35,544 bases of DNA from Dehalococcoidia bacterium (GTDB lineage: Bacteria > Chloroflexota > Dehalococcoidia > SZUA-161 > SpSt-899). The DNA is taken from assembly GCA_028711995.1 (NCBI GenBank), contig JAQTRE010000019.1, positions 1 to 35,544 of the forward strand, written 5' to 3'. The position numbers and the translations under genes are program-made. Within the stretch, counting starts at the first letter, position 1, and the number at the start of each line of letters is the position of its first letter. The notes beneath the pieces are model-generated. The model worked only from the letters and a program-made list of their open reading frames with translations, was not told the DNA's origin and ran no database searches. Below are positions 1-35,544 of the stretch, piece after piece.

Positions 1-1
1 A

Positions 2-73
2 TTGGCTGTTCTCATGGAGGATTCTCCCCCTCAATCTGAATCTGAGTTGATTCTACCAGATACGTGGGGGTGA
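2..73 (+). CDS. Possible 3' end of a truncated gene at the window edge
   Basis: A reading frame open from the window edge ends at TGA 71-73 and would encode a 23-residue acidic C-terminus ending LILPDTWG. Its start lies outside the window, so no domain can be named. It could equally be chance. The only support is that it is open to the edge and is followed by hairpin-rich non-coding DNA. Confidence 0.25.
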   Translation: MAVLMEDSPPQSESELILPDTWG

Positions 74-149
74 AGGCATTACAAAATCAGTCAAAGTCGA
101 GGCTGAAATCAAAACTAAACAGCCTCCTCCCCAAAAAGAGGTAATGAAC

Positions 150-216
150 TACCCCGCCGCAAGCTGACGGGGTATCACGCATCAACCCATCATCCCATTC
201 AGCGCGGCAAGCCGCG
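150..216. repeat. Two adjacent REP-like palindromic hairpins
   Basis: The first hairpin pairs TACCCCG (150-156) with CGGGGTA (168-174) around an 11-nt loop. The second is the perfect palindrome CGCGGC-AA-GCCGCG at 203-216. Both carry GC-rich stems with a CAAG-type centre, the look of REP elements or IS200/IS605 ends. No transposase lies next to them. Bases 217-390 hold nothing recognisable except the weak promoter candidate listed below. Confidence 0.5.
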
Positions 217-310
217 GGGAATGCACCCTATCCCTGATTCATGGTAGCCAAGTGGGAATTCCCCATATCAAATTGGTGAATTCCCTCAGCAAAGTTTGTT
301 GCTGGCCCTG

Positions 311-339
311 TTCAAGAGAACTGCCCCGTCTGGTAAATT
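311..339 (+). promoter_or_regulatory. Candidate promoter for the riboswitch transcript
   Basis: TTCAAG (311-316) and TAAATT (334-339) are separated by 17 nt. A transcript would begin near 346 and run into the aptamer at 428. The -35 match is weak; the placement is the main argument. Confidence 0.28.
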
Positions 340-391
340 AGCTCAGAGGAGGATTTCCAGAGCCTCCTCCTTACAATTTCATAGAGAATCC

Positions 392-423
392 AGCCGCTAT
401 CCTCTTTCAGGATATAGCGGCTG
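392..423. repeat. Inverted repeat just upstream of the riboswitch
   Basis: AGCCGCTATCCT and AGGATATAGCGGCT form a long stem with a two-base bulge and a short CTTTC loop. It ends five bases before helix P1 of the aptamer and would form an independent hairpin in the leader. A second pair, GAGGAGG and CCTCCTC, lies at about 346-369. Confidence 0.55.
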
Positions 424-427
424 GGAA

Positions 428-526
428 GATCCGAGAAAGGCAAATCAGGAGAAATCCTGAGACGCAAAACCACGGGCCTGAAGTCCATCCAGGACAAGGC
501 AGCCGGGTTGCCGAAGATCCTCGATC
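428..526 (+). ncRNA. Cyclic di-GMP-I riboswitch (GEMM-I aptamer)
   Basis: The aptamer architecture is visible in order. The P1 strands are GATCCGAG (428-435) and CTCGATC (520-526). AAAGGCAAA follows, then a hairpin CAGGA-GAAA-TCCTG (446-459) whose GNRA tetraloop is the family's docking element. The hallmark AGACGCAAAACC comes next, then GGGCCTGAAG, which opens the third helix (GTCC 483-486 with GGAC 492-495). The receptor-side AAGGC and the conserved AGCCGGGTTGCCGAAG close it. This matches the class I c-di-GMP riboswitch known from leaders of chemotaxis, motility and surface genes. An intrinsic terminator at 558-584 is the probable expression platform, so c-di-GMP would control read-through. 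The next convincing gene is the chemoreceptor at 1173, unusually far away. Confidence 0.88.
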
Positions 527-557
527 AAAGTGCTTATTGGGTTCGCACATTTGCATT

Positions 558-584
558 GGGGTGCCTTTCCGGGCACCCCTTTTT
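558..584 (+). terminator. Intrinsic terminator, probable riboswitch expression platform
   Basis: GGGGTGCC (558-565) pairs perfectly with GGCACCCC (572-579) around TTTCCG and is followed by five T residues (580-584). It sits 31 nt after the aptamer's P1, the normal place for a transcriptional expression platform. Confidence 0.85.
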
Positions 585-1172
585 GTTGGGCAAAAGGGGG
601 GCTTCCATACAGATTTGCACAGATACGATCATGACAAAAACCACGAACGCAGTGAAAAATCAAAACGCCAGGCAACGGACTTCGGGGACGAAGTTGAATG
701 GAATAGCCGGACGATGAGGATGGGAAAATTTGAACTTTAGTAGCCATGCTTACGGATTTCCTGAAAGCGTAAACCCATCGTATGAAACCAGCGATGTGGA
801 CTGGCTGTGCCATCGGAATCGAGTCAACCGGCAAGAACGAGAGAGCGAGAAGGGAAAACGATCAACATGCCCGGAAACTCCAATCGGACGGATGCAGACG
901 CCTGCTCGCAGCTCCACTAGCGATTCACTGATACTGATGCGTAATGGCCCCAGGGATGGAGAGATCATGGCGAAATCCAATCCGGGGGAACTTTCGTAGA
1001 TCATAGCAAATCTTTAAAAATCTTAAGGAAATAGGAAGGAGGAGAACATCGAAAACTGCGGATAAGTCAATAGACAACAAAAACCAAGTGGGACTGTCGA
1101 ACATCTCGGAATGCCCAAAGATGAGCACTCCCCGGTATCAAAACTATCTTGTATAAAGGAGGACAAACGGAA
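585..1172 (+). other. 588-nt leader rich in local hairpins, no convincing gene
   Basis: No reading frame here has a good ribosome binding site or a recognisable product. Local stems are frequent: ACTTCG-GGGA-CGAAGT near 678-695, TTACG and CGTAA near 749-771, and CATCG and CGATG near 777-797. The density suggests a structured untranslated leader, but I cannot assign it to an RNA family. A strong AAAGGAGG precedes the chemoreceptor ATG at its end. Confidence 0.4.
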
Positions 1173-3203
1173 ATGAAAAAGTTGACAAACATGCGAATGA
1201 GCATAAAAGCTAAACTCCTGGGCGGGTTTTTGCTGGTGATTATATTATTTCTGGCTATGTTCAGCCTGGGTTATATGGGGCTAAACACCATGGGCGATAA
1301 GAAAGACGAGATCGTCAAACAGAATGAAATTGCCGTCACCATGGAAAAGATGGATTACGAGGCAGTGGTAGCGTTTTTCTCGGCAATGAACGGAGCGAGT
1401 CCAACCAATCCAATGGCTGCAACCTATCGAGATCTGGCAGCTCAACATAGGACAGTATTCCTGGATATTGTTGATACGCTACGCACTTTATTGCCTCCGG
1501 ATCAGATCGCAGTGCTCAATGACTACGGCGAATTTAGTGAAGCATCGTATGTGGCGGCAGCCAATCCGGCAGGCCTCGATATAAAGGCCATGGCTGAGAG
1601 CCAACAGAAGATGGCAGTCGGCAAAGACACATTAAAGACAAGCACGGCCGACGCTATGCTGGCAGCTCAGAAGAGCGCCGATGATGCCAAGACATCGGCC
1701 ATCATCATGGCCTTGATCATGTCGGCGATCGCTGTAGCACTGGCTATTGTTGTTGGATTCTTCCTCTCCCGCTCCATCGCCAACAACACCAAGAAAGTGG
1801 TCAAAGCGGCTGACCAGATCGCCGATACTGACCTAGTAGCTCTGGCCAGCGCCACTGCGGCCATGTCAGAGGGTGACCTGACTCGATCGGTCTCCGTACA
1901 AACCCAGCCCATCGCCATCAAATCCAATGACGAACTGGGCGATCTGGCCAAATCCTTCAACCGCATGATCGCCCGGCTGTATGAAACCGGCCAGTCCTTC
2001 TCCCTGATGTCCGCCAAGATGAGTGGCCTCATCGGCAAAGTAGCGGAAAACTCTATTCAACTGAGAACTGCTAGCGACCAACTCTCTTCGGCAGCCGAAC
2101 AAGCCGGTTCCGCCACCCAGCAGGTGGCCAGCACCACCCAGCAGATGGCCAAGGGTGCCGGAGATCAGGCCGTCAGCACTCAGGAAACCGCCAAAGCCGT
2201 TGACCAGCTCACCGAAGTCATCTCACAAATCGCCAAGGGGGCTCAGGATCAGGCCAGCGGTGTCCAGAAAGCCACTTCCGCCATCGGAGAAGTGTCCACA
2301 TCATCTCAACAGATGGCCAAGAACGCTATCGGCGCCGCCGATAGCGCCAAGAAGGCCGCCCAGACCGCCAAGACCGGTACAGAAGTCACCAAGAAGACCG
2401 TCGAAGGCATAGAGCGCGTCCGGGATAGCTCCATGGCCGTTTTCCAAAAGATTTCCGAGATGAACAAGAACTCCGAGCAGATCGGCAGAATTGTGGCGGT
2501 GATTGATGATATTGCCGCCCAGACCAACCTCCTGGCTCTCAATGCCGCTATCGAAGCGGCCCGGGCAGGGGAACACGGCCGGGGGTTTGCCGTGGTTGCC
2601 GACGAGGTCAGAAAGCTCGCCGAGCGTTCATCCACCGCCACCAAGGAGATCGCCGCTCTCATTACCGGCATCCAGAGCAACATCGGAGAGTCCGCCAAAG
2701 CCATGGAACAGGGGCAACACGAAGTGGACGAAGGATGCAAGTTTGCCACCCAATCCGGCAAGGCTCTGGAAGAAATTCTGAAGGAGACAACCGAAGCCGC
2801 CAATCAGATCGAGCAGATTTCCAGAGGCGCCCAGCAGGTGAGCAACTCCACCCATGATCTGGTCAGTATCATCGATAGCGTCGGCGCAGTGACCGAGCAG
2901 AGCATGGCCGCCACCGAACAGATGACTGCCAATGCTCAACAAGTGGCCAATGCCATTGAGAACATTGCCGGTATCGCCGAAGAGAACAGCGCAGCAACCC
3001 AGGAGACATCGGCTTCCGCCGAAGAGATGAGTTCCCAGGTAGAGGAGATCGTCGCCGCCTCCCTGTCGCTCAACCAAATGGCCGAGGAACTTCAGACCAC
3101 CGTATCCGTGTTCAAGACCAATGGCCATGGACATGGCACGCACAAAGATATCGCCGGAAGCGAGAAGCTATCGGTCAACGAGAAGGTGTTAGTCCGAAAT
3201 TAA
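1173..3203 (+). CDS. Methyl-accepting chemotaxis protein
   Basis: Transmembrane chemoreceptor of 676 residues. A first membrane helix spans about residues 14-36, followed by a roughly 135-residue extracytoplasmic four-helix-type sensor. A second helix spans about 173-198, then comes a HAMP region to about 270 (it contains [14 protein letters not shown]). The long cytoplasmic coiled coil has its hairpin tip at about 449-485, with [20 protein letters not shown] and [18 protein letters not shown], where CheA and CheW bind. ATG 1173 was chosen over the in-frame TTG 1149 because AAAGGAGG lies just ahead of it. The C-terminus lacks a CheR-docking pentapeptide. The ligand cannot be read from the sequence. 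cheW follows downstream, after a hairpin. A c-di-GMP riboswitch in the same orientation upstream may control it. Confidence 0.95.
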
Positions 3204-3213
3204 GAGAACGTGC

Positions 3214-3242
3214 GGGGAAGGGGACGGAGATTCCCCTTCCCC
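3214..3242 (+). terminator. Intercistronic hairpin between the chemoreceptor and cheW
   Basis: GGGGAAGGGGA (3214-3224) pairs perfectly with TCCCCTTCCCC (3232-3242) around a 7-nt loop. There is no T tract, so it may attenuate or stabilise the message rather than terminate it fully. Confidence 0.55.
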
Positions 3243-3310
3243 CTTCGCCAACCCGAATCCTGACAGATATTGTGCTTAATTACCATCATCTATTAGGGAG
3301 GACAACTGTT

Positions 3311-3835
3311 ATGAACACGAATACCCAAACAAAAGAGGCCGAGCGCCAACTGGTGATCTTCAGCCTGGCCAATGAATCCTACGGCGTGGATATCGGCACG
3401 GTCAATGAAATCATCCGAATGCAGGATATCTCCCGGGTGCCCAGAGCGCCGAATTTTGTCCAAGGGGTCATCAATCTCAGGGGCAAGGTCATTCCCGTGG
3501 TGGACCTGCGCAAGGTTTTCTGCCTTCCTGCCGGGGAGACAAACAGGGAGACCCGCATCGTGGTGGTAGACATTCTGGAACAACACGTCGGTATTATGGT
3601 TGACGCCGTAACGGAGGTGCTGCGCATCTCCGCTGACGCTGTTGAGCCTCCGGCATCGATGATCACCACCGGTGATGCCGATTATCTCCTCGGAATCGCC
3701 AAGCTCGATCACAAGCTCATCACCCTGCTCGACCTGAGCAAAGTCTTCAGCCGAGACCAGGCCAAAAGCTTCGAAGAAGCTGACCTCCCCCAAACCGAGA
3801 AACCCACCCGTCCAATGACCATGGCTAGAGCCTGA
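3311..3835 (+). CDS. cheW: Chemotaxis adaptor protein CheW
   Basis: Cytoplasmic coupling protein of 174 residues that links chemoreceptors to the CheA kinase. The family core is clear: LVIFSLANESYGVDI at the N-terminus, VPRAPNFVQGVINLRGKVIP with VVDLRKVF in the middle, then the second subdomain with VGIMVDAVTEVLRI and a closing LITLLDLSKVF. Length is normal for CheW plus a short tail. ATG 3311 was chosen because AGGGAGG (3296-3302) precedes it; the upstream in-frame GTG at 3272 has no such site. No cheA, cheY or cheR lies in the window, so the rest of the pathway must be elsewhere. Confidence 0.95.
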   Translation: MNTNTQTKEAERQLVIFSLANESYGVDIGTVNEIIRMQDISRVPRAPNFVQGVINLRGKVIPVVDLRKVFCLPAGETNRETRIVVVDILEQHVGIMVDAVTEVLRISADAVEPPASMITTGDADYLLGIAKLDHKLITLLDLSKVFSRDQAKSFEEADLPQTEKPTRPMTMARA

Positions 3836-3843
3836 TGAACTTT

Positions 3844-3883
3844 CTTCCGACAGGGGCGAGGATTTCTCAGCCCTTGTCGGAAG
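3844..3883 (+). terminator. Long hairpin after cheW
   Basis: CTTCCGACAGGGGC (3844-3857) pairs with GCCCTTGTCGGAAG (3870-3883) with one G-T wobble over 14 bp. It starts nine bases after the cheW stop. No T run follows, so termination efficiency is uncertain. Confidence 0.65.
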
Positions 3884-4443
3884 ATTCACCCATCCGAGCC
3901 CGAACCGCCGGAACCCCGACATTTCCCCGTATCCACGCCCAAGACTCCTGCCATTGTGCCAACCAACTGGGTTATGCCGCCTCGTGATGTGAGAAATAGG
4001 CTTACCTATACCCACAGAGTCTTTGCGCCTGGCAATAACCTCCTGGGATGAATGACCAAACTTGCTATCCACACTGCAAATCGTGAGCAAAAATGGAACT
4101 GCGATAATATAGTCACGAAACCGAGCGGTGGAAGGGATAGCGTGAACTCTCATGACAAGTAGACCACAATGTGGAAAGGATCTGGTCGTGTCTCGGATGT
4201 CGCATACAAGATGCTAAAACCCAATTGGATTATCAGAGTGTGGTAGCCTTCCGCACCATCGGATTACCAGGTTGGTCGTATACAATCGTGTCGATCACCT
4301 TGTCCCATATCTTCATGCGAACACAGAAAACTGAAAGCACTTGATTTGCCGGAATCGAAAGCCTTATGCTACGGATAGAAAGTCGCTCGTGACGATTCGA
4401 TCGCTTTCAAGATCAACATTGCCAACAAACACAAAGGAGCCTC
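3884..4443. other. Intergenic region without a recognised gene
   Basis: About 560 nt separate cheW from the metallopeptidase gene. I see no credible coding frame, RNA gene or riboswitch. It presumably holds the promoter of the downstream gene. AAAGGAG at about 4434-4440 is that gene's ribosome binding site. Confidence 0.4.
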
Positions 4444-7383
4444 ATGAACTTCACCAATCAGTTTCAACGACGTTTTGTTCTTGGAATCCTCATCCTGATC
4501 ATCGCCAGTATGATGCTGATCCCGGCGGGGACTATCGCAGCGCAGGATGAGCCGCTGTTTGCCGAAAATGACTGCGACTGTGAAGACTTGGGATGGAAGA
4601 CCAGCGCTGATCACTCCCGATACACAGACTCCGCCAGTTACGAATGGCTGCAAAAGGATTTTGGATTTTCTGCCTCGGAACTCCATTGCGAATATGCCAA
4701 GGGAAAAGGATATGAGCCCCGGCTGAGCCTTTCCATCATACATACCCAGACGCCGGAACAAACCGAGGAACTGGCCAACTACTACTTGGCGCAGGCATCG
4801 AAGACGGCGGATTTCTACGCCCAGAAAGAAGGCTATAACGTCATCGATCACGACGAATCCGAAGTAAGCCGATATTCCCACCTCTCGGTACATAACGATA
4901 CCAGAAGCGGTCTATACTACTACGGCTACCGAGCCATCCTCCACCCGGATAATTTCCTGGTGGTCGTTTCCGGATGGGGATACGAAGCCGATTTCAAAAG
5001 CAAAGAGGATTTCAAGATAGCTTTCGACCGGCTTGAACAGCATGCCATGGCGCTTCTCGGCGACAAGCAGGAAGAGAAAACCGAGGGCACCATCACCGGC
5101 TTCGATATCGGGATGAGCCGGATGCACCTCAGCCTGCTTCACCAAGATGAAATGATGGTCACCACCACCAATGCCTATGGGCGCTATGAATTCCCGGTGA
5201 AGCTGGAGAAGGACGAAGAATATGAACTGACCCTCCATTTTGAATACGTGCGTGAGGGGAAGACGGTTTTCCGGATTCGCTTTCAGGATAATGCCATTCC
5301 TGCCAAAATTGTGCTGCAAATAAAAGGGGACAATATCACCCAGGCATGGCTGGATCTCGGTGGCAATATGTATGGCGAATTGCCGGTTTCCCATATCTCC
5401 CTCTCGGAATTGAAATTGGACGAACTATTAAACTCGGAGGAATTCGCCAGCCTTGTCAGCATGTACATCCACTTTTCCGAAGCACTGGCGTTCTATACCG
5501 ATGGTCTGGGCGTCAAACTGAATTTCCAGCTGCCCATTGAAGTCCACGCTTTTACCGATCCCGAAAGCGAACCCACCGCTTACAACTACGCTCTGGGTAT
5601 GAGTTGGATCAACATCGACGAGGCGAAATCCTATCATTCATCGCCCTATCGGCCCATTCACCGGGAATACCATGAATTCAGTCACTACGTAATGCATGCT
5701 CTCTACGGCGCATTGCCGGTACCGAAAAACCCGCCCGTTCCGGAGATCAATCACGGCGGTTATGCCAATCCCAGCACCTCGGATTCCTTTGTGGAAGGCT
5801 TCGCCATTTTCATGTCCATCATGATGGCCAATAGCCTGGGCGATACCATTCCCCATCCGCCGGTGCGCCTGATGGAACTGATGACGTCCGGCAGAGCCGA
5901 GATGCTCAGAGATTTGGAACCCGATTACCTGGCCTGGGAGAAAAACGGCAAGGCCGAGGAGGTAGCCGTGGCCGCGGTGCTATGGGACCTTGTGGATTCA
6001 GCCCAAGACTACCGGGCTCCCGAAGATGAAGCATTTCGGCGCGAAACGATTGAGACGATGGTCGATTCGGCCTTGCAACAGAACGATGTCAACAACAACG
6101 GGCAGATAGAACGGGATGAATGGATTGCCCACATCTTCTTCATGAGAGCACAAGATTACACTGAGGACGGGGCACTCGATTGGAACGAATGGAATTCGGT
6201 CACACAGGACAGGGCGGACCAGCTGAAAAAGGGAGAACCATTGCCCGATGCCGATGAACTGAATACCTATGTCGATAATGAAATCCTCGGCGTTTATGAC
6301 CTGAACGGAGATCGCACTCTGCAATTCGCCGAGCTGAAAGAACTCCAAATGGCATTATCGGGCAGCGCAGCATCCGTTAACGACACTCTGCTGCAAGAGA
6401 TTTTCAGGAAACTCGATGCCGATGCCAGCAACGGGCTGGCGGGCAAAGAATTGCTGAAATTGGCCGTTACCGATCTTCAGCCCAACCGGATTTGGGAAAC
6501 CTACGACACAGACCGAGATGAAAAGATCAGCAAGGCCGAACTGATACAAATGGCCCCCATCGAATGGAAGTGGATGCAACATCAAGAGAGCAGCGTGACA
6601 GATTACCCGAATCTGCCCCAGGTCATCAGCTCAGACTATCTGTGGCAGGCAACAACCCCCCAGGATGACGACATAGTCAGTATCAGCTTTGAGAAAATCT
6701 GGGGAATTTTGAGCCAATACCATCAGGATTTCACCGCGGTTTACCAGTCTTTGATCAACACGTATCCGGATCAGAAGGACGGCATCGACCAGATATTCAA
6801 GGCCCACGGCTTTTTTGCCGATGTGAATCCTCAAAACCAGAAATGGGACTCCGGGGAAGCTATCGGCCGGGCGGCCGATGCCTCCACTGAGGACAGAAAG
6901 CAGCGCCGAAGCACCCAGGAACTACCGGGACAATTCATCAAGGTGAATAACGAAGTCCCGTATTACAACGTGGCGGTGTTGTTCCCTTTGCAGCCGCACC
7001 TGAGCTACCTTGCCCGAACCGCCAACACTGGCGGATGGGTCTATGTACAGATTCCACCAGAAGCCTATCTGGCACAAATCACAGTGGCGGCTGAGGGCGT
7101 CCAGAGCAATAATCCGCTGACCTTTACTACGCCGCAATTCAACGCCGCCTATGAGGAATCGTTAGCCCAAGGGTATTTTGTGACCCATGACTTTGGAATC
7201 GTAGGGGATATCCCAGCCTTGCCAGCATTCCCGTTCGACGATGCCGACGCAGCCGGCACCAGCAAGGACGAGTCGGCAGAAACAGAATCGGACGGCGGTT
7301 CAAACGCGGCCTTCATCGGCGTCTTGGCGATCATTGTGGTCGCATTGGTTATCGGCACATATTGGTTCATCCGCCGAAAATGA
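4444..7383 (+). CDS. Secreted, membrane-anchored HEFSH metallopeptidase with EF-hand-like loops
   Basis: Protein of 979 residues. It begins with a signal peptide (hydrophobic LGILILIIASMMLIPAG, then IAAQDE) and ends with one membrane helix at about 952-975 and a basic tail, so the bulk faces outward. Residues 410-414 read HEFSH, an HExxH zinc site. DSFVEGFA follows, with Glu451 as likely third ligand, the layout of gluzincin-type peptidases. A carboxypeptidase-regulatory-like beta segment lies at about 217-290. Five acidic EF-hand-like loops start at residues 548, 571, 619, 658 and 688 (for example DVNNNGQIERDE); the second and fourth are imperfect. Calcium probably stabilises or activates it. 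AAAGGAG precedes the ATG. The substrate is unknown. No close named family can be given beyond metallopeptidase. Confidence 0.8.
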   Translation: MNFTNQFQRRFVLGILILIIASMMLIPAGTIAAQDEPLFAENDCDCEDLGWKTSADHSRYTDSASYEWLQKDFGFSASELHCEYAKGKGYEPRLSLSIIHTQTPEQTEELANYYLAQASKTADFYAQKEGYNVIDHDESEVSRYSHLSVHNDTRSGLYYYGYRAILHPDNFLVVVSGWGYEADFKSKEDFKIAFDRLEQHAMALLGDKQEEKTEGTITGFDIGMSRMHLSLLHQDEMMVTTTNAYGRYEFPVKLEKDEEYELTLHFEYVREGKTVFRIRFQDNAIPAKIVLQIKGDNITQAWLDLGGNMYGELPVSHISLSELKLDELLNSEEFASLVSMYIHFSEALAFYTDGLGVKLNFQLPIEVHAFTDPESEPTAYNYALGMSWINIDEAKSYHSSPYRPIHREYHEFSHYVMHALYGALPVPKNPPVPEINHGGYANPSTSDSFVEGFAIFMSIMMANSLGDTIPHPPVRLMELMTSGRAEMLRDLEPDYLAWEKNGKAEEVAVAAVLWDLVDSAQDYRAPEDEAFRRETIETMVDSALQQNDVNNNGQIERDEWIAHIFFMRAQDYTEDGALDWNEWNSVTQDRADQLKKGEPLPDADELNTYVDNEILGVYDLNGDRTLQFAELKELQMALSGSAASVNDTLLQEIFRKLDADASNGLAGKELLKLAVTDLQPNRIWETYDTDRDEKISKAELIQMAPIEWKWMQHQESSVTDYPNLPQVISSDYLWQATTPQDDDIVSISFEKIWGILSQYHQDFTAVYQSLINTYPDQKDGIDQIFKAHGFFADVNPQNQKWDSGEAIGRAADASTEDRKQRRSTQELPGQFIKVNNEVPYYNVAVLFPLQPHLSYLARTANTGGWVYVQIPPEAYLAQITVAAEGVQSNNPLTFTTPQFNAAYEESLAQGYFVTHDFGIVGDIPALPAFPFDDADAAGTSKDESAETESDGGSNAAFIGVLAIIVVALVIGTYWFIRRK

Positions 7384-7499
7384 ATCCTACGGAATGCCTG
7401 AGTCATAAACGGAGGTCTCGTGGCCAGGAGGAAGCCCGAGCCTGTCACTGTTTTGTTCACCGTGTTTTGGCACACTTTTAGCACCTCCCCACATTGATA

Positions 7500-9335
7500 T
7501 TAGCCTGCTATCTTTCCAGCCCCCATTCCTTCCCCTGCTCGGTTTCCCGACCCCCCTTTCGTATCCGGGTCGCTGCCGATATACAGAGGCAGCGACCATT
7601 GTCCGTACATGCCCTCCCAAAGTCCACTAAAGAAGTGCCTCGCGTTGATACCGAGCGTGTGAGTGTCATATCCGCCCTCCTGAACCACCAGCGTCGGGAT
7701 ACGTAACGCCCCTATCATCTCGCCGATGGTCCCGAAGTCACTGGCCTCCAAGCTCCACGTTCCCGTCGGATCCCCTTTGGCTGTATCAAAGCCAAGGGCA
7801 AGCACAAGAAACACCGGGTTAAATTTATGGATGCGCCGTAGTGCCCCGGCCAATACCTTCCTGTATCTCTGACTGTCGATGGTTTCCGAAAGGGGGAAGT
7901 TCACGTTATAGCCATAGCCAGGGCCGACGCCTTTCTCGTCTCTGAATCCGCTGAAGTACGGGTAGGCAAAGCGAGGATGGCCGTGAATGGAGATGGTGAG
8001 AACGTCTGATCTGGCATAGAATATATCCTGCTGGCCGTTTCCATGGTGATAATCCAAGTCGAGGATAGCCGTCTTTCCCTGAACGCTAAGATACTCTGCT
8101 GCAATCGCCGAAGAATTCAAGTAACAGAATCCCCCGAATGAGCGACGTTCCGCATGGTGCCCGGGTGGCCGCACCAGCGCATAAGCCAAGCGTCGCCCTT
8201 GCACAATTTCCTCGGCAAGCGTCAGGGCGCAGTCTGTGGCTCTGGCTGCTGCCACGTAAGCGTTACGATTTAGAGGCGTGAATGTGTCTATACAATAATA
8301 CCCGGCACGAACGGGCAATTCCTTTGGCGGACGCGCCACATTGCGGATGGGGAATACGTACGGGTAAATCGACTCATCCGGCTCCAGGTTCTCGCAAACC
8401 CGTTTGAAATAATTCACGAACTCGTCATCGTGGCTGGCTTTGATATATCTTTCCGAAAAATGACGTGTGGGCACCTTCAGAAAGAGACTGGTTGGTTCCA
8501 ATTCGGCCAGTATGCTATCGATTCTGACCGGAGCCTCCACATACCCTATATCGCGGACATGGTGGATGGCATGACGGTCGTTGATGGTGAGCGCTATACG
8601 TTTGTCAACCGGTATCAGGGCTCCGGTGGGCAAGGGAGCTTTCCGAACGTACCGCGGTGACCTGAGACGGATCGGGTCATCCTTGAACGAGTCGATAACG
8701 CCCTCGATATAGTCAGCTGAACAGACCTCGCCATACTTTTGCTCCAGAATGATCCGTACGATATCGCGTACCACCTGGCGCCTGAGAGGTATACCCTGAC
8801 CCAGATCATCAAAAACCAGGTAAGGAGGGTTATCGCCATCAGATTTCAACGGGGTCGCATAGGCAGTATTGGCGATAGGACGAGCGCCGTATCTTTCGTA
8901 AAAGCGCAGCCGTGCGCCATTCTGACGCCGAATGGCAGGGTCACGGCTCAATGCGGGATCATCCGGGAGACATTCAAAAAACAGCCCCAAAGTTCGCAGG
9001 GAAAGCGCTTCCTGGCGAATCCTTTCGTAAAGAGCTCCGCCTATACCCCGCCCCATCTTCCCCTCGACGGTGGAAATATAGTCCAGAAAACAGAATTGAA
9101 GCGTCGGTTCATGAAAGAGAAGTGCGAAGCCCTTCACGTGCAATTTCGAGTCCTCGGCTATAAAGAGGATAGCACGGAATCGATATTTCATCGGATTGCG
9201 CAGTTGTTTGGGAACCTTGCTGATATCCTTTTCGGACAATCCCGGGAACTGAGCCCTCAGTATTGCCTGAACCTGGGCAATGGCTTCTCGATTGACGTGG
9301 GTCACATCATCATAGATTCGGCGAATTCGAAACAT
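7500..9335 (-). CDS. GNAT acetyltransferase fused to acetylpolyamine amidohydrolase/HDAC-family deacetylase
   Basis: Two-domain protein of 611 residues. The N-terminal part (about 1-165) resembles a GNAT N-acetyltransferase, with FLDYISTVEGKMGRGIGGALY (GRGIGG at 95-100 is the acetyl-CoA loop) and an ERYGARP end. Residues about 240-575 are a class II-like histone deacetylase/acetylpolyamine amidohydrolase: RPPGHHAE with His393 and His394, LDLDYHHGNG with zinc ligands Asp428 and His430, the third ligand Asp517 in GFD, and Tyr556 in QEGGYD. HGHPRFAYPYFSGF resembles the polyamine deacetylase subgroup. All catalytic residues are present. It could add and remove acetyl groups from polyamines or protein lysines. 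Start: ATG with GAGGAG eight bases upstream. It converges with the metallopeptidase gene and has no obvious operon partner. Confidence 0.88.
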   Translation of the reverse strand: MFRIRRIYDDVTHVNREAIAQVQAILRAQFPGLSEKDISKVPKQLRNPMKYRFRAILFIAEDSKLHVKGFALLFHEPTLQFCFLDYISTVEGKMGRGIGGALYERIRQEALSLRTLGLFFECLPDDPALSRDPAIRRQNGARLRFYERYGARPIANTAYATPLKSDGDNPPYLVFDDLGQGIPLRRQVVRDIVRIILEQKYGEVCSADYIEGVIDSFKDDPIRLRSPRYVRKAPLPTGALIPVDKRIALTINDRHAIHHVRDIGYVEAPVRIDSILAELEPTSLFLKVPTRHFSERYIKASHDDEFVNYFKRVCENLEPDESIYPYVFPIRNVARPPKELPVRAGYYCIDTFTPLNRNAYVAAARATDCALTLAEEIVQGRRLAYALVRPPGHHAERRSFGGFCYLNSSAIAAEYLSVQGKTAILDLDYHHGNGQQDIFYARSDVLTISIHGHPRFAYPYFSGFRDEKGVGPGYGYNVNFPLSETIDSQRYRKVLAGALRRIHKFNPVFLVLALGFDTAKGDPTGTWSLEASDFGTIGEMIGALRIPTLVVQEGGYDTHTLGINARHFFSGLWEGMYGQWSLPLYIGSDPDTKGGSGNRAGEGMGAGKIAG

Positions 9336-9707
9336 ACGCTTCTCCTCAAATTCTATCTGTCTTAGTTTAACGGTTGATCAACAGAAACGTCAAAAACGGG
9401 CATCGTTCGGGCTCCAGCCTCATATATCACTTTTGGGCTATAGTTGAGTACGCGTTCGAGGCTATTCAATCAGGTGTAGAATAGCTACTAACCGGCAACA
9501 TAGCACTGAGGACGGGTTTTTAATCGCCGCCCAGAGCAATTCGTTCGTTGGGCATTCTCAAGGCTGGATATGTTAAGCTCATTTCAACAGACCCCTCTGG
9601 ATAATGATTACCGCCTTCGGGAATAATAGTGCCGATGATTACACAGCATGGCGTGTGGGCGATGATTGGATACATAAGGCAGACCGAAATAGACAGGGGA
9701 TAGCAGT
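9336..9707. other. Divergent intergenic region with an operator-like inverted repeat
   Basis: This stretch lies between the deacetylase gene and the start of the interrupted mscS gene. GCTATTC (9461-9467) and GAATAGC (9479-9485) form a perfect 7-bp inverted repeat with an 11-nt centre. Promoters for both directions should lie here, but I cannot place them with confidence. Confidence 0.35.
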
Positions 9708-9728
9708 ATGTTCAACAAGGTAATCAAA
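9708..9728 (+). pseudogene. Severed 5' end of the mscS-family gene (first seven codons)
   Basis: ATG at 9708 encodes MFNKVIK and stops being coding at the left end of the inserted IS. The last four bases, CAAA, are the target duplication. Removing the IS and one CAAA joins codon 7 (AAA) in frame to GTA GCC TTG at 10895, giving MFNKVIKVALLLVLSATLGY, a normal hydrophobic N-terminus for the downstream channel. An AGGGG-containing ribosome binding site precedes this ATG. Confidence 0.85.
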
Positions 9729-10890
9729 GGAACCTCTGAACAAGTGGTCGAAAAAATATCTTTCAGGCGTTTACACCCGCCGAGATTCTGTTTCAGAAGC
9801 CAAATTGGGTGATTCCCTATCTTTTTCCCCTCTTTTCAGGGGGAAATTTGGTCCTTTTGGGCAGACTACGCCCTCATCAACAGCAAATCCTTGCGAACCA
9901 TATACAAGTTAGCCAGAGCGAATAGACTGAACACCTGAGCTGCATTCTTTGCCAGACCATTGTATCTCACCTTCCGATAACCCCACAGATGTTTAACCAC
10001 CAGGAAGGCATGCTCTCCTTTCGCCCGTGTCCGATGCTGCTCATGATTCCAGTCTTGGTCTTCTTGAGTCAACGGATGACCGGCACTTCCTTTACGATCA
10101 ATATGCCACTCGATCCCTTGGGATTCAAACTCCTGGCTCTTCCCAGTATTCGAATATGCCTTGTCGCCATAGACAGATATCTCTTCTCCATGAAGCAGAT
10201 TATCCATCACTTGGGAGTCGTGCACTCCGGCATTGGTGACAACGATGCTGTGCACCAAACCCCGTCTACTTTCCGTCCCCACATGGGCCTTCATCCCGAA
10301 GTACCACTGATTCCCTTTCTTGGTTGATTTCATCTCGGGGTCTCGTTTCCGGGCTTCATTCTTGGTTGAAGCAGGCGCGTTGATGATAGTGGCATCCACA
10401 ATGGTTCCTTCACGTAACATCAACCCCTTCTCGCAAAGGTATCCCTTTGTCTTCTCAAATATCTTTTCCGTGAGCCGATTCTCTTCCAGATAATGCCGGA
10501 AATTCAAAATAGTAGTTTCATCCGGTATGACATCGGCTTCCAGATCGATCCGGGCAAAGCGTCTCATCGATTCACTATCATACAGCGCATCTTCCATCGC
10601 CGGATCGGATAATCCGTACCACTGTTGCAGGAAGTAAATCCGCAGCATCCGCTCCACCGGCATCGGTTGCCGTCCATTGCCTTTCTTCGGATAGCGCTTC
10701 CGAACGATCTTCAATATCTCATCCCAGGGAATCACCCGATCCATCTCTTCCAGGAACTTCTCCCGACGAGTCCTCTTCTTTTTATTATCATAGGCCAGGC
10801 TGGCAAAAGTGGGTCCATTCATCACGGCAGAACTCCTTAAGGTCGATCTGCCATTATTATCTCATGATTCGGGACTTAATCAGAGATTCC
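9729..10890 (-). mobile_element. Complete IS5-family insertion sequence, 1162 bp, with 4-bp target duplication
   Basis: The left end reads GGAACCTCTGAACAAGT and the right end, reversed, reads GGAATCTCTGATTAAGT: 14 of 17 positions agree. CAAA flanks both sides (9725-9728 and 10891-10894). This is a perfect 4-bp duplication and fits the CWAR target reported for IS5. One intact transposase fills most of the element on the minus strand. The element interrupts an mscS-family gene. The clean duplication and intact ends indicate a recent insertion. Confidence 0.93.
9866..10822 (-). CDS. IS5-family transposase (DDE type)
   Basis: Transposase of 318 residues, close to full IS5 length. Family landmarks are clear: PTFASLAYDNKKKRTRREKF at the N-terminus, KGNGRQPMPVERMLRIYFLQ, WYGLSDPAMEDALYDSESMRRFA, then IVDATII (Asp143), KKGNQWYFGMKAHVG, VYGDKAYS (Asp220) and AKGEHAFLVVK (Glu270), the DDE triad. 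Nothing is broken, so it is probably active. ATG 10822 is used; a GTG one codon upstream has slightly better spacing to AAGGAG and is an alternative. It is transcribed away from the mscS remnant, so it does not obviously restore its expression. Confidence 0.95.
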   Translation of the reverse strand: MNGPTFASLAYDNKKKRTRREKFLEEMDRVIPWDEILKIVRKRYPKKGNGRQPMPVERMLRIYFLQQWYGLSDPAMEDALYDSESMRRFARIDLEADVIPDETTILNFRHYLEENRLTEKIFEKTKGYLCEKGLMLREGTIVDATIINAPASTKNEARKRDPEMKSTKKGNQWYFGMKAHVGTESRRGLVHSIVVTNAGVHDSQVMDNLLHGEEISVYGDKAYSNTGKSQEFESQGIEWHIDRKGSAGHPLTQEDQDWNHEQHRTRAKGEHAFLVVKHLWGYRKVRYNGLAKNAAQVFSLFALANLYMVRKDLLLMRA

Positions 10891-10900
10891 CAAAGTAGCC

Positions 10901-11857
10901 TTGCTCTTGGTGCTATCAGCTACTCTGGGGTATGCAAGTTTCCGCTATCAGAACACATCCCTATCTAAATCATTCTATTCTGCAACAGCCTTCACCATCA
11001 TCTACTTCATTTTCAAGCTCTTTTTCGAGGAGTTTATTGCGCCGAGAATTTCCACGTCGAAAACCCGCTACTCCTTACGAAGAGTCATTTTCATGCTCTA
11101 TCTCCTTGCATTTCTCGCAACCATCGTTGCTATCTGGGTGGAGGATACCCAAAGCCTTATCGTTTCCTACGGTCTTGTTGCCGCAGGGGTGGCATTCGCG
11201 CTTCAGGAGATTTTCAAGAGTATCGCTGGGGGCATACTGATATTTGTTCGCAGTTTGTATAGTATAGGTGACAGGATTGAGATAAATGGCAAGTACGGGG
11301 ATGTTATTGACATCGGCATTATGTATACGACCATTCTGGAGCTGCGAGAGTGGGTTTCTGGAGACCAACCGACCGGCAGGATAACGCAAATTCAAAACAG
11401 TTGGGTTCTCTCTTCCTCGGTGAATAACTACACCAAAGACCATCCCTACATATGGGATGAAATACATATTCCTATAACCTTTGACTCAGACTGGAGAAAG
11501 GCGAAGGAGAGCATCTTGCGGATCGTACAGCAAGAAACCCAAGATGTCACAGATGCAGCAGTGGAATCTGTCTCTGCGCTTGCCGACAAGTACTACCTGC
11601 CACAGCGATCCGAAGAGCCCTGCATTTTCCTGACAATTACCGATAACTGGATTAGCCTCCATGTAAGATACATCACCGAAGTGCGTAAGCGGCGTGTTCT
11701 TAGGAGTCATCTCAGCCGCCTCATTTTAGAAGATATTGAGAAGTCAGCCGGAGGAAAAGTAAAAATAGCCTCGAGCACGCTGGATGTAGCGATTCGCGGC
11801 GTGCCCGATGCTCATCTGAATTCGAACTCTCTTCCAACACAAGATGAGCCTCGGTAG
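10901..11857 (+). CDS. MscS-family mechanosensitive channel, 5' end removed by IS insertion
   Basis: The remaining frame encodes about 318 residues: hydrophobic helices near the N-terminus (YSATAFTIIYFIFKLFFEEF and FMLYLLAFLATIVAIWV), then the MscS pore helix region VAAGVAFALQEIFKSIAGGILIFV. The beta domain follows, with YSIGDRIEINGKYGDVIDIGIMYTTI, and IPITFDSDW begins the C-terminal part. In the family it opens under membrane tension and releases solutes on osmotic downshock. The original ATG lies at 9708 on the other side of the IS. Only TTG, GTG or ATT codons (10886-10910) could start translation now, and no good ribosome binding site precedes them. The protein is probably not made, or is made poorly, though only about nine residues are lost. 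Confidence 0.85.
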   Translation: MLLVLSATLGYASFRYQNTSLSKSFYSATAFTIIYFIFKLFFEEFIAPRISTSKTRYSLRRVIFMLYLLAFLATIVAIWVEDTQSLIVSYGLVAAGVAFALQEIFKSIAGGILIFVRSLYSIGDRIEINGKYGDVIDIGIMYTTILELREWVSGDQPTGRITQIQNSWVLSSSVNNYTKDHPYIWDEIHIPITFDSDWRKAKESILRIVQQETQDVTDAAVESVSALADKYYLPQRSEEPCIFLTITDNWISLHVRYITEVRKRRVLRSHLSRLILEDIEKSAGGKVKIASSTLDVAIRGVPDAHLNSNSLPTQDEPR

Positions 11858-11873
11858 TTTCCGGGGACCTCTT

Positions 11874-11901
11874 CATGATCGAGGTCATGCAGCCGATCAT
11901 G
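11874..11901 (+). terminator. Hairpin after the channel gene
   Basis: CATGATCG (11874-11881) and CGATCATG (11894-11901) pair perfectly around a 12-nt loop, 17 bases after the channel stop. No T tract follows. Confidence 0.4.
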
Positions 11902-12055
11902 GACAACGGTCTATAGACGAATCTGCACGAGTTCTTGTTAACAACGTTCGAGTATAGTGCAACGGGAAAGCACAAGTTTGCTAATATTCCACAGCTGGCC
12001 CTTCTTTCCACCCATGCTCTACCCTCTTACCCGGACTCCTCATGCAAAAGCAAGT

Positions 12056-13396
12056 TCAAGGATTTCTATCAGCTAGAGAATGCATGACCTGGTCATAGCG
12101 TTGGTTTAGGTCGGACGCATCGCCACTTCGGAAAAACGTTTCTAAACTGCCCTGGTAGATCAACTGGGCGTGGCGTTTCAGGGCTTTACGATAAGGGCCG
12201 GGAAGATCGCGCTGGGCCACACTGTCAATCACTTCCAGAAGGCGGATGGTGACGGCGCAGTTGGCCTTAGCAGTCTGACGAATCTGGTTGAAGGCAGCAT
12301 CACCAATGCTAGCATAGGTGAAAGGCTGGGTGATTACCCGAAGTTGACCATTACCGTCATGGTGCAGCCGAGATGGAATCAGCCGGGTGCCCAAGAAAGA
12401 GAGACCAGCGCCCAGTCGATCAATGCAGCTGATAGCGGTGAAGGAATCGTTGATTCCAGGGGAGAGGGCACGCATGGATACCTCGACCAACTGATCCACT
12501 GCAAACTCCGGGTCCTGCATAGAGGTGCGCTGCCCGCCAATCAAAAACGAGCTTCTGATTCTCTCTGATATATCATTCGTTAAAGCCTCCTGCGGAAGCA
12601 CCCCGGCCAGCCTGAGGCCTTCAAACACGAACGTCCCTGGCCGATGGAGCAGGTGAACGACTATGTCCTGCTCTGTAGCTATAGAGACAATACGGTTTAT
12701 GTCGATAGCCTGAATGTAGCCGACCTTGGTGGCAACGACCCCGTCAGCAGTCTGTTGAAAACCCTCCGGCAAGATGAACGTGTCATCTTCGGAGTTGTCC
12801 GCTTGACTGTCTTCAACGTGGTTTGGAAAGACTCGATTGAAAACGTTCATGACCTCGGAGGAAACCTCCTCGATCAGGCGTTCGACCTGGATGAATCGCG
12901 AAACGCTGCGGAAAAAGTAGATCAGGAGCATGAAGCTCAGCGTGCCAAATAACAACCCGAAACCGAGAGCCAGTTGCGGCACAGGATATGCCGAGCTGTC
13001 GTCTCGAACATGGCTCAGGACGAGCAGACAATAGATGAATGTCCCAATGAATCCCCCAAGGACGAGTTGCGTTGAGTTGTGCTTCATGAAATTCGGGATC
13101 AGCCTGGGGCCGAACTGGTTGGACACTGTCGAGAGGACCACCATGGTAATTGAGAATGCAACAGCTGTGACAGTGATCGATGCGGCGGCAATGGTGGCAA
13201 GAAGGGCGCGCGCGCCTGGCGGATCGATTTCAGAGAGGCCAGGTAGTTGCTTGATCTCCGTTGCATCATCTATGGCAACAAGAACAAAAGCGAGAATAGC
13301 CGACGCCACGGCCATTGATATGGGAATGAACCAATAGCTCGCACGGAGCTGGTCCCATGAGTACAGCAATCGTGAATAAAGCAATCTATTTTTCAT
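12056..13396 (-). CDS. DUF2254 family membrane protein
   Basis: Predicted inner-membrane protein of 446 residues. An N-terminal half carries about four membrane helices: WFIPISMAVASAILAFVLV; the conserved LATIAAASITVTAVAFSIT with MVVLSTVSNQFGPRLI; LVLGGFIGTFIYCLLVL; and a fourth near FGLLFGTLSFMLLIYFF. A soluble C-terminal half has the family signature RTSMQDPEFAVDQLVEVSMRALSPGINDSFTA. This matches DUF2254; its function is not established. ATG 13396 was chosen over an in-frame TTG at 13414 because GGGAGAGG lies at the right distance. It follows the antiporter gene on the same strand, but with 270 nt and its own promoter candidate between them. Confidence 0.88.
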   Translation of the reverse strand: MKNRLLYSRLLYSWDQLRASYWFIPISMAVASAILAFVLVAIDDATEIKQLPGLSEIDPPGARALLATIAAASITVTAVAFSITMVVLSTVSNQFGPRLIPNFMKHNSTQLVLGGFIGTFIYCLLVLSHVRDDSSAYPVPQLALGFGLLFGTLSFMLLIYFFRSVSRFIQVERLIEEVSSEVMNVFNRVFPNHVEDSQADNSEDDTFILPEGFQQTADGVVATKVGYIQAIDINRIVSIATEQDIVVHLLHRPGTFVFEGLRLAGVLPQEALTNDISERIRSSFLIGGQRTSMQDPEFAVDQLVEVSMRALSPGINDSFTAISCIDRLGAGLSFLGTRLIPSRLHHDGNGQLRVITQPFTYASIGDAAFNQIRQTAKANCAVTIRLLEVIDSVAQRDLPGPYRKALKRHAQLIYQGSLETFFRSGDASDLNQRYDQVMHSLADRNP

Positions 13397-13480
13397 CGCT
13401 CTAACCTCTCCCAAACTGTGAATACGAAGGATAATCTTGCTCTATCCGACAGCTCACCGTTCAGCGTTGTTTTTCGACTA

Positions 13481-13527
13481 TTATAGCCTATATTCCAGAG
13501 AAGGAGGCAGGTCACCATAACCTGCCA
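13481..13527 (-). promoter_or_regulatory. Promoter candidate and operator-like palindrome for the DUF2254 gene
   Basis: On the minus strand a perfect TATAAT (13481-13486) lies about 85 nt upstream of the start codon. Just beyond it, GGCAGGT (13507-13513) and ACCTGCC (13521-13527) form a perfect inverted repeat around the -35 position. It may be a repressor or activator site, or the terminator of the upstream antiporter gene. The -35 itself is weak. Confidence 0.45.
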
Positions 13528-13668
13528 TTTCTCCCGCCGCTATCATTCCATGGCCGTAGGGTCCCGAATACGTATCAGCAAAGCGACCTGACTGCCTTCT
13601 TCCTTCGTTAGCGATAGCTGGAACGGTTGACGACATTCACGTCGCACACTCTTCGTTCGCTGACAATC

Positions 13669-15492
13669 TTACACTTCTTGTCCTTTCTCGTTGTGCGTTT
13701 CGGGCACTGGGTCGACCAGACTGATCAGAGTACGCCCGACTTTGGGAGCGGGAGGACTTTCGGCGGTAAAAATGGTGATATCCCCTGCCTGAGAAACCTG
13801 AAACATCGGCAAAGCATCCTCTCCATATAGCTTCATAAAATCGTCATAGGCAAACTTATCCGTGAGATTGGTTCCCTTAACCACTGCGCCGTGGCTAAAG
13901 CGGGCGCTCAGATAGGGATAGCTTGCCTTAGACCCGAACAGGATTCTGCCTCGGAAATCCTGAGGAACCGATTCATGGCGGCTTCCTGCCTGCCCCTGTG
14001 GCGCCAACTGGTACACATTGGCTTTTCCCAACACAGGAGCAAAATGCATAGTAGCAAGAGTATTGATGCTGTCATTGGGTGTAAGCGCCAGCATCTGGCC
14101 TATTCCGCCCAGGTCAATCTCATCGAGCACGTTTTGAGAAAGAATACTGGCGTAAGAGGATTTGATTCCGGATGAACGCGCCCTGGAGAGATTTTCCCAA
14201 TTGGTATCGACCATGGTAACGTCAAAGCCGTGCTGCTGCAGTTTGGCGGCGATCTCCCGTGCCCAGACATGAGCACCGACGATGATAAAACCGTGAGGAT
14301 GCGGGTTGGCAATTCCTAATCGAAAGGCAAGAGGCCGAGCGGCAATCCCATAGATTGCCGCTGTTCCCAGTATGATGCAAAAGGTTGCCGGCACCAGAAG
14401 ATCGGCCTGGGGATGACCTTGCTCTGCCAGCCGCAAGGCAAATACCGAAGCCACCGATGCCGCAACAATGCCTCGCGGCGCCATCCATGAAACGAAGACG
14501 CGCTCGGAGCGGGTAAGTTGGGAACCTTGGGTGGAGACTGCCACTGCCAACGGACGTGCGATCAGAATCATGATCCCCAGAAAAGCCAGTGCGCCTATCC
14601 CCAGGTCACTGAAGCCGTCGGTCTGCAACCGTGAGGCCAGCAGAATAAACAGGCCGGAAACCAGGAGAATACCCAAATTCTCCTTGAACTCGATGATATT
14701 GCGCAGCGATACCTTCTTCTGATTGGCCATCATGATCCCCATGACAACGGCCGTCAGAAGTCCCGACTCTTCCTGAAGCAGATCCGAAAGAGCAAATCCG
14801 ATAATGACCACCATCAGCGCCACAGGGCTCTGGAGATAGTCGGGAATCCAGTATCGCTTCAGAAACCAGATCATCGCCAGTGCTCCGATACCTCCGACGA
14901 ACACCCCGATGAGGATGGTTTTGAAAATAACGAAAACGATGACCGTCGTGGCCTCTTCCAATCTGCCGGAGCTGATGGCCTGGAATACCAGCACCGCCAG
15001 CAGCGCACCGATGGGATCGATCATGATACCTTCCCATTTGAGCACCGGACCGGTTCGCCCGATAGGCCTTACGTGCCTCAAGAGCGGGGATATTACCGTA
15101 GGGCCTGTGACCACAAGAATAGCCCCCAGGAGAACAGAGATATCCCAGTCCATATTCAGGGTGAGATGGGCCCCGACAGAGCCGATCATCCAGGTTATCA
15201 ACGCTCCGACGGTAATCAGATTACGGATACAGATGCGGGACTCTCGCAGATCGGAGATCTTGAGACTCAGCCCTCCCTCGAAGAGAATGATAGCCACAGA
15301 AATGGAGATGATGGGAAGGAGTAAATCCCCGAAGATTTCATCCGGGTCGATGAAACCGGTGACAGGCCCGGCGAAAATGCCGAAGATCAGCATCAGCAGA
15401 ATGGAAGGCAGCCGCAAGCGCCAGGCAATCCACTGAGCGGCGATGCCCAGCACCAGAATGCCTGCCAAACGCAGTAACAAATGTTCCGGCAT
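13669..15492 (-). CDS. CPA1-type cation/proton antiporter with C-terminal TrkA-like domain
   Basis: Antiporter of 607 residues. About twelve membrane helices occupy residues 1-395 (LLLRLAGILVLGIAAQWIAW, SILLMLIFGIFAGPVTG and so on). Family signatures include IILFEGGLSL, VVTGPTVISPLLRHVRP and LKWEGIMIDPIGALLAVLVF, whose acidic residues carry the ion, and VSWMAPRGIVAASVASVFAL. Residues about 400-500 look like a TrkA/RCK-N Rossmann unit (HGFIIVGAHVWAREIAAKLQ, then MVDTNWENLSRAR), but the usual GxGxxG is replaced by GAHVWA, so nucleotide binding is doubtful. Role: sodium or potassium efflux and pH homeostasis. The ribosome binding site is modest (GAGG). It is divergent from the MFS gene. Confidence 0.9.
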   Translation of the reverse strand: MPEHLLLRLAGILVLGIAAQWIAWRLRLPSILLMLIFGIFAGPVTGFIDPDEIFGDLLLPIISISVAIILFEGGLSLKISDLRESRICIRNLITVGALITWMIGSVGAHLTLNMDWDISVLLGAILVVTGPTVISPLLRHVRPIGRTGPVLKWEGIMIDPIGALLAVLVFQAISSGRLEEATTVIVFVIFKTILIGVFVGGIGALAMIWFLKRYWIPDYLQSPVALMVVIIGFALSDLLQEESGLLTAVVMGIMMANQKKVSLRNIIEFKENLGILLVSGLFILLASRLQTDGFSDLGIGALAFLGIMILIARPLAVAVSTQGSQLTRSERVFVSWMAPRGIVAASVASVFALRLAEQGHPQADLLVPATFCIILGTAAIYGIAARPLAFRLGIANPHPHGFIIVGAHVWAREIAAKLQQHGFDVTMVDTNWENLSRARSSGIKSSYASILSQNVLDEIDLGGIGQMLALTPNDSINTLATMHFAPVLGKANVYQLAPQGQAGSRHESVPQDFRGRILFGSKASYPYLSARFSHGAVVKGTNLTDKFAYDDFMKLYGEDALPMFQVSQAGDITIFTAESPPAPKVGRTLISLVDPVPETHNEKGQEV

Positions 15493-15768
15493 AAGAGATA
15501 GGCCTCAATTCATCTAATATGACCCTGATTTTTTGTCTCGTGGGTGATAACAGATGATATTCATTGTCTATCCAGCCTGTCAAGTAGCATCTCTTCCGGC
15601 GCGATTGGGCCGAAGAGAAGATGACAAGCCAGGCCTCCTGCCTCTCCTCAATATCGGCCACCCGGAAGAACATTGGGAAATTACTGCACACTCAGTCGAG
15701 ATGTTATAATCCAAAGTACCTGGCATCATTCCCACAAGCTCTGACATTATCATCGGGACTGGTGGAAA

Positions 15769-17751
15769 TTGGGACAGCGATCATTTTTCAGGCCCCAAGC
15801 AACCCTCACCGAGGAGGACGTCGCACGGGGATTGCGCTGGATGACCTGGGAGGGGACCGCCTCCATGGGCTTCTGGAGCATCACCACCAGCGGTTTTCTC
15901 GCGGCCTATGCCTTGATGCTAGGGTGCTCTGCTCTCCAAATCGGTTTTCTGGCGTCTCTGCCGTACCTGACACAACCCCTGCAATTGCTGTCAATCCCAC
16001 TGGTGGAGCGGCTGCGGCGGCGCAAGGCAATTGCTTTGATGGCCTGGTTTCCGGCCCAGCTGTTGTGGATCCCCATCGCACTGATCCCCATCTTCGTCGA
16101 GGTTCCCAGCAGCGGCGCAGTGGCCATTTTGCTCTCAGTTATCGCCATTCGCGGCATATTTGCCTCCGTGACATCCTGTGCCTGGAACAGCTGGGTAAAA
16201 GACCTCATTCCACAGAATGTCTTGGGGGCATTTTTTGCTCGGCGTCAGACGTGGGCCAACATCGTGGGCATGACATTTGGTCTGGTTGCAGCCATATTCA
16301 TCGACGTTTGGAAAGGGCATGCGTCCGGCCATACCGAGGCCTTAGGGTACACCTTTGTCCTGCTTTTCGGGATCGTCTTCCTGGGACTGACGAGCCCTAT
16401 CTTCATGACCCGGATACCGGAACCCATGATGCCGCCTCAGACAGGACGTCAACCTCATTTGAGGTCAACTCTGAGTGTGCCGTTTGAGGACTCGAATTTC
16501 CGTCACCTGATTTTTTTCTTGTTTTCCTGGGGACTGGCGCTGAACCTTGCTACTCCATTCTTCGCCGTTTACATGCTGACCGATTTGAAACTGTCCCTGT
16601 CCTTGGTGATGGGCTTGAGTATTCTCAGCCAGTTATCCAACATCATGTTCTTGCGCGTGTGGGGGTCACTGGCCGACCGATTCAGCTTCAAGGCCGTTCT
16701 TTCTGTCTCAGCTTCCCTGTACTTGCTGGTCATAATCAGTTGGGTGTTAGCCGGGTTTTCCGATCGATATCTTCTTCTGTTGCCGCTTCTAGTGCTTCTC
16801 CATCTTCTCGCCGGAGCTGCCTCGGCAGGAGTCACGGTGGGAACAGGAAGCATCGGTTTAAAGCTGGCGCCACAGGGATTTGCGACATCCTATCTGGCAG
16901 TAGCCGCACTGGCAACAGGCCTGGGTGCCGGGCTGGGGCCTTTGATCGGCGGGACACTGGCCGGTTCTCTCGGCTATGATATCCTCTTTGGGGTAGCATT
17001 CGTTTTCGGACTGCTGACCTTGCATGCCTTGCGATCGCTTCGCGAGGAAGGTGAAGTGGGCCGGGAGGTGCTGATCGAAACGCTGTTTGCCCCCGGGCGG
17101 CAATTCTCACGGCCGATGAGTTCAGTTGCCGGTTTGAACTTCCTGGGGCAGTTCCCTTATGGCTATTTGAGGCGTATCCCCATACCGGGTCTTGATGTGG
17201 CCATGGGGGTCATGAGCTACCAGGTGGCCGAAACAGCCAAAGCAACCGTTGTGGCAGCTGGGCATATCGAATCCGGCACTCGAAAGGTTACCCGATCTCT
17301 GGAGCGAAACTTGGCGAATCTTTTGGAGGTAAGCGAAGAGGCTTTGCCTGTACACCAGTTTGAGGTAGCACGAGAAGGGGTCCGGGGGGCCATTCACGCC
17401 CTGAGTGAAACGGCTCTGGACATTGGTCGCCTCACCAACTCAGCAGTGCTGGGTGTGGTGCGTGCCCTTGAGCATCCTCTGTCGGACCCGAAGGATGCTC
17501 TTCGCGGTGCAGGGTATGGAGCAGTGCAAGGCGCCGGAGAAATCGGAAGTGATCTGGCCGAGACGGCACGCCAGGCCGTGGCGGCCGGCAAGGAATTGGC
17601 AGAGCCGAGGGGGCTCAGCCAAGAAGCAGCTGCATCGCAAGTTGCGAAGGGAGCCATGGAGGCTGCTGAGGCTTTGGGGCCAGAGGCAGCGGAGAGCGTC
17701 AAAGAGTCTCTTTCCAGGGATATCTCCATTGAAAACCTTCCGGAAATGTAG
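15769..17751 (+). CDS. MFS transporter with a long Ala-rich helical C-terminal tail
   Basis: Protein of 660 residues. Residues about 30-420 form a twelve-helix major facilitator: LGCSALQIGFLASLPYLTQPLQLL, then IPLVERLRRRKAIAL (the loop 2-3 signature region), and in the second half NIMFLRVWGSLADRFSFK. The substrate is unknown. From about residue 425 to the end there are some 235 extra residues, rich in Ala, Glu and Val, mostly amphipathic helix (VAETAKATVVAAGHIESG; AETARQAVAAGKELAE), which ordinary MFS proteins lack. The frame is open only from just after a stop at 15742. TTG 15769 after GGTGG is the best start; ATG 15841 would cut into the first helix. It faces the antiporter gene divergently. 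Confidence 0.85.
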   Translation: MGQRSFFRPQATLTEEDVARGLRWMTWEGTASMGFWSITTSGFLAAYALMLGCSALQIGFLASLPYLTQPLQLLSIPLVERLRRRKAIALMAWFPAQLLWIPIALIPIFVEVPSSGAVAILLSVIAIRGIFASVTSCAWNSWVKDLIPQNVLGAFFARRQTWANIVGMTFGLVAAIFIDVWKGHASGHTEALGYTFVLLFGIVFLGLTSPIFMTRIPEPMMPPQTGRQPHLRSTLSVPFEDSNFRHLIFFLFSWGLALNLATPFFAVYMLTDLKLSLSLVMGLSILSQLSNIMFLRVWGSLADRFSFKAVLSVSASLYLLVIISWVLAGFSDRYLLLLPLLVLLHLLAGAASAGVTVGTGSIGLKLAPQGFATSYLAVAALATGLGAGLGPLIGGTLAGSLGYDILFGVAFVFGLLTLHALRSLREEGEVGREVLIETLFAPGRQFSRPMSSVAGLNFLGQFPYGYLRRIPIPGLDVAMGVMSYQVAETAKATVVAAGHIESGTRKVTRSLERNLANLLEVSEEALPVHQFEVAREGVRGAIHALSETALDIGRLTNSAVLGVVRALEHPLSDPKDALRGAGYGAVQGAGEIGSDLAETARQAVAAGKELAEPRGLSQEAAASQVAKGAMEAAEALGPEAAESVKESLSRDISIENLPEM

Positions 17752-17947
17752 AAGAAGAGGACCTTGCGGATTCACTCAAATTGGCTAGTGTCTTGGATAA
17801 AGTCAGTTATCATCGAGGCAAGTGAACGGCGTGAGACAGACTTCGAACAAGCTTCACTATAGCTCCAAGCAGAAATTGGTTAGGGCTATGACAATAGCAG
17901 CCATCCTCTTTGGATGAAAACGCCATTCAAATAACGCACAGAAATCT

Positions 17948-17991
17948 GCGGCGATCCCCCGCAAGGCCATACCCTCGCGGGGGATCGCCGC
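17948..17991. terminator. Long bidirectional hairpin between convergent genes
   Basis: GCGGCGATCCCCCGC (17948-17962) pairs perfectly over 15 bp with GCGGGGGATCGCCGC (17977-17991) around a 14-nt loop. It lies between the MFS gene and the convergent small membrane protein gene. There is no T tract on either side. Confidence 0.7.
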
Positions 17992-18042
17992 CAAAGTAAT
18001 CCTGTTAGGGCAGGTTAGTGCTACAGCAACACCTGTTCTATA

Positions 18043-18573
18043 TCAATCTGAGACACTGGTGCTGGGGCGAGAGGTCTTGTTCAGGAAGAACCCCAAGAGA
18101 ACAAGACAGAGGCCTGAAAGAATGCTTGCGATACCCACAAAGAGAACAATCTGACTTAACCCTATCCCCATGTTAGCCAGGTTGAACACGGTCTCTCCCA
18201 GCATCATATTAATCTCAGAAACCGGTATTTTTTGTCCTCCCTGCATCACATCCATAGTGGTTTGTCCTGAGATATCCAGGGTGTGGGCGCCGATGTAAGG
18301 GTTGGCCATAGACGCTTCCCACCGAGCATCCCTGATGGCTTCGGCACTATCCTTAAGTTCTCCCTGGCTGCTGATGATGTTGTCCATTGACATCGTGACC
18401 TGTGCGGTACCGGTGTGAGTGAGGACCGGGAACTGCTCGTCCTTGACGTCATCCATTATTGAGCCAGGCATCATAATCCCGCCGACAGTCAGAAATATTC
18501 CCAAGACGAGCGTTACCAATCCCATTGCCATGACCGCCAAACTGATCCAACGCTGCTGACCTAGAGTTTTCAT
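18043..18573 (-). CDS. Two-helix membrane protein of unknown function
   Basis: Protein of 176 residues that I do not recognise. A helix at about 9-35 (ISLAVMAMGLVTLVLGIFLTVGG) anchors an extracytoplasmic domain of about 95 residues. A second helix at about 136-163 (MGIGLSQIVLFVGIASILSG) returns to the cytoplasm with a short basic tail. The outer domain has no Cys or metal motif. ATG 18573 was chosen because GGAGG lies at ideal spacing; longer in-frame starts lack one. A very good promoter with palindromic elements lies about 230 nt upstream, so the gene is probably monocistronic and regulated. Confidence 0.7.
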   Translation of the reverse strand: MKTLGQQRWISLAVMAMGLVTLVLGIFLTVGGIMMPGSIMDDVKDEQFPVLTHTGTAQVTMSMDNIISSQGELKDSAEAIRDARWEASMANPYIGAHTLDISGQTTMDVMQGGQKIPVSEINMMLGETVFNLANMGIGLSQIVLFVGIASILSGLCLVLLGFFLNKTSRPSTSVSD

Positions 18574-18796
18574 CTTTTCCTCCTTTTCCGTATTGCTTCG
18601 AGCGGATCTCCGCTTACGGCACATAAGTTGCTGAGCTTAACCCCTGTCATCTTGAAAAGAAGCGATACTGTCCGTTTATATTCTGGTTCTCCGAGGAGCG
18701 TTTTCCACCATCAAAGGTGAATTTGGCAGTAGTGAGACTCTTTGCCATCGGTGTTCACCGGACTTCCTTTCGGTCACACGATGCAATGCGGCTGAT

Positions 18797-18865
18797 TGCG
18801 GGTATTATAGCCCGCATGGATGAAAATTTCAATCCGTTCTATTCCTTAGCTCACTTAGAACGGAT
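18797..18865 (-). promoter_or_regulatory. Strong sigma-70-type promoter overlapped by two palindromes
   Basis: On the minus strand TTGAAA (18827-18832) and a perfect TATAAT (18804-18809) are spaced by 17 nt. The -10 lies in the centre of TGCGGG-CTATAATA-CCCGCA (18797-18816), and the -35 borders an inverted repeat ATCCGTTCT/AGAACGGAT (18832-18840 with 18857-18865). Both look like operators; the second could also be the RNase D terminator. The transcript would have a leader of about 220 nt before the gene starting at 18573. Nothing else was recognised between 18574 and 18940. Confidence 0.65.
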
Positions 18866-18940
18866 GGACACAAGGCCTGCCCCCAGTAGAAACCATGCCA
18901 TATCAAACATGGTGGCGACCCCCTCAACGCCGGGTCTGTA

Positions 18941-20077
18941 TCATGGCAAGGATTCGAGACAAGCGCGGAGGGAGGAAACGACGTGGTCGCGCTGCCAGTG
19001 ACGGACGCCAGAAGAGGTGATCTCGACATCAAGAGTGTCAGGCGCTCTGGCAAGCCGTTCGAGGCTGGCTGTGGGATAGAGAAGACTGGGATCGAGAGAA
19101 AGCTTAGCGCTTAATGATGCGCGCCAGGCTTTGAGATGGCTTAGACGCTGGGTCTGCTCATTGCTCAAGCGTTCGACCTTCATAGCAGGCGGTCTGTGGA
19201 TTGGCGGCTTGGCCAAGCCTTCGCGCAGGGCTTGCTGGAGGCCTCGCCCAAACCGTTGCACACCAGTTGTCCCCAGACCGGGGACCGCTGAGAGATTCGC
19301 TGTGGGACTGTCGGCAAGGAATACGAGTGCACCGTCGGGGATCACAAAGAAGGGCGGACGACGCTGCCGTCGAGCCTCTGCTTCGCGAAATAGAAAAAGA
19401 CTCTGGAGGATCGCCAGGCCGCATCCGTCCAGGGTTTTGGCTCCTTTAACGGAAAGGTATGCGGTCTCTAAATTTGGCGCGGTATATCGCACCTCTTCCA
19501 GCCGGGCGCACTCTTCGGCAACCCACGCCGTCCGGCCCAAAGACTGGAGTCGTCGATCCAGTATCTCGCGCAGTTCGAGAAGATGAAGGACATCGGTAGT
19601 GGCGTAGCTGAGGGCCTCGGAGGAGAGCGGGCGCCGCCCCCAGTCAGCTCGCTGGAGCCGCTTGCTCTTCTGAATGGTTATGCCCAGCAGGTCTTTGAGA
19701 AGAGCTGCCAAGCCAAACTGGGTAATGCCGGCAAAGCGGGCAGCGATGGTGGTATCGTACAGGTTGCGGATTCGAAATCCGTAATGCAGATCAAGGCTGC
19801 GGATGTCGTAGTCCGCGCCATGAACGACTTTGGTGATGGAATCATCTTCCAGAACTTCCCTGAGGGGAGCGATATCCTTCAGGGATATCGTATCTATGAT
19901 ATGGACATTATGGCGGGTGGCAATCTGAATGAGGCAGAGCTGCTCGGGGTAGCGGTGGAAGCTATTGGACTCGGTATCAAGGGCGATAGCCTGTGAGCCG
20001 ATCATCCCCTGGACGGCGGCATCGAGCTGAGTGGGCTGACTTACGATTTCGACAGGAAGCGGTGGTGAGACAATCAT
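18941..20077 (-). CDS. rnd: Ribonuclease D (DEDDy 3'-5' exonuclease with HRDC domain)
   Basis: Protein of 378 residues. The exonuclease domain carries the DEDDy set: Asp34 and Glu36 in IALDTESNS, Asp91 in VVHGADYDIRSL, and Tyr158 with Asp162 in SYATTDVLHLL. FGLAALLKDLLGI and LQRADWGRRPL are further RNase D markers. An HRDC domain follows at about 200-290 (VKGAKTLDGCGLAILQSLFL, then FREAEARRQRRPPF). It trims 3' ends of tRNA precursors and other stable RNAs in the cytoplasm. ATG 20077 is chosen; in-frame ATG 20107 and TTG 20116 upstream are alternatives without better ribosome sites. The gene follows the small 59-residue membrane protein gene on the same strand. Confidence 0.93.
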   Translation of the reverse strand: MIVSPPLPVEIVSQPTQLDAAVQGMIGSQAIALDTESNSFHRYPEQLCLIQIATRHNVHIIDTISLKDIAPLREVLEDDSITKVVHGADYDIRSLDLHYGFRIRNLYDTTIAARFAGITQFGLAALLKDLLGITIQKSKRLQRADWGRRPLSSEALSYATTDVLHLLELREILDRRLQSLGRTAWVAEECARLEEVRYTAPNLETAYLSVKGAKTLDGCGLAILQSLFLFREAEARRQRRPPFFVIPDGALVFLADSPTANLSAVPGLGTTGVQRFGRGLQQALREGLAKPPIHRPPAMKVERLSNEQTQRLSHLKAWRASLSAKLSLDPSLLYPTASLERLARAPDTLDVEITSSGVRHWQRDHVVSSLRACLESLP

Positions 20078-20236
20078 GCGACTAGAGACCCTAACTGCAT
20101 TCCGCATCGCCCGCAAGACATCTTTAATCTGCCAATCTGCTCAAGAAGCGCTTGTAAAATTGCTTGTGGTGTCATTTCTGTATATCTCGCTATTACATAT
20201 CTTCGATATATTTGTGGAAAGACGCCCAAGTACACG

Positions 20237-20416
20237 TCACTGGCTGGACTGTTTGGGTCGGGTTATGAGCCAGGCGGGCAAGGCAACTATAAGGATCAGC
20301 AGTGTTGCCAGGCCCCAAAAGAAAGCAACCCAGTTGCTTTTTCCTCTTTTTTGGGCATCGTGTCGTACCCAAAGACCAGCGATGAGGGCAATTATTATAC
20401 CGACTGTGACTCCCAC
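20237..20416 (-). CDS. Small two-helix membrane protein, 59 residues
   Basis: GTG at 20416 follows AAGGAGG with an eight-base spacer, and the frame runs to TGA at 20237. The product has a helix (VGIIIALIAGLWV), a short loop RHDAQKRGKSN, a second helix (WVAFFWGLATLLILIVALPAWLI) and a basic end TRPKQSSQ. The loop pattern with DAxxRGxS followed by a Trp-rich helix recurs in many small bacterial membrane proteins of unknown function. It sits between the ligase gene and the RNase D gene on the same strand. The strong ribosome site and clean two-helix pattern support a real gene, although it is short. Confidence 0.75.
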   Translation of the reverse strand: MGVTVGIIIALIAGLWVRHDAQKRGKSNWVAFFWGLATLLILIVALPAWLITRPKQSSQ

Positions 20417-20524
20417 TGTATATGCCTCCTTGTCCTCCGAAACCCCATGAACCTACAATCTGAAATATACTCCACGAGGCATCATTCCGCAACTGGCCAT
20501 TGCCAACTTGTGAAGGCAGTATAT

Positions 20525-21943
20525 TCAATCTTTCGTAGATGGCGGCATTCGATGGTATTGCCGCAGTTTCCGGATTGCCTGTGCTGCGCGGTTAACGGTT
20601 CGGTATGTTGGAATGCCGGCCGCATGGAATTTGGTCTGTTCTCTGAGTGTTATTTGTGTCCATGCGGGCACCCCGATTTCATGCAGGATAACAAGAACGG
20701 GTTTTCCGCACTCCTGGGCAGACTCTATGATTACCTGGTCCTTCCTCTCCGGATCCCTGCCCTTGCCGAAAGGAAACGTGGCATCAATCTGCTGATGCAT
20801 AATGAGGGCGGATATCTCAGAACAGGAAGCGGAAATTCTGATAACCTCTCGGAGCCCTTGTAGAGACAGGTCAAACGGAATATCTATTGGATTACGCACG
20901 CTGGTCCCTGCAGATCCCATCCACTTGCCCAGCTCTCTTTGAATGTTGGCAGGCATTTCGGGGACCTTCAACCCCGCCTTTTCGCAGGCATCCGTGGCCA
21001 GCACGCTGCAGCCGCCTCCGCTGCCGATTATGGCTACGTTTTCTCCTTGGGGCGGAGATAAATAAAGGAAGGTCAACACGGTATCCATGAATTCCTCAAA
21101 ATCCCGGACGCTGGTTGCGCCTGTCTGTTCCATCGCAGAATCCCAGATTCTTGCCGCACCGGCGATGGCGGCAGTGTGTGAAAAAGTGGCTCGTGTTCCA
21201 GCCTCCGTAGCCCCTCCCTTCAGCACTATCACCGGCTTGGCTTGTGTAGCCTTTTTGAGAACTGCCAAAAATCCGGCTCCGTCATCCACTCCTTCGATAT
21301 AGGCTCCGATTACTTTGGTCTGTGTATCGGCTGCAAAATATTCCAGGAAATCGATTTCGTTGAGGTCGCAGGCGTTGCCGTAGCTCACCAGTTTATTGAT
21401 ATACACACCTCTCGTGCTTCCCGTTTTGACTATCTCAAGAGAGTTCATTCCACTCTGAGAAAAAACGGACAGCGCACCGGCTTCTCTGGGAAAATCCGGC
21501 CTCCACGATATGCCATTAGCGGGACAGTAGATTCCCATGCAGTTGGGGCCGATAACCCGCGTGTTCCCATTTCGAGCAATCTCACGGACATTTGCCTCAA
21601 TAACAGCGCCTTCTTTCTCTCCGGTTTCACCAAAACCGGCAGTGTAGAAATGGACGTATTTCACTCCGCTCGCTACGCAATCCTCCATGATCTGTGGGCT
21701 GGATTGGGCCGGGACGGTCACGATGGCCAAGTCGACATTTTCAGGAATGTCCCGGATATTCCTGAAGACTTTCAATCCATTGAACTCGGTAAGAGTTGGG
21801 TGAACGGGATACAGATTCCCCCCGAATCCGAGAGTCTGCAGAGTACCGGTCCAGGTGTTGCCCCCGAACTTTTTTGGATTGGTTGAAATGCCGATGATCG
21901 CAATCGACCGCGGATTAAAAAGTTGATCAAGATCAGTTGCCAT
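20525..21943 (-). CDS. NDP-forming acyl-CoA ligase, alpha (CoA-binding) subunit
   Basis: Cytoplasmic protein of 472 residues. A CoA-binding Rossmann domain starts at about residue 8 (FNPRSIAIIGISTNPKKFGG) and is followed by two succinyl-CoA-ligase-like domains. Markers are VKYVHFYTAGFGETGEKEG, VIGPNCMGIYCP, VFSQSGMNSLEIV, and His256 in RATFSHTAAIAG, the residue phosphorylated in the family. In this family an acyl-CoA is converted to the acid with ATP or GTP formation, or the reverse. The ATP-grasp beta subunit, often fused or adjacent, is absent here, so the partner must be elsewhere. Substrate unknown. The ATG follows a GGAG-type site. Confidence 0.88.
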   Translation of the reverse strand: MATDLDQLFNPRSIAIIGISTNPKKFGGNTWTGTLQTLGFGGNLYPVHPTLTEFNGLKVFRNIRDIPENVDLAIVTVPAQSSPQIMEDCVASGVKYVHFYTAGFGETGEKEGAVIEANVREIARNGNTRVIGPNCMGIYCPANGISWRPDFPREAGALSVFSQSGMNSLEIVKTGSTRGVYINKLVSYGNACDLNEIDFLEYFAADTQTKVIGAYIEGVDDGAGFLAVLKKATQAKPVIVLKGGATEAGTRATFSHTAAIAGAARIWDSAMEQTGATSVRDFEEFMDTVLTFLYLSPPQGENVAIIGSGGGCSVLATDACEKAGLKVPEMPANIQRELGKWMGSAGTSVRNPIDIPFDLSLQGLREVIRISASCSEISALIMHQQIDATFPFGKGRDPERKDQVIIESAQECGKPVLVILHEIGVPAWTQITLREQTKFHAAGIPTYRTVNRAAQAIRKLRQYHRMPPSTKD

Positions 21944-22020
21944 GCTCCAACGCTCCCTTGCTAATCATTTTGGCCCGACTTTCCCCGTATCAAGTTACGG
22001 CTCAATTATGGACCATATTA

Positions 22021-22029
22021 TGCTACACT
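22021..22029 (+). promoter_or_regulatory. Extended -10 candidate for the TatD-like gene
   Basis: TG-C-TACACT (22021-22029) is an extended -10 element about 200 nt upstream of the TatD-like start, in the divergent region between it and the ligase gene. No good -35 is visible, as is usual for extended -10 promoters. Confidence 0.33.
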
Positions 22030-22234
22030 TACTGACTTATGGCAGTCAAATTACAGCTCTTCCAACACAGGATGGCCTAAACGGTTTTTGGTGATAGACA
22101 AAGCGGTTTGATCGTGGCAAGATAAGTCCGTGCCCATCAAGTCAGTTGCGTCATGAATTTCATCGAAAAGAAATCCATCAGCGAACGCAATATCTGCACC
22201 CAGTTCATCAATCCTGTGGCGGGGACTTGATGCA

Positions 22235-23020
22235 ATGACCGGTGAACTGAAGATCATTGACAGCCACGTCCACCTCGATCTGATCGAGCGTCATCAGCCC
22301 CACCGTATCCAATGGCTGAAGGAAAACGGATGCGGCGTGGTCTCATGGGCATATTTCGAAGGGGTGGATTCGGTTTCTCGATTGGAAAGCTGTCTCAAGG
22401 CTAAAGCTCACTGCATCCGCAACCACTCCTCAAAGGGGTTGATGTGTCATTATCTGATCGGGATTCATCCCCGCTCTATTCCCCCGGATATCAAGCCCGA
22501 ACACATCGGATTGATATTGGAGCCCTATCTGGAAGACCCGCTGTGCCGTGGGATCGGAGAGATCGGACTTGAAACCGGCGATGCCCGAGAACAGGAGATG
22601 TTCATCGCTCAACTCGAAATCGGCAAAACCCTCTTGAAGCAGGGAAGGGTGATTGGCGTTCACACTCCCCGATCCAATAAGCAGGCGATTACGGAGATCA
22701 CTTTGAGCATCCTTGAAGACTTTGCGGAGATTTCATCATCGCTGGTCATCGATCACTGCACACCCGAAACCATCGTTTCCGTTCTCGATGCCGGTTTTTG
22801 GGCGGGGGTCACCTTAAGCCCTGTCAAAAGCTCGTGGGAGGAGATGAAAGGCATCGCCTCCATCTGTTCGGATCGCCTCGACCGCATCATGTGCAACACC
22901 GATTCCGGCGGCAAGTTTTATGAAGATGTGGTGAGTTGTCGCCTCAGCGATGACCTGCCGGATGGAATTTGCAAGAAACTTCTCTACGAAAATGCGGCCC
23001 GATTTTTCCGGATAGGTTAA
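22235..23020 (+). CDS. TatD-family metal-dependent hydrolase
   Basis: Protein of 261 residues with a TIM-barrel amidohydrolase layout. The metal ligands of the TatD group are all visible: His11 and His13 in IIDSHVHLD, Glu109 in GIGEIGLETGD, His143 in GVHTPR, His174 in VIDHCTPE and Asp223 in CNTDSGG. IGIHPR near residue 78 is also typical. TatD proteins are metal-dependent nucleases or related hydrolases; the exact substrate here is unknown and the sequence is divergent outside the ligands. ATG 22235 has GGGGA upstream. It stands alone, divergent from the acyl-CoA ligase gene. Confidence 0.8.
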   Translation: MTGELKIIDSHVHLDLIERHQPHRIQWLKENGCGVVSWAYFEGVDSVSRLESCLKAKAHCIRNHSSKGLMCHYLIGIHPRSIPPDIKPEHIGLILEPYLEDPLCRGIGEIGLETGDAREQEMFIAQLEIGKTLLKQGRVIGVHTPRSNKQAITEITLSILEDFAEISSSLVIDHCTPETIVSVLDAGFWAGVTLSPVKSSWEEMKGIASICSDRLDRIMCNTDSGGKFYEDVVSCRLSDDLPDGICKKLLYENAARFFRIG

Positions 23021-23137
23021 TTGAATCGTCAACACCACAGTCAGTCTTTCCCTCAGTCCCCCGATCTTGGGGGTGCCCGGCAAGAGAAGCGTTCACCCCA
23101 TCGTTCAATCACTGTTTTTGGGTTGTGGAACTCGGCC

Positions 23138-23166
23138 TTGCAATTGCGTAGGATGTGGTGTATACT
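23138..23166 (+). promoter_or_regulatory. Promoter of the zinc-ribbon gene
   Basis: TTGCAA (23138-23143) and TATACT (23161-23166) with exactly 17 nt between them form a good housekeeping promoter. The message would have a leader of about 140 nt before the start at 23313. Confidence 0.6.
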
Positions 23167-23312
23167 TATTAAAGTGGCTTTACATAAGGTTACCAACTTC
23201 CCCCCAACCCCTTAGAGTTTCCTTTCTTCACTCAAGGCACTTCTGCGAGGTATGGTTCTAGGTATTGGATGGCCGAAGTTCAGATCACAAATAATAAACG
23301 GAGGTCATTCAG

Positions 23313-23648
23313 ATGAGTTTCACAGACAGATCATTGCAGTGCGCCGACTGCGGAGCAACATTCACGTTCACGTCCACCGAGCAGGAGTTCTTCGCCAACA
23401 AGGGTTTCACCAACGATCCGAAGCGTTGCAACGATTGCCGCTCAGCACGCAAGCAAGAGCGTGGTGGTGCTGGCAACGGTGGTGGCAACGGAGGCGGGTA
23501 TAACAGCGGTCGGAGGCAGATGTATCCGGCAGTGTGTGCTACCTGCAAAACCAAGACCGAAGTGCCGTTCGAGCCTCGGCAAGACAGACCCGTCTACTGT
23601 AGCCAGTGCTACAGCAGCCAGGGTGGCGGATCCAGAAACAGGCGATAA
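23313..23648 (+). CDS. Glycine-rich double zinc-ribbon protein
   Basis: Small protein of 111 residues. The N-terminal ribbon has CADC (Cys10 and Cys13) and CNDC, linked by TFTFTSTEQEFFANKGFTNDPKRC, the pattern of the probable zinc-ribbon family PF13451. A flexible GGAGNGGGNGGG linker leads to a second ribbon, CATC then VYCSQCY, of the CxxC-CxxC-SSSS type often found as a tail in bacteria. It is probably a cytoplasmic nucleic-acid or protein binder; function unknown. CGGAGG precedes the ATG at good spacing. It appears monocistronic behind its own promoter, with a possible small gene following about 240 nt later. Confidence 0.88.
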   Translation: MSFTDRSLQCADCGATFTFTSTEQEFFANKGFTNDPKRCNDCRSARKQERGGAGNGGGNGGGYNSGRRQMYPAVCATCKTKTEVPFEPRQDRPVYCSQCYSSQGGGSRNRR

Positions 23649-23892
23649 CGTCCTGAGCAGTCTCCCTATTGATTCTAACCTGAAATGTCAAGGCGCCCAG
23701 GATAATTGTGGGCCGGAGGAAACAGAATGACACGACACTCCGTGTTTCCCTGCTCACAATGGCTTGTTAGCACCAAGGCCATACGGCTGTCAAGAGGGTA
23801 TTCTTGAAGAAAGGCCCTGATCAGACAGAATGATGCAGCACATTCTGATAAAAAACGGAAAGCTGCGGAGCTAGCCATAGAGGAGGTTAAGC

Positions 23893-24009
23893 ATGCCTAA
23901 AACATGGTGGCCTGAGCGGCCTAAATCTGAACCCAAGGCTAAGGTTAAAGCTAAGCCTGTACATAAGGCTAAGCAGAGCTTGAGCGGACGCGTGAAGTCG
24001 CGGCCATGA
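23893..24009 (+). CDS. Small Lys/Pro-rich basic protein, 38 residues
   Basis: ATG 23893 follows GAGGAGG with a six-base spacer. The product starts MPKTWWPERPKSEP and continues with a Lys-Ala pattern (KAKVKAKPVHKAKQ), ending VKSRP. It is strongly basic, without a membrane segment, and may bind nucleic acid. I do not recognise it. A perfect strong terminator lies 72 nt after the stop, which supports a transcript across this region. The simple composition means chance coding cannot be excluded. Confidence 0.55.
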   Translation: MPKTWWPERPKSEPKAKVKAKPVHKAKQSLSGRVKSRP

Positions 24010-24040
24010 GCGGATAAAATAAATTAGGATCGTGGGGAAC

Positions 24041-24057
24041 GCCGGTTTCGATCCGGC
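24041..24057 (+). repeat. Short hairpin between the small gene and its terminator
   Basis: GCCGG (24041-24045) and CCGGC (24053-24057) enclose a 7-nt loop TTTCGAT. It resembles a tRNA T-arm in size but has no partner arms nearby. Confidence 0.4.
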
Positions 24058-24080
24058 ATCCTCTCAGGCAGACTTTGAAA

Positions 24081-24109
24081 GGCGGGGACGTTGTGTCCCC
24101 GCCTTTGCT
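24081..24109 (+). terminator. Strong intrinsic terminator
   Basis: GGCGGGGAC (24081-24089) and GTCCCCGCC (24095-24103) pair perfectly around GTTGT, followed by TTTGCTT. It ends the plus-strand transcript and separates it from the convergent C39-like peptidase gene. Confidence 0.8.
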
Positions 24110-24154
24110 TATATTCGACGTCAACGAAAGTGGCCTGACTGTATTATCGCAGTC

Positions 24155-25933
24155 TCATCTGGGCTGACGATCCACATTTGCTGAGGGAGACGCCGTCACC
24201 CCAAAATAAAACTCGCATCGATCGAATTCACTCCAGGTGTTCTGATTGTCCACATTACCCTCAAGGCGCAAGACGAGTTTGTATGTACCCGGGGGGATAT
24301 CGAGAAGAGGTTTGAATATGGTGGTGTCGTATCCAAGTTGGTCAGTTTTGGCAAACACGGTTTCCACACCGAATGGTTCTGACCATACCAATGAGTTGTC
24401 GTTCGCTCTTCTGATTTCGGCAATCGTTCGGAGATAGCAGGTAGTATCGGGTATGGCATAGTTGGCGTAACGGGGTATCACCGTGAGAGTGTCTGCTTGA
24501 GTTGCATTAAACCCATAGTTATCGTATTCTCCGTCCGTGTCCTTCTGGTACCAGTCGGTTCCACCAGCAGATACTTCGTACCGGTAACCCGAATACGGAG
24601 GCATGCCATCCCATCTGAGGGTGAGTTGATGTTTGTTTCCTTCGGCTAAAGTCGTAAACGACATGTCACCAGGTTGAACTTCAATGGTCGCCTTATTGTG
24701 AGCCGTCTGAAGCTGCGGCACTTTGGCATACAGCAGTTCCACATCTCCAAACGGTGAAGACCATTTGGTATCAATAAGGCTCGCGAATTCCGACCATGTG
24801 AATTGATGTTGAACGGTGTCCCAGCCGGTCAACCAGCCCGATGGATCGTTTACATACACATGATCGGATGGCCCCACCCCATCAAACCCTGTAGCGACAA
24901 TGACATGTGATTGATCCCAAAATAAGACCCAGACCGGATGACCGGAAGCCAATGCCATCTGTATCTCCCGAACAAAGGATGAATTATCCCGGAAACAGTC
25001 CAGTTCCCAGGCACCCTCCATTCCGGCGCTATAATATGTCTCCACATAGTTCTCAACTTTGATCATACCGAGGAGCCCAAGGGAGTCAAAACCGTTGAGT
25101 GCCTCGTCTGGACCTTTGTCGAAATCTGCCGCTATCTGCCATGGTTTTCGATCGTAACCGTAGTACTCCAGAATCATCGACAGTGAAGTGGCCCAACACC
25201 AACTGGTATCGGCCTGATTATAATAAGGGACCTGGAGTTGACGCGGCGCGGGACTCTGTGGAAAAACAAACGGTTCGCTACGACAATTGTTTTCTTCATT
25301 TGACTCCAAGATGTCATTTTCAGCATCGGCGCACGCGGTAATATCGTGGCTGCCAGATGGAGGCACCACCAGCAAGGGTGATATCACCTTTATCGATCCT
25401 CCGGGATTCACGGCATCGTAGCTCGCAGCACTGACCTTTACCCCGTCAACGTAGAAGGTGACATGTTGGTCATTCCGGAAGCCGGCATCAGCCCGCTGAT
25501 TTCCAACGGGCTTGACTACCGCGGTAATGGAGTACATCTGCGTCTTTGAAGGAGCGACGGAATTTGTCCAGATATCGGTGATAATCAAATCCGGCGCGAT
25601 TGCGGTGGTGGCAATCGGATTGACCTTCTTATTGACACCCGATTCCGGTGTCAGCGTCTGGGCAACCACGCTGTATCGGACGCCTGCCGAGGGGGAAAGC
25701 GTCTTGCCGGCGAATTTACCATCGACGCATATGGAACAATCCATATCCGTGGTACCCGGCTTCACTACCCCATCGTCTACCCATACCTTAACCATTGTGC
25801 CTCTGGCTGCCGGGACTCCGTCAAAAGTGACCGAACCATAGAAACCGTATACGTTCGGCTGAGTAATGACCGCAGAGGGCGACAAGATTGCCACCACTGC
25901 TAACACTGCCAATGATAGAAACCGCTTGTCCAT
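24155..25933 (-). CDS. Secreted C39-like cysteine peptidase with CARDB domain
   Basis: Exported protein of 592 residues. A signal peptide (FLSLAVLAVVAILSPSAV) is followed by a small beta domain and a CARDB adhesion-type domain at about 116-225 (TDIWTNSVAPSKTQMYSITAV, ending ENDILESNEENNC). Residues about 230-390 form a papain-fold peptidase of the C39_2 type: Gln240 as oxyanion residue, Cys246 in DTSWCWATSLSMILEYYG, His343 in QSHVIVATGF and Asn362 in VNDPSG. The remainder (about 410-580) is beta-rich, Ig or fibronectin-like. There is no C-terminal anchor, so it is probably released. ATG with AGGGGG upstream. It is divergent from the giant C25 gene and shares its control region. Confidence 0.85.
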   Translation of the reverse strand: MDKRFLSLAVLAVVAILSPSAVITQPNVYGFYGSVTFDGVPAARGTMVKVWVDDGVVKPGTTDMDCSICVDGKFAGKTLSPSAGVRYSVVAQTLTPESGVNKKVNPIATTAIAPDLIITDIWTNSVAPSKTQMYSITAVVKPVGNQRADAGFRNDQHVTFYVDGVKVSAASYDAVNPGGSIKVISPLLVVPPSGSHDITACADAENDILESNEENNCRSEPFVFPQSPAPRQLQVPYYNQADTSWCWATSLSMILEYYGYDRKPWQIAADFDKGPDEALNGFDSLGLLGMIKVENYVETYYSAGMEGAWELDCFRDNSSFVREIQMALASGHPVWVLFWDQSHVIVATGFDGVGPSDHVYVNDPSGWLTGWDTVQHQFTWSEFASLIDTKWSSPFGDVELLYAKVPQLQTAHNKATIEVQPGDMSFTTLAEGNKHQLTLRWDGMPPYSGYRYEVSAGGTDWYQKDTDGEYDNYGFNATQADTLTVIPRYANYAIPDTTCYLRTIAEIRRANDNSLVWSEPFGVETVFAKTDQLGYDTTIFKPLLDIPPGTYKLVLRLEGNVDNQNTWSEFDRCEFYFGVTASPSANVDRQPR

Positions 25934-26021
25934 CGTATCCCCCTGCTTTCAGCCTGTCGGCTGGTCACGAACTTTTGATGAACTCCGTGATAACGGCCCG
26001 GGGGGTAGTGTCGTGGATTCT

Positions 26022-26111
26022 TGTGTCGAGAGTAGACACACCCAAGATTGATGGTATTTTAGCAGAGATACGTCGGTGTTGTCAGTCAACAATTGGTAAA
26101 TAATTGGTAAA
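26022..26111 (-). promoter_or_regulatory. Control region of the C39-like gene: promoter, inverted and direct repeats
   Basis: On the minus strand CTGACA (26080-26085) and TAAAAT (26056-26061) are spaced by 18 nt, a good promoter for the peptidase gene. Directly upstream lies AATTGGTAAA repeated at 26091-26100 and 26102-26111, an 11-bp period or one DNA turn, placed as an activator site would be. Downstream of the start site TGTGTC (26022-26027) and GACACA (26035-26040) form an inverted repeat. Confidence 0.5.
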
Positions 26112-26187
26112 AAGCGGAGGAGTTCGCTGTGTCATCCTGGCCAGAAGTCACATCTTCATGCAAGAACCAGTCAGCAGCATCCAATTA

Positions 26188-26196
26188 TGCTATACT
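26188..26196 (+). promoter_or_regulatory. Extended -10 promoter of the giant C25 gene
   Basis: TG-C-TATACT (26188-26196) is a near-perfect extended -10. The transcript would start near 26203 and contain the 69-bp mini-element in its leader before the start codon at 26352. Confidence 0.5.
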
Positions 26197-26267
26197 AGGA
26201 ACCTCCGATTAGTAGCGCAGCACTCTCGAAGATTCCATGCAGTGACAGCCGAATAGCAGTGAACAAA

Positions 26268-26336
26268 GGGACCTCTGATCAAGTGGTACAGGATTCCTCC
26301 TGCCGGGAGCCTGGGGCCAGGGGTTCAGAGATTCCC
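26268..26336. mobile_element. 69-bp MITE-like element with IS5-type ends
   Basis: The left end GGGACCTCTGATCAAGTGGT matches 18 of 20 positions of the left end of the IS at 9729. The right end, reversed, reads GGGAATCTCTGAACCCCTGG. CAAA (26264-26267) and CAAG (26337-26340) flank it, a near-perfect duplication fitting the IS5 target CWAR. It has no coding capacity and could be mobilised in trans by the intact transposase. It sits directly against the ribosome binding site of the following gene. Confidence 0.72.
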
Positions 26337-26351
26337 CAAGAGGGGGAACTG

Positions 26352-29300
26352 ATGGCCTCGAAAAGAATCTCGAATGGAGTTCTGGGATTAGTTGTTCTTA
26401 TGCTGATCCTTTCCCCCTTGGTTCTTGTGGACACTGCTGATGTATCTGCTCAGGATACCTATACCCTTTCAGGCCGAGCATATGCTGGAGAAGTGGGGAA
26501 CGAAAATGGGCCGATTTCCGGTGTGACGATTTCGCTATATGGAGCCAACAACCCGTATCCCGATCCCGGAACCTTTATCATCAGCACCACTACTGATTCC
26601 AGCGGATGGTACGGTCTTCCCGTTCGGCCCGGGTATGAGTTCTACTCCATCCGGGCAAGAGACCCTTCCGGTTACGTTTCGAAGGGCGCAACATCAGTCA
26701 GCGGGACGGTTCGAACCGCCAACTGGATAGAATACGGCATTCCGCTGAATCGGAAAACACTGACCGGTAACCTATTCTGGAATACACAGGACTCTCGGTC
26801 CACTCCAACACCCACTCCAACACCCACTCCGACTCCTACCGAGATACCACCAGACGAAGGCTGGTGTTGTCTCAATGGGGACGTGTTTCCGGCCTCTAAA
26901 CCCCTGTGCACCGGCGAGGGCGGTCAGTTCTTTTCTGCCGAAGATCAGGCATGGATCGCATGCGAGGGCAAAGAACCGCAAGAGGGCTGGTGCTGCCTGA
27001 ATGAAGATATCTTTTCTGTTCCGGAATCCATTTGCGCTGAAGAAGGCGGAACGTTCTTTCCATCCGAAGAAGCGGCTGCCGAATTCTGTTTTGAAACACA
27101 GCCGGAGCAGGGCTGGTGTTGCTCCAACGGAGAGATTTTCCCTGCGCCCGAAAGTGACTGCATCGAAGACAGAGGCACATATTTTGTCAGCGAACCGGAA
27201 GCTTTGGAATACTGTCAATCACTGTCCCCGCCACAGGAAATCGGCGCTGACCTGACAATCACAGACATCTGGAATGAAGAAACCCGGATTTGCTATCAGC
27301 TTTACAATCGAGGCGCCCAGCCGATTGGAGCCGGTCATGTCTCGGCGCTGTTCATCGATGGCGAACTCGTAGCCAGGAACTTCATCGAAGTGGAGATGGG
27401 CCCCGATGAACGATTCGTCCGCTGTTTCGATTTCGACTGGCGATGCACACCTGACGATCATACGATCGCCGTACAAGCGGATTTCGAGAACACGATTGCC
27501 GAATATGATGAGGAGAACAATCGACGTGAGGAGGTCTGGCAATGTGACAATGTGGCACCACTGATTACGGATGGCCCATCAGTATCCGATATCACTCAGG
27601 ATTCGGTGCTCATCACCTGGAAAACCAGCGAAGACGCCGATGGTACGGTACGATACGGCAATATCGCGGGGCGTTACGAATTGGAGAAAAACAATCCTGC
27701 TTTCTCGACCGACCATTCCAGCAGAATCACCGGGCTCAAACCCGCCACAGTCTACCATTTCACTGTCCGATCCACCGATATCGGCGGTAATGAAGTTGCC
27801 AGCCCGGACAGCACTTTCAAAACGCTCGCACCTCCCGATAATCTTTCGCCTACCCTGATCCTTCACCAACCCGGCCAAATGCGAGGGACTGTTCTCATTT
27901 CAGGCGATGCGCAGGATGATCAGGGCGTGGACCGTGTGGAATTCTACATCGATGACAAACTCATCTTCACAGATTATTCCGCACCGTTTGAGTTTTCCAT
28001 GGATTCAACCCAGTACGATAACGGCATGCACGATATCAAAGGGAAAGTGTTCGATGTCACCCATAAATCGGGTGAAGATGACCTCAAAGCAGATGTGGGG
28101 AACCTTCAGGACAGAGATGTTCCCACCGTCATTATCACCTATCCGGCCACCGACCAGACGGTTTCAGGCAATGTGGATATTCAGGTCACTGCCGAGGATG
28201 ACACCGCTTTGCTTTACGGCCGGTTCTACATCGACGGTGACTGGGCCGGAAACTGGTACCCGAGCCAGGAGGGAGCCAAAAAGGAGAGCTTCAAATTCCC
28301 ATGGTACACAACGCAGTACAAAAACGGCAAATACCGAATCGCCTTCGAAATCTACGATACCGATTTCAATAAAGGCGTTGGTTACAAGGATGTGATCGTT
28401 GATAACGCGCCAAAACCCAAACCGGCAGAGCTGCAGATTATCAAACGCGATATTCAACGGACCGGCAATTATTTCACCGTAACGCTGACGGCCAAGAATT
28501 TCGGCGGAACTGAGGCCCGGAAAATACGAATCCTCGATTCCCACCAGCTTTTCCAGCCGATTTCGGGTACCAAAACAGAAGCCATTTACGAAGCCGAGTT
28601 CAAACCGGAACTGACCACGTGGGAGATGGAGATCACCAGCCAGGTGAATATCGGTCCGGGGAAAGAACAAAAATACACCTACATGCTTGTGCCCGTTCTG
28701 GTTCCGCCGGTTTCACTCCAGCCCATCCAGGGGGGATCTTCGATGTCCGGGCTGCCTCCAAAGAATCTGTTACCCATTATCGGAGGAACAAAATACGTCG
28801 ATTCAACCGACCTCTGGTACGAGCCGCCCGACGCGAGCGAAATCTACAACAATCGATTCAAACTGTCTTCGATTGAAGCTGTCAATTACCAGTTGGCGCT
28901 TAAAACCTCCGATTACCTGATCGTTACCAGCCCGCGCAATCTCCTCAAGTTCAATCCCAAAAAAGATGTCAACCTGCTTTTGTCCTCAATGGCCGAGCTG
29001 GGGCAACTCAAGAACGGTGTTCTGGGATACCTCGATCCGGCAGCCCAGTTCAGCCGGGATTTGGAGCAGTATGATGCGCTGGCGGCAGGGGATGTCACCG
29101 GAGGAAGCTCCGCGGAAGTGATCGTCGCCGATAAGAGCGCCGATAGAGTTTATGTGTACACGGTTGAAGATAAGACGCTCAGCTTTACTTCCGCATCCGG
29201 TTTTGCTTCCTTCCAGACAAACTGGTGGAACGAGACCGAAATTCAAACCACATTTGACGATGGTGACCGGATCGCTGTAGGCAAGGTTACGGGATTGCCC

Positions 29301-32216
29301 AAAGAAGCCATAGTCGTGGCAGACCAAGTTGCGGACCAGATCACTACATACGATGGCGACGGCATTGTTCAGAGTTACTTTTTCCATACCTTCGATGCGT
29401 TTGACGGACTGGCCGTCGGCGATGTCAACGGGGACGGCGGCGAGGAGATCGTGATTGCCAACGCCAAGACGGACACAGTCTACACTTTCAAGTATAACGG
29501 TACCAAGATAGGCGAATTCAAGATGCCGTTCGATTCCGGCGATGGACTGGCCGTGGGCGATGTTGTGGGCGACAGCAAGGCGGAAATCATTCTGGCCGAT
29601 GACAGCTCGGACAAGGTTTTCCTGTATGCGATGAATGGGAATCTGCTCTCCTGGTTCTATTATAAGTTCGATGGCGGTGATGGCCTGGCTACCGGCAACA
29701 TGATCATCACCTGGCCGCAGGATAAAAGAGAGATCGTGATTGGAGATCCCAGAGGCAATGATATTACCATCCTGCGCGGTGACGGCTGGCCGCTTGACTG
29801 GTTCGAACGCGATTTCGAGGCGTACGATGGTCTGGCCACCGGCGATTTCGGCGGCGGGATTGACGATGTGATCACGGGCGATCAAAGTCAGGATTTCATC
29901 GATATCCACAGCCTTGACCAGACTACAGGTGATAAATATGTCCTCCAGAAACTCATCAAGGAATATGGCGAGTGGAGCAGCCAGCTCAAGAGCAACTGGA
30001 CCTCCAATGGCTATCTGTTGATTGTGGGCGAGACGGAGATTGTTCCGGCCTGGGCCGGGAAAAGTCACGGCACGGTAAATACAACCAAGGGCAAGAGATC
30101 TCTTCAGGCAGACGTGACCGATTACCCGTATGCCAGCACCACCGGCGAAGAGGTAAAACCCGAACTGGCTATCGGCCGGATCATCGGTAACAGCGCTCAA
30201 GCCCTGCAAAAGCCGATCGAGGCAAGCATCAACGTGACGAAAAAGACCGCCGGATACGGCTACGAGCACAAAGATTACTTTGCCGTAAGCGGTTTCCCCG
30301 CAGGAGTCGGCGGCGGCGCGGACAGTATCGATTTCAAAACAGAACTGTTCAAAGTCGCGCTCATTATGAAGGGCAACAAAATCGATGGCGTGGTCATGTT
30401 CACCCCTGATTATGCCCAAAAGGACGCTTCCGGCAAGATCGATCAGTTTGCCACCGCCAATGCCATCGTCAGCAAGTTCTTTGGTAACTCGGCCAATCGG
30501 GATATCCTCTTTCTGACCGGTCACGGCAATTCCGGCGGATGGGACGGTATCGGCGCTGATGATGTTCTGCTTCAAACCGATCCGTTCGGGAATACAAACC
30601 CCGCAATTTATGCCGCCTCCTGTACCACAGGGGCATATCAGGCCGGGCTTTCGTTTGCCGAATCGATGCTGATGGAAGGCGCAGGCGTTTACTACGGCGC
30701 AACCAAATGGGGGCTGGGGAGCCATAGCTGGATTCATCAAAAATTCTTCGGTCTCTGGGAAGCCGGAACATCCATCGGCGAAGTGGCCCGAGATGTAAAA
30801 CGAAGCATCGCCGATTACGACTATGGCAGCTATTCGTACCCGGATATCAAGGCGAGATACTACGCTTCGATCTATCACGTTTTCGGCGACCCGAAATACG
30901 GACTGGCAGGAGGAGGAATTTTGGCAGCATCCGGCGCTGCTTCGAGCAGTTCCGGCTCGCAAGGTTCGGGGCCCGAGCCATTGTCCTCGATAGATATTTC
31001 CGTTCCTTCTTACGAAACGGGTCAGTCCGAAGGCGAAACTTACGCGTCAATTCCCGGCGGCGATCAGTTGATGGTGGAAAACCAGCCGATAGTCCCGTTT
31101 TACCGGGTAACCTATGATTACCCCAAGGGATATCAGATTCAAAACGTCACTCTCACCGGGCAAGGGCAGGCCGCCACCGAATCCAATTTGAGCCTTCCGG
31201 CAACGATCGAGGGGATTGGCGATGAGGGAATGGGATTTACCCCATCGGAACAAACGGATGCCGCCGAATGGTGGCCGGCCAAAACCTATGACTGGTCTGT
31301 TTATGAAGACACGGACAAAACCACACTGGCAATCACCCTCTATCCCTTCATTTATAATTCGCTCACCAATGAGGCCAAATTCACTTCGGAGTTCAACTTC
31401 GATGTCGATTATATTCTTTCTTCGGTACAAATCGCCAGCGTCCAGCCAGACAGACACATTTATGAGTCCGGCGAGCCGGTTGTGCTGAACATTGGACTCC
31501 AAAACACGGGGGAAGACGGGCGGGATGTTGTGGTGAGCACGTTAATTATCGATGACGACTCCAGCGAGATTGTGGCTGGATTGCCGCTTCGTTCGCTGGG
31601 GGATATGAAAGGAACTTCCGCTTTTTCCGAAACCTGGGATAGCACCGGCATGAAAGCTGGTTACTACGAGGTAATTATTGAGGTATCGGACGATGCCGGA
31701 AATCTGCTGGATCGTGGTTTTGGGGGATTCCAGCTTGGACGGTCGATGGGCACAATCACTGAATTTACCGTGGTGCCCGCGCTGACCGATGGCGGCGAAT
31801 CGCTCGATATTTCACTTAAATTTGACAATGTCGGTTCGACGGATATCACCGGCGCAGCCATGATTCGATTTCGTGACGCATCCGGCTCGGTCATTCATTT
31901 GATCACGCATGAACTTGAATCGATGACTCCCGGTGATTCTCTGTCGATAGCAGAAACATGGGATGCAGCGGATATTGCAGATGGCACGTATGAAGTCACT
32001 GCGCATGTTCTATATGATGGCAAGAGCACACCTGTGAAATCGACCGCTGTCAACATTGGTAAAGTCGCCGCTCTCGATAATCAGTTCCCATCGGAATCTG
32101 AAGGTGAGTCAGGCGGATCGAACACAGGTATTATCATAGGGGTCACTGCAGGCATGATTGCGCTATTTGTAATCAGTTTTGGACTCTGGCAGTGGCGAAG
32201 AAAGGATGCCGGATAG
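26352..32216 (+). CDS. Giant membrane-anchored gingipain-like (C25) surface protein
   Basis: Protein of 1954 residues. Order: signal peptide; beta domain; TP-rich linker; three 42-residue Cys-rich WCC repeats (about 168-295); CARDB (297-397); fibronectin III (401-491); two Ig-like domains (500-686); CARDB-like (690-785); six FG-GAP-like repeats (about 907-1187; DGLAVGDVNGDGGEEIVIAN); a C25 caspase-fold peptidase (about 1213-1520) with His1391 in FLTGHGNSGGW and Cys1424 in AASCTTGAY; two more CARDB-like domains (1692-1904); and a membrane helix (1925-1948) with tail RRKDAG. Both catalytic residues are present, so it is probably an active cell-surface cysteine peptidase, perhaps binding a partner through the propeller. 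ATG 26352 after GAGGGGG is chosen; the in-frame GTG 26259 would translate through the mini-element. It ends at a hairpin. Confidence 0.88.
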   Translation: MASKRISNGVLGLVVLMLILSPLVLVDTADVSAQDTYTLSGRAYAGEVGNENGPISGVTISLYGANNPYPDPGTFIISTTTDSSGWYGLPVRPGYEFYSIRARDPSGYVSKGATSVSGTVRTANWIEYGIPLNRKTLTGNLFWNTQDSRSTPTPTPTPTPTPTEIPPDEGWCCLNGDVFPASKPLCTGEGGQFFSAEDQAWIACEGKEPQEGWCCLNEDIFSVPESICAEEGGTFFPSEEAAAEFCFETQPEQGWCCSNGEIFPAPESDCIEDRGTYFVSEPEALEYCQSLSPPQEIGADLTITDIWNEETRICYQLYNRGAQPIGAGHVSALFIDGELVARNFIEVEMGPDERFVRCFDFDWRCTPDDHTIAVQADFENTIAEYDEENNRREEVWQCDNVAPLITDGPSVSDITQDSVLITWKTSEDADGTVRYGNIAGRYELEKNNPAFSTDHSSRITGLKPATVYHFTVRSTDIGGNEVASPDSTFKTLAPPDNLSPTLILHQPGQMRGTVLISGDAQDDQGVDRVEFYIDDKLIFTDYSAPFEFSMDSTQYDNGMHDIKGKVFDVTHKSGEDDLKADVGNLQDRDVPTVIITYPATDQTVSGNVDIQVTAEDDTALLYGRFYIDGDWAGNWYPSQEGAKKESFKFPWYTTQYKNGKYRIAFEIYDTDFNKGVGYKDVIVDNAPKPKPAELQIIKRDIQRTGNYFTVTLTAKNFGGTEARKIRILDSHQLFQPISGTKTEAIYEAEFKPELTTWEMEITSQVNIGPGKEQKYTYMLVPVLVPPVSLQPIQGGSSMSGLPPKNLLPIIGGTKYVDSTDLWYEPPDASEIYNNRFKLSSIEAVNYQLALKTSDYLIVTSPRNLLKFNPKKDVNLLLSSMAELGQLKNGVLGYLDPAAQFSRDLEQYDALAAGDVTGGSSAEVIVADKSADRVYVYTVEDKTLSFTSASGFASFQTNWWNETEIQTTFDDGDRIAVGKVTGLPKEAIVVADQVADQITTYDGDGIVQSYFFHTFDAFDGLAVGDVNGDGGEEIVIANAKTDTVYTFKYNGTKIGEFKMPFDSGDGLAVGDVVGDSKAEIILADDSSDKVFLYAMNGNLLSWFYYKFDGGDGLATGNMIITWPQDKREIVIGDPRGNDITILRGDGWPLDWFERDFEAYDGLATGDFGGGIDDVITGDQSQDFIDIHSLDQTTGDKYVLQKLIKEYGEWSSQLKSNWTSNGYLLIVGETEIVPAWAGKSHGTVNTTKGKRSLQADVTDYPYASTTGEEVKPELAIGRIIGNSAQALQKPIEASINVTKKTAGYGYEHKDYFAVSGFPAGVGGGADSIDFKTELFKVALIMKGNKIDGVVMFTPDYAQKDASGKIDQFATANAIVSKFFGNSANRDILFLTGHGNSGGWDGIGADDVLLQTDPFGNTNPAIYAASCTTGAYQAGLSFAESMLMEGAGVYYGATKWGLGSHSWIHQKFFGLWEAGTSIGEVARDVKRSIADYDYGSYSYPDIKARYYASIYHVFGDPKYGLAGGGILAASGAASSSSGSQGSGPEPLSSIDISVPSYETGQSEGETYASIPGGDQLMVENQPIVPFYRVTYDYPKGYQIQNVTLTGQGQAATESNLSLPATIEGIGDEGMGFTPSEQTDAAEWWPAKTYDWSVYEDTDKTTLAITLYPFIYNSLTNEAKFTSEFNFDVDYILSSVQIASVQPDRHIYESGEPVVLNIGLQNTGEDGRDVVVSTLIIDDDSSEIVAGLPLRSLGDMKGTSAFSETWDSTGMKAGYYEVIIEVSDDAGNLLDRGFGGFQLGRSMGTITEFTVVPALTDGGESLDISLKFDNVGSTDITGAAMIRFRDASGSVIHLITHELESMTPGDSLSIAETWDAADIADGTYEVTAHVLYDGKSTPVKSTAVNIGKVAALDNQFPSESEGESGGSNTGIIIGVTAGMIALFVISFGLWQWRRKDAG

Positions 32217-32220
32217 ACTT

Positions 32221-32242
32221 CCCCCGACCTTACGGTCGGGGG
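32221..32242 (+). terminator. Hairpin ending the giant C25 gene
   Basis: CCCCCGACC (32221-32229) and GGTCGGGGG (32234-32242) pair perfectly around TTAC, four bases after the stop codon. No T run follows. Confidence 0.65.
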
Positions 32243-32266
32243 ATCAAGTTGGGAACCATACATAAA

Positions 32267-32298
32267 AGAAAGGGAGCCCCGAAGGGGGCTCCCTTTCT
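32267..32298 (-). terminator. Intrinsic terminator of the octad-repeat protein gene
   Basis: AGAAAGGGAGCCCC (32267-32280) and GGGGCTCCCTTTCT (32285-32298) form a perfect 14-bp stem with a 4-nt loop. On the minus strand the stem runs into TTTTATG, giving a U-rich tail. It lies 24 nt after the minus-strand stop codon. Confidence 0.8.
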
Positions 32299-32321
32299 GA
32301 GTCTTTAATTGATTCTCCAAC

Positions 32322-34706
32322 CTATCCAGCCGGAGGAGGAGGTGGTGGAGGTGGTGGAGGTGGTGGTGCGCCCATGTCACCGCCCGGAGGTGGTGGTGCG
32401 CCCATGTCGCCGCCCGGAGGTGGTGGTGCGCCCATATCGCCGCCCGGAGGTGGCATGTAACCTTCGCCGCCCGGAGGTGGCATATAACCTTCGCCGCCCG
32501 GAGGTGGCATGTAACCCTCACCACCCGGAGGTGGCATGTAACCCTCACCACCCGGAGGTGGCATGTAACCCTCACCACCCGGAGGTGGCATGTAACCCTC
32601 GCCGCCCGGAGGTGGCATATAACCCTCGCCGCCCGGAGGTGGCATGTAACCCTCGCCGCCCGGAGGTGGCATGTAACCCTCGCCACCCGGAGGTGGCATG
32701 TAGCCTTCGCCGCCCGGAGGTGGCATGTAACCATTAGCGGGGCCGGGTGTCACAGGAGCTTTCCAGCCTTCAACTGTAGGCGGACGCCATTGGTCAAGTG
32801 TGGGAGGTCTCCATTCCCCAGCCGGAGGAGGCCCCATATTGCCGTCAGGACCGGGCATCATTCCATCGGGCCCAGGTATAAATCCGCCGCCAGGGTTAGG
32901 TATCATACCATTGGCACCAGGCATGATTCCCCAGCCGCCATCGGGGAGTTGTCCGAATTGACCGACTCCCGGAGCTACGTAATTTTCCGGCAGCGCCGTC
33001 GGCCGCATGTAGTTGAAGGCTTGGGGATTGACGTTGCCCATCTTGTCAGGAGCGATACGCGCGATTTGATCTTGCCCCATGTACTCAAAGGCTCCGGGCG
33101 GGATGTAAGCCAGTTGCGCATCGCCCATTTGGCCCATAGACTCAGGCGAGATGTATTTGAAATTCTCTCCCTGCATGTTCTGGAAGGCATCCGGTCGAAT
33201 ATTACCGTAGTTCTCCGGTGGGATATACCCCATAGCCTCGCCCTTTATATAGCCAAAAGACTCAGGGTTAATGAATCCCATAGCCTCACCCTTCATCTGA
33301 CCGAAGGCTTCCGGAGGGATGAAGTCGAAGTTCTCCGGTGGGATAAATCCCATTCCCTCGGGAGGCATATAGCCGAAGGCATCGGCTTTCATATGCTGGA
33401 ATCCCTCAGGTTGGATATACTGGAAGGAATCAGCCCTCATATTAGCCATGTTCTCCGGTGGCATAAAATCGAAGGCTGCACCATTGATCTTGCCGAAGGT
33501 TTCGGGGTTGATGTGCTGGAAGTTGTCGGCATTCATGGTTCCGAATCTTTCGGGAGATACGAACTCAAAGTTATTCGAAGACATATACTCGAAGTTCTCA
33601 GGCGGAATAAAGTCAAACCCCTGTCCCTGAGATATCTTGCCGAAGTTCTCCGGTGATATGTGCGAAAAGGATTCGCCATTGATCTTGCCGAAGTCTTCCG
33701 GAGGAATGAAGCCAAAGGCTTCGCTCGACATTTCCCCGAAGGTCGCGCCCGGTACAAACTCATAGGCTTCACCCGGCACAAATCCCCAGGCTCCCGGTTT
33801 GGCGGTTCCGCCGACATCAGACGACATATCCTGCCAGGCATCGGCGGGCATGGTAGCACCCATGGAGTTTCGCATGTCGGCCTGTGCTTGAGCTTTAAAT
33901 TCCGGCGGTACGAAATCGGATACCTTACCGAGAGTATCGATGATACCGGCAGTGGTTTTACCCTTTCCCTTTAAGGGAGTGGCTTTGAGGTTGTTGCCTA
34001 TCTCACCGACAACCTGATCAAATGGCTTGAAACTGGTCATAAAGTCGCCTTCACCGGTTACGGGGAAGCCTGTACCCTCACCAGAAAGACTATCACCGGC
34101 GGGGCCCTTACGCATAACACCGGCCACGATCTGGCCGGGCTGCATGCCATCCATTCCTTTAAAGATCTTCCCTTCTCCGGTTATCTTGTCCGGGATGGTA
34201 ATCTGATTGCCCTCGCCGACTACACCAATTTGGTGAGTAAATGAAGTCTCTTTTGGCCGCATCTTGGCACCCGAGGCCATGAACTGGCCGTCCTGTCTAT
34301 TGCCAACCACCACGATGCGCTCTCCGGATTGCACTGCGCCAAAGTCGTATTCATTACCCACATACACATCCTGCGGTCCGTTGGCAGTACTGATGGTGAT
34401 GATACCTGCTGCAGGATTGGCACTTAGAACATCACCGAAAAGGGCATCTGTGGGCCCCGGGAAGGGCTGGGGATTGGATTCCCCAACAGGGTTGCCAGCC
34501 TCCGGTCCGAGGTCTGCCGCTGGTTCCGGGATTGGAACAGGCAGTGATCCTTCCTCACCGGCAGGATTATCTGCCGGATTTCCTGTATCTACGATGGGAG
34601 GATTCACTGGGGGTGGATCCTCCTGCGCCATGACGACGGATGGCAGGAGTAACATGGCTGAAAGAATTGAGAAAAATAGTACCAGTTTAAAGAAACTCCT
34701 TCTCAT
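32322..34706 (-). CDS. Secreted octapeptide-repeat protein with Pro/Gly tandem-repeat C-terminus
   Basis: Exported protein of 794 residues, not recognised as a whole. Signal peptide 1-28 (ends VVMAQ). A Pro-rich linker follows, then a DUF5666-like beta domain at about 88-150 (GIITISTANG, then ERIVVVGNRQDGQFMASGAK). From about 309 to 570 there are some 33 octads of the pattern [I/M/V]-x-[P/G/A]-[E/D]-x-[F/M]-x-x, for example IPPENFDF, IPPEAFGQ, MKGEAMGF, often alternating between P-type and G/A-type units. The tail has WRPPT units, eleven copies of YMPPPGGEG, three of GGDMGAPPPP and a run of prolines. There is no membrane anchor. It looks structural or adhesive; a solenoid-like fold is possible. 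AAAGGAGG precedes the ATG. It follows the lipoprotein gene by 83 nt, probably in one operon. Confidence 0.8.
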   Translation of the reverse strand: MRRSFFKLVLFFSILSAMLLLPSVVMAQEDPPPVNPPIVDTGNPADNPAGEEGSLPVPIPEPAADLGPEAGNPVGESNPQPFPGPTDALFGDVLSANPAAGIITISTANGPQDVYVGNEYDFGAVQSGERIVVVGNRQDGQFMASGAKMRPKETSFTHQIGVVGEGNQITIPDKITGEGKIFKGMDGMQPGQIVAGVMRKGPAGDSLSGEGTGFPVTGEGDFMTSFKPFDQVVGEIGNNLKATPLKGKGKTTAGIIDTLGKVSDFVPPEFKAQAQADMRNSMGATMPADAWQDMSSDVGGTAKPGAWGFVPGEAYEFVPGATFGEMSSEAFGFIPPEDFGKINGESFSHISPENFGKISQGQGFDFIPPENFEYMSSNNFEFVSPERFGTMNADNFQHINPETFGKINGAAFDFMPPENMANMRADSFQYIQPEGFQHMKADAFGYMPPEGMGFIPPENFDFIPPEAFGQMKGEAMGFINPESFGYIKGEAMGYIPPENYGNIRPDAFQNMQGENFKYISPESMGQMGDAQLAYIPPGAFEYMGQDQIARIAPDKMGNVNPQAFNYMRPTALPENYVAPGVGQFGQLPDGGWGIMPGANGMIPNPGGGFIPGPDGMMPGPDGNMGPPPAGEWRPPTLDQWRPPTVEGWKAPVTPGPANGYMPPPGGEGYMPPPGGEGYMPPPGGEGYMPPPGGEGYMPPPGGEGYMPPPGGEGYMPPPGGEGYMPPPGGEGYMPPPGGEGYMPPPGGEGYMPPPGGDMGAPPPPGGDMGAPPPPGGDMGAPPPPPPPPPPPPAG
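32359..32745. repeat. Coding tandem array: three 30-bp and eleven 27-bp units
   Basis: Three 30-bp units (32359-32448, each encoding GGDMGAPPPP) are followed by eleven 27-bp units (32449-32745, each encoding YMPPPGGEG). Units differ mainly by synonymous third-position changes (catgtaa or catataa, ttcgcc or ctcacc), so the array has expanded recently and is likely to vary in copy number. The last unit diverges at its edge. All units keep the reading frame of the minus-strand gene. Confidence 0.9.
32997..33782 (-). repeat. Degenerate octapeptide (24-bp) repeat domain
   Basis: About 33 octads lie within the coding sequence. DNA conservation is low while the amino-acid pattern persists, meaning an old array held by selection. 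Two units (FVPGATFGE and ISQGQGFDF) carry a one-residue insertion. A 16-residue super-period is visible where P-P-E units alternate with G-E or A-D units. Confidence 0.8.
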
Positions 34707-34789
34707 TTCAATCCTCCTTTGGGATTTATTTCATCTGCCACTGTTGAGATTTGTGCCAGACGGCGGGTTTTAAGCTCAGTGAGTATTAT

Positions 34790-35293
34790 TTATGAGGAAA
34801 GATAAACTACGGTCAGCACTTCCCCCATCTCTTTTCCTTCGAGATCGCTGGCTACGATTTCGATGAAATTGGCACCGGCATCCAGTGTGGTGGTGGCGAT
34901 AAATTTCCCATCCGAGTTAACCGATGTCAGTATGCCATTGACACTGACAATGGCGGTGGGAATGGTGCTGCCGGTAACCTGTACTTCCGAGGTTCTTAAC
35001 ACGCTCTCATTTGCGGGAGATATGACTTCCAGATAGAGTTCTGGTATCTCCGGTTCCGGCTCAGGCGCCGACACTGCCAGCACTTCCGGCGATTCCCCCG
35101 CAACGATATCAATCTCCGCTTCTGATTGAGTTACGGCAGCAGACGATGGTGCTGACGTCAACTGTTCAGCAGGTTTCTCCGAGGCCAAGGTGGGATTGGT
35201 ATCGGACCCTCCGCAGGCCCCCATTCCCGCAAGTGCCAATGTACTTAACAGCACAGCGACAATCAGTGATATGGACTTACCTGACTTCAACAT
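34790..35293 (-). CDS. Lipoprotein with a single Ig-like domain
   Basis: Protein of 167 residues. A lipoprotein signal (SISLIVAVLLSTLALAGMGAC) has its lipobox Cys at residue 27, followed by a low-complexity Ser/Glu/Pro spacer. The C-terminal 75 residues form a bacterial Ig-like beta domain (EVISPANESVLRTSEVQVTG, then IVSVNGILTSVNSDGKF and LDAGANFIEIVASD), similar to adhesin or glucodextranase-B-type modules. It is probably anchored on the outer face of the membrane. TAAGGAGG precedes the ATG. The octad-repeat gene follows after 83 nt without a terminator, so the two are likely co-transcribed and may act together at the surface. Confidence 0.85.
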   Translation of the reverse strand: MLKSGKSISLIVAVLLSTLALAGMGACGGSDTNPTLASEKPAEQLTSAPSSAAVTQSEAEIDIVAGESPEVLAVSAPEPEPEIPELYLEVISPANESVLRTSEVQVTGSTIPTAIVSVNGILTSVNSDGKFIATTTLDAGANFIEIVASDLEGKEMGEVLTVVYLSS

Positions 35294-35370
35294 ATTCCGC
35301 CTCCTTAGTAGCTCTTCTCATGTTTATTGTTGCATCTTTGCTTCGCGCGGACCATATTACTTATCGTTCT

Positions 35371-35532
35371 GCGAGATTGGTACTTCCGGTAGATACACCT
35401 ATGATCAAGCCCTTCACACCAAACCAGTTAAAGCGAAGATTGAACAGAGTCCCAGCGTTCTCGCTATCCAATAACCCGAAGGGCAGGGTTCCACGGGCTT
35501 GCCCGTGGGGGAATGAAGCGGCGTCGATATGA
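35371..35532 (+). pseudogene. Possible remnant of an IS200/IS605 TnpB C-terminus
   Basis: The frame ends RVPRACPWGNEAASI then TGA. Its upstream part includes LVLPVDTPMIKPF and NPKGRVPRA. The ending resembles tails of some IS605-type TnpB proteins, and the DNA carries the hairpin CCACGGGC-TT-GCCCGTGG at 35491-35508, as at the right ends of such elements. There is no zinc finger or catalytic part here. This is a weak identification. Upstream bases 35294-35370 must hold the promoter of the lipoprotein gene, which I could not place. Confidence 0.3.
35491..35508. repeat. Perfect palindromic hairpin near the window end
   Basis: CCACGGGC (35491-35498) and GCCCGTGG (35501-35508) pair perfectly around TT. 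The neighbouring CCCGAAGGG at 35474-35482 is a further small stem. Together they resemble the REP-like pair at 150-216 and may belong to the same repeat or IS class. Confidence 0.6.
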
Positions 35533-35544
35533 TGTAAAATGTGG

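Follow-up and report, generated by a model that had tools for sequence, protein, structure and literature searches.

A class I c-di-GMP riboswitch as a probable transcriptional OFF switch for a chemoreceptor-cheW operon in a Dehalococcoidia bacterium

Results

We analysed a 35,544-nt contig of a Dehalococcoidia bacterium (hereafter the window) in which a class I c-di-GMP riboswitch precedes genes for a methyl-accepting chemotaxis protein (MCP) and CheW, and we propose, at a probability of about two in three, that it acts as a transcriptional OFF switch on this MCP-cheW operon. The aptamer, an intrinsic terminator, two alternative folds that exclude each other at equal predicted energy, and the genes come from sequence and computation. 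The riboswitch is genuine, its terminator well formed and its antiterminator plausible, and its most likely effect is to lower MCP-cheW expression at high c-di-GMP.

Aptamer and upstream region

An Rfam scan of the whole window returned one match above any family's gathering score, to RF01051 (c-di-GMP-I) at 429-515 on the + strand (84.2 bits against a gathering score of 35; E 2e-15 over the whole window). The match spans model positions 1-87 of 87, RF01051 is the best family in its clan, and a more permissive Rfam rescan of 1-4500 gave nothing credible beyond it. Together with the terminator at 558-584, this full-length covariance-model match, well above threshold, bears out the sequence-only reading, which had called a c-di-GMP-I riboswitch with terminator here; the GNRA-capped hairpin, GACGCAAA and AGCCGGGTTGCC that it described are all present in the aligned match. 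P2 is GAAA-capped (445-460), and the junction elements GGCAAA, GACGCAAA and GCCGAA are all found. The pocket segment AAAGGCAAA has a G at a position that we take, by inspection, to correspond to Vc2 G20. An outer helix, P1, closes the aptamer (428-519, + strand) by pairing GATC at 428-431 with GATC at 516-519, and compensating changes of P1 pairs are seen between riboswitch copies (e.g. CTC/GAG, CAC/GTG). Compared with dinucleotide shuffles, the stretch 380-600 folds better by 5.6 sd.

A strong hairpin without a U-run (391-425, +) immediately precedes the aptamer and folds in every prefix tested; in the C191 riboswitch copy, too, the aptamer is immediately preceded by a hairpin. Further upstream, sequence and paralog alignment weakly suggest a candidate -10 box, TACAAT (372-377, +), within a stretch identical in the paralogous locus on contig C3; a good -35 is absent.

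Terminator and competing fold

The intrinsic terminator (558-584, +) consists of a hairpin at 558-579 (9 pairs, 7 of them G-C; -17.5 kcal/mol) followed by T5 at 580-584, and is joined to the aptamer by an expression-platform linker (516-557, +). We folded truncated transcripts that begin at a putative start site close to 384. Once 562-573 has been made, the best fold pairs ~431-442 with 562-571, a terminator segment that doubles as the switching strand, and 518-533 of the linker with 545-561. For transcripts that stop at 573 or at 579 this antiterminator fold is the minimum free energy structure; it is predicted to be complete before the terminator. At 585 the terminator and antiterminator folds lie within 0.5 kcal/mol (-83.5 and -83.0 kcal/mol) and are predicted to be isoenergetic. 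In these computed folds the terminator and the aptamer-competing antiterminator are mutually exclusive.

The complementarity on which this competition depends, between the terminator's 5' arm plus loop and the aptamer's 5' strand, has a better duplex energy in the window copy than dinucleotide shuffles (z -3.1, p 0.007). It also beats shuffles in G000_C48 and in the G003 copies C198a, C60, C177 and C258 (p 0.003-0.023), and is significant in copies from G101, G113 and G138. Overall, just 10 of 37 terminators reach p<0.05; about three quarters of this wider set fail, including most copies from more distant families.

Since the competing helix is built with aptamer sequence, ligand should favour the terminator, as in an OFF switch. 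RNA polymerase would first transcribe the aptamer. If c-di-GMP binds, P1 and the junction would keep hold of the 5' strand (~428-442), the 558-579 terminator could form, and transcription would end near 584. With ligand absent, the 5' strand would shift to pairing with 562-571, and the region of the 3' P1 strand to pairing with 545-561; this would mask the 5' arm of the terminator, and polymerase would continue through 588 nt of unstructured leader to reach the MCP and cheW genes. High c-di-GMP would be expected to give less MCP-cheW read-through.

Genes and leader

As the sequence-only reading had it, the first convincing genes after the riboswitch are an MCP gene and then cheW, both confirmed by Pfam: an MCP with HAMP and MCPsignal domains (1173-3203, +) and cheW (3311-3835, +). 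The MCP start is the ATG at 1173, with AGGAGG at 1158-1163, and the distance of 588 nt from terminator end to MCP start (585-1172) is exact. A search for this MCP across the named genomes found distant receptors only.

The sequence-only reading had suggested, from this distance, a long structured leader or else a lost or short gene in between. Neither suggestion gained support. The leader (585-1172, +) is homologous only to that of the C3 operon, and 601-1172 folds no better than shuffles; with no Rfam match in 585-1172 even at E 5, we reject a structured leader RNA or second riboswitch. An 89-codon frame with a TTG start (730-999, +) is shared with the C3 paralog, open in both, with in-frame indels. 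It evolves like control frames (dN/dS ~0.7; pN/pS like the controls), has no Pfam match and has homology matches in relatives at chance level; with no sign of protein-level selection and no credible homolog, an intervening gene is not demonstrable and a coding leader was rejected. A mobile element was dismissed, as the sole other genomic copy of the leader is in the paralogous operon and none was found in the related genomes searched. An invertible switch of the C. difficile kind was likewise dismissed, since long inverted repeats (~20 bp) were not found and the 10-11-nt arms present are likely due to chance, as was a flagellar sigma-28 promoter, matches to which are not in excess and do not fall within the leader.

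The 588 nt of untranslated RNA make a long read-through distance and could expose the transcript to Rho. Among 77 related copies the distance to the first ORF of 100 codons is at least 500 nt in 20 (median 184), by crude gene calls and with tandem riboswitches or small ORFs inside some gaps.

A paralogous operon on contig C3

Contig C3 of the same genome carries a second MCP-cheW operon, with the same riboswitch class and a homologous leader; at the DNA level the two are ~90% identical across the portion of MCP-cheW that is conserved. Identity is 97% in the aptamer, 84% upstream of it, 60% over 587-1109 and 86% across the 63 nt immediately preceding the MCP, which include the ribosome-binding site. 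Synonymous sites of the MCP differ at 31% of positions (~69% identity) towards the C terminus and at 47% towards the N terminus. Most of the leader looks neutral, because its divergence resembles that of these sites. The C3 copy has kept its aptamer but no longer has the terminator or one of the P1 pairs. Switching of this operon has therefore probably ceased, and regulation by the riboswitch RNA is dispensable at least at C3. A cheW fragment lies upstream of the paralogous operon's riboswitch (L007:4561-4870) and suggests repeated duplication of the MCP-cheW module.

Genome setting and related copies

The window's genome (3.3 Mb, 240 contigs, 96% complete) holds five c-di-GMP-I copies and four MCPs, two of them behind such riboswitches. 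RF01051 matches occur in 35 of the 147 genomes searched, the window's own included, with 11 in the family member G003. On contig C258 of G003 the order is riboswitch, terminator, two small ORFs, cheW and MCP. Because this cheW-MCP operon and the second MCP-cheW operon of the window's genome follow the same riboswitch class, the link to chemoreceptor genes is not a chance feature of the locus studied here.

The first small ORF on G003_C258 encodes a membrane protein that resembles, by eye, one encoded at the head of the window genome's core che operon (contig C2), an operon without an RF01051 match. In both genomes che operons begin with a gene for a small protein of ~95 aa that has no Pfam family and seemingly a single membrane span (L127:11830-12114; L048, G003_C258).

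A single GGDEF gene was found (L127:6791-11221, contig C2). It encodes a Cache-HAMP-GAF-PAS-GGDEF-HD protein whose GGDEF motif is intact, is divergent from the core che operon and adjoins a gene for a T2SSE/PilT-like ATPase. Neither EAL nor PilZ domains were found in the 96% complete genome, nor was flagellin detected. The genome does encode two MshEN domains, which belong to a known family of protein receptors, and a c-di-GMP network made of RNA alone is thereby rejected even though PilZ and EAL were not found. With MshEN present and flagellin, EAL and PilZ not found in this incomplete genome, a pilus-type chemosensory output seems more likely than a flagellar one.

Discussion

Coupling of c-di-GMP to receptor dosage, with a predicted OFF sign, is plausible. 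Precedents exist for the aptamer class, target type, OFF logic and long gap, and as a riboswitch the element is ordinary. In C. difficile, each of the seven functional class I riboswitches works as an OFF switch; the sign varies elsewhere (PMC6366702). A close comparison is Cd1 (Cdi-1-3) of the C. difficile flgB operon, with 338 nt from terminator to flgB and a 5' UTR of 496-498 nt (PMC5386303, PMC9262584). Cd1 and the window's riboswitch (predicted OFF) share a class I aptamer, an OFF-type terminator, a long untranslated gap and a motility target. The window's riboswitch differs in its MCP-cheW target, its 588-nt gap and the absence of an invertible switch's long inverted repeats; its antiterminator draws on both the 5' (P) and the 3' strand of the aptamer, whereas Cd1 is described as T+A+H. 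MCP genes preceded by a c-di-GMP riboswitch are known elsewhere, for instance in Bacillus anthracis (PMC6366702), in a different lineage; in the window cheW follows, and the same genome has a second such operon. Bc1 of Bacillus thuringiensis (PMC11218506) resembles the window's riboswitch in its class I aptamer, long expression platform and intrinsic termination, but has two terminators 28 bp apart where the latter has one.

The ligand, the sign of the switch and read-through to the MCP gene we infer from these features. The strongest alternative, which we consider rather unlikely, is that the riboswitch no longer controls the MCP: it would make a short terminated RNA, or be the relic of a lost gap gene, with the MCP promoter within the leader. 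The 588-nt gap favours such a loss of control, as does a leader diverging at a near-neutral rate around an open frame of doubtful status, but the riboswitch stands on two types of che operon in the family. Small ORFs fill the corresponding gap in G003; they are, however, absent from the window's leader. The 86% conservation of the 63 nt just before the MCP could reflect a promoter of its own, but these nucleotides include the ribosome-binding site, the leader's one weak promoter-like site on the + strand (631-660) is within chance expectation, and no second terminator-like site was found on the + strand between 585 and 1172.

That the same RNA is an ON switch, with ligand favouring read-through, is improbable. 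Class I members of either sign are known, and some are non-responsive (PMC6366702, PMC11218506); B. thuringiensis Bc2 switches ON (PMC6366702), as does the related cGAMP pilM riboswitch (PMC9262584). Against this, aptamer and terminator do not exclude each other in the RNA studied here, and it is the 5' strand of the aptamer itself that enters the competing helix, which is OFF logic as in Cd1. Recognition of another cyclic dinucleotide such as 3',3'-cGAMP, known for GEMM-Ib variants of the same kind in Geobacter (PMC8835794), is highly improbable given the pocket G described above, the rank of RF01051 in its clan and the encoded GGDEF protein.

If the OFF-switch reading is correct, a second messenger tunes the numbers of chemoreceptor and coupling protein per cell, in a lineage with flagellin undetected and type II/IV secretion-type (pilus-like) ATPases present. 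Four MCPs, two behind riboswitches, and one GGDEF gene make a wiring small enough to test. A broader proposal is possible, though doubtful: that the family's class I riboswitches have an antiterminator in common, built by direct pairing of the aptamer's ligand-contacting 5' strand with the 5' arm and loop of the terminator, and that they use it to set chemoreceptor and CheW dosage in a flagella-less system fed by the single diguanylate cyclase gene beside the core che operon.

Two further arrangements were observed among the riboswitch copies. On contig C198 of G003 (L041, 23779-24238), tandem c-di-GMP-I riboswitches lie ~370 nt apart, each with its own terminator, and the riboswitch and terminator on C48 (L009, 3058-3145) precede a 103-codon gene for a LuxR-type-like DNA-binding protein.

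Follow-up and report, generated by a model that had tools for sequence, protein, structure and literature searches.

The array analysed here comes closest to HeliScrew4 (PDB 9zem), an octad protein placed by Pfam in the ALTTAQ family (PF20080). Also to be considered are the mesothelin-type proteins (mesothelin, stereocilin and otoancorin), described as extracellular short-helix solenoids of animals with repeats of 27-37 residues (PMC2628672, PMC10035497), mesothelin itself being a right-handed solenoid (superhelix) of 24 short helices (PMC10035497). Finally, the bacterial ice-nucleation proteins are secreted, have an 8/16-residue period and are described as beta-solenoids with 16-residue coils and Thr/Tyr arrays (PMC9418140). 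In the open-licence PubMed Central text, no papers were found on HeliScrew or ALTTAQ repeats, nor on the octad motif reported below.

In the window, i.e. the whole stretch of DNA analysed (35,544 nucleotides of a contig from a Dehalococcoidia bacterium), the octad gene and its features are distributed as shown in Table 1. The gene is preceded by a good ribosome-binding site and occurs once in its own genome (one match). In its product, the signal peptide is followed by a Pro/Ala linker and then by a region without family or PDB match, the PDB sequence search with the N-terminal part having returned no matches. As for the longer helices predicted ahead of the array, their AlphaFold2 confidence stays under 50 for the most part as far as residue 274. 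The preliminary description had placed the repeats at 32997-33782 on the minus strand (residues 309-570); the unit register moves these limits to those of Table 1, and the 9-residue unit corresponds to residues 351-359. Four terminator-like sites were found in the region vs. 3.4 in shuffles, and the one 3' of the octad gene has the longest stem among those listed.

Table 1. Features of the octad gene and its immediate surroundings, in window positions.
Feature	Position	Strand	Basis
Octad protein gene, 794 aa	32322..34706	-	Open reading frame
Ribosome-binding site AAAGGAGG before ATG of octad gene	34713..34720	-	Placed by eye
Signal peptide, residues 1-27, cleavage after VMA	34626..34706	-	By eye from translation, without predictor
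Residues 229-301, four longer predicted helices, possible solenoid cap	33804..34022	-	AlphaFold2, low confidence
Octad domain, residues 303-567, 33 units (32 octads and one 9-residue unit)	33006..33800	-	Lag identity, unit register
Gly/Pro/Met-rich linker, residues 568-658	32733..33005	-	Translation
GYMPPPGGE array, 10 exact units and one shortened	32439..32732	-	Tandem Repeats Finder, codon comparison
DMGAPPPPGG units and polyproline end	32325..32438	-	Tandem Repeats Finder, translation
Terminator-like hairpin, 14 pairs, 3' of octad gene	32267..32298	-	Hairpin scan
Upstream gene, probable lipoprotein with Glucodextran_B domain	34790..35293	-	Pfam E 1.3e-12; lipobox by eye

Within the array, residue identity was 0.254 at lag 8 (z 11.1) and 0.331 at lag 16 (z 15.7) vs. 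about 0.076 in shuffles, none of 500 shuffles reaching the native value at either lag, which bears out the octapeptide repeat of about 33 units first proposed from the sequence: all 33 units stand in register. Concerning the individual columns, position 2 is P in 18 units and G in 8, position 3 is E in 19 and D in 6, position 5 is F in 22, M in 6, Y in 2 and W, L or I in 1 each, position 6 is G in 16, and position 8 is I in 17, M in 12 and V in 4. A hydrophobic residue occupies positions 5 and 8 in every unit (33/33 each) and position 7 in 18/33, and is found at positions 1, 2, 3, 4 and 6 in none (0/33). By these column counts, the literal PExF octad of the preliminary description is the mode and not the rule. 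Over 265 residues, the array contains 31 Gly, 28 Pro, 20 Asn, 3 Thr and a single Leu, and its net charge is -22 (K, R, D, E count). A two-unit (16-residue) alternation, previously only hinted at, is real and modest: the excess of lag-16 over lag-8 identity, calculated over residues 368-567, which hold 25 of the 33 units, was reached by 159 of 20,000 unit-order shuffles. The alternation of P at position 2 alone (10/13 vs. 5/12 units) showed no significance (Fisher p 0.11).

At the DNA level, codons were identical in a proportion of 0.46 where residues agree between the 16-residue units of the octad array, vs. an expectation of 0.42 from the codon usage of the neighbours or 0.50 from its own, M and W being omitted from the comparison. 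Synonymous codons are therefore as different as unrelated ones, so that the octad array is old and has been kept at the protein level while its DNA drifted, as had been supposed. An origin of the octads as an artefact of a repetitive DNA tract was considered, and codon saturation argues against it. The GYMPPPGGE nonapeptide array of the same gene, with 0.75 identical codons, is recent; Tandem Repeats Finder (score 30) detected the Gly/Pro arrays and not the octads. The nonapeptide array (32439-32732, minus strand) is also a place where copy number is likely to differ from strain to strain.

The fold was predicted with AlphaFold2 without alignment for two constructs (residues 286-600 and 80-572). 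In the best models, at least three helical residues, mainly at positions 2-5, were found in 31/33 and 33/33 units, any strand in 1 and 0 units, and the block pLDDT lay between 71 and 95 for most of the array. Each octad is thus predicted to hold a single short helix. The hydrophobic spacing of 3 and 5 (positions 5 and 8) suits such a short helix, and counting against it are the Gly at position 6 in 16/33 units and the Chou-Fasman values, which are higher for strand than for helix at positions 5, 7 and 8. Of the regular solenoid or fibre originally suggested, the solenoid is the best-supported structure on the basis of the two constructs, a fibre being no more than a suggestion. Only one model out of five was confident in each run, the remaining ones lying at 28-41 and 28-39, and this, together with the richness in Gly, Pro and Asn, would fit an unlikely reading in which the array, like the tail behind it, is of low complexity and for the most part disordered or collapsing, made regular by old duplication and by selection for sticky Phe/Tyr/Met with acidic spacers. 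Such a stretch is, however, hard to reconcile with a strict binary pattern (33/33 at two positions, 0/33 at five) held while the codons drifted to saturation, or with the best model of the first construct, in which the adjoining low-complexity Gly/Pro/Met tail is poorly predicted and the array well.

Searched with Foldseek against PDB folds, both helical models gave mesothelin as the top match (E 1.8e-6 and 3.3e-4), with low TM-scores (a TMq of at most 0.33 among the mesothelin rows listed for the first model) and about 11% identity. By VIA-align, the array model reached a Z of 5.9 at best vs. mesothelin, which is within common arrangements, with an rmsd of 6.7 over 200 residues. The array would share with mesothelin a short-helix solenoid and an extracellular location but differs in that mesothelin has no octads (PMC2628672, PMC10035497), and the Mesothelin family (PF06060) gave no Pfam match in the octad protein. 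The Foldseek matches listed did not include 9zem for either model, and those listed for the first model included no beta-solenoid. A BFVD search with the second model returned loose matches only, the first being DUF4116 proteins of a giant virus.

At the sequence level, HeliScrew4 is the best PDB match of the array (E 1.3e-6), and the two share the eight-residue period, the hydrophobic positions 5 and 8, an acidic position 3 and a common Pro at position 2, whereas the residue choice is Leu/Ile/Ala/Gln/Thr in ALTTAQ vs. Phe/Met/Ile/Gly/Pro in the array. The PExF signature, initially thought distinct from bacterial repeats of the I-x-x-L-T-x-x-Q type, therefore differs from them in residue choice and not in register. 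True descent as a diverged member of the ALTTAQ family would, besides period and register, find support in three PF20080 proteins encoded on plasmids (tblastn, E 1e-6, 3e-6 and 2e-3), in an hhalign probability of 81 between a four-row array profile and HeliScrew4, and in the Q at position 4 of the late units GDAQLAYI and GQDQIARI, as in ALTTAQ. We nevertheless consider such descent distinctly improbable. Pfam analysis of residues 304-572 returned no family at E up to 10, PF20080 included, no PF20080 match over cut-off was found in the organism's own genome, and the strongest plasmid match (E 1e-7) was rejected as an ALTTAQ protein, since it lies antisense to a VWA gene. A permutation control was also conducted, in which the eight positions were reordered within every unit, period and composition being kept (5040 orders tried). 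Scored with an HMM built from 14 natural ALTTAQ rows, the native order received 3.9 bits, a value equalled or exceeded by 544 of the 2443 permuted orders reported; the last seven units did no better, their native score being reached by 574 of 3725 reported orders. With BLOSUM62 alignment, the native sum over four targets was reached by 151 of 5040 orders, and that for HeliScrew4 alone by 50 of 5040, which is a weak hint at most. Since permuted orders match the native score, the ALTTAQ likeness is mostly one of period and composition, and membership is unproven by sequence; more generally, E-values between short-period repeats call for such a control before kinship is claimed. Whatever the kinship, the array corresponds in layout and predicted structure to a short-helix octad solenoid. 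In the phylum, a search of 251 genomes detected PF20080 in four at E 0.001, two of them over the cut-off; the five loci concerned, read in one frame each, gave no convincing octad array and were left out of the comparison. In Shinella zoogloeoides, a very large ALTTAQ repeat protein (locus L026, 1055-5714, plus strand) is encoded directly behind a sigma/anti-sigma factor pair.

A beta-solenoid whose 16-residue coil would comprise two octads, as described for ice-nucleation proteins (PMC9418140), agrees with the 16-residue alternation and the strand propensities but is very improbable, the array having only 3 Thr among 265 residues, no Pfam family being matched, and the best models being helical and almost strandless although AlphaFold2 is reported to over-call beta-solenoids for perfect repeats (PMC11795689). 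As that bias is towards the beta-solenoid, the predicted helices are not an error of this kind, which does not amount to proof of them.

Relatives were looked for in overlapping samples of genomes, the own genome being counted in each. Matches were found in 1 of 60 related genomes, 1 of 18 genomes of the order and, with profile A1 (four 48-residue blocks), 1 of 294 genomes of the class, in each case its own only. In the phylum, 2 of 400 genomes matched, the own one and G323 (E 0.008); the frame of the latter (FALSFSIPFALSISIP...) resembles a non-coding repeat and was set aside after inspection by eye. The N-terminal part alone matched 2 of 197 genomes, i.e. its own and G049 (E 0.0013), a weak match in a frame resembling the wrong strand of ordinary genes, likewise dropped by eye. 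A related-locus search of the genome contig collection yielded 14 stretches, none of which was confirmed. In the same collection, a three-octad DNA pattern, which demands Phe at three fixed places and which looser relatives would escape, hit nine loci, each translated in the pattern frame. Three of them (L010, L011 and L015) lack a usable frame at the pattern, and in five (L009, L012, L013, L014 and L017) the pattern frames are unlike genes, all frames having been read for L012, L013 and L014; L012 and L013 carry a longer ORF on the opposite strand. Only L016 is a real gene, encoding a Cthe_2159 carbohydrate-binding lipoprotein of Eubacterium sp. Its octads NPEDFGNM, NPEDFKNM and NPEDFENM resemble the array but are only three, in a Gly/Met/Pro/Asn-rich tail beside the carbohydrate-binding domain. 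They are probably independent of the array, and their occurrence in a low-complexity tail may favour the disordered reading discussed above. In L014, from Flavobacteriaceae, a perfect 24-base tandem repeat (437-721) encodes SPELFGII on one strand, with no clear gene in any frame.

Outside cellular genomes, the viral contig collection gave no matches, a tblastn search of 50,697 phage records gave a single match (E 2e-3), which covers 20% of the query, and plasmids contained nothing comparable except ALTTAQ proteins, at the sensitivity used. The protein is best read as an orphan: no Pfam family matches it, its NCBIfam and PHROG matches are few, weak and short, and the genome searches turned up no relative. 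The short-helix octad solenoid layout has precedents, in outline, in other proteins; it is for the motif that no close relative was found.

On balance, we lean towards reading the whole as a secreted envelope protein with a 33-octad alpha-solenoid, a Phe/Met/Ile core and a role as rigid spacer or scaffold, the fold being that of the predicted models. Its stacking, capping, location and role are what we infer. The protein would be exported by the Sec route, a proposal made because of the signal peptide recognised by eye. The 33 octads would form one continuous alpha-solenoid, in which a short helix, with Pro/Gly and Glu/Asp at its start, would span residues 2 to 5, 6 or 7 of each octad and the turn would fall on residues 8 and 1. 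Phe/Met at residue 5 and Ile/Met/Val at residue 8 would face a shared, nearly leucine-free core. With two octads per layer, the 16-residue alternation would be accounted for. The longer helices N-terminal to the array may cap one end, the flexible Gly/Pro/Met tail lying at the other, and the rod, outside the cell, would most likely act in the envelope as a spacer, rigid and acidic, or as a scaffold for binding. Metal or oxidant binding through the 18 array Met was considered and dropped; these 18 sit at the core positions 5 and 8.

More tentatively, the array may be an independently evolved, leucine-poor alpha-solenoid with a Phe/Met/Ile core and a unit close to the minimum, one helix per eight residues, exported to the envelope and seen so far in one species; if true, octad solenoids would have arisen in nature a second time, beside ALTTAQ. 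Should the fold be right, octad alpha-solenoids could be built from Phe/Met/Ile/Gly/Pro instead of Leu/Ala/Gln, which would bear on the minimum length of a helical solenoid repeat and provide protein design with a natural template of 33 units, in which the 9-residue unit is a built-in defect. The array would also point to an unstudied envelope protein of this organism.

As for the neighbouring genes, the gene for the probable Glucodextran_B lipoprotein lies on the same strand as the octad gene, 83 bases apart, and is a possible operon partner; two further stretches matching it are found side by side on another contig (C8) of the same genome. On its other side, the octad gene faces, across the terminator-like hairpin, a gene (26259-32216, plus strand) whose product, a C25 (gingipain-type) peptidase of 1985 aa, combines a C-terminal membrane segment with CARDB, Big_7, fn3-like and FG-GAP-like parts. 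Near its start, this peptidase carries three Cys-rich 42-residue repeats (GWCCLNGDVFPA...C...GG.FF) without Pfam name. Elsewhere in the window, a 979-aa secreted protein (4444-7383, plus strand) has EF-hand-like calcium sites, a C-terminal membrane segment and a stretch, HEYHEFSHY, reminiscent by eye of a metallopeptidase site. Near the C25 peptidase gene, a C39-like cysteine peptidase, also secreted and carrying a CARDB domain, is encoded on the minus strand (24155-25933).
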